Positions 1 to 64,000 of a stretch of 64,000 nucleotides of DNA are shown one piece after another. How positions within the stretch are numbered: the stretch's first letter is position 1; each line of letters begins with the position of its first letter. Source of the DNA: Rhodobacter sp. (GTDB lineage Bacteria > Pseudomonadota > Alphaproteobacteria > Rhodobacterales > Rhodobacteraceae); assembly GCA_027484145.1 (NCBI GenBank), contig JAIXUH010000013.1, positions 124,001 through 188,000 of the forward strand, read 5' to 3'. Both the position numbers and the translations under genes were made by a program. The notes under the pieces are model-generated. The model ran no database searches and was not told the origin of the DNA. It was given only the letters and a program-made list of their open reading frames with translations.

Positions 1-18
1 GTGCGGTTGGAGGACTGA
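1..18 (+). CDS. C-terminal tail of an upstream gene (partial)
   Basis: The first 18 bases read in frame as five codons (VRLED) and a TGA stop, one base before the TTG start of pncB. The tight spacing suggests an upstream gene translationally coupled to pncB. Nicotinamidase (pncA) would fit the pathway, but five residues cannot identify it. Confidence 0.3.
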   Translation: MRLED

Positions 19-19
19 G

Positions 20-1312
20 TTGGTCGATATCGCGACACGGGTTTATAACCACAAATGGAAAATTGACCCGATTGTGCGGTCTCTGATCGACACAGACTTT
101 TACAAGCTGCTGATGTGCCAGTCTATTTTTCGCAACAAGCCCGATACGACGGTCACGTTCAGCCTGATCAACCGGTCGCAGTCGGTGCGGCTGGCCGAAT
201 TGATTGACGAAGGCGAATTGCGCGAACAACTGGACCATGTCCGCAGTCTGCGCCTGTCGCGCGGGGAAAGCACATGGCTGCGCGGCAATACATTCTATGG
301 CAAGCGCCAGATGTTCCGCCCCGATTTCATGGAATGGTTCGAAGGGCTGCAACTGCCGCCCTATCATCTGGAAAAGCATGATGGGCAGTATGAGCTGACG
401 TTCGAAGGCAAATGGCCCGAGGTCATGTTGTGGGAAATTCCGGCGCTTTCGGTGCTGATGGAATTGCGGTCGCGCGCTGTGCTGCAACGGATGGGCCGGT
501 TCGAGTTGCAGGTGCTTTATGCCCGCGCCATGACCAAGCTGTGGGAGAAGGTGGACCGCCTGCGCAAGATCGACGGGTTGAAGATTGCCGATTTCGGCAC
601 ACGGCGGCGGCATTCGTTCCTGTGGCAGGACTGGGCGGTGCAAGCGATGATGGAGGGGCTGGAGGGCAAGTTCATCGGCACCTCGAACTGCCTGATCGCC
701 ATGCGCCGCGAGGTTGAGGCGATTGGCACCAACGCGCATGAATTGCCGATGGTCTATTCCGCGCTTGCCCCCGATGATGCCACGCTGGCGCAGGCCCCAT
801 ATCAGGTGCTGGCCGACTGGCATGAAGAGCATGACGGCAATCTGCGGATCATGCTGCCCGATACCTATGGCACCAAGGGCTTTTTGGCCCGCGCGCCGGA
901 ATGGCTGGCCAAATGGACTGGAATCAGGATCGATTCCGGTGATCCGGCCACGGGCGCAGAAACCGCCATCCGCTGGTGGAAAGACCGTGGCGAGGACCCG
1001 ACACAAAAGCTGGTCATCTTTTCCGACGGGCTGGATGCTGACAAGATCGAGGAATTGCACCGCCAGTTCGTGGGCCGGGTGAAGGTGTCGTTCGGCTGGG
1101 GCACGATGCTGACCAATGATTTCCGTGGCTTGGCACATGGCGATGCCTTGGCGCCGTTCAGCCTTGTCTGCAAGGCGATCAGCGCAGATGGGCACCCCAC
1201 GGTGAAGCTGTCGGATAACCCCAAAAAGGCGATGGGGCCGGCAGATCAGATCGAGCGCTACAAGCGGGTGTTCGGCGTGGGGGAACAGGCCGCGATAGAG
1301 GTGGTGGTCTAG
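20..1312 (+). CDS. pncB: Nicotinate phosphoribosyltransferase
   Basis: This 430-aa cytosolic enzyme joins nicotinate to PRPP to give nicotinate mononucleotide in the NAD salvage (Preiss-Handler) pathway. Recognisable blocks are the N-terminal LIDTDFYKLLMCQ segment, ADFGTRRRHSF around residue 190, a GTSN segment near residue 220 (the site of the phosphorylated His in the family lies close by), and RIDSGDP and FSDGLD in the phosphate-binding half. Length matches the usual 400-435 aa. The start is TTG, chosen because GGAGG lies 7 bases upstream and the protein begins as family members do. It probably forms an operon with the gene ending at base 18. Confidence 0.95.
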   Translation: MVDIATRVYNHKWKIDPIVRSLIDTDFYKLLMCQSIFRNKPDTTVTFSLINRSQSVRLAELIDEGELREQLDHVRSLRLSRGESTWLRGNTFYGKRQMFRPDFMEWFEGLQLPPYHLEKHDGQYELTFEGKWPEVMLWEIPALSVLMELRSRAVLQRMGRFELQVLYARAMTKLWEKVDRLRKIDGLKIADFGTRRRHSFLWQDWAVQAMMEGLEGKFIGTSNCLIAMRREVEAIGTNAHELPMVYSALAPDDATLAQAPYQVLADWHEEHDGNLRIMLPDTYGTKGFLARAPEWLAKWTGIRIDSGDPATGAETAIRWWKDRGEDPTQKLVIFSDGLDADKIEELHRQFVGRVKVSFGWGTMLTNDFRGLAHGDALAPFSLVCKAISADGHPTVKLSDNPKKAMGPADQIERYKRVFGVGEQAAIEVVV

Positions 1313-1336
1313 GCCAGGTCAGCAGCGCAGCGGGCG

Positions 1337-2251
1337 TCAGATCAGCCGCTGCGCCATCATCACCGCGCGGCGGATGTGGCTGGCGTGAACCGGGCTTTCC
1401 GGCGGCAGGCGCGGCGCGGCCCAGCCGACCGAGGCCAGCGTGCGCGCAAGGGTAAAGGCGTCAACCTCGCGTGGGTTGGCCATGCCATAGCCTTCGATCA
1501 GCGCTGCACGAATCTGGTCATAGCCGGGCTCATACAGGTTCTGGCTGAGGACCGTTCCAAGATCATAGGCCGGATAGCCAAAGCCGGAATCGTCAAAATC
1601 GATCAACGAGATCGCGCCCGCATTCACAAAGACATTCTCGCGCAGCACATCGGCATGCACCAACGACAACGGCGCATCCGGCCGGGCGCGCAGAAAGGCA
1701 TCCAGCCAAGAACGCGCTGCGCGCAAGATGGCTTCATCTGGTGGGGAAAGCTGCGGATGGTCCCAGAACCTGCCCCAGAACGGCGCGTCGCCAACAAAGC
1801 CTTCGCGGTCCCACTTTGGTCTGGTGAACCAGCCGGGCAGAGTCAGGCGCGCTGTGGCGCGGTGCACCTCGGCCAGCAGGCGCCCAAGGGCGTGGTGCAG
1901 CGCCGCCTGTTCGGCCACAGCCCCCGGCAAAGGCACCCCCGCCGCCCCCAAGGCCACACCATTGACCCACGAGACGACCGAAGCCATCCGCCCCGTTGAA
2001 AGCTGGATCAGAACACCCTCTGACCCGACAAGGGGTGACGCCACGGGCAACCCGGCCCGTGCCAGTTCCGTGCACCACCACAACTCAGACCGGATCGCCG
2101 CCGCCGATTGATAGCCGGGGCGGTGCAGGCGCAGTGCTGCCGGGCCACCATCCGTTTCGATCTGCCACACCTCGTTTTCACGCAGGTTCAACGGGCGCGT
2201 CACCTGCCCGCGCCAGTGGCGGGCGGCTTCCCGCGCCTCATCCAGACTCAT
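1337..2251 (-). CDS. APH-family kinase, hydroxylysine-kinase-like
   Basis: A 304-aa protein of the aminoglycoside phosphotransferase/choline kinase fold. The catalytic loop has the Brenner pattern H-x-D-x4-N (VHADVLRENV, near residue 200) followed by the metal-binding LIDFDDSGFG. Its start overlaps the stop of the phospho-lyase gene by four bases (ATGA), so the two are translationally coupled. In eukaryotes AGPHD1 (hydroxylysine kinase) acts just before AGXT2L2 (phosphohydroxylysine phospho-lyase), and here homologues of both are adjacent. I infer that it phosphorylates a small amino alcohol or hydroxy-amino acid used by the neighbour; the substrate is not shown. Homoserine-kinase-type activity is an alternative. 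Confidence 0.8.
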   Translation of the reverse strand: MSLDEAREAARHWRGQVTRPLNLRENEVWQIETDGGPAALRLHRPGYQSAAAIRSELWWCTELARAGLPVASPLVGSEGVLIQLSTGRMASVVSWVNGVALGAAGVPLPGAVAEQAALHHALGRLLAEVHRATARLTLPGWFTRPKWDREGFVGDAPFWGRFWDHPQLSPPDEAILRAARSWLDAFLRARPDAPLSLVHADVLRENVFVNAGAISLIDFDDSGFGYPAYDLGTVLSQNLYEPGYDQIRAALIEGYGMANPREVDAFTLARTLASVGWAAPRLPPESPVHASHIRRAVMMAQRLI

Positions 2252-3504
2252 GACAGCGCGGCCTGCAGGGCATCGGCCAGCAAATCTGCCTCGGCCCGAC
2301 CAAACGGCATCGGCGGGCGGATCTTCAGCGTATTGGCCCCACGACCGATGCGATTCAAAAGGAAGCCACGGGCGACCATCTTTTCGACCAGATCACCGAC
2401 GAAATCACTGGCCGGGGTGCCGTCTTCGTTCAAAAACTCGATCCCGTAGAACATGCCCGCCCCACGCACGTTGGCGATCATCGGGTGTTGCAGCGCCCCT
2501 AAACGGTCCAGCATATAGGCGCTGGTGGTGGCAGCATTTTCCTGCAACCCTTCCTCCCGGATCACGGCCAGCGTGGCAAGGCAGGCGGCGGCAGAGACGG
2601 GATTGCCGCCGAAGGTGTTGAAATAGCCAAAGGCATCGCGAAAGGCCGCCATCACATCGGGCCGCGCAAGGCAGGCAGCAACGGGGTGGCCATTGGCCAT
2701 GGGCTTGCCGATGGTCACGATATCAGGGGCAAAGCCCAGCCAGTCATGCCCCCAGAAATGGCTGCCCACACGGCCAAAGCCGGGCTGCACTTCATCCGCC
2801 ATGATCAGCCCGCCCGCCGCCCGCACCACGGCAACGGTCGGGTCCAGAAAGCCCGCCTGCATGGCTGGCAGTCCTTCGTTGGCAAAGACCGGGCACAGCA
2901 TGATGCCAGAAAAGCCAAAACCCGCCGCTTCCAGTTCGGCAATGGCGCGGGCGACATTGTCGGCAAAGGCCTGTGGTTGCGCCGCGGCGTTACCGCCCAA
3001 TGGGTTCAGCGTATCCGGCGCGGGCACAAGGCGCACGTTCGGCGCACGCCCTCCGATGGGCGGCCTGCGGGTGGACAGTTGGCTCACCGCCGCCGTGTTG
3101 CCGTGATAGGTGTTGTCGGTGGCGATAATCCCGGTTTTGCCCGTGACAGCCTGCGCCATCCGCAGGGCCAGATCATTCGCCTCGGACCCCGTGCAGACCA
3201 TGATCGCCTGACTGACCCCGTGCGACAGGGTTGCGGTCAGTTGCTCGATATAATCCAGCACCAGATCATGGTGATAGCGGGTGTGCGTGTTCAGCGTGGC
3301 CGCTTGCGAGGCAATCGCCTCCACCACCTTGGGATGGCAATGCCCGACATGCGCCACGTTGTTATAGCAATCCAGAAAGCGCTTGCCGTCGGCATCCCAC
3401 AGCCAGACGCCCTGCCCGCGCACGATATGCACCGGGCTGCGATAAAACGTGGGCACGTTCGGCCCCATCAGGCGGGCCCGGCGGGCGGCAAAGGTTTCGG
3501 TCAT
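2248..3504 (-). CDS. Class-III PLP enzyme, AGXT2-like phospho-lyase
   Basis: A 418-aa fold-type I PLP enzyme annotated in most genomes as class-III aminotransferase. Several signatures point to the phospho-lyase branch (ETNPPL/PHYKPL): [16 protein letters not shown] at residues 45-60, [12 protein letters not shown] near 107, [11 protein letters not shown] near 237, and the PLP-lysine segment [11 protein letters not shown] near 266. Those enzymes eliminate phosphate and ammonia from phosphoethanolamine or phosphohydroxylysine instead of transaminating. The gene overlaps arfB upstream and the kinase downstream by four bases each. The kinase plus phospho-lyase pairing supports a two-step breakdown of an amino alcohol; an ordinary omega-aminotransferase is the alternative. 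Confidence 0.85.
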
Positions 3505-3923
3505 TCTTCAGGCTCCACTTTGCCACGTGCCGACTTGACGTCACCGCGCACGGTTTTCGCCTTCAGCCGGCGCAGGGTGCTGCCATAGGTGGGTTTCGTG
3601 GCGATACGCCGCTTGGGGGGGATCAGCGCCTCGCGGATCATCTCGACCAGCCGTTCGCGCGCCAATTCACGGTTGCGGATCTGGCTGCGGGTTTCTTCGG
3701 CGCGCAGCACGATGGCGCCATCCAGTGTCCAGCGCCGCCCTGCCAGACGCTTGAGCCGCGCCTTGACCGAGGGGGAAAGGTGGGGCGAACGCTCTGCCTC
3801 GAACCGCAGTTCGACCGCTGTTTCCACCTTGTTCACATTCTGCCCGCCCGGCCCTTGCGAGCGGGTGAAGGACTCGGACAATTCCCAGTCGGCAATGAAA
3901 ACGGTGTCGGTGATGCGCAGCAT
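3501..3923 (-). CDS. arfB: Alternative ribosome-rescue factor / peptidyl-tRNA hydrolase
   Basis: A 140-aa release-factor-like hydrolase that frees stalled ribosomes on non-stop mRNA independently of tmRNA. The GGQ catalytic motif is in RSQGPGGQNVNKVETAV (residues 22-38), and the C-terminal tail is rich in Lys/Arg (RRLKAKTVRG), the part that enters the empty mRNA channel in the family. Length is typical (about 140 aa). No good Shine-Dalgarno precedes the ATG. An intrinsic terminator lies about 30 bases upstream and a strong-SD mini-ORF before that, so expression may depend on read-through. It is the first gene of a coupled unit with the phospho-lyase and kinase. Confidence 0.93.
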   Translation of the reverse strand: MLRITDTVFIADWELSESFTRSQGPGGQNVNKVETAVELRFEAERSPHLSPSVKARLKRLAGRRWTLDGAIVLRAEETRSQIRNRELARERLVEMIREALIPPKRRIATKPTYGSTLRRLKAKTVRGDVKSARGKVEPEE

Positions 3924-3949
3924 GTCAGGCAGGGTAAACGGGGTGCCAC

Positions 3950-3986
3950 AAAAGAGAAAGGGGCGCCGGAGTACGGCGACCCTTTC
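3950..3986 (-). terminator. Rho-independent terminator upstream of arfB
   Basis: Read on the minus strand, an AAAGGG...CCCTTT stem continued by a 5-bp CGCCG/CGGCG inner stem (one internal mismatch, 5-nt loop; 3956-3986) is followed by CTCTTTTG. This is a normal intrinsic terminator lying after the 18-codon ORF and before arfB, so it could end the small transcript or attenuate arfB. Confidence 0.75.
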
Positions 3987-4055
3987 CGAGTTTCGAGGAG
4001 ATGGGCCAGTTAGGTCTCTAGCCCAATCAGAGAACTGTTTGCCAAAGGGTTGCCC

Positions 4056-4112
4056 TTAGAAAACACGCCCCATGACTGTCCCGACACCTATCTCCAATAT
4101 CACTCTAGACAC
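4056..4112 (-). CDS. Candidate 18-aa leader peptide or small protein
   Basis: A GTG-initiated ORF of 18 codons (MSRVILEIGVGTVMGRVF) ends in TAA. It has the strongest ribosome-binding site in the window: 17 consecutive bases (4112-4128) complement the 16S rRNA 3' end, placed 7 bases from the GTG. It lies between yhhQ and arfB, followed 70 bases later by an intrinsic terminator. The peptide is short, hydrophobic and unlike anything I recognise. It may be a leader peptide controlling arfB or a stand-alone small protein gene. A non-coding role for the SD-like stretch cannot be excluded. Confidence 0.5.
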   Translation of the reverse strand: MSRVILEIGVGTVMGRVF

Positions 4113-4128
4113 TGGATCACCTCCTTTC
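4113..4128 (-). promoter_or_regulatory. Exceptionally long Shine-Dalgarno
   Basis: On the minus strand GAAAGGAGGTGATCCA directly precedes the GTG of the mini-ORF. Ordinary sites in this window pair over 4-6 bases; this one can pair with the whole anti-SD tail of 16S rRNA. Confidence 0.7.
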
Positions 4129-4153
4129 AAAAGATTGCCGATATGGTCAGCCT

Positions 4154-4176
4154 GACACAGATTTTGTGTCTGTCAA
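4154..4176 (-). promoter_or_regulatory. Possible promoter/operator between yhhQ and the mini-ORF
   Basis: On the minus strand a perfect TTGACA (4171-4176) is followed at once by an inverted repeat GACACA-N5-TGTGTC (4154-4170). The expected -10 position reads AGGCTG, which is poor, so promoter function is uncertain. The inverted repeat may be an operator in the spacer or part of a stem at the end of the yhhQ transcript. Confidence 0.35.
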
Positions 4177-4182
4177 ATCTTT

Positions 4183-4803
4183 TTACGCTACCTTTGCCAC
4201 GAACTTTGCAACAATCAGACGGAATGGCACCAGTGCCACCAAAGCGAGCAAAAGCTTTATCCCCCAGTCGGCAACGGCAAGTGACACCCACAAGGGGGCG
4301 TCCGGACCATGCCCCAAAAGCGGGATCACCTCATTCGCCCAAGACACGTCATTGCCGGGCTCAACAAAGCTGAGCTGCGCCGAAAAGGCGATTGTGAAGA
4401 AGATCGCCGTATCAACCGACGCGCCGGCAAGGGTGGAAATCAGTGGTGCGCGCCACCAACTGCCCTGCCGAAAGCGGTTGAACACGGCGATATCCAGCAG
4501 TTGCGCGGTCAGGAAGGCCAGCCCCGAGGCGACCGCCACACGCAGGGTCACAAGGGGGCCGAACTCGCCCATGATCTGGGTGCCGATCAACGAACAGACG
4601 ACCCCCACCAGAAAGCCTACAACGACCACCTTGCGCGCGGCGGCAGCCCCCTGCAGGCGGTTGGTCAGGTCTGTAACCAGAAAGGCGAAGGGATAGGTAA
4701 AGGCGCCCAGCGTCAGCCATTGGCCATAGAGGAACTGGACGAGGATGTTCGAGGCCACCACAACGGCGGCCATGGCAAGAATGCCAGGGATCAGTTTTTG
4801 CAT
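4183..4803 (-). CDS. yhhQ: Queuosine precursor transporter (VUT family)
   Basis: A 206-aa inner-membrane protein of the YhhQ/vitamin-uptake-transporter-like family, which imports the queuosine precursors preQ0/preQ1 in E. coli. About six hydrophobic helices are visible, with the family blocks FAFLVTDLTNRLQG (residues 39-52), LTAQLLDIAVFNRFR (near 98) and LISTLAGASVDTAIFF (near 121). The ATG is preceded by a preQ1-I riboswitch-like structure, which independently supports the substrate assignment. Transcribed towards arfB. Confidence 0.93.
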   Translation of the reverse strand: MQKLIPGILAMAAVVVASNILVQFLYGQWLTLGAFTYPFAFLVTDLTNRLQGAAAARKVVVVGFLVGVVCSLIGTQIMGEFGPLVTLRVAVASGLAFLTAQLLDIAVFNRFRQGSWWRAPLISTLAGASVDTAIFFTIAFSAQLSFVEPGNDVSWANEVIPLLGHGPDAPLWVSLAVADWGIKLLLALVALVPFRLIVAKFVAKVA

Positions 4804-4810
4804 CTGCGTT

Positions 4811-4845
4811 TTTTCCGTTTTTTATGCAAGGTCGCGGAGACTTGC
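4811..4845 (-). promoter_or_regulatory. preQ1 class I riboswitch (candidate)
   Basis: On the minus strand stem P1 is GCAAG/CUUGC (4845-4841 with 4830-4826) and encloses the 10-nt loop UCUCCGCGAC. It is followed by the A-rich tail AUAAAAAACGGA. CGG in the tail (4817-4815) pairs with CCG in the loop (4837-4835), giving the H-type pseudoknot of preQ1-I. The base after the loop triplet is C (4834), matching the ligand-recognising cytosine of the Bacillus subtilis queC leader, whose tail AUAAAAAACUA is nearly the same. The CGGA used in the pseudoknot is the only SD-like sequence before the yhhQ ATG, so preQ1 binding would block translation. Confidence 0.85.
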
Positions 4846-4907
4846 CCAGCCTGCGCCGGGGCCCCAAAGACGGGGACGAATGCGCCTAGCCTAATGGCCT
4901 TGGGCTG

Positions 4908-5861
4908 TCAATTGCCCGTCGCCGGCACAGAAAGCCGGTATTCGACGATTTCGCTGCGCAGAACCGGCAGAAAGTTGTCATCGGTGATCATGGTCAACCG
5001 GATGTCCCCAGCCGCATCGCGCCAGACAGACAGGCCTTCCATATTGTCCTGCAGGCCGATGGGCGTTCGAAGAACCTCTTCTTCATCCGACAACCCGTCC
5101 TCCGCGACGCGGAAAGAGCGGATGCGTGAGGTAAAGCCGATCAGGCCATGAAACTCGCGTTCCAGCACGTAAAAGCGGCCATCGGGGCCGAAATCCGACC
5201 CGACGGGCAAAAAGTTTTCGCGCCGGGGCAGATCAAAGGGCTGCGTCCACTTCCCGTCGCGGTAACGCCAGATCGGAAAGGCGGGACCATTCGCGTTGCC
5301 CGGCGGACCTGTCAGCAGGTGCAGGCGTGAACCGCCTGTCAACTCTTCCGGCATGGTATAGACCGTGCCCTGTGCATCGACGGCAACGGATTCAAACGAT
5401 GCGTTGCGCGGATAGCTGCGAAAGACCTTTGGCGCGGGCAGATTTTGTGCACGGCCATCAACGGTCGGATAGCGCAGGACGCGTGTTGCGCCTTCGAACG
5501 ACACATAGAACGAACCATCCGGCGCCTGCGCCAGACCTTCGCTGTCGCTGCGGGTCACGCGCAGACGCTCGTCCTCATGCGATTTCAGATAGGTAAGCGG
5601 GCCCGTGCTTACCGAAACGATGGCCCCTGTGGCATCACGTTCGACCGTGCCCTGAACAAACGCACCGCGGTCACTGAGCGCGACAAAGGACATGCCGTCG
5701 TCTGCCATTTCGATGGCCGAAAATCCCCCGAACTGTTCCTCCGGACCAGTCAGGCGGATGGCACCCACGAAACCTTCGGGCGGTGGGGGGTTTGCACTTC
5801 CCTCCAGCCCAAGGGCCAGCAGTGCCATCGCGGCTAGCGCGAGGCGAGAACGTCTTTGCAT
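4908..5861 (-). CDS. Secreted esterase-like/phytase-like protein
   Basis: A 317-aa protein with a basic N-terminus and hydrophobic signal peptide (residues 1-23, ending in a small-residue SAN), so probably periplasmic. The rest resembles the 'esterase-like activity of phytase' family (PF13449): FSAIEMADDGMSFVALSDRG, DSEGLAQAPDGSFYVSFEG and SFESVAVDAQGTVYTMPEE are repeated beta-propeller blades with conserved Asp/Glu. Enzyme activity is unproven for most members. The gene begins inside the 3' end of mepA (28-base overlap), making it the last gene of the UMF1-transporter/mepA unit. Confidence 0.8.
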   Translation of the reverse strand: MQRRSRLALAAMALLALGLEGSANPPPPEGFVGAIRLTGPEEQFGGFSAIEMADDGMSFVALSDRGAFVQGTVERDATGAIVSVSTGPLTYLKSHEDERLRVTRSDSEGLAQAPDGSFYVSFEGATRVLRYPTVDGRAQNLPAPKVFRSYPRNASFESVAVDAQGTVYTMPEELTGGSRLHLLTGPPGNANGPAFPIWRYRDGKWTQPFDLPRRENFLPVGSDFGPDGRFYVLEREFHGLIGFTSRIRSFRVAEDGLSDEEEVLRTPIGLQDNMEGLSVWRDAAGDIRLTMITDDNFLPVLRSEIVEYRLSVPATGN

Positions 5862-6724
5862 TGCTTGGGAAGGTCCGCCATCGTGAATTCGCGCGGGTGA
5901 CGTTTGCGCGGCGCGTCAGGGTCTTTGGGTATCTTGGTGCCTTTGGGCGGGTTCAGGTAATCAGTGACCCACCACGTCAGGGTTTCATCGCACCCGTTTC
6001 CGCCCTTGGACAAATCGGCCACAGTGGGCGTTTGCGTTTCACACAGCCGCGCGCCCTTTGGGCACTTCAGGCGCACATGAAAATGCGTGTCGTGCCCGGC
6101 CACGGGGCGGATTTTCTGTAACCACTTCTTGTCGCCGGATTTGGCGGTTTTGCACATTTCGATCTTGACCGCCGCCGCCACGAAGATGCGGTCCACGCGC
6201 GGGTCAGACGCCGCCGCCTTCATCAGGGCGCGGTGCGATGGCGTCCAGTTTTCCGTGACGGATTTTTGATCGGCCGACCGCACCGGAATGGAACTGATGT
6301 CTTCGCGCTGTGCCCGGCTCAGGTTCAGACGCTTGGGCGGCAACATCCAGATATCCGCATCCAGCCCGATCTGATGGCTGGCGTGGCCTGATGTCATGGG
6401 GCCACCGCGCGGCTGGCTGATATCGCCAATATAAAGCCCGGCCCAGCCGACCTGTTGTGCAGAGCGGCTCAGGTCCTGCAGAAAGCCGATCATTTCGGGG
6501 TGGCCAAAGTTGCGCCCCCGCGACAGGCGCATCGCCTGCCAGCTTGGCCCAGTTTCCGGCAACTCCATCAGACCTGCGGCACAGCCCTTGGCATAAGAGC
6601 CAATCGGCATCGGGTCTTGCTGGCTGGGTTCGGAAAAGCTGCCGAATAGCTTGTTGGCCAGTTTTTCCGCTTGCGCCGTGGCTGGAACAATCAGGGCGGC
6701 GGCAAGGACCAAGGCTTTGATCAT
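5834..6724 (-). CDS. mepA: Penicillin-insensitive murein endopeptidase
   Basis: A 296-aa periplasmic LAS-family zinc peptidase that cleaves D-Ala-mDAP cross-links in peptidoglycan. It has a Sec signal peptide (residues 1-19, cleavage after AQA). Metal ligands are visible in SGHASHQIGLDADIW (near residue 113) and HDTHFHVRLKCP (near residue 211). Length matches the family. The start overlaps the stop of the upstream transporter gene by four bases (ATGA). Confidence 0.93.
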   Translation of the reverse strand: MIKALVLAAALIVPATAQAEKLANKLFGSFSEPSQQDPMPIGSYAKGCAAGLMELPETGPSWQAMRLSRGRNFGHPEMIGFLQDLSRSAQQVGWAGLYIGDISQPRGGPMTSGHASHQIGLDADIWMLPPKRLNLSRAQREDISSIPVRSADQKSVTENWTPSHRALMKAAASDPRVDRIFVAAAVKIEMCKTAKSGDKKWLQKIRPVAGHDTHFHVRLKCPKGARLCETQTPTVADLSKGGNGCDETLTWWVTDYLNPPKGTKIPKDPDAPRKRHPREFTMADLPKQCKDVLASR

Positions 6725-8058
6725 GTCGTGGCTTGCTCCCCATCAGGTTTTACCCAGATTAGCAGAACCAACCCGATAAGGAACAGCCCGACGACCGGGC
6801 TCACGCCAAGTTGCTGGCTTCCGGTCAGGTCGGTTGCCACACCAATAGACAGCGGCGCGATGAAAGAGGTCGCTTTTCCGGCAAGAGCGTAAAGTCCAAA
6901 CGCCTCGGTCATCTTTTCTGGAGAGGCCTGCCGGACCATCATGGTGCGGCTTGATGACTGCAACGATCCGCCGCCCGCCCCGATCAACGCGCCCAACACA
7001 TAGAACGCAATGTCGGGAAGCGAACTGTCCGCCGCGACCGGCATGCCGAAAACCGCTTCCCGGCTGACAAAGACCACGCCCAAAGCCACTGCAGACAGCA
7101 CGATGACGTTCAGGATGATGACAGGCTTTGGCCCGAACCGGCTATCCGCCTTGCCCCCGATCCATGCGAAAATGGCCCCAGTCACGGCGGCTAGAATGCC
7201 AAAGATGCCAACTTGCGTCACGCTCCACCCCAGAACGCCCGCCGCATAAATGCCGCCAAAGGTGTACATGCCGTTCAGCGCGTCGCGGTAGAACATGGAC
7301 GAGCCCAGATAGGCAAAAAGGCTGGGGTTGCGCGGCAGCGCCGCCAGGGTGGCCCTTAGTTCCGGCCAGGCCTCGCGCACCGCGCGGCCAATGCCGACCG
7401 TATCGGTCCGGCGTGGTTCGCGCACCCACAGAAAGAACGGGATCATGAACACGGCAAACCAGATCGCGGTCAACGGCCCCACGGCACGGGTGCCCTCACG
7501 GGTTGCGGCATCCAGCCCAAAGATCGGGTCAATCCCGATCAGTGTCTTGCCGCTGCTGCCTTCGGCCAAAAGCACCAGCATGATAATCAGCGACACCACA
7601 CCACCCAGATATCCAAAGGCCCAGCCCGAACCAGACACGCGGCCCATGTCCTCTTTCGAGGCAAGGTCCGGCAACATGGCATTGGTGAAGGTGGTCGCAA
7701 ACTCCATCCCGATCAGGCCGATGCAGAAGAAGATCATCACCTGCCATACATCGAAGCTTTCGGGGGCCGAAAACCACAGGCCCCACGCCCCGATCACGTA
7801 AAGCGCCGAGAAAATCCAGATAAAGGCCATGCGCCCGCCTGAACGGTCGGCCACAGCGCCCAAGAGCGGCGAAAGAACGGCGATCATAAGCCCCGCCGCA
7901 CCGATGCCATAGCCCCAGATGGCCTGTGCGGCAGACCCGTCCTTGACCACCGACACGACGTAGGGGCCAAAGATGAAGGTCAGCAGCAGGGTGTTGTAGG
8001 GTTGGCTGGCCCAGTCAAAGAAATACCAGCCCCAGATGCGCTTCTTGCTGTTATCCAT
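6721..8058 (-). CDS. UMF1-family MFS transporter
   Basis: A 445-aa integral membrane protein with about 12 hydrophobic helices, beginning MDNSKKRIWGWYFFDWASQP, the hallmark N-terminus of the Atg22/UMF1 group within the major facilitator superfamily. This ATG is preferred to an in-frame one at 8109 because GAGGGG lies 6 bases before it and the family starts here. Substrates of bacterial members are not established; yeast Atg22 exports amino acids from the vacuole. First gene of the three-gene unit with mepA and the phytase-like gene. Confidence 0.88.
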   Translation of the reverse strand: MDNSKKRIWGWYFFDWASQPYNTLLLTFIFGPYVVSVVKDGSAAQAIWGYGIGAAGLMIAVLSPLLGAVADRSGGRMAFIWIFSALYVIGAWGLWFSAPESFDVWQVMIFFCIGLIGMEFATTFTNAMLPDLASKEDMGRVSGSGWAFGYLGGVVSLIIMLVLLAEGSSGKTLIGIDPIFGLDAATREGTRAVGPLTAIWFAVFMIPFFLWVREPRRTDTVGIGRAVREAWPELRATLAALPRNPSLFAYLGSSMFYRDALNGMYTFGGIYAAGVLGWSVTQVGIFGILAAVTGAIFAWIGGKADSRFGPKPVIILNVIVLSAVALGVVFVSREAVFGMPVAADSSLPDIAFYVLGALIGAGGGSLQSSSRTMMVRQASPEKMTEAFGLYALAGKATSFIAPLSIGVATDLTGSQQLGVSPVVGLFLIGLVLLIWVKPDGEQATT

Positions 8059-8156
8059 GCCGCCCCTCATGTCAGGCACTCTTCGGCCTTTGGCTGGATC
8101 AAGCCGCAAAAACGCCGGGCGCGCAAGGTGTGGCGGTCATCGGGCGGGAATGCCGC

Positions 8157-8687
8157 CTACATCTGCGGCGGCCACGGGCGGCTGGCATCGGCGCTGATCC
8201 ACTGCTGAACCCAATCCGGCAAGGCGGGGCTTTGTGTCGCGTAACCGCAGGCAACGGCCATTTCGGCGGGGCTGACGATGCCAGCTTTTGACGTCACGGC
8301 AGACCTGATCAGGATGTGCGAGGTGCATTCCTCCCCTTTCCACATGGATTGCTCCATGTACAGGAACCGCGCATCCCAGCCCAAAAGGTGAGTCCGCATT
8401 TCAAGCCGGTCAAACATCCGTACCCGTTTGCGATAGCGGGTTGAGTTTCCGGCAACCGCCAGCCCCCAGCCTTTCGCCTTGAGAATATGGTCCAGCCCCA
8501 TCCGCCGCCCCATCGGTATGCGGCCCAGATCAAACAGCGTCAGGGTGCGGCCATTATTCAACTCCATCCATGGGTCGATATCCCATGGCCAGCAGATGTG
8601 ATGGCTGACATGCATGTCGAAAAGGCCCAGCTTCGGGGCATTGCGGAACTTCCACAGTTCCTTGAACATTCGGGCATAAGGATACAT
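8157..8687 (-). CDS. Acyl-CoA thioesterase-like hotdog protein
   Basis: A 176-aa single hotdog-domain protein of the THEM6/4-hydroxybenzoyl-CoA thioesterase-like group. The block DIDPWMELNNGRTLTLFDLGR (residues 36-56) corresponds to the helix and active-site loop of the fold, and YRKRVRMFDRLEMRTHLLGWD to the central beta-strands. It probably hydrolyses an acyl-CoA, substrate unknown. An 18-bp perfect palindrome sits 37 bases upstream of the ATG and resembles a LiuR-type operator, which would tie the gene to branched-chain amino-acid/fatty-acid catabolism. Confidence 0.78.
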   Translation of the reverse strand: MYPYARMFKELWKFRNAPKLGLFDMHVSHHICWPWDIDPWMELNNGRTLTLFDLGRIPMGRRMGLDHILKAKGWGLAVAGNSTRYRKRVRMFDRLEMRTHLLGWDARFLYMEQSMWKGEECTSHILIRSAVTSKAGIVSPAEMAVACGYATQSPALPDWVQQWISADASRPWPPQM

Positions 8688-8723
8688 GCGCGACCTCTGG
8701 TTGACGTGCCACCCCTGCCTTGA

Positions 8724-8741
8724 CTTGACGTTAACGTCAAG
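8724..8741. promoter_or_regulatory. 18-bp perfect palindrome, LiuR/MerR-like operator
   Basis: CTTGACGTTAACGTCAAG reads identically on both strands. It contains TTGACGTTAACGTCAA, close to the TTnACGTnAACGTnAA type motif described for LiuR, the MerR-family regulator of leucine/isovalerate and fatty-acid degradation in proteobacteria. It lies in the 159-bp gap between the divergent thioesterase and yggT genes, 37 bp from the thioesterase ATG. The rest of this gap shows no other clear feature. Confidence 0.6.
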
Positions 8742-8846
8742 CGCGACGCGACGGAAGGCAGTTGCCCTTGTGGGGGCCGCAGGATACCACTACCACAACC
8801 CCTTGTGCCGACGCGCCAACCAGACCCATCAGCCACCGGAGGCCCG

Positions 8847-9134
8847 ATGACCTCGCTTCTTCAAATACTGCTCCTGATTCTCGACATCATCCAGTGGATC
8901 ATCCTTGCCCATATCATCATGAGCTGGCTGATCAACTTTCAGGTTCTCAACCTGCGCCAGCCGCTTGTGGCGCAGATCTGGGATGGTCTGAACCGCCTTC
9001 TGGAACCGGTTTACTCGCGGGTCCGGTCAGTCTTGCCGAACATGGGCGGGCTTGATCTGGCGCCCCTGCTGGTTCTGCTGGCCGTCTATGCCCTGCGGAT
9101 CGTTCTGATCAACAATGCGGCAGCCTTCTACTAA
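8847..9134 (+). CDS. YggT family membrane protein
   Basis: A 95-aa protein with two hydrophobic segments (about residues 3-23 and 65-85) separated by LNLRQPLVAQIWDGLNRLLEPVY, the typical YggT layout. The ATG at 8847 is chosen because GGAGG lies 5 bases upstream. The family has been linked to osmotic shock, membrane organisation and division in some bacteria, but its molecular role is unclear. A short 6-bp stem (9158-9175) follows the stop. Confidence 0.88.
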   Translation: MTSLLQILLLILDIIQWIILAHIIMSWLINFQVLNLRQPLVAQIWDGLNRLLEPVYSRVRSVLPNMGGLDLAPLLVLLAVYALRIVLINNAAAFY

Positions 9135-9197
9135 GCCCTTCTTCCCCTTCGCTGTGCCGGGCCGTTCTTGGCCCGCCCACCCTGATTCAAAGCGGCC

Positions 9198-11240
9198 ATG
9201 AAAGACCCCCATCATCTTCTGTCACAGGTCTTTGGATTTTCCGGGTTTCGGCCCGGTCAGGAAGAGATTGTTCAGGCCGTGATGGCCGGGCGGGATACGC
9301 TGGCCATCATGCCAACGGGTGGCGGCAAATCGCTGTGTTTCCAGATACCTGCCTTGTGCCGCGATGGGGTGACGGTCGTCATTTCGCCGCTGATTGCCCT
9401 GATGCGCGATCAGGTCCGGTCCTTGCGCGAAGCGGGTGTCGAGGCGGGGGCACTCACTTCGGGCAACACCGACGAAGAGACAGAGGCCGTCTTTTCAGCC
9501 ATCGACGAAGGTCGGCTGAAGCTTTTGTACATGGCACCCGAGCGGCTTGCCTCGGGTGGGGCGGTGGCCTTGCTGAAAAGGGCGCGGTGCACCCTGATTG
9601 CAGTGGATGAGGCGCATTGCGTTTCGCAATGGGGGCATGATTTCCGGCCGGATTACCTGCGTATCGGGGAATTGCGCCGCAGCCTGAACGTGCCTGTCGC
9701 AGCCTTTACCGCCACGGCCGACGAAGAAACCCGCGCCGAAATTGTGGCGCGACTGTTCAACGGCACCCCGCCCGCAACCTTTCTGCGTGGTTTTGACCGG
9801 CCGAATATTCATCTGGCCTTTGCCGTCAAGGACAAGCCGCGCGAACAGATCCTGCGCTTTGCCGCGGCGCGAAAAGGGCAGTCCGGCATCGTCTATACCT
9901 CGGCGCGGGCGCGCACCGAAGTGCTGGCACAGGCGCTGCGCGAGGCGGGCCACAGTGCCTGCCACTATCACGGCGGGATGGAGGCCGAAGACCGCCGCCG
10001 CGTCGAAATCCGGTTTCAGCAGGAAGATGGGCTGATCGTCGTGGCCACGGTCGCCTTTGGCATGGGGATCGACAAGCCCGATATCCGCTGGGTCGCCCAT
10101 GCCGATCTTCCCAAATCCATCGAGGCCTATTATCAGGAAATCGGGCGCGGCGGCCGTGATGGCGCGGCGGCGGAAACCCTGACGCTTTATGGCCCCGATG
10201 ATATTCGCCTGCGCCGCAGCCAGATCGACGAAGGTGCGGCCCCCCCTGACCGCAAGGCTGCCGACCATGCCCGTCTGAACGCGCTTCTGGGACTGGCCGA
10301 GGCGATGGGGTGTCGGCGGCAGGTGCTGTTGGGCTATTTCGGCGAGGCGTCGGACCCCTGCGGCAATTGCGACATGTGCGACTCGCCGGTCGAAGTGTTC
10401 GATGCAACCGAAGCCGTGCGCAAAGCCTTGTCGGCGATCCTTCGCACTGGCGAATGGTTCGGTGCGGGCCATCTGATTGATATCCTGACTGGAAACGCCA
10501 CCAGCAAGGTGCGCGAAAAGGGGCATGACAGCCTGCCCACCTTTGCCGTCGGGCGCGATCTGTCAAAGCCCGCGTGGGGTGCGGTGTTTCGCCAGATGAT
10601 GGGGCGCGATCTGGTGCGCCCCGATCCAGACCGTTTTGGCGCCCTGCGGATGACCGACGGGGCCCGCCCGATCCTGCGCGGCGAGCAAAGCATCACCTTG
10701 CGGCGCGATACGATTCAGGCGGCAGTGTCCCGGGTGGCGGTCAAGGCCTTGGTCAGCGAGGATGACGCGCCACTTTTGTCGGCGCTGAAGGCAAAGCGGC
10801 GGGCCTTGGCGGAACGGGCGGCTGTGCCGGCCTATGTCATCTTTCCTGACCGCACGCTGATTGAAATGGCAGAGCGGCGGCCTGCCACGCTGGACCAGAT
10901 GGCGCAGATCACCGGGGTTGGTGCGAAAAAGCTGGAAAGCTACGGCGCGGCGTTTCTTGAGGTCATCACAGGTGCCGCCGAGGGGGTTCATCCCGCCCGC
11001 ATGCGGCTTGTTGGGCGCGATGCAGGAGCCGTTTATGACCGATTGTCCGAGGTGCAGTTGACCCTTGCGCGGGGCGAAGATGGCACCGGCAAACCCATGA
11101 GCCTGTCACCCGGAGTCTTGCGCAAGATTGCCGAGGCCCGGCCATCGACCTTGTCGGAACTGGATCGCATCGGGGACCTTGGCCCCGCCAAGATCGAACG
11201 TTTTGGTCCGGCGTTTCTGGATGTGCTGCGCTCTGCCTGA
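9198..11240 (+). CDS. recQ: ATP-dependent DNA helicase RecQ
   Basis: A 680-aa superfamily-2 3'-5' DNA helicase of recombination and repair. In order: the Q-motif region GFSGFRPGQEEIV (residues 14-26), Walker A IMPTGGGKSLCFQ (near 40), DEAHCVSQWGHDFRPDY (near 136), motif VI EIGRGGRDG (near 315), a RecQ-Ct zinc site (CDPCGNCDMC type, near 380), a winged-helix region, and two HRDC-like C-terminal blocks (PDRTLIEMAERRPATL near 550; LRKIAEARPSTLSEL near 635). The paired HRDC-like ends make it longer than E. coli RecQ (about 610 aa). Confidence 0.96.
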   Translation: MKDPHHLLSQVFGFSGFRPGQEEIVQAVMAGRDTLAIMPTGGGKSLCFQIPALCRDGVTVVISPLIALMRDQVRSLREAGVEAGALTSGNTDEETEAVFSAIDEGRLKLLYMAPERLASGGAVALLKRARCTLIAVDEAHCVSQWGHDFRPDYLRIGELRRSLNVPVAAFTATADEETRAEIVARLFNGTPPATFLRGFDRPNIHLAFAVKDKPREQILRFAAARKGQSGIVYTSARARTEVLAQALREAGHSACHYHGGMEAEDRRRVEIRFQQEDGLIVVATVAFGMGIDKPDIRWVAHADLPKSIEAYYQEIGRGGRDGAAAETLTLYGPDDIRLRRSQIDEGAAPPDRKAADHARLNALLGLAEAMGCRRQVLLGYFGEASDPCGNCDMCDSPVEVFDATEAVRKALSAILRTGEWFGAGHLIDILTGNATSKVREKGHDSLPTFAVGRDLSKPAWGAVFRQMMGRDLVRPDPDRFGALRMTDGARPILRGEQSITLRRDTIQAAVSRVAVKALVSEDDAPLLSALKAKRRALAERAAVPAYVIFPDRTLIEMAERRPATLDQMAQITGVGAKKLESYGAAFLEVITGAAEGVHPARMRLVGRDAGAVYDRLSEVQLTLARGEDGTGKPMSLSPGVLRKIAEARPSTLSELDRIGDLGPAKIERFGPAFLDVLRSA

Positions 11241-11306
11241 GTTGGTTTGCCCAAGGCTGGACAACCCGCGATGCCACCATATCTTGTGCGGCGAAAGAGG
11301 TGCCTG

Positions 11307-12101
11307 ATGCTTTGTGTGATTTCCCCCGCCAAAAAGCTGGATGAAACGCTGCGTGAATTGCCCCAAGGGCATGACCTGACCGAACCGATGTTTGCCGGTG
11401 ATGCGATGAAACTGGCACGGCTGGCCAAGAAGCTTTCGGTCGCTGACCTGCAAGCGCTGATGTCCATATCCGAGCCGCTGGCACGCCTGAACCGCGACCG
11501 TTTCGCCGCTTTTCATGCCACCCCTGCACTGGGAGCAAGTTTTGCGGCCGTGCATTGCTTTGCGGGCGATACCTATGCCGGATTGCAGGCCCGCACCCTT
11601 TCGCCCGATGCGCTGACATGGGCCGCAGGGCATTTGCGGATCCTGTCGGGCCTGTATGGTCTGCTCCGGCCCTTTGATGCCATTCAGGCGTATCGGCTGG
11701 AAATGGGCAGCAAACTGGCCAACCCTAAAGGCCCCGATCTTTATGCCTTCTGGGGGAGAAAGATCGCACAGGCACTGAACGATCTGGGCCAGCAGCAAAG
11801 ATCGCAGGTTTTGGTGAACTGCGCGTCGGTCGAGTATTTTTCCGCCGTGCAGACAAAGGCGCTGAAGCTGCGCGTGGTCACGCCGACGTTTCTGGAAGAG
11901 CGCGACGGGTCGGCCAAGGTGGTCAGCTTTTGGGCCAAAAAGGCCCGTGGTGCGATGGCGCGGTTCATCTGTGAACACCGCCTGACCAGCGCCACGGATC
12001 TGCGCGGGTTTGACTTTGACGGCTATGCCTATCGGGCCGAACTGTCGCAGGATGACCGGCCGGTGTTTACCCGCGCCGAACCTAGCGCGAAGGCGGCATA
12101 G
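11307..12101 (+). CDS. yaaA: Peroxide stress protein YaaA (UPF0246)
   Basis: A 264-aa cytosolic protein starting MLCVISPAKKLDE, the family's typical N-terminus; the ATG has AGAGGTG upstream. Conserved blocks include the FNGDVYxGL-like position (here FAGDTYAGLQART) and ILSGLYGLLRPFDAIQAYRLEMG near residue 112. In E. coli YaaA lowers intracellular free iron during peroxide stress and binds DNA. The 3' end overlaps the convergent histidine-kinase gene by 20 bases. Confidence 0.93.
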   Translation: MLCVISPAKKLDETLRELPQGHDLTEPMFAGDAMKLARLAKKLSVADLQALMSISEPLARLNRDRFAAFHATPALGASFAAVHCFAGDTYAGLQARTLSPDALTWAAGHLRILSGLYGLLRPFDAIQAYRLEMGSKLANPKGPDLYAFWGRKIAQALNDLGQQQRSQVLVNCASVEYFSAVQTKALKLRVVTPTFLEERDGSAKVVSFWAKKARGAMARFICEHRLTSATDLRGFDFDGYAYRAELSQDDRPVFTRAEPSAKAA

Positions 12102-14640
12102 CCGCGTCCGCGATTACGGTGAGCGGGCGCACCCCTGGCGGGCAGAACTCTTCCATCGCGGCGGTAATGGCCGATTTGCGCAGCGGCTTGGTCATGTAGC
12201 GGTCAAGCCCGGCGGCAAGGATGCTGGCACTGTCGCCTTCCATTGCATGTGCGGTGAGCGCAACGATGGGAACGCGGCTTCGGCCTGCCTCGATCTCGCG
12301 GATGGCGGATGCGGCTTCGCGACCATCCATTTCGGGCATCGAAATATCCATGAAAATCAGGTCCGGCTTCCAACTGACGAACATCTCAACCGCCTCGCGG
12401 CCGTTGTTGGCAAATTCAAGCTCGATCCCGCAATCCTTGACCATCTTGCGAAAGACAAGCTGGTTGGTGCGGTTATCCTCGGCCGCCAGAACCCGCATCA
12501 GGCGGCGGGCGGGGCTTGGCGTGACGGGGAGCCGCGCTACTGGCACAGCAGGGTACGAAATCGCCTGAAGGTGACGATAAAGATCAGACCGCAGCACCGG
12601 TTTTTGCAAAATGGCCGCAAGGGAAGCATCGCCGCCCTGATCGCGGGCGACGGTGGGGTTCGATGACAGCATGACAATCGGCGCGCGCACGCCCTGCGCC
12701 CGCACCAGACGGGCAAAGGTCAGCCCATCCATTTCTGGCATGTCGTGGTCTGTCAGGATCACATCAAACCCCGGATTCAGGACCAGTTGTTCCAGCGCAT
12801 CGGAACCCGACCGGCACAGCGTCACCGCAATACCATGAGGGGTCAGTTGCCGCTCCAGGATCGTGCGGTTGATGAACTGGTCATCCACGACCAGCGCGCG
12901 GCGAATGGTGATCGGAGCATGGGCCTGCCCTTCGCCCTCGGCCACAGGCAAGGTGATCTTGAACCCAAAGCAGGACCCTCGCCCCACTTCGCTGTCAACC
13001 CAGACGGAGCCCTGCATCAGATCGATCAGGCGGCGGGTGATGGTCAGGCCAAGACCGGTGCCTTCGAACTTGCGGTTCTGCTGGCTTTCCACCTGATTGA
13101 ACTCGCCAAAGATGTGGTCAAGGTTTTCTGGCGCAATCCCGATTCCGGTGTCTTCGACGGTGACGTGCAACTGGTGGCGCGCGACGTCCGCCTCCAGCCC
13201 CACGACACGCACCAGAACATGGCCGGTTTCGGTAAACTTGACCGCATTTCCGATCAGGTTGGTCAACACCTGCCGCACGCGCCCCGGATCGCCGACGTAA
13301 CGGGTTGGCAGGAACATGTCGTAGTCAATCATCAGATCAATGCCCTTGGCACGCGCGCGCGGCTGCAACAGCATCGTCACCTCATGGATCGTGCGTTCCA
13401 GATCAAAGGGTTCGGGGTGCAGCGTCAGGCGTTCCGCCTCGATCTTGGAGTAGTCGAGGATGTCATTGATGATTACCAAAAGCGCCTCACCCGAAGATCG
13501 GATGGTTTCAGCAAACAGGCGCTGTTCTTCGGTCAGTGCCGTGTCACAGAGCAATTCTGCCATGCCGACCACACCGTTCATGGGGGTGCGGATTTCATGG
13601 CTCATGTTCGCCAGAAAAGCCGATTTTGCGCGGTTTGCCGCCTCTGCTTGCAAGCGTGCCGCTTCCAGTGCGGCCTGTTGCTCCTTCAGTTCGGTGATGT
13701 CCACACGCAGCCCGACACGGCCGCCATCGGGGGTGGGCTGTTCCAGAACCCGCAGCCAGCGGCCATTGCCAAGCCGCTGTTCCAGCGACCCTTCGGGGTT
13801 GCGGTGCTGCCTGATCCGTTCAGACAGCCACTCCGCCTCTTGCCCGATGGCATCGGCATATTGCCCGCGCTCCAGCCCGAATTTCAGGATGGACTCGAAC
13901 GTGGCGCCCGGCACGATGGCGGCGGCGCTATCGGCATAGATTTCGCGAAAGCGTTGGTTGCAGGTCAACAGCCTGTCCTCCCTGTCAAAAAGCACAAATC
14001 CATCGGGCACCGCCTCGATCGCGGCCCAGATCCGCATCTGTTCGGTGATGTCGAGCGCGAGGCTGACCATGTCGCCATCGCGGGCGCGGCGGTCGACCAG
14101 ACGCACGTAATTGCCATTGCGGAACTGGACCACGACGGGGGCAATGGGGTCTTCGTCCCAACGCGCCAGCATGGAGGCGATCCAGTCTTCGGGCGGGGTA
14201 TCGCCCAAGAGCACCAGCCCGCTTTCAGCCGCAAGGCGAAGGATGGCGGCGTAGGGTGTTCCCAAGGGAACAGCCATCCCGTCGAAAGCGCGCAGATAGG
14301 CCCGGTTGGCGGCGGCCAGAGTCTGCGATGAATCAAAGACGGCAAAGCCATCGCGGATGGTGTCGATGGAATCCCACAAACGGCGTTCGGCCATCACCGC
14401 AGCCGTATGGGCACGTTCCAGATCTGTCAGAAACCGGGCGTTCTGACCCTTTAGCGCCTCAGCCTCGGACTTGGCTTCCCGCGCGACGGAACGCTGCTCA
14501 ACTATTTGTACGGAAAGGGCGCGGGCGTGCATGGCCAGCTTTTCGTTGGCCGCGAAAAGCTCACGCTGCTTTTGTTCCAGCAGGCGTTCTGCCGCAAGAC
14601 GTGCCCGCCGTTCCTTTGCCAGCTTTTCTGCCAGTTCCAT
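12082..14640 (-). CDS. Cytosolic hybrid sensor histidine kinase with two receiver domains
   Basis: An 852-aa protein. Order: N-terminal coiled coil rich in Lys/Glu/Arg (about 1-85), two PAS-like domains (about 90-210 and 215-330), HisKA with phospho-accepting His near residue 348 (FLANMSHEIRTPMNG), HATPase_c with N, G1 and G2 boxes (VEDTGIGI; GTGLGLTI), then two receiver domains (RALVVDDQ...LTDHDMPEMDG; RVLAAEDN...FMDISMPEMDG). No membrane segment and no HPt domain is seen, so the phosphorelay needs a separate partner. The ATG at 14640 (AGGTGG upstream) is preferred to an in-frame start at 14844, which would run into the divergent neighbour's start region. Confidence 0.92.
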   Translation of the reverse strand: MELAEKLAKERRARLAAERLLEQKQRELFAANEKLAMHARALSVQIVEQRSVAREAKSEAEALKGQNARFLTDLERAHTAAVMAERRLWDSIDTIRDGFAVFDSSQTLAAANRAYLRAFDGMAVPLGTPYAAILRLAAESGLVLLGDTPPEDWIASMLARWDEDPIAPVVVQFRNGNYVRLVDRRARDGDMVSLALDITEQMRIWAAIEAVPDGFVLFDREDRLLTCNQRFREIYADSAAAIVPGATFESILKFGLERGQYADAIGQEAEWLSERIRQHRNPEGSLEQRLGNGRWLRVLEQPTPDGGRVGLRVDITELKEQQAALEAARLQAEAANRAKSAFLANMSHEIRTPMNGVVGMAELLCDTALTEEQRLFAETIRSSGEALLVIINDILDYSKIEAERLTLHPEPFDLERTIHEVTMLLQPRARAKGIDLMIDYDMFLPTRYVGDPGRVRQVLTNLIGNAVKFTETGHVLVRVVGLEADVARHQLHVTVEDTGIGIAPENLDHIFGEFNQVESQQNRKFEGTGLGLTITRRLIDLMQGSVWVDSEVGRGSCFGFKITLPVAEGEGQAHAPITIRRALVVDDQFINRTILERQLTPHGIAVTLCRSGSDALEQLVLNPGFDVILTDHDMPEMDGLTFARLVRAQGVRAPIVMLSSNPTVARDQGGDASLAAILQKPVLRSDLYRHLQAISYPAVPVARLPVTPSPARRLMRVLAAEDNRTNQLVFRKMVKDCGIELEFANNGREAVEMFVSWKPDLIFMDISMPEMDGREAASAIREIEAGRSRVPIVALTAHAMEGDSASILAAGLDRYMTKPLRKSAITAAMEEFCPPGVRPLTVIADAAMPPSR

Positions 14641-14810
14641 GCCAAAACCACCTGCCAGCGTCGCTTCCTGCGGCGAGACTTTGGCGGAACATACCGGAAA
14701 CAAACTGAACGCCATCTTAACGTGGCAGAGGGAAGCCCGACCGTGGCAATACTTGCGTGTGCCCCCCGAGGCGTGCCACGATAGGGCACAATTTGCAGAA
14801 GGGCCTTTCC

Positions 14811-17800
14811 ATGCGCGGACTGTTTTCGGCTTTGGCGGTTTCACTGGTTTTGGCAGTGCCAGGCTGGGCGCAAGAAGGGCCTCTGGTACCAGCGAAACGA
14901 CTGGTCATGTCACAGAACGTCGACCGTCCGGGCGGCGATATCGCCTCGATCTTTGACACCACTCTGGAGTCTTGCGAAAAGGCCTGTCTGACCAACGCGC
15001 GTTGCACGGCCTTTACCTTCAACACGAAGAACGGCTCATGCTTTCCCAAGGCCGAACCGGGTGCTGCGCAACCCTTTCCCGGGGCTGTTTCGGCCGACGT
15101 CCTGACCTCCACCGCCGCGCGTGAGACGCTGGCCCGCACGCGCAGGGCCGAGTTGGCGTTTATCGCAGACTATGAGTTCACCGATATCGTCGGTGTGGCC
15201 GAATCGCTGGCCCGGACACATGTGACCAATGACCTGACCGCGGAAGAGCATTTCCAGTCAGCAACCGAAGCCGAAGGACGTGGCGATTATGATGCCGCAA
15301 TGCGCTTTGCCGGCGCCGGGCTGAACCGCTCTGATTCTGCGGCGGACTGGGCGGAGTATGCGCGCCTGTTGCTGCTGGCCGCCGCAAACGCCGGGGGCAA
15401 TCAGGGGGCCTATAACGACCGCGCCGTGAAGGCCGCGATCAACGCCTATCTGCGTGCCGATAACCCCGCCCTGCGCCACACCATTTTGGTGACCATGGGC
15501 GAAGGTCTTGAAAAGGTTGGCCGTGGCCGCGATACGGTGCAGGCCCTGCGTCTGGCCCAATCGCTGACGCCACGCGACGATACCTCGGCTTTGCTGGATG
15601 TTGCCATCGGCAAATACGGGTTCCGGATTACGGAAAATCAGGTGCAGGCTGACAGCATCCGCCCGCGCCTGTGCGTGACCTTCTCCGAAGACCTTGTCAA
15701 ATCGGGGGTGGACTACGAAACTTTCGTGCAATTGCCCGAATCGGGTCTGACTGTCACGTCGGATGGCTGGCGCAACCTGTGCGTCGAGGGGCTGAGCCAC
15801 GGCGGGCGGTATACCGTGACCTTCCGCGAAGGTCTGCCCGCAGCAGACGGGCAAAGCATGGCCAAGTCTGTGCCGATCACCGCCTATGTGCGTGACCGAG
15901 CGGCGGGCGTGCGGTTCCCCGGACGGGCCTATGTGTTGCCCAAGGGCGATGCCGCCTTTGTTCCGGTCGATACGGTCAACACCAGCGCGCTGGACCTGAC
16001 GCTCTATCGCGTGACGGACCGCAACCTGCTGCGGACCTTGCAGAACAACTACTTCAGCCAGCCTATGGCCGAATGGCAGGAGGCCGACTTCAACGGGCAG
16101 GTCGGCACGCAGGTCTGGAAGGGCACCGCAACAGTCGGTGTTGACGTCAACAAGGATGTCACCACCCGCCTGCCGATGAGTGACGCGCTGAAGGGTCAGC
16201 CTGCAGGTGTCTATGCCCTCAAGGCCGCCGTTCCGGGCGAAGACCCCTATGAGGTGGCCGCCGCGTGGCAATGGTTTGTGGTGACCGACCTTGGCCTGAC
16301 CACCATGAGCGGTGTCGATGGCCTGCATGTGTTTGTCCGCAGCCTTGGCACAGCCGCCGCAAAGGAAGGTGTCAGCGTTGAACTTCTGTCCACGTCGAAC
16401 GACATTCTGGCCACGGCCAGCACCGATGCGATGGGCTATGCACGGTTTGACGCGGGCCTGACGCGTGGCACGGGCGGGCAGTCGCCGGCCATGATCGTTG
16501 CCCGTCAGGGGGCCGATGATGTGGCCTTCCTGTCGCTGACCGACCCCGAATTTGATCTGTCTGACCGCGGCGTCGAAGGCCGCGAACCTGCCCCGCCGGT
16601 GGACGTGTTCCTGACAACGGACCGTGGCGCCTATCGCGCGGGTGAGACGGTCTATGCCACGGCCCTTGCCCGTGACACCAAGGCCGAAGCCGTGCTGGGC
16701 CTGCCCTTGACTGCCATTCTGAAGCGCCCCGATGGCGTGGAATACTCGCGCGCGCTGGTCGAAGATGCGGGCGCAGGTGGGCATGTATTCTCGATGCCCA
16801 TTGCAGGCAGCGCGCCACGTGGTGTCTGGCGGCTTGAGGTGCTGGCCGATCTTGAGGCAGCACCTTTGACGTCGAAAACCTTTCTGGTCGAGGATTTCCT
16901 GCCCGAACGGATCGATTTCACACTGACGATGCCGGATGACCCGGTACGACTGGGCGAGTTTCCCAAGCTGATGGTCGATGCGCGCTATCTGTTCGGCGCA
17001 CCGGGGGCTGATCTGGCGGTTGAGGGCGAAGTGCTGCTGCGCGCCGCCAAAGAAGTGGCCGGCTTCCCCGGTTACGTCTTTGGGCTGCATGACGAGCCGT
17101 TTGATGCCCGTATGGAAAGCTTCAGCGGTGAACGCACGCTGGAGGATGGCAGCCTTGTGCTGTTCCCCGCCCTGCCCGAGGTCGAGGACCCGCAGCGCCC
17201 GCTGGAGGCCCGCTTTACCGTGCGCGTGGCCGAAGGGTCGGGCCGCCCGGTCGAGCGTCAGGTGACAAAACTGCTGGCGCCGTCATCGGCCTTGGTCGGC
17301 ATCAAACCGATGTTCGAGGACGTTGTCGCCGAAGGCACCGAGGCCCGGTTCAGCCTGATCGGGCTAGATGCGAACACGCAACCAACCGCCATGAAGGTCG
17401 ACTGGGTTCTGACCCGGATCGAGACAGAATATCAGTGGTATCAGGCCTATGGCTCGTGGAATTGGGAACCGGTATCGTCGCGGTCCATCGTGGCCGAAGG
17501 GTCGGCCGACCTTGGTTCTACCCCGGTCGAGATTTCGGCCCCCGTGCAATGGGGTGAATATGAGCTGCGCGTGGAACGGTCCGATGGCATTTATGCCGCC
17601 ACCTCCACCACGTTCTATGCGGGCTGGTATGCCCCCGCCGATGTGTCATCGACGCCCGACACGCTAGAGCTGTCGCTGGACAAACCGGCCTACAAATCCG
17701 GTGACAAGGCCACGCTGCGGATTGTTCCCCGCGCGGCAGGCACTGCCCTTGTGACAGTGCTGTCGAACCGTCTGGTCGCCATGCAGGCGGTCGAGGTGAC

Positions 17801-20258
17801 CGAGGGCGAAAATCTGGTGACGCTGGACGTGACCGATGACTGGGGTGCCGGCGTTTACGTCACCGCAACCGTGCTGCGCCCGATGGATATTGCCGCAGGG
17901 CGCAACCCGGCGCGTGCGCTTGGCCTTGCCCATGCGGCGATTGACCCCGGTGCGCGCAAGCTGACAGCCACGATTGAAACAGCCGCCGAAGCAGCGCCCC
18001 GTGGCCCGATGGAGATTGCGGTAAAGGTCGATGGTCTAGCGCCGGGCGATCAAGCCTGGGCCACGATTGCGGCAGTGGATCAGGGCATCCTGAACCTGAC
18101 CGGCTTCAAATCACCCGATCCGGCGGGCCACTACTTTGGTCAGCGCAAGCTTGGGGTGGGTATCCGCGACGTTTATGGCCGCCTGATTGACGGGCTGAAC
18201 GGGGCCGAAGGTCAAGTCCGCTCTGGCGGTGACGCCGGCGCGCAGGCCAAGCTACAAGCCCCGCCGCCCACGGAAGAACTGGTCGCCTATTTCACCGGCC
18301 CCGTGCAGATCGGTGCCGATGGCTATGCCCGCGCGTCGTTTGACCTGCCGTCGTTCAATGGCACGGTCAAGGTGATGGCGGTCGTCTGGTCAGCCAAGGG
18401 TGTGGGTCAGGCCGAGGCTGACGTGCTGGTGCGTGACCCGGTTGTGGTGACGGCAAGCTTGCCACGCTTCATGTCACCGGGCGATGAAAGCCGCCTGCTT
18501 TTGGAAATCGTCCATGCCACCGGACCTTCGGGCCGGATGGGGCTGGATGTGGTGGGCAAGGGCGTCACTCTTGGCGATGTCCCCTCGGGCTTTGATCTGA
18601 CCGAAAAGGGCAAGGCCGTCTTTGCGGTGCCATTCACGGCAGATACCACCGGCATCCATACGGTCGAGGTCGCTTTGACCACGCCCGATGGCAAGCAGCT
18701 GAAAAAGACGCTGACCATTCCGGTGCAGACCAATGACCCCGAAGTTTCCCGCACCTCGCGGCTGACGTTGGCGGCGGGGCAGACGCTGACATTTGATCAG
18801 AACGCCTTTGTCGGGCTGGTTTCGGGCTCGGCCAAGGCCACGATCACGGTGGGGCCGCTGGCGCGGATCAATGCACCGGGACTGTTGGCCGCGCTGGACC
18901 GCTACCCCTATGGCTGCACCGAACAGATCACATCCAAGGCAATGCCGTTGCTTTACTTTGATGAGGTCGCGCAAGCGATGGACATCAAGGGCGCCGACAA
19001 CATCCGTGCGCGGATTGAACAGGCCGTGGCCGAGATTCTGACCAATCAGGGTGCCTCGGGGGCCTTTGGCCTGTGGGGTCCGGGCGATGGCGACATGTGG
19101 CTTGACGCCTATGTGACAGACTTCCTGTCGCGTGCCCGCGCCCAAGGCTTTGCGGTGCCGGATGTGGCGTTCCGGCAGGCGCTGGACAACTTGCGCAATC
19201 AGGTGAACTTTGCGCCTGATTTCGATGGCAATGCCAATGGCGGCGGCGAAGATCTGGCTTATGCGCTGATGGTTCTGGCGCGGGAAGGCGCGGCTGCCAT
19301 CGGCGATCTGCGCTACTTTGCCGATGTGAAGGGGGATGCCTTCCGCACCGCCCTTGCACAGGCGCAGCTTGGCGCAGCCCTTGCCAGCTATGGCGATCAG
19401 GCGCGCGCGGATGCGATGTTTGGCCGGGCGGCAGCACGGGTGAATGCGCTGTTGGCCACAGAAACCGCGCAGCTGTTCCGTGCGGATTATGGCACCAATT
19501 ACCGCGATGCCGCTGCCCTGCTGACCTTGGCCGTGGAATCCGGAACGCAGGTTGTCGACCGTGACGTGCTGACATCGCGCATTTCGACCAACATCGATGC
19601 TTTGTCGACGCAAGAGGCGACTTGGGCCCTGATGGCCACCAATGCGCTGATCGACCGTCCGGGTACAGAAGGCATCCTGATTGACGGGCAACCGGCAACA
19701 GGGCCGATGGTCAAGGTGCTGGATTCCGCATCGGCTCCGGTCAGCGTGGCAAATACGGGAACGTCCGAAACACAACTGACGCTGACCACCTATGGCGTGC
19801 CGTCAGAACCCGAGCCTGCGGGTGGCAACGGCTACGCCATCACGCGCACCTATTACACGCTGGAGGGTCAGGCCGCCTCGCTTGACGGGCTTACCGTCGG
19901 CACGCGGCTTGTGACGGTGCTGGAGGTCACGCCCTTTGGCTCGGGCGAGGCGCGGCTGATGGTCAACGATCCGTTGCCAGCCGGGTTCGAGATCGACAAC
20001 CCGAACCTGATGACGGGCGGGTCGCTGGAAAACCTGTCGTGGCTGTCGCTGGAAGAAGAAGTGGCGCACAGCGAATTCCGGCAGGACCGTTTCCTGACCG
20101 CAATTGACCGGTTCGACAATGGCAGCTTCCGGCTGGCCTATGTGGTGCGGGCAGTGTCGCCGGGGGTGTTCCATCACCCGGCAGCATCGGTCGAGGATAT
20201 GTATCGCCCGAACTTCCGCGCGCGCAGCGACACCGGGCGCATCACGATTACCGAGTGA
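14811..20258 (+). CDS. Bacterial alpha-2-macroglobulin with N-terminal PAN domain
   Basis: A 1815-aa secreted protein (signal peptide 1-20, cleavage after GWA; no lipobox Cys) of the periplasmic A2M family, protease traps thought to guard cells with damaged envelopes. After the signal comes a PAN/Apple-like domain with four close cysteines (SCEKACLTNARCTAF), then macroglobulin beta domains and the thioester domain with intact CTEQ (Cys1369-Gln1372, preceded by YPYG). C-terminal strands end at the stop that overlaps the pbpC ATG (TGATG). A2M next to the PBP1C gene is the classical bacterial arrangement. The ATG at 14811 starts the signal peptide; an upstream in-frame ATG at 14757 has none. Confidence 0.93.
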   Translation: MRGLFSALAVSLVLAVPGWAQEGPLVPAKRLVMSQNVDRPGGDIASIFDTTLESCEKACLTNARCTAFTFNTKNGSCFPKAEPGAAQPFPGAVSADVLTSTAARETLARTRRAELAFIADYEFTDIVGVAESLARTHVTNDLTAEEHFQSATEAEGRGDYDAAMRFAGAGLNRSDSAADWAEYARLLLLAAANAGGNQGAYNDRAVKAAINAYLRADNPALRHTILVTMGEGLEKVGRGRDTVQALRLAQSLTPRDDTSALLDVAIGKYGFRITENQVQADSIRPRLCVTFSEDLVKSGVDYETFVQLPESGLTVTSDGWRNLCVEGLSHGGRYTVTFREGLPAADGQSMAKSVPITAYVRDRAAGVRFPGRAYVLPKGDAAFVPVDTVNTSALDLTLYRVTDRNLLRTLQNNYFSQPMAEWQEADFNGQVGTQVWKGTATVGVDVNKDVTTRLPMSDALKGQPAGVYALKAAVPGEDPYEVAAAWQWFVVTDLGLTTMSGVDGLHVFVRSLGTAAAKEGVSVELLSTSNDILATASTDAMGYARFDAGLTRGTGGQSPAMIVARQGADDVAFLSLTDPEFDLSDRGVEGREPAPPVDVFLTTDRGAYRAGETVYATALARDTKAEAVLGLPLTAILKRPDGVEYSRALVEDAGAGGHVFSMPIAGSAPRGVWRLEVLADLEAAPLTSKTFLVEDFLPERIDFTLTMPDDPVRLGEFPKLMVDARYLFGAPGADLAVEGEVLLRAAKEVAGFPGYVFGLHDEPFDARMESFSGERTLEDGSLVLFPALPEVEDPQRPLEARFTVRVAEGSGRPVERQVTKLLAPSSALVGIKPMFEDVVAEGTEARFSLIGLDANTQPTAMKVDWVLTRIETEYQWYQAYGSWNWEPVSSRSIVAEGSADLGSTPVEISAPVQWGEYELRVERSDGIYAATSTTFYAGWYAPADVSSTPDTLELSLDKPAYKSGDKATLRIVPRAAGTALVTVLSNRLVAMQAVEVTEGENLVTLDVTDDWGAGVYVTATVLRPMDIAAGRNPARALGLAHAAIDPGARKLTATIETAAEAAPRGPMEIAVKVDGLAPGDQAWATIAAVDQGILNLTGFKSPDPAGHYFGQRKLGVGIRDVYGRLIDGLNGAEGQVRSGGDAGAQAKLQAPPPTEELVAYFTGPVQIGADGYARASFDLPSFNGTVKVMAVVWSAKGVGQAEADVLVRDPVVVTASLPRFMSPGDESRLLLEIVHATGPSGRMGLDVVGKGVTLGDVPSGFDLTEKGKAVFAVPFTADTTGIHTVEVALTTPDGKQLKKTLTIPVQTNDPEVSRTSRLTLAAGQTLTFDQNAFVGLVSGSAKATITVGPLARINAPGLLAALDRYPYGCTEQITSKAMPLLYFDEVAQAMDIKGADNIRARIEQAVAEILTNQGASGAFGLWGPGDGDMWLDAYVTDFLSRARAQGFAVPDVAFRQALDNLRNQVNFAPDFDGNANGGGEDLAYALMVLAREGAAAIGDLRYFADVKGDAFRTALAQAQLGAALASYGDQARADAMFGRAAARVNALLATETAQLFRADYGTNYRDAAALLTLAVESGTQVVDRDVLTSRISTNIDALSTQEATWALMATNALIDRPGTEGILIDGQPATGPMVKVLDSASAPVSVANTGTSETQLTLTTYGVPSEPEPAGGNGYAITRTYYTLEGQAASLDGLTVGTRLVTVLEVTPFGSGEARLMVNDPLPAGFEIDNPNLMTGGSLENLSWLSLEEEVAHSEFRQDRFLTAIDRFDNGSFRLAYVVRAVSPGVFHHPAASVEDMYRPNFRARSDTGRITITE

Positions 20259-22297
20259 TGCGCACCCGTTACGCCTTTGTCTTGGCGGCGGGCCTTTGGG
20301 CCGCCGCGATGGGCCGCGATGGCTGGGACCAATGGGTCAATGCCACGATCCTGCCGCCACTGTCGGTCGAAACCTCGGTCGAGGTGGTGGACCGTGGGGG
20401 CACCTTGCTGCGGGCCTATACCGTGTCGGACGGTCGGTGGCGGATGGCGGTGGATGGCGGCGCGGTGGATGCCGATTACGTCAACATGCTGCTCGCCTAT
20501 GAGGACAAGCGTTTTCGCAGCCATGGTGGCGTTGATCTGCGCTCTATGGCCCGCGCCATGGTGCAGGCGGCGCTGAACGGGCGCGTTATCTCGGGTGGAT
20601 CGACCCTGACGATGCAGGTCGCGCGTCTGCTGGAGGAGAGCGGGACCGGCAAGGTCGGGGGCAAGCTGCGCCAGATGCGGGTGGCATGGGCGCTGGAACG
20701 ACGGCTAGGCAAGGATCAGATCCTAGACCTTTACCTGCATCTGGCCCCGTTCGGTGGCAATCTGGAAGGCGTGCGCGCAGCGTCATTCGCCTATTTCGGC
20801 AAGGAACCCAAACGCTTGACCCCGGCCGAGGCTGCCCTGCTGGTGGCCATTCCACAGGCCCCCGGATCGCGGCGCCCTGACCGCAACCATGACCGCGCGG
20901 TTGCTGCGCGGGCGCGGGTGCTGGACCGCGCGGTGCGCGACGGCATTCTGGACGCACAACAGGCCAGTGGTGCCCTGACCGAAACAGTGCCGCATGAGCG
21001 GCGGCCCTTTCCGGCCATGGCTGCGCATCTGGCAGACCGTGCGCTGAAAGAAGACCCGGTTGCCTTGCGGCATCAGCTGACGCTTGATGCAAGCATTCAG
21101 CGCCAGCTGGAGGCTTTGGCAAAGGACGTCGTGGCGGGCCAGGGTGAGCGGCTGCAAGTGGCGATCATGGTGGCCGATCATGCCTCGGGCGAGGTGATCG
21201 CCTCGGTCGGGTCGGCCAGCTATACCGAGGATATGCGCGCGGGCTATGTCGACATGACGCAGGCCTTGCGCTCTCCGGGCTCAACGCTCAAGCCGCTGAT
21301 CTACGGCCTTGCGTTTGATCAGGGCCTTGCCCACCCCGAGACGCTGATCGACGACAAACCCATGAGTTTTTCCGGCTATGCGCCGCAAAACTTTGACCGC
21401 CAGTTTCGCGGCACCATCCGCGCGCGTGAGGCGCTACAGCTGTCGCTGAACCTGCCGGTAGTGCAACTGCTGGATTCCATTGGCCCGGCCAAACTGCTGG
21501 CGACGCTCGACAAAGCCGGGGTGCAGGGTGTGATCCCCGGTGATCAGCCGGGGCTTGCCGTAGGCTTGGGCGGCATCGGCGTCAGTCTGGAAGACATGGT
21601 TCAGCTTTACGCCGCCATTGCGCGCGGTGGCGTGTCCTTGCCACTGACGCATCGGCTGGCAGGCACGCGCGACGAAGGCCAACGCATCCTTGGCGCGACT
21701 AGTGCATGGCAGGTGGGTGATATTCTGGCCGGGCTTGCGCCACCGCCCGGCGCGCCCAGCAACCGACTGGCCTACAAGACCGGCACCAGCTATGGCCACC
21801 GCGACGCATGGGCCATCGGGTTCGACGGGCGGCATGTCATCGGCGTGTGGATGGGCCGGGCCGATGGCACGCCGGTTCCGGGCGTGTTTGGCGCTGAACT
21901 GGCGGCACCCGTGTTGTTTCAGGCGTTTGCCCGCGTCAAACCAAAGCTTGATGCCCAAGGTCCGGCCCCGGCTGCCACGTTGTTGGTCTCAAACGCGCAA
22001 CTGCCGCAACCCCTGCAACGGTTCCGGTCGCGCGCTGCCGCGTTTGCGGTTGCCGGCAATGCGCCCAGTGTTGTCTTTCCGCCCGATGGGGCCGAGGTGG
22101 AATTGCTGCCCGAGGGGCTTCTGGTCAAGGTCGAAGGCGGGCGTGGCCCCTTTACATGGATGGCAGACGGCCAGCCCCTGCGTGTGGCAGAACGCGGCCG
22201 CAGTGCAATGCTGACGCTTCCGGGGCAAGGCTTTGTCACCCTGTCGGTGATTGATGCCGAAGGCCGGTCTGCCAGAACGCGGGTCAGGGTGCGCTAG
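20258..22297 (+). CDS. pbpC: Penicillin-binding protein 1C
   Basis: A 679-aa bifunctional class-A PBP. The glycosyltransferase domain has LAYEDKRFRSHGGVD (near residue 80), GGSTLTMQ and RKxxE-like segments. The transpeptidase domain has SPGSTLKPLIYG (SxxK serine near 346), SLN (in LQLSLNLPVV) and KTGTSYGHRDAW. A C-terminal BiPBP_C domain follows (VVFPPDGAEVELLPEG). An uncleaved N-terminal hydrophobic segment anchors it in the inner membrane. It overlaps the A2M stop by one base and acts with A2M in envelope repair/defence by family precedent. Confidence 0.94.
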   Translation: MRTRYAFVLAAGLWAAAMGRDGWDQWVNATILPPLSVETSVEVVDRGGTLLRAYTVSDGRWRMAVDGGAVDADYVNMLLAYEDKRFRSHGGVDLRSMARAMVQAALNGRVISGGSTLTMQVARLLEESGTGKVGGKLRQMRVAWALERRLGKDQILDLYLHLAPFGGNLEGVRAASFAYFGKEPKRLTPAEAALLVAIPQAPGSRRPDRNHDRAVAARARVLDRAVRDGILDAQQASGALTETVPHERRPFPAMAAHLADRALKEDPVALRHQLTLDASIQRQLEALAKDVVAGQGERLQVAIMVADHASGEVIASVGSASYTEDMRAGYVDMTQALRSPGSTLKPLIYGLAFDQGLAHPETLIDDKPMSFSGYAPQNFDRQFRGTIRAREALQLSLNLPVVQLLDSIGPAKLLATLDKAGVQGVIPGDQPGLAVGLGGIGVSLEDMVQLYAAIARGGVSLPLTHRLAGTRDEGQRILGATSAWQVGDILAGLAPPPGAPSNRLAYKTGTSYGHRDAWAIGFDGRHVIGVWMGRADGTPVPGVFGAELAAPVLFQAFARVKPKLDAQGPAPAATLLVSNAQLPQPLQRFRSRAAAFAVAGNAPSVVFPPDGAEVELLPEGLLVKVEGGRGPFTWMADGQPLRVAERGRSAMLTLPGQGFVTLSVIDAEGRSARTRVRVR

Positions 22298-22303
22298 GGC
22301 CGG

Positions 22304-23470
22304 TCAAACCCGTTCAATCGCAAGGGCAATTCCCTGCCCGCCACCGATGCACATGGTGACCAGCGCTGTCCTTGCGCCCGTGCGTTCCAGTTCAGACAGG
22401 GCCTTTATGGTGATCATGGCCCCGGTTGCCCCGACCGGATGGCCCAGTGCAATAGCGCCGCCGTTCGGGTTCACACGCACGGGGTCAAGACCCAACTCAC
22501 GGGTGACGGCAATGGCTTGCGCGGCAAAGGCCTCATTCGATTCGACCACGTCGAAATCTGTCGGCTTCATGCTCAGCTTGCGGCACAGCGCCTCGACGGC
22601 GGGCACGGGACCGATGCCCATCACCTTTGGGTCAACGCCTGCATGGGCATAACCCATGATGCGCGCGCGCGGCGTGACGCCGGATGGAATGCCACGCGAC
22701 AGGACAAGGGCGGCGGCACCATCATTGATGCCACTGGCATTTCCTGCGGTCACGGTGCCGTCTTTCTGAAACACGGCCTTCAGGTTTGACAGCGCCTCCA
22801 GCGACGTGGCCTTTGGGTGTTCATCCACGGCAAAGGTGGCAGTACCCCGCTTGGACGGCAGTTCAACCGGCACGATCTGGTCGGTAAAGCGGCCCGCGGC
22901 AATGGCCACCGCCGCGCGCCGCTGGCTTTCCAATGCAAAGGCATCTTGCGCCGCGCGGCTGATGCCAAAGCGGGCGGCAACGTTTTCGGCCGTGACACCC
23001 ATATGGCCCGTGCCGAATGGGCAGGTCAGCGCGCCCGTCATCATGTCGAGTGCGCGGGCATCGCCCATCTTCTGGCCAAAGCGCGCGGCGGGCAGGATAT
23101 AGGGCGAACGGCTCATGCCTTCGGCGCCACCTGCAATGGCAATCTCGGCGTCGCCCATCAACAAGACCTGCATTGCCGAAACGATGGCCTGCACCCCCGA
23201 CCCGCACAGCCGGTTGACGTTCATGGCGGGCGTGGTTTCGGGAATGCCAGCCTGCATCGCGGCCACACGCGACAGATACATATCGCGCGGTTCGGTGTTG
23301 ATCACATGGCCCATGACCACATGCCCCACCTGCATGGGGCTGATCCCGGCCCGGCTGATGGCAGCGCGAATGGCATGGGTGGCAAGGTCGATCGGGGGCA
23401 TCTGGGCAAGTGCGCCGCCAAAGCTGCCAATGGCCGTGCGCGCGCCGGACAGAATGTAAATCTCGGTCAT
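22304..23470 (-). CDS. Acetyl-CoA C-acyltransferase (thiolase)
   Basis: A 388-aa thiolase. The nucleophilic Cys is in NRLCGSGVQAI (near residue 89), the GHP histidine in NGGAIALGHPVGATGA (near 346), and the second catalytic Cys in MCIGGGQGIALAIE (near 376). It condenses or cleaves acetoacetyl-/3-ketoacyl-CoA. Gene-symbol choice (phaA, atoB, bktB) cannot be made from sequence alone because no partner gene is adjacent. The ATG before TEIYILSGARTAIG is selected; an ATG two codons earlier is possible. Convergent with pbpC, with a 6-base gap. Confidence 0.92.
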   Translation of the reverse strand: MTEIYILSGARTAIGSFGGALAQMPPIDLATHAIRAAISRAGISPMQVGHVVMGHVINTEPRDMYLSRVAAMQAGIPETTPAMNVNRLCGSGVQAIVSAMQVLLMGDAEIAIAGGAEGMSRSPYILPAARFGQKMGDARALDMMTGALTCPFGTGHMGVTAENVAARFGISRAAQDAFALESQRRAAVAIAAGRFTDQIVPVELPSKRGTATFAVDEHPKATSLEALSNLKAVFQKDGTVTAGNASGINDGAAALVLSRGIPSGVTPRARIMGYAHAGVDPKVMGIGPVPAVEALCRKLSMKPTDFDVVESNEAFAAQAIAVTRELGLDPVRVNPNGGAIALGHPVGATGAMITIKALSELERTGARTALVTMCIGGGQGIALAIERV

Positions 23471-23537
23471 TGCCATCCCCGATGAAGCCGTTTTCATCAC
23501 ACAACCTAACGGCTTTGATCCGCAAGGGGGAGATGAC

Positions 23538-24713
23538 GTGGCGTCGATTGACAATCCACACCGCGCAAATCAATCAGGGGCGAACGCAGCCGAGGGCATG
23601 ATGAACGACTTGATAAAGGCCAATGCCGGACTTCTGGTTGCCGGGGTGGCCACCTTCATGATGATGGGCGCGGGCTCTTCGCTGTATGGTCCGGCTCTGC
23701 CCGCCTTTGGCCGCGAACTGGGCCTGACTGCGGCCGAGGCGGGGTGGCTGGTCTCTACGCACTGGATCGGTTGCGCGGCGGGTGTCGCAGCGATGTATCG
23801 CCTTGGCGCAATGATCACGCCGCGCATGGCCGTGGGCCTGATGGCCCTTGGCGCGCTGCTGCTGGCCCTTGGTCTGGGAGTGGCGGGCACCTTCCTTGGC
23901 GCGCTGTTGTTCGGCGCGGGCTATGGCTGTTCCACCGTCGTCATAAACCCGCGCATTCTGCGGGCCTTTGGCAGCAGCGGAACGGCGATGCTGAGCCTGT
24001 TGAACGCCACTTTCGGCATTGGTGCTATTCTGGCACCGCTTGCGTTTGTCTGGGTGGGGTCTGACCCGGCGCTTGCCTTTGCGGGTGTGGCGGTCTTTGC
24101 GGGGCTGATTATTCTGGGGTCCGGCGCTGCCGACAAGGCAGGTGCCGCCACGACCGCGCAAAGCACCGGCCCGTTTCGTCCGCGTTTTGGCCTGCTGTGT
24201 TTTGCCGTGTTCGGCATCGGGCTTGAGGCCTGCCTGATCGGGCTTGGCCCGACGGCGCTGATCGCGGCGGGCGAGGCCGAGGATGTGGCCGCGCAATTGC
24301 TAAGCGGGTTCTTCGTGGCCTTCCTGTCGGCCCGCGTGCTGCTGGTGTTTGCCGCGCATCTGTTCGCGCCGTTCACCCTGTATCTGGGGGCCATGGCCGG
24401 GGCGGCGGTGATGGCGGTTCTGGCGGCCCTTGTCAGCCCCGGCGTGTTTTTCGTCGGCATGGGCCTGTCAGCGGGGCTGTTCTTTCCCAGCTTCTATGTG
24501 GTGGCGACCAAGGCCATGGGCGATGACAGCCGCGTGGCCCCCACGATCATTGCTGCCGGTCTGTTGGGCGGCATCGTGTCGCCCATTTTGCTGGGCCTGG
24601 TGATGGACCAACTGGGCAAGACGGGCTTTTTCTGGATCATGGCTGCCGTGGCAGGGGCCACAGCCCTGGCCGCCGCTATTGTATCGCGTCGCTTGCCGGA
24701 ACTGCGCCGCTAG
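23538..24713 (+). CDS. MFS transporter
   Basis: A 391-aa membrane protein with about 12 hydrophobic helices and glycine-rich helix packing (GAGSSLYGPALPAFGRELG in helix 1, LLFGAGYGCSTVVINPR in helix 4). The GTG start has AAGGGGGAG 5 bases upstream, better than the internal ATGs at residues 21-22. The substrate cannot be told. Divergent from the thiolase across 67 bases, which must hold both promoters. Confidence 0.83.
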   Translation: MASIDNPHRANQSGANAAEGMMNDLIKANAGLLVAGVATFMMMGAGSSLYGPALPAFGRELGLTAAEAGWLVSTHWIGCAAGVAAMYRLGAMITPRMAVGLMALGALLLALGLGVAGTFLGALLFGAGYGCSTVVINPRILRAFGSSGTAMLSLLNATFGIGAILAPLAFVWVGSDPALAFAGVAVFAGLIILGSGAADKAGAATTAQSTGPFRPRFGLLCFAVFGIGLEACLIGLGPTALIAAGEAEDVAAQLLSGFFVAFLSARVLLVFAAHLFAPFTLYLGAMAGAAVMAVLAALVSPGVFFVGMGLSAGLFFPSFYVVATKAMGDDSRVAPTIIAAGLLGGIVSPILLGLVMDQLGKTGFFWIMAAVAGATALAAAIVSRRLPELRR

Positions 24714-24715
24714 GG

Positions 24716-25450
24716 TCAGGCGCGTTTTGGCAAAGCGACCCGGCCTTTGCGGGTCAGCAAAAACACATCCGGGCCTTCGATCACGATTCCCGACAGCGGC
24801 CCACCGTAAGCTGCCGAGCTGTCGATGTTGACGCGGTTGCCATAATGGGTGGGGGTGTCAATCGCGGTATGGCCGTGCACGATCAGCGCGCCATGATCAC
24901 CGGCAAAATCCAGAAAGCCCTGCCGGATCCAGACAAGGTCTGTTTCGCGTTGTTGCGGCATCGGAATACCCGGACGCACGCCTGCATGCACAAAGACCAC
25001 ATTTCCGGCCCGGCACCATGTCGGCAGGCCCGAGACGAAGCTGCGGTGGTCTGCGGGCACTGCGGCAACCGCTTCGGCGTGCACGGGCACAATTGGCCGG
25101 TCCCCTGGGTTGCGCACACCGTAAGAGGCCAAGGTCGCCGCCCCGCCAAGCCGCGGATGCAGCCACGACAGATCGGCGCGCAAACCATCGTCCTGGGCAA
25201 AAGGGTCGTCCAGATACAGGGTGAACATGCGGTCATGGTTGCCCTTCAGCACCACCCATTCCTCACCCGCGCGAATGCCGGAAATCAGATAATCGATCAC
25301 GCCACGACTGTCTGGGCCACGGTCAACCAGATCGCCCAGATGCACGATCGTGCCTTTGCCATGGCGGGCCATGTCATCCGCGATAAGGTCATGCACGCCC
25401 TTCAACAGGGCGAGGTGGCCGTGGATATCGCCGATGGCGTAGGTGTGCAT
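24716..25450 (-). CDS. Metallophosphoesterase (PPP-type serine/threonine phosphatase-like)
   Basis: A 244-aa calcineurin-like phosphatase with the metal-binding series GDIHGH (residues 6-11), GDLVDRGPDS (near 40), GNHD (near 74) and HGHT (near 190). This spacing matches bacterial PrpA/ApaH-like PPP phosphatases. The ATG before HTYAIGDIHGH is chosen because the first motif always lies at the extreme N-terminus; an in-frame start at 25531 would add 27 residues without family features. Convergent with the MFS gene, separated by two bases. Confidence 0.88.
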   Translation of the reverse strand: MHTYAIGDIHGHLALLKGVHDLIADDMARHGKGTIVHLGDLVDRGPDSRGVIDYLISGIRAGEEWVVLKGNHDRMFTLYLDDPFAQDDGLRADLSWLHPRLGGAATLASYGVRNPGDRPIVPVHAEAVAAVPADHRSFVSGLPTWCRAGNVVFVHAGVRPGIPMPQQRETDLVWIRQGFLDFAGDHGALIVHGHTAIDTPTHYGNRVNIDSSAAYGGPLSGIVIEGPDVFLLTRKGRVALPKRA

Positions 25451-25577
25451 GCAAGGGGCCTTTGGGATTGCAGAGACAGAGGTTGGCGCACCCCGAACCC
25501 TCGGGATATGAGGAAATTGTTGACGGATCAAGAAGACTTGGGCGCAAACCGTATGACTGTTGCCACAGACGCCCGTT

Positions 25578-25617
25578 CAAACAACTGGCGCGGGCACGAT
25601 CACCGCGCCCGCGCCAG
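25578..25617 (-). terminator. Intrinsic terminator of serA
   Basis: An 11-bp perfect GC-rich stem CTGGCGCGGGC/GCCCGCGCCAG (25585-25595 with 25607-25617) is followed on the minus strand by TTGTTTG. It lies 55 bases past the serA stop, in the 221-bp gap before the phosphatase gene; the rest of the gap shows nothing clear apart from a short CCCGA/TCGGG stem near 25491. Confidence 0.7.
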
Positions 25618-25671
25618 ATGCTTGCAACTTCTGTGCCCAAATGCGGCACATCAGGCTCAGGGTACTTTAGC

Positions 25672-27267
25672 TTACACGCCTGCAAATACCAGCGGCTTGA
25701 CCTGTTGGAACATGCCGGTTGATTCCAGCGTTTCGACCACTTTCGGATCGATCGCCTGATCCAGATACAGCAGCGCTATCGCGTCTTGCCCAACACCCGA
25801 ACGCCCCAGCGTGAAGTTCGCGATGTTGACCCCGTTCTTGCCCATGGTCATGCCCAAAAGACCGATGATGCCCGGCACATCTTCGTTAGTGGTGTAAAGC
25901 ATGTGCGCGCCAACCTCGGCATCGATGTTGATGCCCTTGATCTGGATAAAGCGCGGCTTGCCATCGGAAAAGCAGGTGCCCGCGATCGAGCGTTCGCGTT
26001 TGTCGGTGACCATGCTGACCTTGATATAGGCATCAAAGGCGCCGGATTTGTCCTGCCGGGTTGTGGAAACCTGAATGCCACGTTCCTTGGCCACAATCGG
26101 GGCCGACACAAGGTTCACATCCGGGTTTGAGGCCTTCATCACACCGGCGATGGCGGCGCAGTTCAGAGCGGCAAGGTTCATCTGGGCGACCGAGCCGTCA
26201 TAGAGGATGTTGATGGCCTTGATCGGCTCATCCGTCATCTGGCCGATGAAGGCCCCCAGATGGCTGGCTAGCTTGATCCACGGGCCCATGACGGCGGCTT
26301 CTTCAGCAGTGACCGACGGCATGTTCAGCGCGTTCGACACAGCGCCAGTCAGCAGGTAATCCGACATCTGCTCTGCCACTTGCAGCGCCACGTTTTCCTG
26401 CGCTTCGGTTGTGGATGCCCCAAGGTGCGGCGTGCAGACCACGTTTGGCATGTTGAACAGCGGGTTTTCGGTCGCCGGTTCGGTTTCGAACACATCCAGC
26501 GCCGCACCGGCCACATGGCCCGACTTCAGCGCGTCCACAAGGGCGGCTTCGTCAATCAGACCGCCACGCGCGCAGTTGATGATCCGGACGCCCTTTTTGG
26601 TTTTGGCGATGTTTTCCTTGGACAGGATGTTGCGGGTCTTGTCCGTCAGAGGCACGTGCAGCGTGATGAAATCGGCGCGGGCCAGTAGATCGTCAAGTTC
26701 CACCTTGGTCACGCCCAGTTGCTTGGCGCGCTCTTCTGACAGGAAGGGGTCATAGGCCACGACCTTCATCTTCAGACCCACGGCACGGTCGCAGACGATG
26801 CCGCCGATATTGCCTGCACCAATCACGCCAAGGGTCTTGTTGAACAGCTCAACCCCCATGAAGCGCGACTTTTCCCACTTTCCGGCATGGGTCGAGGCAT
26901 TCGCCTCGGGGATCTGGCGCGCCACGGCAAACATCATCGCAATGGCATGTTCGGCGGTGGTGATGGAGTTGCCGAAGGGCGTGTTCATTACGATCACGCC
27001 TTTTTTGGACGCGGCCGGAATATCAACATTGTCCACGCCAATCCCGGCGCGGCCAATCACCTTCAGACGGGTGGCCTTTTCCAGCAGCTTCTCGGTGGCC
27101 TTGGTGGCCGAGCGGATGGCAAGGCCATCATATTGGTCGATGATGGCGGCAAGGGCGTCTTTGTCCTTGCCCAGCTTTGGCATGTAGTCGACCTCGACAC
27201 CGCGATCGCGGAAGATCTGGACGGCGGTTTCGGAAAGTTCGTCAGAAACGAGAACCTTGGGGGCCAT
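25672..27267 (-). CDS. serA: D-3-phosphoglycerate dehydrogenase
   Basis: A 531-aa NAD-dependent enzyme of the first serine-biosynthesis step. Features: N-terminal substrate half (VLVSDELSE), Rossmann motif GVIGAGNIGGIVCDRAVG (near residue 147), catalytic Arg in NCARGGLIDE (near 235), Glu near 264 (FETEPA), His in CTPHLGAST (near 283), an intervening ASB-type domain and a C-terminal ACT domain (DVPGIIGLLGMTMGKNGVNI). This is the long type-I form with both regulatory domains, consistent with serine feedback. AGGAG precedes the ATG. Downstream of serC, separated by a REP-like repeat. Confidence 0.97.
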   Translation of the reverse strand: MAPKVLVSDELSETAVQIFRDRGVEVDYMPKLGKDKDALAAIIDQYDGLAIRSATKATEKLLEKATRLKVIGRAGIGVDNVDIPAASKKGVIVMNTPFGNSITTAEHAIAMMFAVARQIPEANASTHAGKWEKSRFMGVELFNKTLGVIGAGNIGGIVCDRAVGLKMKVVAYDPFLSEERAKQLGVTKVELDDLLARADFITLHVPLTDKTRNILSKENIAKTKKGVRIINCARGGLIDEAALVDALKSGHVAGAALDVFETEPATENPLFNMPNVVCTPHLGASTTEAQENVALQVAEQMSDYLLTGAVSNALNMPSVTAEEAAVMGPWIKLASHLGAFIGQMTDEPIKAINILYDGSVAQMNLAALNCAAIAGVMKASNPDVNLVSAPIVAKERGIQVSTTRQDKSGAFDAYIKVSMVTDKRERSIAGTCFSDGKPRFIQIKGINIDAEVGAHMLYTTNEDVPGIIGLLGMTMGKNGVNIANFTLGRSGVGQDAIALLYLDQAIDPKVVETLESTGMFQQVKPLVFAGV

Positions 27268-27301
27268 GATGGGCTCCTGTCATTGGGGATGATAAGGGGG
27301 C

Positions 27302-27353
27302 GGCGGGATTAATCCCGCCCTACGGCATTGGGTAGGGCGGGGTTCACCCCGCC
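27302..27353. repeat. REP-like paired inverted repeat between serC and serA
   Basis: Two 22-base arms (27302-27323 and 27332-27353) are near-perfect reverse complements around an 8-base spacer. Each arm is itself palindromic (GGCGGGATTAATCCCGCC and GGCGGGGTTCACCCCGCC, each followed or preceded by CTAC/GTAG). This is the architecture of REP/BIME elements mobilised by RAYT transposases. On RNA it would form a large stem just after the serC stop, probably affecting serC-serA transcript stability. Confidence 0.7.
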
Positions 27354-27360
27354 ATCCCTG

Positions 27361-28518
27361 TCAAGCAGCTTGGGCCAGCGCGGCAATCTCGGCGTTAAAC
27401 GCGTGGGCAATCCACGGCATCAGGGCCTGAACGTCTGCCGTCTCTACTGTCGATCCGCACCAGATCCGCAGACCAGCCGGCGCATCGCGGTAGGCGCCAA
27501 TGTCAAAGGCGACCCCGGCCTTTTCCAGCCGCTTGGCCACGGCCTTGGCAAAGGCTTCGCCATCGACAATCCGCGCATCGTTGAACTTCAGGCACACGCT
27601 GGTGGTCGAGGCAATCTCGGGCGTCTCGGCCAGATTTTGAAGCCACGGGTTGGCGGCGCAGAAGTCCCACACCACTTGGGCATTGGCCGAAGCGCGGTTG
27701 ACCAGACCTTTCAGCCCACCAACCGACTTTGCCCATTTCAGCGACACAAGGTAATCTTCCACCGCCAACATCGACGGGGTGTTGATCGTCTCGCCTACAA
27801 AGATGCCTTCGATCAGCTTGCCCTTGGCGGTCAGCCGGAAAATCTTGGGCAGCGGCCATGCGGGGGTATAGGTCTCCAACCGTTCGACCGCGCGGGGCGA
27901 CAGGATCAGCATGCCGTGCGCGCCTTCGCCGCCCAGCACCTTCTGCCAGCTGAAGGTCACCACATCGAGCTTCGCCCAGTCCATCTCCATCGCAAAAGCG
28001 GCGCTGGTGGCGTCGCAGATGGTCAGGCCCTTACGGTCGGCCGGAATTGCGTCGGCGTTGGGCAGTCGGCAGCCGCTGGTCGTGCCGTTCCATGTGAACA
28101 CCACGTCGCTGTCAAAATCGACGGCCGCAAAATCAACGATCTGCCCATAAGGCGCTTTCTTGACCTTGGCATCCAGCTTCAACTGCTTCACCGCATCGGT
28201 CACCCAGCCTTCGCCGAACGACTCCCATGCCAACATCTCCACCGGGCGGGCGCCCAACAGCGTCCACATCGCCATCTCGACCGCGCCGGTATCGGAACCG
28301 GGGACAATACCAATACGGTAATCGGCGGGAACGCCCAAAATCTCACGGGTGAGGTCAATCGCCTCTTTCAGCTTGGCCTTGCCAACAGCGGCACGGTGCG
28401 AGCGCCCCAAAGGCGCATCGGCAAGCATATCAAGGGAAAAACCGGGAACCTTGGCACAGGGGCCAGAGGAAAAGCGCGGGTTAGCCGGGCGCGCAGCCGG
28501 GGCGATCAGATCAGCCAT
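27361..28518 (-). CDS. serC: Phosphoserine aminotransferase
   Basis: A 385-aa PLP enzyme converting 3-phosphohydroxypyruvate and glutamate to phosphoserine. Blocks: [15 protein letters not shown] (residues 13-27), [42 protein letters not shown], and [13 protein letters not shown] with the PLP lysine near residue 195. This matches the alphaproteobacterial serC branch. The ATG at 28518 has GAGGAT upstream and a candidate serC RNA motif in its leader; a longer in-frame reading to 29010 is antisense to serB and not real. Confidence 0.96.
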
Positions 28519-28568
28519 GGTATCCTCACAGATAAATGCCCTTCGTTGGGGAAGGGTGTCCCACGGAC
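28519..28568 (-). promoter_or_regulatory. Candidate serC RNA motif in the serC leader
   Basis: On the minus strand, directly upstream of the serC SD (GAGGAT), two adjacent hairpins occur: GUCC-GUG-GGAC (28558-28568) and CCCUUC-loop-GAAGGG (28539-28556), then a short A/U-rich linker. The published serC RNA motif of alphaproteobacteria also consists of closely spaced hairpins in serC 5' leaders. I match it on position and general layout, not on a checked consensus. The remaining serC-serB gap (28569-28695) must hold the divergent promoters but shows no clear -35/-10 pair. Confidence 0.45.
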
Positions 28569-28695
28569 GGCAATACAGGGGTGGCGGGGCTGGCACAAGC
28601 GGAAAAAAGGTCGTAATGCGACGATGCCGCGCGCGAAAGCGACGCATGCCCCGCCGCACTGCCCCAAGACGAACCTCCTTCGCTGGATTGCCTTC

Positions 28696-29571
28696 ATGTT
28701 CATGGCCACCCTTCTGACCAACCCCGCCCGCCCGGTTCTGGACCGCGCCACCGTGGAATCCCTGCGAAATGCCTGGGGCGGCGGCGATGCCATCTGGCTT
28801 GACCCCGGCGTGGCCGCCGAGTTTCCGGTTGAGGCGATGCCCGAAAACCGCTGGGACGTCTGGGCCGGGTTGCAGGGGCTGGGCGTTGATCTTGTGGTGC
28901 AGCGCGCCGAGGGTCGGCGCAAACAGCTGCTGATTGCCGACATGGATTCGACGATGATCCAGCAGGAGTGCATTGACGAACTGGCAGACGAAGCCGGGGT
29001 GGGGGCCCATGTCGCCGGCATTACCGCGCGGGCCATGAATGGCGAGTTGGATTTCGAGGCCGCCTTAAAGGAACGGGTCGGCTTGCTGAAGGACCTGCCC
29101 GAAAGGGTGATTGCCACGGTGCTGCGCGACCGCATCACGCTGATGCCCGGCGGGCCGGTTCTGCTCGCCACGATGAAGGCGAACGGCGGCTATGCAGCAC
29201 TTGTTTCGGGTGGGTTCACGGCCTTTACCGCGCAGATTGCAGCCACCCTTGGTTTTGATGAACACCGCGCCAACACCTTGCTGGTGGCCGAAGGTGTGCT
29301 GACCGGGCAGGTTGCCCAGCCGATCCTTGGCAAGCAGGCCAAGCTTGATGCCTTGATTGAAATCACTGCCCGTCTCGGGATCACGCCTGAGGATGCGATG
29401 GCCGTGGGTGATGGTGCAAATGATCTGGCCATGCTGAACCGTGCCGGCGCGGGCGTGGCGCTGCACGCCAAGCCGACGGTCGCCGCGCAATGTGACATCC
29501 GCATCAACCACGGTGATCTGACCGCGCTTTTGTTCATGCAAGGCTATCCGCGTGAGGCGTTTGTGGCATGA
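28696..29571 (+). CDS. serB: Phosphoserine phosphatase
   Basis: A 291-aa HAD-superfamily phosphatase for the last serine-synthesis step. HAD motifs: [17 protein letters not shown] (nucleophile Asp near residue 84), SGGFTAFT (near 178), a Lys in GKQAKLDAL and [11 protein letters not shown] (near 247). An N-terminal ACT-like region precedes the catalytic domain. Start codons at 28696 and 28702 are both possible; neither has a strong SD. The gene is divergent from serC-serA, so all three serine genes are together, and it overlaps the GNAT gene by four bases. Confidence 0.95.
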
Positions 29572-30035
29572 TCGTGCGGCCCGCGACCCCGCATGATGCC
29601 GCAGCTATGGCGGACTTGCTGAACCGAATCATCGCGATCGGTGGCACCACCGCGCATGAACAGCCAAAGTCGGCGCAGACGGTGCAGCATGACTATATCG
29701 TTGGCCCCGATACGCTGACCTGTGTGGTGGCCGAAGACGGTGGCCATCTTGTCGGCTGGCAAGCGGTCGGCCTGTGGCAGGGCGATGCCCATATCGGCAC
29801 CTTTGTGTCGCCCGATACGCAGGCAAAGGGCATCGGGGGCCAGATGTTCGCGCAAACCCGCTCCCTGTGCCGCGCGGCAGGGATCCTTGCCATTCACGCC
29901 ACCATACGCGCCGACAATGTGCCAGGACTTGCCTATTACGACCGCCTAGGCTTTGCCGATATCGGGGCAGAGCCTGATTTTGCCTTGTCGACCGGCAAAG
30001 TCGTGGGCCGCATTCACCGCCGACTGCTGTTGTAG
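29568..30035 (+). CDS. GNAT family N-acetyltransferase
   Basis: A 155-aa acetyltransferase. The acetyl-CoA pyrophosphate loop reads DTQAKGIGGQMFAQT (near residue 84; Q/R-x-x-G-x-G/A), followed by NVPGLAYYDRLGF, the usual C-terminal motif. The substrate is unknown. It is translationally coupled to serB (ATGA overlap), so it is made with the phosphatase, but I see no direct functional link to serine. A GGGGGC/GCCCCC stem (30073-30089) lies in the gap that follows. Confidence 0.88.
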   Translation: MIVRPATPHDAAAMADLLNRIIAIGGTTAHEQPKSAQTVQHDYIVGPDTLTCVVAEDGGHLVGWQAVGLWQGDAHIGTFVSPDTQAKGIGGQMFAQTRSLCRAAGILAIHATIRADNVPGLAYYDRLGFADIGAEPDFALSTGKVVGRIHRRLLL

Positions 30036-30161
30036 GGCGCCCTTACCGCAGGCCGTGGCAACGCCGCTGCGCGGGGGCTCGATGCCCCCAAGGTGGCGCC
30101 CCGCCCTTTACATCGCGCGCTGGGGCACTCAGAAAGGCGCGCCCTGCCGAAAGCTGCGCTG

Positions 30162-30923
30162 ATGTTTGAAATTGCCACGGAACTGGTTTTGCTTCTGGTC
30201 ATCGCGGCCTTTCTGGCCGGGTTTGTCGATGCCATTGCCGGGGGAGGCGGGCTGATCTCGGTCCCGGCCCTTTTGCTCGCAGGTGCGCCGCCAGTGGTGG
30301 CCTTGGCCACGAACAAGTTGCAGGGCACCTTTGGGGCTGGAACGGCGGCGCTGGCCTATGCGCGCGCCGGGCATGTGCGTCCGCGTGATCAGGCGGGGAT
30401 GGCGGTCGTCAGTGCCGTGGCCGGGGGCCTTGGCGCGGCCGTCGCCCATCTGATCCCGGCCGAAGTGTTGCGGATGGTCATGCCGGTGGTTCTGGTTGGC
30501 ATTGCCATCTTCTTTGCGGTCAAGCCGGGTCTCAGCGATGATGATCGGATGCAGCGCATGGCGCCGGGGCTGTTCACCCTGACCGTTGTGCCACTGATCG
30601 CGGCTTATGACGGGTTCTTTGGTCCAGGCACCGGGTCGTTCTTCATGCTGGGGTTTGTCCTGCTGGCAGGGTTCGGTGTGTTGAAGGCCACCGCGCATAC
30701 CAAACTGCTGAACTTTGCCTCCAACCTTGGGGCGCTGGCGGTCTTTGTCGCGACAGGCTCCATCTGGTGGGCCACCGGCTTTGCTATGGCGGCGGCGCAG
30801 GTGGCGGGCGCTGCCCTTGGCGCGCGGCTGGCCATGCGGGTCGGCGCGCAACTGATCAAGCCGCTGCTGGTGCTGACCTCAACCGGAATGGCCTTGCGCC
30901 TGTTGTGGCAGTTCTGGACCTGA
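30162..30923 (+). CDS. TauE/SafE family anion exporter (TSUP)
   Basis: A 253-aa inner-membrane protein with about eight hydrophobic helices and the family repeats FLAGFVDAIAGGGGLISVPALL (residues 16-37), ATNKLQGTFGAG and YDGFFGPGTGSFFMLGF (near 146). TSUP proteins move sulfite, sulfoacetate or other small organic anions. The ATG before FEIATELVL is preferred since the helix starts there; its SD is weak. The substrate is not indicated by the neighbours. Confidence 0.9.
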   Translation: MFEIATELVLLLVIAAFLAGFVDAIAGGGGLISVPALLLAGAPPVVALATNKLQGTFGAGTAALAYARAGHVRPRDQAGMAVVSAVAGGLGAAVAHLIPAEVLRMVMPVVLVGIAIFFAVKPGLSDDDRMQRMAPGLFTLTVVPLIAAYDGFFGPGTGSFFMLGFVLLAGFGVLKATAHTKLLNFASNLGALAVFVATGSIWWATGFAMAAAQVAGAALGARLAMRVGAQLIKPLLVLTSTGMALRLLWQFWT

Positions 30924-31018
30924 CCATATTGGCAGATTCTGGCCGAGGTTGAATTCCCCGTTTGCCGCAAATGCTCTGCAACGACATCCTTTGGCGCGAC
31001 AGAGTTGTGCGAGGTGCC

Positions 31019-31747
31019 ATGCAGCAGACCCATCCGATCCTTTTCCCGCGGCTTTTGCTGGTAGCGGTCGGCCTGTCACTTTGTGTGCTGGGGCTGGTGC
31101 TATATGGGTCATCCCAGCAGCTTTCGCCGATCTATTACGCGCTGATGTGCGTGGTGGCCGTTGCGGTTTTCGGGGTGGACCGGACGCGGTTGTCGCATGT
31201 GCAGACCGCGCTGCAAGCGATCCCCTTGCCCGCCCTGCCACGCGCCATCCTGCTGGGCTATGCGGCGGTTGTGGCCGAAGAAACCTTGGTGGGCACGCTG
31301 TTTGCGCTGAACGAAGGCATCAGCCTTTCGGTCTGGGCCGAACGGGTGGGTGAGTTTGTCGCCTTCAATGTGCTGGCCTTTACCGGGTCCATCTGGGGGC
31401 TGGCCATTGCCGCGTGGCTGTTGCCGGGGGTGCTGCGGCTGCATCTGCTTATCGCCGGGGGATGGGGTCTGTTTGCCGAACATGTGCCACAGGCCATGCT
31501 CACCAACCCGATCGCGGGCGCGCTGATCGTGGCCCCCAACATCGCCGTTTACACGCTGATCCTTGCCCCAGTCGTGCTGTCGATGCCCGAACGCAGACCT
31601 GTGCGGCCGTGGGTGCTTTTTGTGGTGCCCTTTGCTGCATGGGCGCTGATGCTGGCGATTTCGTTTCCGGCGGTGGGTCTGTTGTCGCAGTTGCGCGTCG
31701 ATCATCCGGGGGCTTTCCCCAAATGCGATTACATCGGCTGCAACTAG
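31019..31747 (+). CDS. Multi-pass membrane protein of unknown function
   Basis: A 242-aa protein with about seven hydrophobic segments (residues 9-29, 37-53, 77-95, 105-130, 135-150, 163-188, 200-222) and a short C-terminal tail containing two Cys (KCDYIGCN). GAGGTG precedes the ATG. An AEETLVG segment weakly recalls the EE motif of CPBP intramembrane proteases, but the following Arg of that motif is absent, so I do not assign the family. Ends convergent with zapE, with a four-base stop/stop overlap. Confidence 0.7.
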   Translation: MQQTHPILFPRLLLVAVGLSLCVLGLVLYGSSQQLSPIYYALMCVVAVAVFGVDRTRLSHVQTALQAIPLPALPRAILLGYAAVVAEETLVGTLFALNEGISLSVWAERVGEFVAFNVLAFTGSIWGLAIAAWLLPGVLRLHLLIAGGWGLFAEHVPQAMLTNPIAGALIVAPNIAVYTLILAPVVLSMPERRPVRPWVLFVVPFAAWALMLAISFPAVGLLSQLRVDHPGAFPKCDYIGCN

Positions 31748-32832
31748 GCGCGGTCTGCCCCCCAGGTGGCCCCCTGCATTTCGCGCAAGCGGCTGGCGGT
31801 TCGCTCAAATTCGAACGATCCCGTGCCTTCGATATACAGACGCTCGGGTTCGTCGGCGGCAGAGCAGATCAGCCGCACCTTCGCCTCATACAAGGCGTCC
31901 ACCAGCGTGACGAACCGCTTCGCCTCGTTGTAATTGCTGGAGGAAAGCTGCGGGATATCTTCAAGGATCAGCACGCGCAACGCCGCCGCGATGGCAAGGT
32001 AATCGGCTGCGCCCAAGGGACGCGCGCACAATTCCCAGAACGACGCGCGACCGATGCCATTGGCAAAGCGCGGCACCTCGACCTGCCGTCCGTTGACCGG
32101 AAGTGTCAGCGCCGTGCCGGTCGCCCCCCCGGTCAGATCGTTCCAGATCGCGTGAATTTCTCCGCGCACCTTGCCCGCCGGGTGGAAATAGACCTGCGCG
32201 CCTTGCAATCTGTGCTGGCGGTAATCATTCGGGCTTTCCAACTCGTGCACGACCATCTTGTCGCGCAGCATGTCGATGAAGGGTACGAACAACGCCCGGT
32301 TCAGCCCGTTCTTGTAAAGGTCATCCGGCACGCGGTTTGACGTGGTGATGACCACCACGCCCGCCGCGAACAACTTTTCAAACAGCCGCCCCACGATCAT
32401 GGCATCGGTGATGTCAGTGATCTGCATTTCGTCAAAGGCAAGCAGGCGGGCATCGCGGATCACCGCATCCGCCACCGGGGCCAAAGCATCCTCGACGCCT
32501 TTTTTGCGGGCCTCATGCATGCCGCGGTGAATTTCCTGCATGAAGGCGTGAAAATGGACACGGCGTTTCAGGGCGATGTCGGTCGCCTCATAAAACAGGT
32601 CCATCAACATGGATTTGCCGCGCCCGACCCCACCCCATAGATACAGGCCCTTGGGCGGGACCACGGGTTTGGCAAACAACCCGGCGAAAAGACCGACCCG
32701 GCGGGTGCTGTTCGCCTCCAGCCAAACCCGCAAGGATTCCAGCACCGGCAAGACGCCATGCTGCGCCGGATCAGGCCGCAGGGTGCCTGCGGCCACGCGG
32801 GCCTCGTAAATCTCGGTCAGGGTCTGGCGCAT
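31744..32832 (-). CDS. zapE: Cell division protein ZapE (AFG1-type ATPase)
   Basis: A 362-aa P-loop ATPase. Walker A GGVGRGKSMLMDLFY (near residue 75), Walker B LLAFDEMQITDI (near 145), sensor ITTSNRVPDDLYKNGLNR (near 173) and the family end ELSSSNY-like stretch are visible. In E. coli ZapE binds FtsZ and acts in constriction under stress; eukaryotic AFG1/LACE1 is mitochondrial. The ATG before RQTLTEIYEARV is the conserved family start. Confidence 0.94.
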   Translation of the reverse strand: MRQTLTEIYEARVAAGTLRPDPAQHGVLPVLESLRVWLEANSTRRVGLFAGLFAKPVVPPKGLYLWGGVGRGKSMLMDLFYEATDIALKRRVHFHAFMQEIHRGMHEARKKGVEDALAPVADAVIRDARLLAFDEMQITDITDAMIVGRLFEKLFAAGVVVITTSNRVPDDLYKNGLNRALFVPFIDMLRDKMVVHELESPNDYRQHRLQGAQVYFHPAGKVRGEIHAIWNDLTGGATGTALTLPVNGRQVEVPRFANGIGRASFWELCARPLGAADYLAIAAALRVLILEDIPQLSSSNYNEAKRFVTLVDALYEAKVRLICSAADEPERLYIEGTGSFEFERTASRLREMQGATWGADRA

Positions 32833-32974
32833 GATTTTTGTATACCGCCGCATGCGCGGCGCGGGCAACAGCGGGCAGCACATGGCAGCGCGTTTTCGGT
32901 GGCAGGGCGATTGCGCCTTGTGGCAGGGCGGCAAAACGGATTGTCTTGAAGAGAGTGTGACAGCGGGGGGCGGC

Positions 32975-34579
32975 ATGTCGGAATGGTGGCGTGGATCAGT
33001 GACCTATCAGGTCTATCCCCGGTCGTTTCAGGATTCTGACGGCGACGGAATTGGCGATTTGCCGGGCATCACCGCCCGCCTGCCCTATCTGGCGCAACTG
33101 GGGGTCGAGGCGGTGTGGCTGTCGCCGATCTTCAAAAGCCCGATGGCCGATATGGGCTATGACGTGTCAGATTACATCGACATCGACCCCTTGTTCGGCA
33201 CGCTGGACGATTTCGATACCTTTGTGCAAAGCGCCCATGATCTGGGCCTGCGGGTGATCATCGATCAAGTCATTTCCCATTCGTCAGACCAGCACCCGTT
33301 TTTCGCCGCCAGCCGGAAAAGCCGCGATGGCGACAAGGCCGATTGGTATGTGTGGGCCGACGCAAAAGCAGATGGCAGCCCGCCCAACAACTGGATTTCG
33401 GTCTTTGGCGGCAGCGCGTGGGAATGGGATTCGCGGCGACGGCAGTACTACCTGCACAACTTTCTGCCCAGCCAACCCGACCTGAACTTTCACAATCCGC
33501 AGGTGCAGGACTGGGCCCTGTCTGTGCTGCGGTTCTGGCTGGATCGGGGCGTCGACGGGTTTCGGCTGGATACCGTCAACTATTACTTCCACGACGACAA
33601 ACTGCGCTCGAACGGGCCCATGCCCAGCACCGATAACCGCCCGCCGGTAAACCCCTATGAAATGCAGGATCACGAGTTCTCAAAGTCGCGGCCTGAAAAT
33701 CTGGGCTGGCTGGAGCGGATGCGGCAATTGCTGGACGAATACCCCGACCGAACCATGGTGGGCGAGGTGGGCGATGCCCCGCACCGCAATGTGCAGATCA
33801 TGGCCGATTATACCCGGCCGGGCCGCCTGCACATGGCCTATAGCTTTGACATGCTGGGGCCGGATTTCACGGCCGCCCATTTCCGCGGCAAGATCGAGGG
33901 GTTCTTTGCCGGTGCCCCGGATGGCTGGCCGATGTGGGCCTTTTCCAACCATGATGTGATCCGCCACGTCACCCGCTGGGCCGCGCATGGCGGCGAAGAT
34001 GCCGTCGCCCGGCAGGCGGCAGCGATGCTCTTGTCGTTCGAGGGGTCAATTTGCCTGTATCAGGCGGAGGAGTTGGGTCAAGTCGAGACGGACATCCTGT
34101 TCGAAGAACTGACCGATCCGCCCGGTATCCGCTTTTGGCCCGACTACAAGGGCCGCGATGGTTGCCGCACCCCGATGGTCTGGGATGCAACCGCGCAGGG
34201 TGGCTTTACCACGGGCACGCCATGGCTGCCGGTCAAGCCGCCGCAACTGGCCCGGAATGCAGCGGCGCAGATTGGCGTGGCCGGATCTGTGCTGGAGTTC
34301 TATCGTAGGATGCTGGCGTTCCGCCGCGCCACTCCTGCACTGCGGCAGGACCGCACCCGGTTTTTTGAGGTGCCGGAACCCATTCTGGCCTTTGCGCGCG
34401 GCGATGCCTTGGCCTGTGTGTTCAACCTTTCAGCGGCGGCGGTGACCGTCGGCGTTACGGGCCTGCTGCTGCCAGATGCACCGCAACAGGCGGCCACGCT
34501 AGTGGGAGGACGCTTGGAGCTTGGCCCAAACGGATTTGCCTTTCTGGCCCCGCAGGGTGGCTTGTCGGTTCATCCCTGA
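32975..34579 (+). CDS. GH13 alpha-glucosidase
   Basis: A 534-aa cytosolic glycoside hydrolase family 13 enzyme (oligo-1,6-glucosidase/alpha-glucosidase branch), which releases glucose from alpha-glucosides. It starts WWRGSVTYQVYPRSFQDSDGDG. The conserved regions are QVISHSSDQHP (region I), DGFRLDTVNYY with the nucleophile Asp (near residue 198), MVGEVGD with the acid/base Glu (near 262) and FSNHDVIRH (near 325). No signal peptide, so it acts on imported sugar. It opens the sugar island but is convergent with the galactoside operon. Confidence 0.94.
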   Translation: MSEWWRGSVTYQVYPRSFQDSDGDGIGDLPGITARLPYLAQLGVEAVWLSPIFKSPMADMGYDVSDYIDIDPLFGTLDDFDTFVQSAHDLGLRVIIDQVISHSSDQHPFFAASRKSRDGDKADWYVWADAKADGSPPNNWISVFGGSAWEWDSRRRQYYLHNFLPSQPDLNFHNPQVQDWALSVLRFWLDRGVDGFRLDTVNYYFHDDKLRSNGPMPSTDNRPPVNPYEMQDHEFSKSRPENLGWLERMRQLLDEYPDRTMVGEVGDAPHRNVQIMADYTRPGRLHMAYSFDMLGPDFTAAHFRGKIEGFFAGAPDGWPMWAFSNHDVIRHVTRWAAHGGEDAVARQAAAMLLSFEGSICLYQAEELGQVETDILFEELTDPPGIRFWPDYKGRDGCRTPMVWDATAQGGFTTGTPWLPVKPPQLARNAAAQIGVAGSVLEFYRRMLAFRRATPALRQDRTRFFEVPEPILAFARGDALACVFNLSAAAVTVGVTGLLLPDAPQQAATLVGGRLELGPNGFAFLAPQGGLSVHP

Positions 34580-34586
34580 ACCGACA
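34563..34586. terminator. Convergent hairpin spanning a stop codon
   Basis: A perfect 10-bp stem TGTCGGTTCA/TGAACCGACA with loop TCCC covers the last codons of the alpha-glucosidase gene; the stop TGA is the first part of the right arm. The convergent beta-galactosidase gene ends 14 bases further on. There is no T tract, so it may protect both 3' ends or help Rho-dependent ending rather than terminate alone. Confidence 0.5.
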
Positions 34587-34599
34587 GCCGCGGGAAACC

Positions 34600-36504
34600 T
34601 TAGTCCAGCTTTGACCAGTGCACACCAGCGGGCGGGATGGTAACGCCCGCCCATTCCACCGGAACCGAGTTGTAGTTGAACAGAAAGCGGTGCGTGGCAC
34701 TGTCGCGGCGGCGCAATCCTTCCGGCAACGGGTCGGTTTCCAGCCCGGCTCGGTGGCAGGCTGCCAGCAAAATCCGGTCCAGCGCGACATCATCCGGCCA
34801 GCCACCCAGATAATGCAGCCCTTCAGCCGCAATCAGCGCAGGGAAGCCATCTTCGGCAACCTCGACCACGTGATCCGTCGTTTCGATCTTTTCCCGCCAG
34901 TGCAGCAAGGCCCCACCCTGCTCCAATGGCACAGGCACATCCGGCGGCAGGCTTTCCACCCGCATGACCGTGGCCTTCATCCCCGGCAGGTTTGGCGGCA
35001 GGGGCACGGGTGTGGCAAAGGTGGCGGTCTTGGCGTTGCTGCGCGGGCCGATGATGGCCTGTCCCTTGTAGGTCGCCAATGCCCCCAGAAAGGCATCTGA
35101 CAGCGTGGCCACACCGGGCGCCAGAACGAGCGAGTAGGCCGACAGGTCCGCCGTATTCGGCGGCAGCACATCGACGTTCAAGCCAAGGCGGCGCAGCCCC
35201 TTGTAAACATGGAACACCAGCCGGAAGTAATCAAAATCGCGCCCCTGTGGCTGGGTCTGCCAAGCCCAGGCCGAAGGATAGTCGAACAGCAATCCAACCC
35301 GCGCGGTCGCCGTATCCTGATCAGGCATTTCGGCCAGTTCGCGGGCGACCTGTGCGGCCTCATCATGGGCAGGGGCGGCGACGCTGTCGGGGCGCAACAG
35401 GCCCGCGTGCATCTGTTCCTGCGCGAATGGGGCCTGGCGCCAGCGGAAATAGCACACCGCCTCGGCCCCGTGGGCAAAGGCCTCCCACGCCCAAAGCCGG
35501 GCCATGCCGGGCAGGGGATCGGGATTATCGGGCGCCCAGTTCACCGGACCGGGCTGCTGCTCCATGATCCACCAGCGGCCCCGGCCAACCGCGCGGTAAA
35601 GATCGTGGTGGAATGCCTGCAGATCCGGGTCGCCCTGCCGCACAAAGCGGCGCTTGTGTTCGGGGCTGGCCTCCAGCCGATCCGACAGAAAGCCAAGGGG
35701 GTAGCTGTCCCACGAGGCAATATCCAGATCGGCGCCCACATCGAAATGGTCGAAATCGGTGATGCGGCCCATATAGTTGTGGGCAATCGGGGCGTCAGAG
35801 TACTTGCGGATGATCTTGGTCTGCAGCCGGTTGAAGCTGACCACCTGGTCCGAGGAAAAACGCCGGAAATCCATCACATGCGACGGATTCGGTTCGGTCA
35901 CGGTCAGGTTTGGCAGCGCAATCTGGTCGAAATCGCTGTATTCCATCGACCAGAAGATATTGCCCCACGCCCGATTCAGCGCATCAGGCGACTGATACTT
36001 TTGCGCAAGCCATGTGCGGAAGGCTTCGGTCGCCGCATCGGAATAGCTCAGCACCGTGTTATGGCAGGCATATTCATTATCGGTCTGCCATGCGGCCACA
36101 TGCGGGTTCTTGCCGAACTGTTCTGCAAGGGCCGTCACGATCTTTGTGCACTCGTCACGATAGCCTTCGTGCGAAAAGCAATAGTGGCGGCGCGAGCCAA
36201 AGCCGCGCGGGCGGCCTTGGGCATCCAGCGCCAGCATGTCAGGATAGCGGTCCAGCATCCAGCGCGGCGGGGTAGCCGTGGGGGTGCCCAGAACCACCTT
36301 CAGCCCTGCCTTTCCCAGTGTTTCAACGGCGCGGTGCAGCCAGTCGAAGTAATAGGTGCCGGCCTGCGGCTCCATGTAGCTCCATGCGAATTCACCTATG
36401 CGGACCCACGTCAGACCAAGCGCGGCCATACGGGCGGCATCCTCCTCCCATTGGGATTCAGGCCAGTGTTCGGGGTAATAGCAGACGCCAAGGGTGCGTT
36501 TCAT
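34600..36504 (-). CDS. GH42 beta-galactosidase
   Basis: A 634-aa cytosolic beta-galactosidase. It starts MKRTLGVCYYPEHWPESQW. The acid/base Glu is in WQTDNEYACHNT (near residue 145) and the nucleophile Glu in WWIMEQQPGPVNWAP (near 305); a Rossmann-like trimerisation domain and C-terminal Greek-key domain follow. Length fits GH42 (about 640-690 aa). The ATG at 36504 (GGAAG upstream) is preferred over a GTG at 36528 that overlaps the preceding stop. It frees galactose from beta-galactosides for the lower-pathway genes of the same operon. Confidence 0.94.
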   Translation of the reverse strand: MKRTLGVCYYPEHWPESQWEEDAARMAALGLTWVRIGEFAWSYMEPQAGTYYFDWLHRAVETLGKAGLKVVLGTPTATPPRWMLDRYPDMLALDAQGRPRGFGSRRHYCFSHEGYRDECTKIVTALAEQFGKNPHVAAWQTDNEYACHNTVLSYSDAATEAFRTWLAQKYQSPDALNRAWGNIFWSMEYSDFDQIALPNLTVTEPNPSHVMDFRRFSSDQVVSFNRLQTKIIRKYSDAPIAHNYMGRITDFDHFDVGADLDIASWDSYPLGFLSDRLEASPEHKRRFVRQGDPDLQAFHHDLYRAVGRGRWWIMEQQPGPVNWAPDNPDPLPGMARLWAWEAFAHGAEAVCYFRWRQAPFAQEQMHAGLLRPDSVAAPAHDEAAQVARELAEMPDQDTATARVGLLFDYPSAWAWQTQPQGRDFDYFRLVFHVYKGLRRLGLNVDVLPPNTADLSAYSLVLAPGVATLSDAFLGALATYKGQAIIGPRSNAKTATFATPVPLPPNLPGMKATVMRVESLPPDVPVPLEQGGALLHWREKIETTDHVVEVAEDGFPALIAAEGLHYLGGWPDDVALDRILLAACHRAGLETDPLPEGLRRRDSATHRFLFNYNSVPVEWAGVTIPPAGVHWSKLD

Positions 36505-36524
36505 GGGGCTTCCGGGGTGAAGTG

Positions 36525-37355
36525 TCACAACAGGACGCGCGGTTCGGCGCGGCCCTTTATCTTGGTCTGTACGGCAAAGGTCTGGCCATGGGCAGGGTTG
36601 CCATCAGTCAGATCACGCGCGGCAGATGTGCAGAACAAGCGCGTGAAATCAGGCCCGCCAAAGGCCGGACAGGTGGTTTGCGGGGCCGGAAAATCGAACC
36701 GCGCCACGGAACGACCTTCGGGCGTATAGCCTTCGACACAGGCCGCCCCCCAGAACGCTACCCAGATGTTTCCGGCCGCATCGGTCACGGCCCCATCGGG
36801 AAAGCGCCCCTGTTCGGCAAAGTCGAGGTAGACGGCCGGTGGCCCTTTTGGCCAGCCATCCGGCTGCAACCCCACCTTCAGGATCTTTTGCGTCGTCGTG
36901 TCGGTGAAATAGGCGGTGGTTCCATCCGGCGCGAAACAAATGGCGTTCGGCACCGTGATGCCACCCACGATCTTTCGCAACGACCCCTTGTGATAGCGGT
37001 AGATCGCCCCTTTGCCCAAGGCTTCGTCCTTGGCCATGGTCCCGATCCAGAAGCCGCCCTGCGGATCGGCCCTGCCGTCGTTGGATCGGTTGCCGGGAAC
37101 ATCTGCCTCAAGATCGGCCACCTTTTCCGTGGCCCCGGTTTCAAGGTGAAACCGGAACAGGCGCGTTTCGGAGGCAATCAGCAGTTCGTCACGGCTGATC
37201 CAGCCGGCCGCGCTGACCATTTCCGCAAAATCCCAAGTCCGCGACGCGGTATGCAAACGGCGGTTCACAATATCGAACCAGAACAGATCTTGCCGTTCAG
37301 GGTGCCAAAGCGGTCCCTCGCCCAGTATGCATGGCGTTGCATCATAAACGGTCAT
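36525..37355 (-). CDS. SMP-30/gluconolactonase family sugar lactonase
   Basis: A 276-aa six-bladed propeller lactonase. Metal-ligand regions are visible: [12 protein letters not shown] (Glu near residue 13), [18 protein letters not shown] (near 91), [12 protein letters not shown] (near 136) and [16 protein letters not shown] (near 188). It probably opens galactono- or arabinonolactone to the acid. Position between the beta-galactosidase and DgoA genes, with a four-base overlap with dgoA, supports galactonolactone. Confidence 0.9.
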
Positions 37356-37972
37356 GCCTGTCCTCCGGCCATGGCCGCGTCAAAAGCGGCGACAATTGCC
37401 TGCGCCCGTGCCGCAACCTCGGCCACCGACAGACCGGGCGTGTAAAGGGCGGTGCCGATGCCAAAGCCGTTGGCCCCCGCCTTGATCCAGTCGGCAAAGT
37501 TTGTGGCCCCGGCCCCACCCACGGCATAGACCTGACAGCCCCGTGGCAGCACGGCACGAATGGCCTTGACCCCATCCGGCCCGATCAGCGATGCGGGGAA
37601 AATCTTCAGCCCGTCCGCCCCCGCCTTCAGCGCGGCAAAGCATTCAGTCGGGGTCATCACACCGGGCCACGAGGCCATACCGCGTGCCTTCGTTTCGCGG
37701 ATCACATCGGGGTCGCAGTTGGGCGACACGATCAGGGTGCCGCCCGCCTCGGACACTTCGCGCACATCTTGCACGGTCAGAACAGTTCCGGCACCAATCT
37801 CGGCCCTGCCATGCAGCGCCTTGGCCATGGCCGCAATCGACGTCATGGGATGCGGAGAGTTCAACGGCACTTCGATCCGGGTGATCCCGGCCGCGACCAA
37901 CGCCTCGGCAACGGGAACCGCATCGGCGGGGGTGATTCCGCGCAAGATGGCAATCAGGTTGCGATGATTCAT
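37352..37972 (-). CDS. dgoA: 2-dehydro-3-deoxy-6-phosphogalactonate aldolase
   Basis: A 206-aa class-I KDPG-type aldolase that splits KDPGal into pyruvate and glyceraldehyde-3-phosphate. The catalytic Glu is in [11 protein letters not shown] (near residue 37) and the Schiff-base Lys in [12 protein letters not shown] (near 126); [11 protein letters not shown] binds phosphate. The start [12 protein letters not shown] is typical of DgoA. It overlaps dgoK by four bases. Confidence 0.94.
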
Positions 37973-38880
37973 CGGGTGGCCTCGGTCTGAAGGGCAAGAT
38001 GGGCAAGGCCCGCAAGCGTGCAGTCGGTGCCAGACAACAGGCGCGGGCTGGCCCCCTGCTGACCCAGTGCGCGGGCATAGGCGCGCGACAATGTCTCGGC
38101 ACCAATCAGGTTCACGGCCTGCCCCAGCCAATAGGGCCGTGCTGCCGCCAGTTCGATTCCGATTAACAGGCCCGACAAACGGGCGCGGGCCTGATCGGGC
38201 AGCAAGCCATCCAGCAACCCTTCGGCGCGCAGCGAAAACAGCCGCGCAGCAAAGCGGTCAGGCCGCGACAGGGCATCAGACAGCGCCTCGTCAAAGGCGG
38301 CGTCGTCCCAGCCCGTGCCACCCATGCCATGCCGCAGGACCGAGTGTTGGGACAGCAGGGCAAACACCTCGCCGGTCATGAAGGTCTGAAAGCTGACCAC
38401 CTCGCCCGCGCTGATCTGCACCCATTTCGAATGGGTGCCCGGCAAGCAGATGACACCATCAAAACCGGGGTTCAACGCAAGCGCCCCGGCGATCTGGGTT
38501 TCTTCGCCACGCATCACATCGGCGGGCTTTGGCTGTTTCAGGCCGGGTGCAATATGCACGCTGATCCGCGGGTCAGACACGACGACCTGAACCATGGCGG
38601 CCCGGTCCACCGGCGTGCAGGGCACCGCGCGATAGGGCGCTTCGACCCAGCCCTGACGGCTTCCGACCATGCCACAGGCAATCACCGGGGTTTTCCGATC
38701 TGACAGCCACGGGTCAATCAGCGACAAAAGCGCAGGCTCGAATTGGGCCGGCAAAAGGCGGCCCATGCCGTCATCCGACGAAGCTTCGGCCAGAATGCCA
38801 TCCGCGCCCATGGCCCAGACCCGCAGGTTCGAGGTGCCCCAGTCAACGGCAATCCAATCCGGTCGGGTGGCAGGGTTCAC
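37969..38880 (-). CDS. dgoK: 2-dehydro-3-deoxygalactonokinase
   Basis: A 303-aa DgoK-family sugar kinase: ATP-binding [10 protein letters not shown] (residues 10-19), [14 protein letters not shown] (near 75), [10 protein letters not shown] (near 145) and [14 protein letters not shown] (near 165). It phosphorylates 2-keto-3-deoxygalactonate for the adjacent DgoA aldolase. The GTG start overlaps the upstream alpha-galactosidase stop (GTGA). Confidence 0.94.
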
Positions 38881-40940
38881 AGACGCTCTCCTTCGACAAC
38901 CCACATCGTTCCGGGCCATGCAACAGGTAGACGGATGCCCTGCCCCATCAACGCGCTGCCAGACAGGTCAAGCGGGCCGTTCTTCAGGGCATTTGGCCCG
39001 CGCGACTGTGGCGGTTTGTCCGAAACGTTGCGCAGGGTGATACGATAGGTCGAGCCTGCGTCAAGCCCCGTCAGGCGCAGGGGGCGCGGCAACATCTGGT
39101 CACTGGTGGTGGCTTGCCCTGCAAACAGCACAAAGCGTGCCCCGTCGGCTGCCACCTGCACCTCGGCCACCACAGCCGGGTCGGCGCTGTCCAGCCGGTG
39201 GATGGTGCCCTGCATCATCCAGCCTCGGTTCGCCTTCCACCAACTGGTCACGTCAGACAGGGTGGCGGCTTCGGCTTCGGTCAACTCACGCAGGTCCATC
39301 TCGAACCCCATGTGGCGCTGAGCGGCCACCCATGCCCGGAACGCCATGGGCAGAACGCGCCCCGACGTGTGGCAATGGCGCGGGCCAACATGGCTGCCTG
39401 TGACCGCGGCCGGCAGGAACAGGGCGGCATCATGCTGGATCGCCAGCCGTTCCAGCGCATCGTTGCTGTCTGAAAGCCAGACGCGCTGCGTGCGTTCCAG
39501 AATGCCCAAATCGACACGCCCGCCGCCCGACGCACAGCTTTCGATTTCGACCTTTTGGTGTGCCATGAAAAGACGCGCCAAAAGCGTGTAGAGACCGCGC
39601 GTCTGTTCGGCATCCACCACCGGCAGCAGGCGGTTGTGATCCCACTTCAGATAGTCGATCGGGTATTCGGTCAGCAGTGCATCAAGCGAAGCAAACAGAT
39701 AATCCCGAACGTCCGGCAGTGCGAGGTTCAGAACCATCTGGTTGCGGCCAAGGGTCTGATCCACCGGCCCAAGCACCCAATCAGGATGCGCGCGATAAAG
39801 GTCGCTGTCAGGGTTCACCATCTCGGGCTCAACCCACAGGCCAAAGGTCATGCCACTGGCATGGACATGGGCGATCAGCGGGTGCAGGCCATCGGGCCAT
39901 TTGCGGCGATCGACCTCCCAGTCGCCCAAAGACGTGGTGTCATCGTCACGCCGCCCGAACCAGCCGTCATCCAAAACGAACCGCTCGGCCCCAAGGGCGG
40001 CGGCGCGGGTGGCGATGTCGGACAGGTTGGCAAGGTCATGCTTGAAATAGACCGCCTCCCAGCAGTTGTAATGCACCGGGCGCGGGCGGGCGGGGTCAAT
40101 CCACGGCACCAGATGATCGCGGGTATAGGTCTGGAAGGCCGCCCCGATGCCATTTAGGCCGTTGGTGGACAGGCCCACCAGCAGATCGGCACTGGCAAAA
40201 TCGGTGCGGGCCTCCGTTTCCGCGCCACTGGCATGGCCAAACTGTATCTGGCGGCGGCCATCGGGCAATTCCTCGGCCACCATGCGGTGCCCGCCCGACC
40301 ACGCATAGGCAAAGCCGTAAGCGGTGCCCGCCGTATTGGTGCAGCCCGGTTCGGCCAGAATGGCATAGGGCGGGTGTTCATGCCCAGATCGGCCGCCCCG
40401 CGCCTCGCGCACCCGCTGACCGGGGGCAAAGGGGGTGCGGTTGATCTGAAATTCGCGCGTCCATTTGCCAGACACGTCAAGGATATCGGCGGCGGGGGGT
40501 GCAGGCAGCACGGGTGCCGCCAGCCATGTCACGCGGATGGGGCGATCCGCGCGCAATGATGTCCGCAGATTGATCAGGCCCGCAGGCAAGCGGGCCACGA
40601 AATAGCTAAGGGTCAGGCCAGACCCGCTGCAAGTGAACCAGATGGCGCCATCATGCGGTTCCACCGAAACAAGGGTAAACACCGGAGCCAGCGGCGTTCC
40701 ATCCGCCTCGGCCACGATCATGCCCGGCGCGCCAGGCCAGCCGCGCGCGGCCTCGGGCGTCAGGCTGAGGGGGGGTAACACATCCAGCATCCCGCCGGTC
40801 AGATCAGATTGTGCGGCAGCCGCAATCTGGGCCAGATCTTCGGTGGCCGGCAGGGACGGCCCCCAATACACCACCGCCGGAATCCCGCCATCCGCAGCCA
40901 GCACCAGCGTTTGCGGCCCGGAATCCACACGCCATTGCAT
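38877..40940 (-). CDS. GH36 alpha-galactosidase
   Basis: A 687-aa family-36 enzyme with an N-terminal beta-sandwich (about 1-300), the TIM barrel and a small C-terminal domain. Signatures: VLDDGWFGRRDDDTTSLGDW (near residue 325), GLWVEPEMVNPDSDL, nucleophile Asp in LKWDHNR (near 430) and acid/base Asp in VWLSDSND (near 490) after ESCASGGGR. It releases galactose from melibiose- or raffinose-type sugars. No signal peptide. It is coupled to the permease gene upstream (TGATG). Confidence 0.94.
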   Translation of the reverse strand: MQWRVDSGPQTLVLAADGGIPAVVYWGPSLPATEDLAQIAAAAQSDLTGGMLDVLPPLSLTPEAARGWPGAPGMIVAEADGTPLAPVFTLVSVEPHDGAIWFTCSGSGLTLSYFVARLPAGLINLRTSLRADRPIRVTWLAAPVLPAPPAADILDVSGKWTREFQINRTPFAPGQRVREARGGRSGHEHPPYAILAEPGCTNTAGTAYGFAYAWSGGHRMVAEELPDGRRQIQFGHASGAETEARTDFASADLLVGLSTNGLNGIGAAFQTYTRDHLVPWIDPARPRPVHYNCWEAVYFKHDLANLSDIATRAAALGAERFVLDDGWFGRRDDDTTSLGDWEVDRRKWPDGLHPLIAHVHASGMTFGLWVEPEMVNPDSDLYRAHPDWVLGPVDQTLGRNQMVLNLALPDVRDYLFASLDALLTEYPIDYLKWDHNRLLPVVDAEQTRGLYTLLARLFMAHQKVEIESCASGGGRVDLGILERTQRVWLSDSNDALERLAIQHDAALFLPAAVTGSHVGPRHCHTSGRVLPMAFRAWVAAQRHMGFEMDLRELTEAEAATLSDVTSWWKANRGWMMQGTIHRLDSADPAVVAEVQVAADGARFVLFAGQATTSDQMLPRPLRLTGLDAGSTYRITLRNVSDKPPQSRGPNALKNGPLDLSGSALMGQGIRLPVAWPGTMWVVEGERL

Positions 40941-41785
40941 CACTTGACCGCCCCAAGGGTCAGGCCCGCAATGAAATGCTTCTGCATCAGAAAGAACATC
41001 AACACCGGCGGCAGAGCGGCAAGGATCGACCCTGCAGACACAAGATGCCACTGCGCGATCCACTGCCCGTTCAGCGACGACAGGCCCGCCGTGATGGGCT
41101 GACTGTCGACCCCTTGGGTCAGCACAGTGGCCCAGAAGAAATCGTTCCAGATAAAGGTGAATACCAGCACCGACAGCGCCGCGATGGCCGGGCGCATCAG
41201 CGGCAGCACGATGAACCAGAAGATGCGCCATTCGGCAACGCCTTCGACCCGCGCCGCCTCGATCAATTCGAACGGCAGGGCCTTGATGAAGTTGCGCATG
41301 AACAGCGTGCAGAACCCGGTCTGGAACGCGATGTGGAACAGCGCCAAGCCATACCAGGTGTCATACATGCCCAGTTGCAGCGTCATGTCGCGCACAGGCA
41401 CCATCAGAATCTGGAATGGCACAAAGTTGCCCGCGACGAACATGAAGAATACCAGAATGTTCCCGCGAAAGCCGTAAACCGCCAGGGCAAAGCCGGTCAT
41501 CAGTGACAGGCTGACCGCGCCAATCACCGTAGGGATCGTGACCCACAGTGAGTTCACCATGTATTGCCCGATGGGCGTTTCGGTGAAGATGAAGATGTAG
41601 TTTTCCCACGCGATGCCCGAGGGCATGCCGAAATAGTTGCCTTGGGCAAGGTCAGACGCAGGCCGAAGCGAGGTGAGCGCCACGCCTAGCAGCGGGAACA
41701 GCCAAAGAAGCAGCACAATCGGCAGGGCGATGGCATAGACCCATTGGGCTGGCGCACTTGATTGCTGGATGGGGCGGGGAAACAT
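40940..41785 (-). CDS. Sugar ABC transporter permease, MalG type
   Basis: A 281-aa CUT1-family inner-membrane permease with six hydrophobic helices and the EAA loop EAARVEGVAEWRIFWFIVLP (near residue 190) that contacts the ATPase. Separated from its partner permease gene by an inserted VOC-family gene (stop TAG three bases before the ATG). Confidence 0.94.
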   Translation of the reverse strand: MFPRPIQQSSAPAQWVYAIALPIVLLLWLFPLLGVALTSLRPASDLAQGNYFGMPSGIAWENYIFIFTETPIGQYMVNSLWVTIPTVIGAVSLSLMTGFALAVYGFRGNILVFFMFVAGNFVPFQILMVPVRDMTLQLGMYDTWYGLALFHIAFQTGFCTLFMRNFIKALPFELIEAARVEGVAEWRIFWFIVLPLMRPAIAALSVLVFTFIWNDFFWATVLTQGVDSQPITAGLSSLNGQWIAQWHLVSAGSILAALPPVLMFFLMQKHFIAGLTLGAVK

Positions 41786-41788
41786 GGT

Positions 41789-42163
41789 CTAGCGCTCCGG
41801 TCTTTGCAGTAGTGTTAGGATGTTGCCGTCCGGATCGGAGATATGGGCGAGTGTCCCTCCCCACGGCTGGCGTTCCGGAGCGCCTACAACCGCGACGCCC
41901 AATGCCGCCAACTCGTCAGTACTGGTCTCGGCGTTTTCGACCGCCAGTGACACCCCCAAAAAGCGACCGATCAGGGTCCGACCCTCGACATCATCAGGAT
42001 CTGTCGTTTCAACCACGAGGTCGCATGATCCGAGCGCATAAACGACATACCCTTCGGTTGCGACTGCTTCGGGCAGGCCAAGCTTGACGGTGTAGAAGTC
42101 TCGCGCCTTGAGCGCATCCCGAACAAAGATGCGGGCTGCGGCTAGCTCTGGAATGATCGACAT
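41789..42163 (-). CDS. VOC-fold (glyoxalase/bleomycin-resistance-like) protein
   Basis: A 124-aa protein with the two beta-alpha-beta-beta-beta halves of the VOC fold: IFVRDALKARDFYTVKLGLPE (residues 12-32) and GVSLAVENAETSTDELAALGV; it ends with AHISDPDGNILTLLQ, where such proteins place a metal ligand. It lies exactly between two sugar permease genes (TGA-C-ATG before, TAG-ACC-ATG after). Such a gene is not a usual part of CUT1 operons. The role is unknown; an aldose-1-epimerase-like or detoxifying task is guesswork. Confidence 0.85.
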   Translation of the reverse strand: MSIIPELAAARIFVRDALKARDFYTVKLGLPEAVATEGYVVYALGSCDLVVETTDPDDVEGRTLIGRFLGVSLAVENAETSTDELAALGVAVVGAPERQPWGGTLAHISDPDGNILTLLQRPER

Positions 42164-42164
42164 G

Positions 42165-43097
42165 TCAGCGCTCCGTTTCGTCGCGCCACATCTTCCAGAT
42201 GAAGCCCGAAATGAAGATCATCATGATGGCAAACAGCACGACCGCGATGGCCGCCCCATACCCCATGCGAAAGCCGAATTCGCCCAAGGCCATCTCGAAC
42301 ATGTAGTAGGACAACACACGGCTTGACCCGAATGGTCCGCCATTGGTCATGATAGACACAAGGTCAAAGCTGCGCAGCGCGCCGATGACCGTCACGATGA
42401 CAGCGATAAAGGTTGCGGGGCGCAACTGCGGCAACACGACATACCACAGCATCCGCCAGCCCTTTGCGCCATCCAGCCGCGCGGCCTCAATCTGGTCGGG
42501 GGCGACGTTGTTCAGGCCAGTCAGATACAGGATCATCACATAAGCAATCTGCGGCCAAAGCCCCGCAGCAATAATGCCAAAGGTAACAAGGTCGGGGTCG
42601 GCCAAAATGGCAGTGCCCTTGCCGGTAATCGCTTCGGTCAGCAAATAGAACAGCCCGAAATTTGGGGCATAGAACCAGGCAAAGATGAGGCCAACGACGA
42701 CCTGGCTGATCACAAAGGGGAAAAAGAACAGCGACTTGTAAAGCCGGATGCCGGTCACAGTCTGGTTCAGGAAGATCGCGATGAACAGCCCGGCCGGAAG
42801 GGCCAGCAAGTAAAGCGCCAGCCAGTAGAAGTTGTTCCACAACGATGTTTCGAAGGCGGGGTCGGTCATCAATTCGGCATAATTGCGGATGCCCACAAAG
42901 GTGCCGGTGAATTCGCCGTTCTGGTTGTAAAGCCCGTTCCAGTCGTAAAACGACAGGGTGACACTTTGGATGATCGGCCACAGCACATAGACTGTGAACA
43001 TGAACAGCCCCGGCGCCATGAACAGCCAAGGCGCCAGCGTGCGCTGGTTCCATCGCCGTGCCGAAGGCGCTGCCGAGATTCCGGTTGCCTGTGCCAT
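42165..43097 (-). CDS. Sugar ABC transporter permease, MalF type
   Basis: A 310-aa CUT1 permease with six predicted helices and the EAA loop IEAARLDGAKGWRMLWYVVLP (near residue 205). The ATG at 43097 is supported by AGGGGGGAA upstream and by the usual cytosolic N-terminus before LAPWLFMAPGLFMF. Partner of the MalG-type permease downstream. Confidence 0.94.
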   Translation of the reverse strand: MAQATGISAAPSARRWNQRTLAPWLFMAPGLFMFTVYVLWPIIQSVTLSFYDWNGLYNQNGEFTGTFVGIRNYAELMTDPAFETSLWNNFYWLALYLLALPAGLFIAIFLNQTVTGIRLYKSLFFFPFVISQVVVGLIFAWFYAPNFGLFYLLTEAITGKGTAILADPDLVTFGIIAAGLWPQIAYVMILYLTGLNNVAPDQIEAARLDGAKGWRMLWYVVLPQLRPATFIAVIVTVIGALRSFDLVSIMTNGGPFGSSRVLSYYMFEMALGEFGFRMGYGAAIAVVLFAIMMIFISGFIWKMWRDETER

Positions 43098-43123
43098 GAA
43101 TTCCCCCCCTTGGAACAGTAAAT

Positions 43124-43149
43124 GGGCGCCCCCAGCACAGGGGACGCCC
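43124..43149 (-). repeat. Intercistronic stem after the binding-protein gene
   Basis: A 10-bp stem GGGCGcCCCC/GGGGaCGCCC (one mismatch, 6-nt loop) starts 15 bases past the binding-protein stop. With no U tract it is more likely a 3'-end stabiliser that gives high binding-protein mRNA relative to the permeases than a true terminator. Confidence 0.55.
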
Positions 43150-43163
43150 AAAAGTCTGTCAGA

Positions 43164-44417
43164 TCACTGCGGGAACAGGCGCGTGCGGGTCGCTTCCAGC
43201 TGCGCCAGGATCTCTTCCAGCGCCTCAGGCTGCACCAGGAACCGCTGGAAGCCTTCCATGCCGGCCTTGGCATATTCGGCATCTGCGTCGCGGTCCCAGA
43301 ACTGAGCGATGCCGCCCGTTGCCGTGGACAGGGCCTGGAAACCAGCGGTCAGGAACGGATCGTCTGCAGGGACAGTCGCGTTCTTGTTGGTCGGAAGCTG
43401 GCCAACGGCGGTGTTCCACTTCGACTGCGCTTCGGCACTTGCCATATAGGCTAGGAATGCCTTGGCGTCTTCGGGGTTCTTGGCCCCGCTGGTCAAGTGG
43501 ATCGTGTCGGTCGGGGCTTCTTCGGCGCGGGCGACACCGGGGGTGATTTCCGGGAATACCATGAAGCCGAGGTTGTCGTTGGTCATCCCGCCTTCTTTGA
43601 ACACGCCGACGGCGAAGTTGCCCATGACGTAGTGGGCGGCCTTGTCCTGCACAAAGATCGCCGCCGCATCCTGCCAGTCAATGGCAGCATGGTTTTCGGT
43701 GACGAAGGGCTGCAACTTGCCGAAGTTTTCGAACACGGCACGTGCCTCGGGCGAGGTCCACGAGATCTTGCCGGCGGCCAGATCGCTGTGGAACTGATAG
43801 CCGTTGGTGCGCAAGGACAGGTAGTCGAAGATGCCTGCAACTGGCCACAGCGCGCTGGAACCCGTGGTCACGCAATCGATGCTGGCGGCCTTGAACTTTT
43901 CGCAGTTCGCAAGGAACTGATCCCACGTCACGCCTTCGGCACCGGGCAATTCCACACCGGCGGCTGCATAAGCGTCGCGGTTATAGTAGATGCCCCACTG
44001 ATAGTAGGTGTAGGGGATCGCATACTGCTTGCCGTCGATTGTGGACGACGGCACCGATGAGGCCAGCGACTCGTTCAGGCCATTGGCAGCCCAGACGTCC
44101 GAGATATCGGCAAACAGGCCCGCCTCGACAAACGGACGCATCCGGTTTGCTGCATACCAGTTGGCCAGATCCGGCGCATCGGCGGTCAGAAAGTTGCGGA
44201 TCGCGTTCTTGTAGGCTTCGTGGTCGAAGTTGGTCAGCTGAATGTCGATCTCGGGGTTCGCGGCCTCGAAATCTGCGATCATGGCTTCGGCCGCCGCCAG
44301 TGGGATCGGATCGTAATCCGCATTCCAGGTGACGACGCGCTTGTCTTGCGCGATGGCAGATGTGGACAGCAACAACGCTGCCACAACGGCCAGCGTGCCC
44401 ACTTTCTTATGGACCAT
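43164..44417 (-). CDS. Sugar ABC transporter substrate-binding protein
   Basis: A 417-aa periplasmic protein of the extracellular solute-binding family 1 (MalE/UgpB cluster). The Sec signal peptide ends at AIA-QD (residue 23). FEAANPEIDIQLTNFDHEAYKNAIRNFL and SSALWPVAGIFDYL are typical ligand-domain blocks. It is the first gene of the minus-strand galactoside operon and lies divergent from the IclR regulator. The glycosidases in the operon suggest alpha- or beta-galactosides as ligand. Confidence 0.93.
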   Translation of the reverse strand: MVHKKVGTLAVVAALLLSTSAIAQDKRVVTWNADYDPIPLAAAEAMIADFEAANPEIDIQLTNFDHEAYKNAIRNFLTADAPDLANWYAANRMRPFVEAGLFADISDVWAANGLNESLASSVPSSTIDGKQYAIPYTYYQWGIYYNRDAYAAAGVELPGAEGVTWDQFLANCEKFKAASIDCVTTGSSALWPVAGIFDYLSLRTNGYQFHSDLAAGKISWTSPEARAVFENFGKLQPFVTENHAAIDWQDAAAIFVQDKAAHYVMGNFAVGVFKEGGMTNDNLGFMVFPEITPGVARAEEAPTDTIHLTSGAKNPEDAKAFLAYMASAEAQSKWNTAVGQLPTNKNATVPADDPFLTAGFQALSTATGGIAQFWDRDADAEYAKAGMEGFQRFLVQPEALEEILAQLEATRTRLFPQ

Positions 44418-44440
44418 GGTTTCCTCCCGTTTGGTTCCAC

Positions 44441-44487
44441 TATTTGAAACTTAGTCTTGAATATTGAAAACTATGTCTGCTATTGAT
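44441..44487. promoter_or_regulatory. Phased TATTTGAAACT-type repeats, candidate IclR operator
   Basis: In the 104-bp divergent gap between the binding-protein and IclR genes, TATTTGAAACT (44441-44451) and TATTGAAAACT (44462-44472) recur 21 bases apart, i.e. two helical turns, with a weaker TATTGAT at 44481. The AT-rich block differs sharply from surrounding GC-rich DNA. Tandem direct sites on one DNA face suit a dimer-of-dimers IclR protein controlling both directions. Confidence 0.5.
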
Positions 44488-44521
44488 ATGGCTGTCAACA
44501 GGAACGCTGTGGGAGGCGCGC

Positions 44522-45346
44522 GTGACTTCAACCAAAGCGGGTGATGGCCATTCGGATGGAACCGTGGGCAAAGCACTGGATGTGCTGGACATGGTGGCCA
44601 GCCATGGCAGCCCCGTGCGCTTTTCGGATCTGCTGGAAAAATCGCCCTATCCCAAGGCCACGCTTTACCGATTCCTGCAGACGCTGACCAATCAGGGCAT
44701 GTTGTTGCATGACCCGGACTCGGGGAGTTACGCCTTGGGTGTGCGGCTGGTCCGGCTGGCGCACGCCGCGTGGTCGCAAAGCTCGCTCGCGCCGATTGCG
44801 CGGCCCTGGCTCGATGTCTTGGCCCGCGATACCGGAGAGACGATTCACCTTGCACAGATGGATCTTGGGCAAGTGCTTTACGTTGACAAGCGCAACGCCG
44901 CCCGCCCGGTCGAGATGTTCGCGCAGGCCGGCAAGGTGGGCCCGGCCTATTGCACCGGCGTAGGCAAGGCCATGCTGGCCTTTCTGCCGGACGATCAGTT
45001 GAATGCCGCCCTGACTCGGCAAAGTTTTCATCGACATACGCCGGAAACGCTGGCCAGCCCTGACGCCTTGCTGGCCGAACTTGCGGCCGTTCGCAGCCGG
45101 GGCCATGCCTTTGACCGCGAAGAGCATGAGCCGGGAATCATCTGCTGTGCCGTGCCCATCCGGTCAGCTTCGGGGCGGGTGCTCGGGGCGCTTTCGGTGA
45201 CATCCACCACGGCGCGAACCACCTTGGCAGAGCTTGAGGCACAAGCCCCACACATGAAGGACATTGCGGCACATATCGCCGCTGACGCGGAAAGCTGGCG
45301 CTTTCCCGAACAGACACAGGAACAGGGACGGGGGAGGAAAACATGA
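44522..45346 (+). CDS. IclR family transcriptional regulator
   Basis: A 274-aa regulator: N-terminal winged helix (VGKALDVLDMV, PYPKATLYRFLQTL, residues 14-65) and C-terminal ligand domain with VGPAYCTGVGKAMLAFLP (near 140) and REEHEPGIICCAVPI (near 212), the effector-binding pocket of the family. The GTG start has GGGAGG 5 bases upstream. It is divergent from the transporter/glycosidase operon and coupled to the ABC ATPase gene, so it most likely senses a sugar or sugar acid and controls both units. Confidence 0.93.
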   Translation: MTSTKAGDGHSDGTVGKALDVLDMVASHGSPVRFSDLLEKSPYPKATLYRFLQTLTNQGMLLHDPDSGSYALGVRLVRLAHAAWSQSSLAPIARPWLDVLARDTGETIHLAQMDLGQVLYVDKRNAARPVEMFAQAGKVGPAYCTGVGKAMLAFLPDDQLNAALTRQSFHRHTPETLASPDALLAELAAVRSRGHAFDREEHEPGIICCAVPIRSASGRVLGALSVTSTTARTTLAELEAQAPHMKDIAAHIAADAESWRFPEQTQEQGRGRKT

Positions 45347-46398
45347 CAGGCGTGACACTCAACAAGGTCGTCAAGCGCTATGGCGACGCGCAGGTGATCC
45401 ATGGCGTGGATCTTGAGGTCAAGGATGGCGAATTCTGCGTCTTTGTCGGCCCGTCGGGCTGCGGGAAATCCACCTTGCTGCGGATGGTCGCGGGGCTTGA
45501 GGAAACCTCGGCTGGCACCATCCGAATCGGTCAGCGTGATGTGACCAAGGCTGACCCGGCCGAACGCGGGGTTGCGATGGTATTCCAGACCTATGCGCTT
45601 TACCCGCATATGACTGTGGCCGAAAACATGGGGTTCGGCCTAAAGATGACCGGCCACCCCAAAGCTGAGGTTGACCGCAAAGTCGCCGAGGCCGCACGCA
45701 TCCTGAAACTGGAAGACTATCTGACCCGCAAGCCCAAGGCCCTGTCGGGTGGCCAACGGCAGCGTGTTGCCATCGGCCGCGCCATCGTGCGCGGGCCCGA
45801 GGTGTTTCTGTTTGACGAACCCCTTTCGAACCTTGATGCCGAACTGCGGGTTGAAATGCGCGTCGAAATCGCCCGTCTGCACAAGGAAATCGGCGCGACG
45901 ATGATCTACGTCACCCATGATCAGGTCGAGGCGATGACCTTGGCCGACAAGATCGTGGTGCTGCGCAAGGGGCGCGTGGAACAGGTCGGCGCGCCGCTGG
46001 ACCTGTATCACGATCCGGACAACAAATTTGTTGCAGGGTTCATCGGCAGCCCCGCCATGAATTTTGTGGCCGGCAAGGTCGATGATGGCCGCGTGGCAGC
46101 CTTGGGTCTGGCAACATCCTTTCCTTTGGCTGTTCGCCTGCCCGAGCCGGGACAGCCGGTCACTCTTGGCCTGCGGCCACAGCACCTGTCACTGACCACC
46201 GGGTCGACACACCGGGTTGATCTGACCGAAGCCCTTGGTGGGGTGTCCTATCTGCATGTTACGGCATCGACCGGGGAAAAGCTGGTCATCGAATCGCGTG
46301 ACGATCCGAAGGTCGTTGCCGGAGATATGGTGGGTATCACCTTTGACCCCGCCCATGTCATGGCCTTTGACGCCAAGGATGACCGTCGCCTCCGCTAG
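45343..46398 (+). CDS. ugpC: Sugar ABC transporter ATP-binding protein (UgpC/MsmK type)
   Basis: A 351-aa CUT1 ATPase: Walker A GPSGCGKST (residues 36-44), Q-loop VFQTYALYPHM, signature LSGGQRQRVAIGRAIV (near 135), Walker B VFLFDEPLSNLDA, H-loop YVTHDQVEAMTLADK and a C-terminal TOBE/OB regulatory domain. It energises the two permeases encoded on the other strand; its gene is coupled to the regulator (ATGA) rather than to the permeases. The symbol denotes the family; sn-glycerol-3-phosphate is not implied. Confidence 0.93.
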   Translation: MTGVTLNKVVKRYGDAQVIHGVDLEVKDGEFCVFVGPSGCGKSTLLRMVAGLEETSAGTIRIGQRDVTKADPAERGVAMVFQTYALYPHMTVAENMGFGLKMTGHPKAEVDRKVAEAARILKLEDYLTRKPKALSGGQRQRVAIGRAIVRGPEVFLFDEPLSNLDAELRVEMRVEIARLHKEIGATMIYVTHDQVEAMTLADKIVVLRKGRVEQVGAPLDLYHDPDNKFVAGFIGSPAMNFVAGKVDDGRVAALGLATSFPLAVRLPEPGQPVTLGLRPQHLSLTTGSTHRVDLTEALGGVSYLHVTASTGEKLVIESRDDPKVVAGDMVGITFDPAHVMAFDAKDDRRLR

Positions 46399-46445
46399 CG
46401 GCTAACGGAGCCAAGCGCGACCGCGCGCAGGCGACCCACACGCGT

Positions 46446-46470
46446 GCGTTTGCCCCGCAGGGGCGAACGC
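46446..46470. terminator. Convergent hairpin between ABC ATPase and TIGR02302 genes
   Basis: An 11-bp stem GCGTTTGCCCC/GGGGCGAACGC (one G-U pair) with a 3-nt loop lies in the 87-bp convergent gap. There is no clear T tract on either side; it probably marks the end of both transcripts. Confidence 0.5.
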
Positions 46471-46485
46471 TCAATATGACGATCG

Positions 46486-49020
46486 TCAGAACAGGTCCAG
46501 CAGGCGGCGCAGATAGTCGCGCTCGGCCTCGGGGCGCAGCTGGTCGCCGGTGCGACGACGGATCTCGTCCAGAATATCCTGCGCGCGGCGATAGACGTCC
46601 TCGCCCTGCAGCATATTGCGGTCCGAACCGATGCGCGCCGAATCGCCGGGTTCGCGGCCCAAGGGGTCACGCTGGCTGTTCGGGTCAGCACTGCCGAATT
46701 CTTCGCCCTGTTGGGCGCCACCTTGTTGCTGTTGCTGTTCCTGCGCCATGGCCTCGCCAAAGTTGCGCATGCCTTCGCGCAGGGCTTCCATCGCTTCGGC
46801 CTGACGGTCCAGTGCGCCCGGCAAATCGCCGTTGCGCAAGGCGTCTTCGGCCTCGCGCATTGCGCGGCCAGCCCGGTCCAGCTGCTGACGGCCCGCTTCG
46901 CCTTGCTCGGAACCCTCGCCCGGCAATTGCCCGCGGCCCAATTGGCCCAGCCGGTCGCGCAGCTCCTGCTGGCGTTCGGCAAGGCCGCGGCCATCCTGCT
47001 GGCCCTCGCCTTCCCCTTCGCCTTGGCCCTCACCTGGCTGCTGTTGCTGGCCCGGCTGGTTGCCTTCCTGACCATCCTGCAGATCGCGGAAGGCGTCATC
47101 CGACAGACCTTGCTGATCGCGCAGCGTTTCACCCAGATCACGCATGGCCTGATTGCCCTGCCCCTGACCTTGGCCCTGACCCTGCCCTTGGGTCACCTGC
47201 ATGTTCTCCATCAGCTGACGCAGCATTTCCATCAGCTCTTGCGCCTCGGCGGTGCGCCCCTCTTCCATCAGCTTTTGCAGCTCGTCCAGCATCTGCTGCA
47301 ACTGGTCGCCGGACATTTCCATGCCCTGCATGTTTTCGGAAAGCTGGCTCTCGGGGTTACGCTCGGACTCTTCGGCCAGTTCGCGCATATAGTCATTCAG
47401 CGCCTGACGCATTTCCTTCATCAGCTCATCAATTTCTTCGGGGCTGGCCCCGTTCTTGATCGCTTCATCAAGGCGATCCTGCGCGCGCTGCAGGCGTTTC
47501 ATGGCACTGGCCAGATCGCCCTCTTCCACCAAAAGCGCGATCTGCCACAGTTCTTCGGCAATCTCGTCGCGGCGTTCGGGAGTCAGGCTGGCCTTTTCGG
47601 CATCAAGCTGCCTCATGACCACGCGCAGGCGCAGATAGGCGCGCTCGTTGCGGATGAACTCTTCAGGCCGATGCGTCACCGCCTTGAGGATTTGGGCGGC
47701 TGTCGGCGCATTGGACCGCGTCCACAGCAGATCGCGCCGCATTTCGATCAAGGCCGCCGCCAGCGGGTCAAAGAAACGCTTGCCCGGCAGCGTCACCTTC
47801 AAGGGATCGGCACTGCCCTGTTGGCCAATGGCATCGGTCGCGGAAAACGTCAGCGTGACTGGCAGGTTGGCAAACACATGCTGAGACAGGTCATCGATCA
47901 GCGTTTCGGTAAAGGCCGCGCGGTCCCCCGTGATCGGCATTGGCAAGTCCAGCACCACTGGCTCCCGTGCCTCTGGCTCGGTTCTCAAGCCGTAACGGCG
48001 ATCCACGGCAGACAGGTCCAGCGCGATGCTGACTTGCCCCGACACCACGCCATAATCGTCTTTCGCCGAAAACGCCTGCTTGAAGCGGCCGTCAGCCTCG
48101 CGTCCCATCTCGCCCTCGGGCAGAATGGTGGGTGCGGCATCGGGCGTGGCGACAAAGGCCCATGTCCGCCCGCCGGGCCCATCAATGGTCACGTTGCCTG
48201 CCGTGTTCAGCACAAAATCCCGTGCGACCGACTGGGCTGGCTCTGCCGAATCGGCTGACACCTCGGGCAGCGCCGCCGGGGTGCCCGACACCGTTTCGAT
48301 CAGGGACAACGCGCCTGGGTCGCCATACAGACGGAACTGCAAGCGTGTGCCAACCGGCAACTCGACCGTTTCGGCCATGACCTCATTCAGATAAAGCGTG
48401 GGCTTGCCGGTGTGGGCCGGCGGCTGCGCCCAGCCCTCCCATGTGGGCCCCGCCGCCATTGCCCCGGCCCCACCGGGTGCGAGTGCCGCAACCGACGTGA
48501 CCCGCCACAACGACCCAAACACCAGCGCAAGCACAAAGGCGGTCAACGCCACATAGCGCAGTGCAAAGGGGTCACGGCTAGAAAGGCGCAAGTCGGGTTC
48601 AACTGGCTTGGCCTGCGCCGCAAGGTCGGCCATGCGCGACAAATGCGCGCGCCACACCGCAAGTGAGGCCGGATCGTCGCTGCCGATGGCCTGCGTATCG
48701 GTCAGCGCCGCAATCGGGCGGCCGGGCAAGCGCGAATCAAGCCGGATCAGCGCCTCGGCCCGCGTGGGCTTGCGAAACGCCCGCAGCCCAAAGATCAGCG
48801 CCACGACGCCTGTCACAAGCGACACCGCCCCACCCGCCCAGACCAGTTCGATGGCGCCATGATCCTGCGCGCCAAAGGCCAGTGCCGACAGCACCGTGAT
48901 CACCACGGTCCAAAGCGGCCAGAAAGCCCGTGTCAAACGCTCGGCCCACAGGCCTGCCTGCGTCAGCCGCAAGGGAACGGAGATGCGCTTGAGCGCGTCA
49001 GATGTATCGGTGACCGCCAT
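46486..49020 (-). CDS. TIGR02302 family membrane-associated protein (DUF4175)
   Basis: An 844-aa protein of unknown function conserved in Rhodobacterales/Rhizobiales. There are three hydrophobic segments in the first 165 residues (about 30-50, 60-80, 150-170), then a long soluble part with helical regions rich in Glu/Met/Leu and a Q/G/E low-complexity stretch (VTQGQGQGQG and QPGEGQGEGE repeats, about residues 625-700). The C-terminus is conserved (RRRTGDQLRPEAERDYLRRL). The ATG at 49020 (AAAGG upstream) is preferred to a GTG at 49059 inside lysA. Confidence 0.85.
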   Translation of the reverse strand: MAVTDTSDALKRISVPLRLTQAGLWAERLTRAFWPLWTVVITVLSALAFGAQDHGAIELVWAGGAVSLVTGVVALIFGLRAFRKPTRAEALIRLDSRLPGRPIAALTDTQAIGSDDPASLAVWRAHLSRMADLAAQAKPVEPDLRLSSRDPFALRYVALTAFVLALVFGSLWRVTSVAALAPGGAGAMAAGPTWEGWAQPPAHTGKPTLYLNEVMAETVELPVGTRLQFRLYGDPGALSLIETVSGTPAALPEVSADSAEPAQSVARDFVLNTAGNVTIDGPGGRTWAFVATPDAAPTILPEGEMGREADGRFKQAFSAKDDYGVVSGQVSIALDLSAVDRRYGLRTEPEAREPVVLDLPMPITGDRAAFTETLIDDLSQHVFANLPVTLTFSATDAIGQQGSADPLKVTLPGKRFFDPLAAALIEMRRDLLWTRSNAPTAAQILKAVTHRPEEFIRNERAYLRLRVVMRQLDAEKASLTPERRDEIAEELWQIALLVEEGDLASAMKRLQRAQDRLDEAIKNGASPEEIDELMKEMRQALNDYMRELAEESERNPESQLSENMQGMEMSGDQLQQMLDELQKLMEEGRTAEAQELMEMLRQLMENMQVTQGQGQGQGQGQGNQAMRDLGETLRDQQGLSDDAFRDLQDGQEGNQPGQQQQPGEGQGEGEGEGQQDGRGLAERQQELRDRLGQLGRGQLPGEGSEQGEAGRQQLDRAGRAMREAEDALRNGDLPGALDRQAEAMEALREGMRNFGEAMAQEQQQQQGGAQQGEEFGSADPNSQRDPLGREPGDSARIGSDRNMLQGEDVYRRAQDILDEIRRRTGDQLRPEAERDYLRRLLDLF

Positions 49021-49049
49021 GCCAGCCTTTCGCAAGGCTGCGTGAGGAG

Positions 49050-50315
49050 TCACAGCCACGCGGGAATGGTATCGCGGGAAATGATTTCGTCAAAGGATGG
49101 TCTTGCCCGGATGACAGCGAAGTGATCCCCCTTCACCAGCACTTCGGGGATCAGCGGGCGCGTGTTGTATTCCGATGCCATGACCGCGCCGTAAGCCCCG
49201 GCGCTGCGAAACGCGATCAGGTCGCCCTCGGTCAGCAGGGGCAGATCGCGTTCTTTGGCAAAGGTATCGCCAGTTTCGCAGACGGGGCCAACCACATCAA
49301 AGGGTTGCGTCGGGCTACCCACCGGCCCCTCGATCACCGGAACGATGTCATGATGCGCGCCATACATCGACGGGCGCACGAGATCATTCATGGCAGAATC
49401 GACGATCAGGAAATCGCGGCCTTCGCCGTTCTTCACATAGATCACCTGACTGACCAGAATGCCGGAATTGCCCGAAATCAGGCGACCCGGCTCAATTTCC
49501 ACCTCGCAGCCAAGATCGCCGACCGTGCGCTTGATCAGTGCGCCGTAATCCATCGGCAAGGGCGGTGCGTCGTTGGACCGGGTGTAGGGAATCCCCAGAC
49601 CGCCGCCCAGATCAAGGCGGCGGATATTGTGCCCTTCGGACCGCAACTGACGGGTCAGGTCGGCGACCTTGAGAAAGGCCTGCTCGAACGGCTCCAGATC
49701 GGTCAACTGGCTGCCAATGTGCACATCAATGCCCACCACATCCAACCCTGGCAGGCGGGCGGCTTCGGCATAAACCGCAGGGGCGCGACCGATCGGGATG
49801 CCGAACTTGTTTTCCTTTTTGCCAGTCGCAATCTTTTCATGCGTCTTGGCATCGACATCGGGGTTTACCCGAATGGTGATCGGCGCAACCACGCCCATCG
49901 ACGTTGCCACCTCGGACAGCGCGCGCAGTTCGGGTTCGCTTTCCACGTTGAACTGGCGGATGCCGCCTTCCAGCGCCAGACGCATTTCCTCGCGCGTTTT
50001 GCCAACGCCGGAAAACACGATGCGGTTGCCCGGCACACCCGCCGCCTTGGCCCGGCGATACTCGCCGCCCGAGACCACATCCATGCCGGCCCCCAGATCG
50101 CCCAGCAGTTTCAGCACCGCCACGTTGGACAGGGACTTGATGGCAAAGCAGACAAGGTTGGGCAGCGGCGACAGCGCTTCGGTGAACAGGTGGTAATGGC
50201 GCGTCAGGGTTGCGGCGGAATAGCAATAGAACGGGGTGCCGACGGTGGCGGCAATATCCGTCAGGGCCACGTCTTCGGCATGCAGGATGCCGCCCCGGTA
50301 AACAAAGTGATCCAT
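49050..50315 (-). CDS. lysA: Diaminopimelate decarboxylase
   Basis: A 421-aa fold-type III PLP enzyme making L-lysine from meso-DAP. The PLP Lys is in VCFAIKSLSN (near residue 60), the glycine loop in DLGGGLGIPY (near 237), EPGRLISGNSG near 277, and the catalytic Cys in VCETGDTFAKERDLP (near 345). Length fits. Downstream of argH in the conserved argH–lipoprotein–lysA order, here interrupted by three extra genes. Confidence 0.97.
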   Translation of the reverse strand: MDHFVYRGGILHAEDVALTDIAATVGTPFYCYSAATLTRHYHLFTEALSPLPNLVCFAIKSLSNVAVLKLLGDLGAGMDVVSGGEYRRAKAAGVPGNRIVFSGVGKTREEMRLALEGGIRQFNVESEPELRALSEVATSMGVVAPITIRVNPDVDAKTHEKIATGKKENKFGIPIGRAPAVYAEAARLPGLDVVGIDVHIGSQLTDLEPFEQAFLKVADLTRQLRSEGHNIRRLDLGGGLGIPYTRSNDAPPLPMDYGALIKRTVGDLGCEVEIEPGRLISGNSGILVSQVIYVKNGEGRDFLIVDSAMNDLVRPSMYGAHHDIVPVIEGPVGSPTQPFDVVGPVCETGDTFAKERDLPLLTEGDLIAFRSAGAYGAVMASEYNTRPLIPEVLVKGDHFAVIRARPSFDEIISRDTIPAWL

Positions 50316-50391
50316 CGCGCCCTCAACTCCGGCAAGTTCCCGGCGCGTATAGCAGATTGCCCGGTCGGTGCAATTCGCGCCTTGGGCAGGA

Positions 50392-51390
50392 TCAGCGCCG
50401 GGCGAGGCGGCGGAACACGTCCGCCGCAGGTTTCATGCCGCCATCATTGGCGCGCAACCCCAGCGACCCGAGGTAGCGGCGAAAACAGTCGGCGCCGATG
50501 CCATAGTACTGCGCATAGCTATCCAGTTCCGGCTCTGACAGGTCGGTCAGATAAGTGTATGAGACCAGCCTGATCTCAGGTTCTGCAAAGGCAGAGGCAA
50601 ACAGAGCTTCAACGAACTGCTCTTGCCCGCCCTCTGGAACATTGCAGCCCTGCGAAGGATAGCCCGCTTCCAGAAGCCAGACTCCCCTGCCGTTTGCCAG
50701 TTTCACAAGGGCCGCGATGTCACCCGAAACCTCGGCGACCGGTCGGATGCGAAACCCCGCGCCCAAGGGATAATGGGTGGCGAAGACCCCATCACTCGCA
50801 GATAAAAGCGCGGAATAGTCACGGTTACCCTGCGCAAGGCCCCCAAAGGTCAGCTTGGTGCCGAACGGCACGTCTGGGCGAATGCCCGCAATCGCGGGGC
50901 GCACGGCACCAAGGAACCGGGCAAATGCAGCAATCTCGGCAGGGTCTGTGAGCAGGACGTCCACCTCGTTGCCCACCGTGATGGCGATGATTTCGACGCG
51001 CGGCATGCGGGACAGCACGGCTTGAGCATGTGCGATGAAGCGCTGGATCACCACGGGATCATCCCATGACCGACCCTTCAGATCGTCGGGGCGGCGGTCA
51101 GCCGTTGTGTCGATGACCGAAAAGGTCAGCGTCAGGGCCAAATCGGTGGTCGAGAAATACAGGTTTGCAATCGCTGGCCAGTCGTCCTTTGGCGAGTATT
51201 CCCCGGGCACCCTCTCCAGATCATCCCACATCAACGAAAGCGAGGTTGTTTTGGCGCCCAGATCGCCGATGGCCGCCACGGCATTTTCATAAGGCTCGCC
51301 CGGTGCCAGCGTGATGTCGATGGATAAGACAGGTTCGGCCGTCGCGATGCTTGCTGTCGTCAACCAAACGGCGGCCAAGCGCAGCGTCAC
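50392..51390 (-). CDS. Secreted protein with a clan GH-A-like TIM barrel, function unknown
   Basis: A 332-aa protein with a signal peptide (residues 1-19, ...SIATA-EP). The body alternates strands and helices like a TIM barrel. IIAITVGNEVDVLL (near residue 147) resembles the Asn-Glu acid/base motif of clan GH-A hydrolases such as GH53, and WLLEAGYPSQGC (near 247) offers a candidate nucleophile Glu. I therefore think it is a glycoside-hydrolase-like periplasmic enzyme; no family can be named. The GTG start overlaps the DUF2834 stop (GTGA). Confidence 0.65.
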   Translation of the reverse strand: MTLRLAAVWLTTASIATAEPVLSIDITLAPGEPYENAVAAIGDLGAKTTSLSLMWDDLERVPGEYSPKDDWPAIANLYFSTTDLALTLTFSVIDTTADRRPDDLKGRSWDDPVVIQRFIAHAQAVLSRMPRVEIIAITVGNEVDVLLTDPAEIAAFARFLGAVRPAIAGIRPDVPFGTKLTFGGLAQGNRDYSALLSASDGVFATHYPLGAGFRIRPVAEVSGDIAALVKLANGRGVWLLEAGYPSQGCNVPEGGQEQFVEALFASAFAEPEIRLVSYTYLTDLSEPELDSYAQYYGIGADCFRRYLGSLGLRANDGGMKPAADVFRRLARR

Positions 51391-51707
51391 GGACGTGATC
51401 TGAGGAACAGGTACAGCGGCAGGCCGCAACTGACCCCGATGCAGAAGGTGGCGGGAATGGCGATCAGCGCCGCCCAAGCCTTGCGTTGCACCGTTTCGGC
51501 AATGATCCAGACGGTCAGGGCAATGGCGGCAATCGTCAGATCCCACGTCAGGCCGGTGGTCGAAGCATTGACATACCAAGCGTCAATCAGGCCGGAAAGA
51601 CCGGTCCCCGTTTCGCGCATATAGGCCACGAACCACACCATCGGGTGAATCGCGCCCCAGACCGCAAGCGCCAGATAAACAAGGCGCATGGGGGCGATTC
51701 CCATCAT
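51387..51707 (-). CDS. DUF2834 family small membrane protein
   Basis: A 106-aa protein with three hydrophobic helices (about residues 8-28, 55-72, 79-100) and the family's invariant-looking TWDLTIAAIALTVWII segment. Function unknown. An ATGA overlap with the upstream lipoprotein stop supports the first ATG (51707), although a second at 51689 is possible. Coupled to the TIM-barrel gene downstream. Confidence 0.78.
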   Translation of the reverse strand: MMGIAPMRLVYLALAVWGAIHPMVWFVAYMRETGTGLSGLIDAWYVNASTTGLTWDLTIAAIALTVWIIAETVQRKAWAALIAIPATFCIGVSCGLPLYLFLRSRP

Positions 51708-51823
51708 TGCGACACCACGCCGAACAACGCCTCGCCCGAAATGGATGCGCCGGGGCGTTCGGGGGGGCCATCAGCACCACAGGCGGCCAGAAGGATAAGC
51801 GAAAGGATCAACAAGCGATGCAT
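51704..51823 (-). CDS. 39-aa lipoprotein
   Basis: A small ORF encoding MHRLLILSLILLAAC followed by GADGPPERPGASISG and a short tail. The lipobox LAAC puts the lipidated Cys at residue 15, leaving a 25-aa mature peptide. GGGAA precedes the ATG and the stop overlaps the DUF2834 start by four bases, so it is translated as part of the three-gene unit with DUF2834 and the secreted TIM-barrel protein. Function unknown. Confidence 0.72.
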   Translation of the reverse strand: MHRLLILSLILLAACGADGPPERPGASISGEALFGVVSQ

Positions 51824-51832
51824 GAGAGTTCC

Positions 51833-51982
51833 CTATGGGCTGATGGCCACACCCACGCCGCCGACGCGGCCGGAAAGTGACGGACGAAGAGATACACCAT
51901 CTGGCCCAAGGCTGACGGCCGCATTCAGGCGCGGGTCGGTGCAGGCGGACAGCAAGAGCAGCAGCATAAGCGATCTACGCAT
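51833..51982 (-). CDS. 49-aa lipoprotein downstream of argH
   Basis: Encodes MRRSLMLLLLLSAC with lipobox LSAC (Cys14), then TDPRLNAAVSLGPDGVSLRP and a Gly/Val-rich end. A small lipoprotein of this kind commonly sits between argH and lysA in Rhodobacteraceae and in other bacteria. Function unknown. No strong SD; it probably depends on the argH transcript. Confidence 0.75.
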   Translation of the reverse strand: MRRSLMLLLLLSACTDPRLNAAVSLGPDGVSLRPSLSGRVGGVGVAISP

Positions 51983-52049
51983 GGCAACCGTCTTTGGTTT
52001 CATCGCGGCCAAGGCTGCCATCATCCCACCTCGGCTTGCAAGCGGGCTT

Positions 52050-53453
52050 TCACACCAGCAGCGCTTTCCAGCGTGCCACCTGTGCGCGCACTTGATCGGG
52101 TGCCGTGCCGCCATAAGACATACGTGAGCGGATCGAGTTTTCGACACCCAAAACGCCAAACACATCGTCGCGAATGCCGGGATACGCGGTCTGCATCTCG
52201 GCCAGCGACAGATCGGGCAGATCACAGCCCTTGGCTTCGGCCATGGCGACAAGGCGGCCTGTTACATGATGCGCTTCGCGGAAGGGCAAGCCCAGTTCAC
52301 GCACCAGCCAATCCGCCAGATCGGTGGCGGTGGAAAACCCGGATGAGGCCGCCGCCGCCAATTGGGCGCGGTTAGCGGTCATGTCGGCCACCATGCCCGT
52401 CATCGCGGCAAGGCCCAGCATCAGCGTATCGGCGGCGTCAAAGACCTGTTCCTTGTCTTCCTGCATGTCTTTGGAATAGGTCAGCGGCAGGCCCTTCATC
52501 ACGGTAAACAAGGCTACGGTTGCCCCCAGAATGCGCCCGATCTTTGCGCGCAGCAGTTCGGCGGCATCGGGGTTCTTTTTCTGCGGCATGATGCTGCTGC
52601 CTGTCGTCCACTTGTCTGACAGCCGCACAAAGCGGAATTGCGCGCTGGACCAGATCACCAGTTCCTCGGCAAAGCGCGACAGATGCATGGCGCAAATGCT
52701 GCTGGCCGCCAGGAACTCCAGCGCGAAATCGCGGTCCGACACGGAATCGAGGCTGTTGGCAGTAGGGCGGTCAAACCCAAGCGCCTGCGCCGTCATGTGC
52801 CGGTCAATCGGGAATCCCGTTCCGGCAAGGGCGGCTGCCCCCAGCGGGCATTCGTTCATGCGGCGGCGGGCATCTTCGAACCGCGACCGGTCCCGCGCGA
52901 ACATCTCGACATAGGCCATCATGTGGTGGCCCCATGTCACGGGTTGTGCGGTTTGCAGATGGGTAAAGCCGGGCATCACCCAATCGGCCCCCGCTTCGGC
53001 CTGCGCGACAAAGGCCTGCATCAGCGCGGTCAATCCCGCCACTGCCGCATCGCACTGATCACGCACCCACAGGCGGAAATCGACAGCGACCTGATCATTG
53101 CGGCTGCGGGCCGTGTGCAGACGCTTGCCAGCCTCGCCCACAATCTCGGTCAGTCGGGATTCGACGTTCAGATGGATGTCTTCCAGTTCCACCCGAAACT
53201 GAAAGTTCCCGGCCTCGATCTCTGACAACACCGTGAGAAGGCCTTCCCCGATCGCCTCGGCATCCTTATTGGTCAAGATGCCTGTCGCGGCCAGCATCGC
53301 CGCATGGGCGCGCGACCCTGCGATATCCTGCGCGTAAAGCCGTTTGTCGAAGCCGATCGAGGCGTTGATCGCCTGCATGATGGCATTCGGACCTTCGGCA
53401 AAACGCCCGCCCCACATCTGGTTGGCGGATCTGGACGTAGAAGTTGCGGTCAT
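52050..53453 (-). CDS. argH: Argininosuccinate lyase
   Basis: A 467-aa enzyme of the fumarase/aspartase superfamily releasing arginine and fumarate. It has [15 protein letters not shown] at the N-terminus, [16 protein letters not shown] (near residue 113), [16 protein letters not shown] (near 160) and the catalytic-Ser loop [12 protein letters not shown] (near 282). The ATG at 53453 is chosen; an in-frame ATG at 53477 would overlap the start codon of divergent tlpA. Confidence 0.97.
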
Positions 53454-53475
53454 GGGTGCGGCCTTCGGAGGTATC

Positions 53476-54018
53476 ATGCTGCGGATTATTCTGGTCGTCC
53501 TTTATACGGCCTTGGGCCTTGGTGCAAATGTGGCTCTGGCGCAGGATGTGGCCGCGCTGCGCAAAGGCGACATGAAAAAACTGGCACTGCACAGCGCTCC
53601 GGTTCAGATGGCCGACGCGCTTTTGCTGGACGCCACCGATGGCGAACATGCGCTTGCCGATTATCGTGGCAAATGGGTCGTGCTGAACTTCTGGGCCACA
53701 TGGTGCGCGCCCTGCCGGACCGAAATGCCGTCGCTGGACCGTTTGCAGGCCGCAATGCCAGACATTGCCGTGCTGCCCGTGGCCACGGGACGGAACGCGG
53801 TGGAAGGGATTGAGCGGTTCTATACCGAAGCTGGCATCATGAACCTGCCCGTGCTGCGCGACCCGTCGTCAGAGCTTGCCCGGGCGGCGCAGGTTATGGG
53901 TCTGCCTGTTACCGTCATCCTTAACCCCGAGGGTGCCGAAGTGGCACGGCTGATCGGCGACGCCGAATGGGACAGCGACAGCGCCAAGGCTGTCATCACC
54001 GCCTTGATGGCCCAGTAA
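53476..54018 (+). CDS. tlpA: TlpA-like thioredoxin-family protein
   Basis: A 180-aa periplasmic thiol-disulfide oxidoreductase: hydrophobic N-terminal signal/anchor (residues 4-22), thioredoxin fold with active site [16 protein letters not shown] (CAPC near residue 77) and the cis-Pro segment MGLPVTVIL. Family members reduce cytochrome-c or CuA assembly partners. GGAGG lies 5 bases before the ATG. It is divergent from argH with only 22 bases between start codons. Confidence 0.92.
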
Positions 54019-54042
54019 CGCAAAGCCAAGGCTTTGGTGCAG

Positions 54043-54067
54043 AAAAAGGGGCAGCGGGTGCTGCCCC
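54043..54067 (-). terminator. Intrinsic terminator of the aromatic-catabolic operon
   Basis: A perfect 8-bp stem GGGGCAGC/GCTGCCCC with a 4-nt loop (54048-54067) is followed on the minus strand by TTTTTCTG. It sits 9 bases beyond the intradiol dioxygenase stop. A separate CAAAGCC/GGCTTTG stem (54021-54036) follows the convergent tlpA stop. Confidence 0.85.
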
Positions 54068-54075
54068 ATGCGTTG

Positions 54076-54957
54076 TCAGCCCTTGCGCGACAGCACAAAG
54101 TCAAAGGCCACGTCAAGAAACGGCCCGTCAAAACCTGCAGTTGCAACTTCAGCGGGGTCTGACACCGGAACGAATTTGGCCAGCAAACTTTCCTTCACGC
54201 CAAACACCGCGTCCGAGGTGATGTAGGGATCATCCGGATCAAAGATATGCGTGACAAGGCGATCATAGCCTTCGGCTTCGACGATGTAGTGCAGGTGGGC
54301 GGGCCGATAGGGGTGGCGGCCCAACGCGCCCAAGAGCTTGCCCACCGGCCCGTCATCTGGAATGGGGTAGAACTTGGGTTTCACGCCCCTAAACCAGTAG
54401 CTGCCATCGGGGTTGGATCGAAAGACGCCGCGAAGGTTGAAATCGGGCTGAATGCCCTTTTGCTGCACATCGTAAAAGCCTTCGTCATTGGCCTGCCAGA
54501 CATCAATCTTGGCGCTTGCGATGGGATTGCCGGCCGTATCGAGAATACGGCCGCGCACGCGCATCGGCTCGCCCTTGGCATCAAGGCAGATGTCGGCGCC
54601 CATTGGCAGTTCCGGCGCATCAGCCACATGGAACGGGCCAAGAACCGTGCTTTCGCTGGCCCCCGAAGGTTTGCGGTTGTTGATCGCATCGACCAGCATC
54701 GACACGCCCAGAACATCCGACAGCAGGATGAATTCCTGCCGCCATTCGTTGCACATATGGCCTGTGTTCGTCAGGAACATGATGGCCTTGAACCATTCCT
54801 CCTCGGTCGGTTCGATTTCTTTCACCGCTTCGTGCAGTTTGCGCGTGATCACGTCCATCACCGCCTTCAGCCGCTCGTCCTGTGCGCGGGCGTTGCGGGC
54901 GATGACCACCTCGGCCGAGGTGGCTTCTGTAAAGTAGCCGCTTTCCTGATGTGTCAT
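54076..54957 (-). CDS. Intradiol dioxygenase, hydroxyquinol 1,2-dioxygenase-like
   Basis: A 293-aa non-haem Fe(III) dioxygenase that cleaves a catechol-type ring between the hydroxyls. An N-terminal helical dimer domain (1-100) precedes the beta-sandwich. Ligands are visible as Tyr in NDEGFYDVQQ (near 163), Tyr in KFYPIPDDGPVG (near 198) and two His in RPAHLHYIVEAEGYD (near 223). Length and the N-terminal domain fit the hydroxyquinol/chlorocatechol group. With the maleylacetate reductase gene in the same operon, hydroxyquinol (giving maleylacetate) is the best guess; catechol is the alternative. Confidence 0.9.
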   Translation of the reverse strand: MTHQESGYFTEATSAEVVIARNARAQDERLKAVMDVITRKLHEAVKEIEPTEEEWFKAIMFLTNTGHMCNEWRQEFILLSDVLGVSMLVDAINNRKPSGASESTVLGPFHVADAPELPMGADICLDAKGEPMRVRGRILDTAGNPIASAKIDVWQANDEGFYDVQQKGIQPDFNLRGVFRSNPDGSYWFRGVKPKFYPIPDDGPVGKLLGALGRHPYRPAHLHYIVEAEGYDRLVTHIFDPDDPYITSDAVFGVKESLLAKFVPVSDPAEVATAGFDGPFLDVAFDFVLSRKG

Positions 54958-54967
54958 GGCCGGCCCT

Positions 54968-56722
54968 TCACTTTCCAAGAATGGTGGTCAGAACGCGTGT
55001 CATGGCCGCGTCGGGGTCGCTGACCATCTCGACGGCGCGCCACGCCACATGCTGGTCAGGGCGCACCAGCAGGCAGCCGGCATCCCTGATTTCACGCGCA
55101 CGCGCCCAATCGCCGGTGTGATCCTCGACCCCGCAACGCGGGCCGATCTTGACCGTACGGATGGGCAGGCCCAAAGCCGCGCCCGCCCGTTCCGCCGCCG
55201 CAATCCACGCATCGCCACCGATGCCCGTCAGCAGCGTGAACTGTCCCTTGCCGGTTAGATCAAGGGTGGAATGCTTTTGCCCCTTACGGTCAAACAGCCA
55301 GACGTGCGGCAGGCGGGCCCCCGGCCATGTTGTCGGCTGATAGTGCAGTTCCATATCCCGGTCCGCAGCGGGTTCCGGCTGACCATCCGTGACCGCCGCG
55401 GAGGAGCGGTAGCGCTGGTTCATCTCGACCCCGTGGCAATCAAACTCATACTTCTTGAACGCGATGGCCTTTCGAAGCGCCTCACGCTGCGCCTCGGCGG
55501 CAGGGGTCGCATCGCAACGCGCATCCATGTTTTTCTGAATCTTGTCGTGGTCCACGCCACCATCCATGCCCAACGCCTCAAAGATCGGGCCAAATTCACC
55601 AATCGACTGGTTGGCACGGGTCACGATCTGCCGGGCAATTGGCGCGCGTTCCTCGGAATAGCTGTCCAGCAGCTTTGGAGTGGCCTGCCCCTTGACCACC
55701 GCAGCCAGTTTCCACGCCAGATTGAACGCATCCTGAATCGAGGTATTGGAGCCAAGGCCGTTCGAAGGCGGGTGGCGGTGGGCGGCGTCGCCCATAATGA
55801 ACACGCGGTCCTTTTGCATGTGGGTCGCAAAGCAGTTGTTCACCGTCCAAGTGTTGGCGCTGATCAGGTCAATCTCCAGCGCCGGATCACCCACCAGTTG
55901 CCGCGCCACCTGCGTGGCCATCGCGGCATCCACCACGGGCGCGGGCTGGTTGATGTCATAGCCCCAGACGATCAGCCATTCGTTCCACGGCCGCACCATC
56001 CGCACCAGCCCCATGCCGATGCCGCCCACATCCGCCCCCGGCTGCATGACCCAGTAAAGAACCGAGGGGCGATGCGCGACGTATTTGGACAGGTCGGCGC
56101 GGAACAGGATATTCATGCTGCCGCCGACGCCCATCTTCCCTTCAAACGGCAACCCGGCATGTTCCGCCACAAGGCTGTTGCCGCCATCCGCACCAACCAG
56201 AAACTTGGACCGAATGGTGATGTCGCGCCCGGTCATCCGGTCACGGCAGGTTGTCGTCACCCCGTCAGCATCCTGAACATGGCTCAGGTATTCCGTGCTC
56301 ATCCGCGCTTGTGTGCCCCGCGCGCAGGCGGTCTTGAACAGGATCGGCTCCATGAAGGTCTGCGGCAGGTCGTTCATCATGGTGGGAGAGGACATCAGAT
56401 GCTCGGCCCGTGACAGCGGGCTGTTGCCCCAGCTTTTCATCCGACCCAGTTCTTCGCCGGCAAGGCTTTCGCAAAACACGTTCTCGCCCATCAGATCCTG
56501 TGGCGCGCAGTGCCGGTAAACCTCGGCCTCGACCTCGGGGCCAAGGTCGCGCAGAACCTCCATCGTGCGCTGGTTGGTGATATGCGCGCGTGGGGTATTG
56601 GCCAGCCAGCGGTAGCGGTTCACCACCATGTTTTCGATGCCATAGGACGACAGCAAGGCCGCCGTCGCGCTGCCCGCAGGCCCCGTGCCGATGATCAGCA
56701 CATCTGTTGTGATATCAGCCAT
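54968..56722 (-). CDS. FAD-dependent aromatic monooxygenase (TfdB-like)
   Basis: A 584-aa class-A flavoprotein hydroxylase. FAD/NADPH motifs: VLIIGTGPAGSATAALLSSYG (residues 8-28), the substrate/FAD loop PRAHITNQRTMEVLRDLG (near 44), LVGADGGNSLVAEHAGLP (near 180) and GDAAHRHPPSNGLGSNTSIQD (near 300), then the C-terminal thioredoxin-like domain. These blocks match the 2,4-dichlorophenol 6-monooxygenase/resorcinol hydroxylase branch. It probably hydroxylates a phenol to feed the intradiol enzyme. The ATG at 56722 overlaps the upstream stop (TGATG), with GGAGG 6 bases before; a GTG one codon earlier is possible. Confidence 0.91.
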   Translation of the reverse strand: MADITTDVLIIGTGPAGSATAALLSSYGIENMVVNRYRWLANTPRAHITNQRTMEVLRDLGPEVEAEVYRHCAPQDLMGENVFCESLAGEELGRMKSWGNSPLSRAEHLMSSPTMMNDLPQTFMEPILFKTACARGTQARMSTEYLSHVQDADGVTTTCRDRMTGRDITIRSKFLVGADGGNSLVAEHAGLPFEGKMGVGGSMNILFRADLSKYVAHRPSVLYWVMQPGADVGGIGMGLVRMVRPWNEWLIVWGYDINQPAPVVDAAMATQVARQLVGDPALEIDLISANTWTVNNCFATHMQKDRVFIMGDAAHRHPPSNGLGSNTSIQDAFNLAWKLAAVVKGQATPKLLDSYSEERAPIARQIVTRANQSIGEFGPIFEALGMDGGVDHDKIQKNMDARCDATPAAEAQREALRKAIAFKKYEFDCHGVEMNQRYRSSAAVTDGQPEPAADRDMELHYQPTTWPGARLPHVWLFDRKGQKHSTLDLTGKGQFTLLTGIGGDAWIAAAERAGAALGLPIRTVKIGPRCGVEDHTGDWARAREIRDAGCLLVRPDQHVAWRAVEMVSDPDAAMTRVLTTILGK

Positions 56723-57768
56723 CACTTTCCTCCATTGATGTCATGCCCGACCAATCTGCGTTGGACGGGAAAAAGCCGCAGGCCCGTGCGCGCCGCGATC
56801 AGGCCCCAAAGGCCCTTGGGTGCGAACAGCATCACGGCGATGGCCAAAAGGCCAAGCGTCAAAAGATACCATGCGCCATAGTCGGACAGGGCCGATTGTA
56901 GGACAAAGAACACGATCACGCCGATGATCGGCCCTTCCAGCGTGCCGATCCCCCCGATGACCACGATAAAGATCACATAGGCCGTCCAATCGGTGAGGCT
57001 GAACGCTGCATCGGGCGAAATGCGGGCCGTCTGCACATAGATCAGCGCGCCGATCAGGCCGGTCGCAAAAGCGGCAATCAGGAACACGGCCCATTTCAGG
57101 CGGGTCGTGTCGATGCCCACCGACCGCGCCGCCTCGGTGTTGTCGCGCACGGCGGCAAGGGCAAGGCCAAGTCGGTTTTTCAGCAGCCAGTAAATGCCCC
57201 CGATGATGCAAACGGTAAGGATCAGCGCCAGCCAATAGGCAAGGATATCGCGGGCCGCAGCCTCGCGCACATCAAACAGGGTCCGGATCAGTTCGACCCC
57301 CATGATGTCAGACGTCGCCTCGCGCGGCAGGCTGGTGCCGGTGCCGCCGCCAAGCGCCTTCCATTGCGCGACCAAGAGGCGCGTCACCTCGGCAATCACC
57401 CATGTGCCGATGGCGAAATAGGCCCCTTGCAAGCGAAACGCGAAAAACGCCGTCGGCACCGCAAGGATCACCGCCGCCACACCGCCCACCAGAACCGCAG
57501 GCACAGGGTCCCAGCCGAACAGGATCACCATGGCAAACATCGCATAGGCCCCGATGCCGACAAAGGCCTGCTGCCCCACGCTGACAAGTCCGCCATATCC
57601 GGCCAGCAGATTCCAGACCTGCGCCAGCGACAGCATAGTCAGGATAAAGAACAAGTCCTGAATCAGGCTGCGCGGCGCAACGGCGGGCAAGGCAAGGCCC
57701 GCAAGAACAAGGACGACAACCATCAGTCCGGTGATCGTTCCGGCGCGGGTGCGGGTGACAATCTTCAT
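56722..57768 (-). CDS. Branched-chain-type ABC permease (LivM-like)
   Basis: A 348-aa inner-membrane permease with about nine helices and the LivM block NLLAGYGGLVSVGQQAFVGIGAYA split over helices 2-3. HAAT-family importers carry branched amino acids or, in aromatic operons, benzoate-like acids and amides. The ATG at 57768 (AAGGGA upstream) is preferred; an ATG at 57786 overlapping the livH stop would add six residues. Confidence 0.93.
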   Translation of the reverse strand: MKIVTRTRAGTITGLMVVVLVLAGLALPAVAPRSLIQDLFFILTMLSLAQVWNLLAGYGGLVSVGQQAFVGIGAYAMFAMVILFGWDPVPAVLVGGVAAVILAVPTAFFAFRLQGAYFAIGTWVIAEVTRLLVAQWKALGGGTGTSLPREATSDIMGVELIRTLFDVREAAARDILAYWLALILTVCIIGGIYWLLKNRLGLALAAVRDNTEAARSVGIDTTRLKWAVFLIAAFATGLIGALIYVQTARISPDAAFSLTDWTAYVIFIVVIGGIGTLEGPIIGVIVFFVLQSALSDYGAWYLLTLGLLAIAVMLFAPKGLWGLIAARTGLRLFPVQRRLVGHDINGGK

Positions 57769-57785
57769 GCGCTGTCCCTTTTCCA

Positions 57786-58649
57786 TCAATCAAGCGCGCG
57801 CGGGAACAACCCGCGTGGCCGGATCACCAGCACCACCAGAAACGCGATGTGCCCGGCAAGGATTTGCCATTCGGGGTTGATGGCTGCGCCCAAGGTTTGC
57901 GCCACACCAATGATGATCCCGCCCGCCAAGGTGCCCCACAGGCTGCCCAGACCACCGATAATGACCGCCTCGAACGCATAGATCAGGCGTGCCGGGCCGA
58001 TCGACGGATCAAAGTTCGATCGCATGCCAAGATAAAGCGCGGCAATCGTTACCACGACCATGGCAAGCCCGGTGGCCATGGCAAAGATGCCGCGCGGATT
58101 GATCCCCATCAGGCTGGCCGTCACCGGATCATCACTGGTTGCGCGAAAGGCACGGCCCAGCGCGGTGCGATAAAAGATCTGGTTCAGCACGACAATCACC
58201 GCCACCGCCGACCCAAAGGTCAAAAGCGGCATCACCCCCACGGTGATACCGCCCAGCGACACAGACGCACTTTCCAGCGGGCCAATCGGTATGCGACGGC
58301 TGTCAGCCGAGAATGCCTCAAGCATCCCGTTCTGCAAGGCGACGGACAGGCCAAAGGTTACCAGCAGCGGCGGCAGAATATCCTTGCCCAGCACCCGGTT
58401 CAGGATGAACCGCTGCAACAGCCAGCCAAAGGCAAACATCGCAGGCGCCGCCAGCAAAGCCGCCAGAAACGGGTTCAACCCCAGCCCCTGAACGAGCAAC
58501 AGGATCAGGAACGCCGCCGCCACGATCATGTCGCCATGGGCAAGATTGACCAGCCGCATGATCCCGAACACAAGGCTGAGGCCCGCGGCAAACAGCGCAT
58601 AGAGCCCACCCAGCAGCACCCCCTGCACCACGGTATCAACCCAGATCAT
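57786..58649 (-). CDS. Branched-chain-type ABC permease (LivH-like)
   Basis: A 287-aa permease with eight or so helices and the typical LYALFAAGLSLVFGIMRLVNLAHGD N-terminus (residues 16-40). Its gene overlaps livF upstream by four bases. Forms the channel with the LivM-like protein. Confidence 0.93.
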   Translation of the reverse strand: MIWVDTVVQGVLLGGLYALFAAGLSLVFGIMRLVNLAHGDMIVAAAFLILLLVQGLGLNPFLAALLAAPAMFAFGWLLQRFILNRVLGKDILPPLLVTFGLSVALQNGMLEAFSADSRRIPIGPLESASVSLGGITVGVMPLLTFGSAVAVIVVLNQIFYRTALGRAFRATSDDPVTASLMGINPRGIFAMATGLAMVVVTIAALYLGMRSNFDPSIGPARLIYAFEAVIIGGLGSLWGTLAGGIIIGVAQTLGAAINPEWQILAGHIAFLVVLVIRPRGLFPRALD

Positions 58650-59353
58650 GCGGCTTCTCCGAAATAGGCGGCATGAATCTGCGCGCGGTTCAGTTGTGCT
58701 GGCGTACCTTCTAGCGTGATGCGCCCTTCCATCATGCAGACCACACGGTCAGCCACCGAAAGCGCGCGGGCGATATCCTGCTCGACGATCACCACCGCCA
58801 TGCCCGAGGCGCGGATGCGCGGCAGGGCGGCGTAAATGTCTCGAATGACAACGGGGGCAAGGCCTAGACTGATTTCGTCGCACAAAAGCAGATCAGGGTT
58901 CGACATCAGCGCCCGGCCGATGGCCACCATCTGCTGCTGCCCGCCCGACAAGGCCGTGCCCGGCGACCGCCGCCGTTCCCGCAAAATCGGGAAAAGGTCA
59001 TATATCGCCTCAAGGCCCCATGGTCCGCTTCCGCCACGGACCTGCCCGCCAATCAGCAGGTTCTCCTCAACCGACAGCGACGGAAACAGCTTGCGTCCTT
59101 CGGGCACCATCGCAATGCCGCGTTGCATCACGCGGTCGGCGGGCAGATCGCCAATCGCTTCGCCACGGTGCATCACCATGCCCGGCGCATTACGCAAAAC
59201 CCCGGTGATCGACCGCAAAAGCGTTGTCTTTCCTGCACCATTCGCCCCGATGATGGCAAGGCATTCCCCTTTGGCCACCGCCAGATCAATGCCGAACAGA
59301 GCCTTGAACTGGCCATAGGATGCCGTCAGCCCGTGTGTCTGCAACAGCATCAT
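58646..59353 (-). CDS. ABC transporter ATPase (LivF-like)
   Basis: A 235-aa ATPase: Walker A GANGAGKTTLLRSI (near residue 36), LSGGQQQMVAIGRALM (near 137), Walker B LLLCDEISLGLAP, and the LivF-type end (TPAQLNRAQIHAAYFG). Overlaps the livG and livH-like genes by four bases each, a tightly coupled module. Confidence 0.94.
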   Translation of the reverse strand: MMLLQTHGLTASYGQFKALFGIDLAVAKGECLAIIGANGAGKTTLLRSITGVLRNAPGMVMHRGEAIGDLPADRVMQRGIAMVPEGRKLFPSLSVEENLLIGGQVRGGSGPWGLEAIYDLFPILRERRRSPGTALSGGQQQMVAIGRALMSNPDLLLCDEISLGLAPVVIRDIYAALPRIRASGMAVVIVEQDIARALSVADRVVCMMEGRITLEGTPAQLNRAQIHAAYFGEAA

Positions 59354-60072
59354 GCCTCCATCCCCAGATAGATCTCGCGCACATCCTTTGACGCCATGAT
59401 GTCATCCGGCGCGCCAATGCCGATGACACGTCCGAAATCCAGCACCAGCAGGCGCTCGACCACACTGGTCAGCGCGTGCAGCACATGCTCGATCCAGATG
59501 ATCGTCACGCCCTTTGCGTGCAGGCCACGGATGGTGTCGATAAGCGCGCGGCACTCGCCTTCCGTGAGGCCCCCGGCGATTTCGTCCAGCAACAGCAGTT
59601 CGGGACCCGTCGCCATGGCACGCGCCAGTTCAAGGCGTTTGCGGTCCAGCAAACTCAGGCTGCCAGCAAGCGTATTGGCCTTGGCCAGCATTTCGGTATC
59701 GCGCAGAATGGCAATGCAATCGTCCGCCACCGCCGCCTCTGGGGCCCCCCGCCCATAGACTGCCGCCGCCAGCAGGTTCTCCAGAACGGTCAAACCCTCA
59801 AAGGGTTGCGGAATCTGAAAGCTGCGTCCCACACCCATTCTGACGCGCTTCATCGCGGGAAGGCGTGTCACATCCTGACCCAAAAGCATGATCCGGCCCT
59901 GATCCGGGCTGATGTTGCCGGTGATCAGGTTGAACAGCGTCGATTTTCCCGCGCCGTTTGGGCCAATGATGCCCAGCGCCTGCCCCTTTGGCACGGTCAG
60001 GCTGACGCCATCGGTCACCTTCAGGGCGCCAAAGCTTTTCGACACGTCGATCAGGTCCAGAACAGTCGTCAT
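59350..60072 (-). CDS. ABC transporter ATPase (LivG-like)
   Basis: A 240-aa ATPase: Walker A GPNGAGKSTLFNLITG (near residue 37), FQIPQPFEGLTVLEN (Q-loop), signature SLSLLDRKRLELARAMA (LSxxxxxR variant typical of LivG), Walker B LLLLDEIAGGLTEGE. Pairs with the LivF-like protein. Confidence 0.94.
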   Translation of the reverse strand: MTTVLDLIDVSKSFGALKVTDGVSLTVPKGQALGIIGPNGAGKSTLFNLITGNISPDQGRIMLLGQDVTRLPAMKRVRMGVGRSFQIPQPFEGLTVLENLLAAAVYGRGAPEAAVADDCIAILRDTEMLAKANTLAGSLSLLDRKRLELARAMATGPELLLLDEIAGGLTEGECRALIDTIRGLHAKGVTIIWIEHVLHALTSVVERLLVLDFGRVIGIGAPDDIMASKDVREIYLGMEA

Positions 60073-60095
60073 CCGCAGCCTTTCGGTCGTTCGGG

Positions 60096-60157
60096 CCCCG
60101 GATCGGGCGCAGGCCCGGTCCGGGGTGTATCGCGTATCCGGGCCGCATGGCCCGGAT
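60096..60157 (-). repeat. Tandem strong stem-loops between binding-protein and livG genes
   Basis: A 13-bp stem (60096-60108 with 60113-60125, one G-U, 4-nt loop) and a 9-bp perfect stem ATCCGGGCC/GGCCCGGAT (60136-60157) lie back to back after the binding-protein stop. No U tract follows. They probably stop 3' decay of the binding-protein mRNA and lower read-through into the transporter genes. Confidence 0.65.
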
Positions 60158-60166
60158 GCCGCAAGG

Positions 60167-61441
60167 TCAGGCCAGAGCCTCCATCGTGCCGCCGGTCGGA
60201 ATGCTCGGCGCGGTCTTGTTGTCGACCACCACTAGCGCAAAGGTGCCGTCGGCATTGCGGCGCCACTGTCCGCCCACCAGTTGCGTCTTGCAGACATTGG
60301 CGGCAGCGAACGGCGGCAGGTTGGCGCCATCCCAAGCAAGCTTACCCACCATCGTATCCAGCGAGGTGGCCGCGATCGCGGCTGCAACGCCTTCACGGTC
60401 GGTCACATCCGACGCGCGGCCCATCACATTCGAGGCCATTTCGAACAGCGAATGGATGAACCCGATGGGCTGCGTCCATGGACGCTGCGTCTTGGCCGTG
60501 AAGTCGGCGGCAAGGTCGGCGGCCGACTGCCCGGTCAGACTTGAGGTGAACGGATGGGTGTTCGACCACCACACTTCGGACGAGAGGTTATGCCCGGCCT
60601 CGCCCAGCGCTTCAACTGATTGCGGGAACAGAATGGCCTTTGCCACGGTAATAATCTTGGGGCTAAAGCCTTGCTGGATCGCCTGATTGCGGAAGGTGGT
60701 GAAATCGGGCGGGATGACCACGCCGGTCACGATCTGGGCATTGGCTGCCTTGAAGGCGTTGATCTGGGCGGTAAAATCATCGGTCAGGTTCTGATAGCGG
60801 CCCGGATCAGTCAGCGTATAGCCCTGCGCGGCGAAACCGGGGCCGACGCCCACATTCGGGTCGCCCCATGCGTTGCCGTCGCCGTCGTTGGGGAACAGCC
60901 CCCCGACCGCCTTGTTGGTTTCCACCTGATTCCACATGTTCAGGAAGACCGCGATCACGTCCTCCAGCCCCCAGAAATAGTGGAAGGCAAAATCAAACGG
61001 CTTCCACGACGCCGGATCACCGGGGTTGCCCTGCTGGCCGATGAACCAAGGCTGCCACGGTGCCATGGTCGAAATCACCGGCATGCCTTCGGCTTCACAG
61101 GTGGTTGCCACGGGATTGGTGTTTTCCGGGGTCGAGGCGACCAGCATCAGGTCGATCTCGTCATCGACGATCAACTCCTTTGCCACTTCCGCCGCGCGGT
61201 TGGGGTTGGACTGGCTGTCCTTGACGATCACCTCAAAGTTCTTGCCAGCGTCAGACGCCAGAAAGCTTTCAATGTTATAGGCATCGCTTTCGGCAAAGCC
61301 AGCCAGCGGGCCGGTCTGCGGGCTGACATAGCCCAGCTTGATCTTTGCGCCTTGGGCAATGGCAGGCGCCGCAAGGCCCGAGGCGGCCATGGCAAGGCCC
61401 GCCGCCGAGGTCGATTTAAGGAACTTTCTTCTGGTAATCAT
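60167..61441 (-). CDS. ABC transporter substrate-binding protein with Tat signal
   Basis: A 424-aa LivJ/HAAT-type periplasmic binding protein. The N-terminus has a twin-arginine motif TRRKFLK followed by a hydrophobic stretch ending AIA-QG (residue 30), so it is exported folded. IKLGYVSPQTGPLAGFAESD is the standard type-1 binding-fold start. Given the operon, the ligand is probably an aromatic acid or related compound. Confidence 0.92.
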   Translation of the reverse strand: MITRRKFLKSTSAAGLAMAASGLAAPAIAQGAKIKLGYVSPQTGPLAGFAESDAYNIESFLASDAGKNFEVIVKDSQSNPNRAAEVAKELIVDDEIDLMLVASTPENTNPVATTCEAEGMPVISTMAPWQPWFIGQQGNPGDPASWKPFDFAFHYFWGLEDVIAVFLNMWNQVETNKAVGGLFPNDGDGNAWGDPNVGVGPGFAAQGYTLTDPGRYQNLTDDFTAQINAFKAANAQIVTGVVIPPDFTTFRNQAIQQGFSPKIITVAKAILFPQSVEALGEAGHNLSSEVWWSNTHPFTSSLTGQSAADLAADFTAKTQRPWTQPIGFIHSLFEMASNVMGRASDVTDREGVAAAIAATSLDTMVGKLAWDGANLPPFAAANVCKTQLVGGQWRRNADGTFALVVVDNKTAPSIPTGGTMEALA

Positions 61442-61464
61442 GGTGGTCCTCCCGGTTATGTTGT

Positions 61465-62529
61465 TCAGTTTGTTGGGCGGCGTCCATCGAACGCCTGTTG
61501 CAGCAGCCGCCGGATATCGGCGCGATCAAACGGTCGCGGGTTCGGATAGGGTGTCTTGATCGCCAGATCGGCGGCGCGGTCCAGATCAGCCTCGGCCAAC
61601 CCAAGGTCAGACAGTTTCAGCGGCGCGCCGATCCGCGCGGCGAAGTCCCACAAGGCCCCCCCGGCCGTTGCGCCGCCAAACGCAGCGGCGATGGGGGCAA
61701 GCAGACCCGGCACGGCCGCTTCATTGAAGGCCGTCGTATGGGGCAGCAACACGGCATGCGTTTCGGCATGCGGCAGGTTGAACGATCCGCCCAACACATG
61801 CGCCAGTTTATGGTGCAGCGCCATGGACACTTGTCCGAGGGCCGTCGAGCAGCACCATGCCGCATAAAGCGCCTCCGCCCGCGCGTCGGGGTCTTGCGGC
61901 CTCCGCTGCAAGACGGGCAAGACCCCGCTGAACACCCGCATGGCATCACGGCACATCAACTCGATCACGGGGTTTCGGTCGGGCGCATAAAACGCCTCCA
62001 TCGCGTGAGCGATGGCATTCAATGCTGAAGTGACGGTCAGGGCATAGGGCAACGACAAGGTCAGATCGACATCGTAGATCACCGTTTCGGGCCGGATCGA
62101 AGGATCGCGCCGCGTGGTCTTTTGCCCGTCCGCCGTCTCGCCCAGAATGTCGGTCATCTCCGAGCCAGCATAGGTGGTCGGAATCACGACCTGATCTGCC
62201 CCGGTGCGGGTGGCGATGGCCTTGCCCAACCCGGTGGTGGACCCACCCCCAAGGCTGACCACACAATCGGCCCCCAGCGCGTTATAGGCAGCAATGGCCT
62301 TGGCGGTCACGTCTGTTGGCGTGTGCATTGTGGCCTGCGCAAAAACCCCGGCGCAAAGCGTGCACAGTTGCGCCGACAGGGCATCTGCCTCGGGGCGTTG
62401 GTGGGGTGTCGACAAGATTAGCGCCCGCGCGTGGCCCAGACGGCCAACCTCGGCCCCGGTTTGCGCCAAGCTGCCCGCGCCAAAGATCACGCGGGTGCCA
62501 AGCCCCGGAAAGGTAAAGCTGCGCGTCAT
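61465..62529 (-). CDS. Maleylacetate reductase
   Basis: A 354-aa iron-containing alcohol dehydrogenase-like enzyme. SLGGGSTTGLGKAIA (near residue 94), PTTYAGSEMTDILGET (near 120), KTTRRDPSIRPETVIYD and the His-rich MALHHKLAHVLGGSFNLPHAETHA (near 235) match maleylacetate reductases (TfdF/GraC/MacA) rather than general Fe-ADH. It reduces maleylacetate to 3-oxoadipate with NAD(P)H. Four-base overlap with the hydrolase gene upstream. Confidence 0.93.
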   Translation of the reverse strand: MTRSFTFPGLGTRVIFGAGSLAQTGAEVGRLGHARALILSTPHQRPEADALSAQLCTLCAGVFAQATMHTPTDVTAKAIAAYNALGADCVVSLGGGSTTGLGKAIATRTGADQVVIPTTYAGSEMTDILGETADGQKTTRRDPSIRPETVIYDVDLTLSLPYALTVTSALNAIAHAMEAFYAPDRNPVIELMCRDAMRVFSGVLPVLQRRPQDPDARAEALYAAWCCSTALGQVSMALHHKLAHVLGGSFNLPHAETHAVLLPHTTAFNEAAVPGLLAPIAAAFGGATAGGALWDFAARIGAPLKLSDLGLAEADLDRAADLAIKTPYPNPRPFDRADIRRLLQQAFDGRRPTN

Positions 62530-63176
62530 CTCGATGCCTCAAAAGCGATGGGTCGGCCTGCCGCAAGATCGGCCAGCATGCTGGCAAGCATGGCCCGTTC
62601 AGGCCCCGACACCTCGTGCGGGCGACCGGGAAACACATCTGTCCGCAGTGCCGCACCGGCAAGGGTAAGGCACAGCGACGCCTCGGCCATGGCCTGCGGC
62701 GGTATCCACGGGTCGGCGTCGCTGCCTGACAGATAGACCGGCAGGCCAAAGGGCAATTCACCCGCTTTCGCCTGCCCCACGCGGCATCCGGTCAAGGCGC
62801 AGATGGCATCGGGTGCGGGTTCACCCGCAAACGCGTACTCCAGCGACAGGCAAGCACCTTGTGAAAACCCGGCCAGCAGCAAAGGCCGGCCCGGTGCGCG
62901 GTCGCGCAGGCGGCTTGCCGTCTGGCGCACCTGGGACAGACTTTCCGCCAGTTCTGCCGTGGTTGTCGCCGTGATCGGGTCAATGGCGCGGGCCGCATAC
63001 CATGCCTCCGCCGGGGCACGGGGCAGGGCAAAGGCAACCTCGGCCAGATCAAGGTGCGACAACACGGCATCGACCATGTCTTGCGGGGTCTGATTGCGGC
63101 CGTGGACAAAGACGCACAGCGCCTTTGCCCTTGCCGGTTCGCACCCGTAAAACGTGATGTCGCCTGGCGTCTGCAT
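62526..63176 (-). CDS. Alpha/beta hydrolase, MhqD/phospholipase-carboxylesterase-like
   Basis: A 216-aa alpha/beta hydrolase of the carboxylesterase-2 group: oxyanion-side VFVHGRNQTPQDM (near residue 23), nucleophile elbow LAGFSQGACLSLEY (Ser near 107), Asp near 158 (SGSDADPWIP) and His near 188 (FPGRPHEVSG). In Bacillus the homologous mhqD lies with mhqO, a ring-cleaving dioxygenase; here too the two genes are adjacent, sharing one base (TGATG). The substrate may be a ring-cleavage product or a quinone adduct. Confidence 0.87.
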   Translation of the reverse strand: MQTPGDITFYGCEPARAKALCVFVHGRNQTPQDMVDAVLSHLDLAEVAFALPRAPAEAWYAARAIDPITATTTAELAESLSQVRQTASRLRDRAPGRPLLLAGFSQGACLSLEYAFAGEPAPDAICALTGCRVGQAKAGELPFGLPVYLSGSDADPWIPPQAMAEASLCLTLAGAALRTDVFPGRPHEVSGPERAMLASMLADLAAGRPIAFEASR

Positions 63177-64000
63177 CAGAACGTCATCGGCTCCAGCCCG
63201 TCGACCATCTCTTGACGGCGATCTTCGAACCATGGCGGGAACACAAGGCTTTCGCCGATGGCACCGGGGGGTTCATCCTTGGCCCAGCCTTCCGGAACCG
63301 TCCATGCCAGTTCGAACAAGGCCCCGCCCGGCGAGCGCATATACATCGACTTGAAATAGTTCCTGTCTTTCTGTTCCGAGATGTCGGTGTAGCCCATGCC
63401 TTCAAGTCTGGCCTTAAGGGCGTACTGGTTGTCTTCGTTGACCGTGTTGAACGCCAGATGGTGAATCGTGCCCCCGGCAAGGGTCCAGGTGCCCTGCGGG
63501 CTGTCGCGGTCCACTGCGATTTCGACAACCGAATGCAACCCGTTATCTTCGGGAACCGTGAACATCAGCCCTTCTTCGGATTTGGCGGCGCGCTGAAACT
63601 GCATGCCGATGTCCATGAATTCGTCCATCGTGGTGGCGTCCATGACCGCAATCGACGCGCCGTAAATCCCCTTGATCGCGGTCTGTTCGCTTGTGCCCTG
63701 CGCGGTATTCACGATGGGCGCACGGCGATCATCGCGGTTTTCGACCAGTTCGAACAGGATTCCGCAAGGATGCGCCAACATGACCCGCGTCAGGCCAAAC
63801 CGGCTGGATTTTTGTGCTGCGATGCCAAGGCCGTTCAGGCGGTCTACCCAGAAATCCGCTGCGCCCTGTGGGATCGACAGCATGATCGTGCGGCTTTGGT
63901 TGGTGCCTCGACGGCCATAGATGCCCGGTTTCTTGAACGGAAAGGTCGTCAGAATGGTCGAGGCATCGCCGTTCCGCGATCCGTAATACAGATGGTAAAC
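63176..64000 (-). CDS. Ring-cleaving dioxygenase, VOC/MhqO type (N-terminus outside window)
   Basis: The reading frame stays open to the window end, giving at least 274 residues of a two-module VOC protein. The upstream codons give HLYYGSRNGDASTILTTFPF, then GIYGRRGTNQSRT, typical of the MhqO/PcpA-like ring-cleaving group. A second-module metal-ligand region is seen in GTIHHLAFNTVNEDNQ and SPGGALFELAW. Such enzymes open hydroquinone-type rings between the hydroxyl carbon and its neighbour. First gene visible of the minus-strand aromatic operon; the true start lies beyond base 64000. Confidence 0.85.
   Translation of the reverse strand, partial: VYHLYYGSRNGDASTILTTFPFKKPGIYGRRGTNQSRTIMLSIPQGAADFWVDRLNGLGIAAQKSSRFGLTRVMLAHPCGILFELVENRDDRRAPIVNTAQGTSEQTAIKGIYGASIAVMDATTMDEFMDIGMQFQRAAKSEEGLMFTVPEDNGLHSVVEIAVDRDSPQGTWTLAGGTIHHLAFNTVNEDNQYALKARLEGMGYTDISEQKDRNYFKSMYMRSPGGALFELAWTVPEGWAKDEPPGAIGESLVFPPWFEDRRQEMVDGLEPMTF

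Follow-up and report, generated by a model that had tools for sequence, protein, structure and literature searches.

What kind of RNA, if any, is encoded by the 35 nucleotides that precede yhhQ in this Rhodobacter genome? We have considered the question in a window of 64,000 nucleotides, this being the whole stretch of DNA analysed, and in the yhhQ leaders of related bacteria. Our answer, to which we would attach a probability of roughly 0.88, is that the yhhQ leader of Rhodobacteraceae is probably a class I preQ1 riboswitch that acts as a translational OFF switch of a salvage transporter, a reading drawn from comparison of sequences.

On the minus strand, positions 4811-4845 read GCAAG-UCUCCGCGAC-CUUGC-AUAAAAAA-CGGA, and here the sequence-only reading, which had described a class I-like pseudoknot, was exact in both sequence and coordinates. 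Helix P1 is formed by GCAAG (4841-4845) and CUUGC (4826-4830), the usual core in Rhodobacteraceae being four pairs, CAAG/CUUG, with the fifth mostly unformed. The enclosed loop, UCUCCGCGAC (4831-4840), supplies in order U6, C7, position 8, the P2 strand C9-C10-G11, L2, A14 and the specificity base C15. In the numbering of the T. tengcongensis (Tte) riboswitch, which is given by homology and with L3 and P1 lengths in the window slightly unlike those of Tte, the loop is U6 C7 U8 C9 C10 G11 C12 G13 A14 C15 and the tail is C30 G31 G32 A33; the roles of the loop and pocket bases are taken from passages of PMC10622847. The anti-Shine-Dalgarno strand of P2, UCCG (4835-4838), can pair with CGGA (4814-4817), which contains the Shine-Dalgarno core GGA, the pairing being 4837-4835/4817-4815 plus an extra pair U4838-A4814. 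The leader parse places the A-rich L3, AUAAAAAA, at 4818-4825, all of these elements lying on the minus strand, and A33 is separated by ten bases from the yhhQ start codon, the ATG that opens the reading frame at 4801-4803 on the same strand. As a single sequence, this layout does not exceed the chance expectation for 64 kb: a generic class I descriptor matches two places in the window, and at least one match arose in 27 of 60 dinucleotide shuffles of it (mean 0.57). The motif is lifted above chance by its position before yhhQ and by its conservation.

Conservation was assessed in 90 Rhodobacteraceae leaders, comprising those of the 30 best yhhQ protein matches, the 40 that rank after these and 20 of lower rank, using a parser that demanded at least six of the seven P1 and P2 pairs. 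The pseudoknot was parsed in 88, the motif being absent from the leaders L082 and L086. Within the 88, U6 and C9C10G11 are invariant, C7 is found in 80 and A14 in 83, and the pair closing P1 at the pocket floor is G-C throughout, as it is across class I according to passages of PMC10622847. C15 occurs in every parsed row, and L3, which measures 5-9 nt after a 4-bp P1, always ends in AAAA; since both the specificity C and three or more consecutive A were required for a parse, their invariance is partly by construction, and both are visible in the raw leaders too. In two divergent loci (L291, L297) L3 ends in ACA or ATA. The first ATG follows the P2 3' strand by 3-11 nt in 86 of the 88 leaders, the distance being 8 nt in 38 of them.

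From the 81 non-identical leaders in this set of 88 we built a covariance model of P1 and sequence. With a threshold of E<=0.01 it matches 201 of the 248 family genomes, a figure that includes all 88 genomes used to build it. Outside the model set it matches 113 of 141 genomes that carry yhhQ and none of the 17 that lack it (p 4e-11); all 38 matches in non-model genomes whose position was checked sit 4-27 nt before the yhhQ match. A yhhQ match is present in 231 of the 248 genomes (in one, G168, only weakly), and 30 of these 231 gave no model match. When 30 further loci were viewed, drawn from these 30 genomes and from the eight weakest matches, 15 could be parsed and 15 could not, four of the parses being doubtful (L287, L298, L302, L313); for the no-match genomes, the motif parses in 7 of 22 among these loci and in 7 of 24 of all with viewed leaders, three doubtfully. 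A DNA pattern applied to species genomes, which may partly overlap the 248, returned at least 119 stretches, and among the 80 loci listed, 78 are followed by yhhQ. The two others are L177, where the contig ends 55 bases past the motif start, and L156, which is labelled Actinomycetes and lacks yhhQ; the remaining listed loci are labelled Rhodobacteraceae, or at a higher rank only (L160, L201, L218). The conservation that had been anticipated in related genomes is thereby borne out, and it bears on one alternative, that the motif is a chance pattern or reflects shared ancestry without function. The weak significance of the single sequence would suit such an explanation, but the core is kept in leaders whose upstream sequence has diverged much, and the model recovers the motif in most genomes on which it was not built, leaving chance or mere ancestry exceedingly improbable.

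This distribution has limits. In 385 genomes of the class, only five Rhodobacteraceae fall below 1e-5, three of them used for the model and two not, while 38 other genomes match at 6.8e-4 to 0.1, about the number due to chance at that cut-off; outside Rhodobacteraceae, matches in the class sample are at chance level only. Inspection by eye of 25 yhhQ leaders from other alphaproteobacterial families (L128-L152), drawn from the 81 yhhQ-bearing genomes of the class outside Rhodobacteraceae, found the motif in none. Searches of open-licence papers showed us no earlier description of such a preQ1 riboswitch from Rhodobacteraceae. The window's own genome contains a second, weak model match (C38:637515-637549, E 0.078).

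The pairing evidence is uneven among the helices. P1 is paired in all of 81 aligned rows, with both-side changes at two pairs, and its forms include CAAG/CUUG, GAAG/CUUC, CAUG/CAUG, AGAGG/CCUCU and AAAAG/CUUUU; the clear parses among divergent loci contribute AAAAG/CUUUU, AGAAG/CUUCU, GGAAG/CUUCC, AGAGG/CCUCU, CGAG/CUCG and CCAAG/CUUGG. Over the whole structure there are 13 both-side-changed cells where 2.2 are expected, a value reached in none of 500 shuffles, these controls taking no account of relatedness; where L3 is 5 or 7 nt long, MAFFT also displaces the tail, and the P2 counts of the 81-row test are distorted in those rows. A covarying P2 had been proposed from the window alone, and this stands for a fourth P2 pair, 8-33 (as it does for P1), and fails for the triplet that had been named, 4835-4837/4815-4817. 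CCG/CGG is invariant in the 88 leaders save for a single CGA, and the divergent locus L312 has UGG. The triplet differs from the Bacillus (B. subtilis) pairing, which the sequence-only reading gave as UAG/CUA, but the leader alignment shows no covariation at these positions within Rhodobacteraceae, and we have rejected that part of the claim.

Position 8-33 behaves differently. The 88 leaders have U-A in 63, C-G in six, A-U in one, U-G in one and G-U in two, the remaining 15 being mismatched (12 G-G, three G-A). Among 69 distinct rows, 56 have a standard pair here, shuffles giving 47.2 and not one of 5000 reaching the observed count; from the UA, CG and AU forms we judge that this pair varies in a compensatory fashion. 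Mapped on a yhhQ protein tree of 108 rows, there are at least 14 changes at position 8 and at least 13 at position 33, and the tree test finds only two to three independent pairs on supported branches and no significance. The G-G leaders (L011, L022, L023, L026, L049, L050, L055, L058, L062, L063, L067 and L087) have C34 in 12 of 12 cases compared with 13 of the 76 others, or 10 of 10 against 12 of 59 among distinct rows (p 2e-6), which suggests that G8 may pair with C34 over a bulged G to give an alternative P2, GCCG/CGG-g-C. A nested fold leaves the Shine-Dalgarno sequence unpaired and gives the leader no exceptional stability (z 0.25), by a method that cannot represent pseudoknots. As the triplet lacks covariation, the case for its pairing is drawn from the fourth pair, the E. 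coli comparison and the layout.

The lack of covariation in the triplet and the sequence conservation of loop and tail would also be compatible with an element that has no ligand, such as a conserved Shine-Dalgarno/anti-Shine-Dalgarno hairpin or a site for a protein or sRNA that merely resembles a riboswitch; about half of the shuffled windows do, after all, contain a chance match to a generic descriptor. We consider this very unlikely. Compensatory changes in P1, combined with a fixed loop and L3, fit an aptamer better than a simple duplex, and one and the same transporter gene follows 78 of the 80 pattern loci listed. Moreover, the conserved bases are those that contact the ligand in solved relatives, as these are described in passages of PMC10622847.

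The downstream gene occupies 4183-4803 on the minus strand and encodes a yhhQ-family transporter of 206 amino acids that matches Pfam Vut_1 (95.1 bits, cut-off 27.2) and TIGR00697, queuosine precursor transporter (83.8 bits, cut-off 50.95); the suggestion that the element stands next to a gene for the matching ligand's transporter is supported by the comparative evidence. QueA acts on preQ1-tRNA. The window's genome has TGT and QueA, and no QueF was detected in it, so it should depend on imported preQ1. The only QueC match in that genome is weak and falls inside a protein of 624 amino acids (L285 673-2547, minus strand, on contig C30), a size unlike that of normal QueC. Across the family, QueF scores above the cut-off in 49 of the 248 genomes, from which it follows that in most of them preQ0 could not become preQ1. 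Where yhhQ is lacking, 11 of 17 genomes have a strong QueF match (E of about 1e-29 or below), and where it is present, 37 of 231 do (p 2.5e-5), some of the genomes counted being incomplete; QueF and yhhQ tend toward mutual exclusion, as expected if yhhQ swaps synthesis for salvage.

These data weigh on a further possibility, that the same pseudoknot senses another 7-deazapurine (preQ0, queuine or a nucleoside) instead of preQ1. The G-C ceiling and an L2 longer than that of E. coli type III might shift selectivity, and passages of PMC10622847 state that the transporter family carries preQ0 as well as preQ1. The same source indicates, however, that the residues reading the edges of preQ1 in types II and III are those kept here. 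The enzymes in the window's genome, with a QueA that works on the preQ1-modified tRNA, and the scarcity of QueF in the family likewise point to preQ1, and we regard another ligand as unlikely.

Upstream of P1 lies a hairpin region, P0 (4845-4877, minus strand), which in the window consists of two hairpins, at about 4877-4861 and 4860-4845; most relatives have one hairpin abutting P1, and the window has an extra one between the first hairpin and P1. By local folding, the hairpin 3' end is 0-1 nt from P1 in 76 of the 88 leaders. P0 averages 6.2 contiguous pairs; exchanging its arms among leaders lowers this to 4.6 (at most 4.97 in 500 such swaps), and this control is better evidence for P0 than its fold stability, which only slightly exceeds that of shuffles (mean z -0.73). 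A promoter, TTGACA-17-TAGGCG, is proposed at 4883-4911 on the minus strand, with a start then expected near 4876, at the P0 5' end; it does not figure in the list from a strict sigma-70 scan. Of 75 leaders aligned on the 5' end of P0, 46 carry TTG(A/C) at -35 or -34, and a weaker bias toward A/T is seen at -11/-10; this placement implies that transcripts may start at P0, the whole leader then being roughly 55-75 nt.

A pattern scan found no terminator between the aptamer and the yhhQ start codon, and control is therefore probably translational. P2 holds the only Shine-Dalgarno-like bases of the leader, and the comparative evidence also supports the earlier suggestion of translational control. 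We propose a mechanism that begins when preQ1 is plentiful: with the G5-C16 pair as floor and G11-C30 as ceiling, the ligand would bind C15 between them, L3 would lock into the P1 minor groove, and P2 (UCCG/CGGA) would form, burying GGA and stopping yhhQ translation. Without ligand, P2 would open and the ribosome could bind. The pseudoknot itself, its gene context and its overlap with the Shine-Dalgarno sequence are evident in the aligned leaders; we infer that preQ1 would bind, that binding would repress, and that P0 would contribute.

The Rfam model offers a poor test of class membership. RF00522 (preQ1-I), the search proposed from the window alone, finds nothing at E<=10, whether in the leader of the window, in its genome or in 20 relatives. 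Under the same threshold, Rfam also gave no match to the E. coli type III leader (L091 5080-5240), whose identity is proven by crystallography; RF00522 seems blind to this member, and its failure here says little because a proven riboswitch is missed too. The window's only Rfam match at the gathering threshold is a serC leader (RF00517, 66.5 bits) at 28515-28566 on the minus strand. A separate conserved element lies between yhhQ and arfB (4002-4136, minus strand) and is similar in 28 of the 30 loci L001-L030. Its parts are AAAGGAGGTGATCCA, a strong Shine-Dalgarno sequence, a very short ORF, MSRxxLExxxGTV..., of some 18 codons, and farther downstream CTAACTGGCCCATCTCC, which could pair with AAAGGAGGTGATCCA; these are followed by a terminator-like hairpin that is seen by eye and absent from the pattern scan; its match to the Caulobacter sRNA CC2171 (RF01867) is below threshold (28.2 bits against 75, E 1.8e-4).

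By structural features, the yhhQ element belongs with class I. It is an H-type pseudoknot in which the P1 hairpin loop pairs with the 3' tail to form P2, it has the G-C floor, U6 and specificity C, and an A-rich L3 with a final A, and it precedes a gene of queuosine salvage, the gene context of the class being queuosine synthesis or salvage. The final A of L3 contacts the ligand in class I, according to passages of PMC10622847. The subtype is less straightforward. It shares with type II the AC before the P1 3' strand, A14 accompanying C15 in 83 of the 88 leaders. Type III, reportedly defined by McCown et al. in 2014, has UU beside the P1 5' strand, a 9-nt pyrimidine loop and an AAGG tail, whereas positions 6-7 here are UC in 80 of the 88 leaders and UU in four, the loop is mostly 10 nt and the tail is ACGG; for these reasons we have not filed the element as type III.

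We would give about even odds to a more specific proposal, that the element represents a fourth class I subtype characteristic of Rhodobacteraceae. This would combine the pocket and ceiling of type II (C7, G11-C30, A14) with a contiguous P2 like that of type III, in which the Shine-Dalgarno core is buried, and with a 5'-terminal hairpin stacked on P1, and it would serve mostly QueF-less bacteria for which imported preQ1 is the only source. If this is true, the switch would act as a gauge of salvage alone. Whatever its subtype, a preQ1 riboswitch in these leaders would extend the smallest natural riboswitch family to a large bacterial family that includes the marine roseobacters, where the standard RNA model detects nothing, and the prediction would be feedback control of queuosine precursor uptake in Rhodobacteraceae. 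The element would also provide a natural intermediate between the pockets of types II and III, and its many exchanges in P1, and some in P2, could inform the evolution of class I aptamers.

Comparison with known riboswitches places the element between established types. Among its closest known counterparts is the E. coli yhhQ leader, UUGGG-UUCCCUCAC-CCCAA-...-AAGG, which passages of PMC10622847 and PMC11625349 present as a proven class I type III preQ1 riboswitch of solved structure (PDB 8FZA). As these sources describe the E. coli RNA, both control yhhQ and have a pyrimidine-rich loop and a contiguous P2 that includes the Shine-Dalgarno GG; they also share AC before the P1 3' strand, an A-rich L3, the G-C pocket floor and U6. 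Mutation of the G5-C16 pair, U6, the last A of L3 or the specificity C weakens preQ1 binding in E. coli (passages of PMC10622847), and the Rhodobacteraceae leaders match these pocket residues base by base. Unlike type III, the ceiling is G11-C30 where E. coli has U11-A28, an exchange of the kind expected of a real pair in the aligned sequences; position 7 is mostly C and not a second U, the loop is mostly 10 nt and not 9, the tail is ACGG(A/G) in place of AAGG, and L3 is shorter and L2 longer. The Rhodobacteraceae element further adds the fourth P2 pair and the 5' hairpin abutting P1, and its hosts are an alphaproteobacterial family, while nearly all type III reports concern gammaproteobacteria, according to passages of PMC10622847.

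The likeness to type II, represented by T. tengcongensis and B. subtilis, lies in the pocket: passages of PMC10622847 and PMC11625349 give a 10-nt loop with U6, C7, G11, A14 and C15 at matching positions, and the AC specificity motif and G11-C30 ceiling are shared, C7, G11-C30 and A14 being the Tte ceiling (passages of PMC10622847). The element departs from type II in a P2 of three to four contiguous Watson-Crick pairs, that of Tte being partly non-canonical, in its failure to match RF00522, in its control of a proteobacterial salvage transporter, and in the 4-bp P1 core of most members. With type I it shares the H-type pseudoknot and the A-rich L3, but in type I, according to passages of PMC11625349, UC precedes the P1 3' strand and two ligands are bound by a larger loop, where the Rhodobacteraceae leaders have AC and a small loop.
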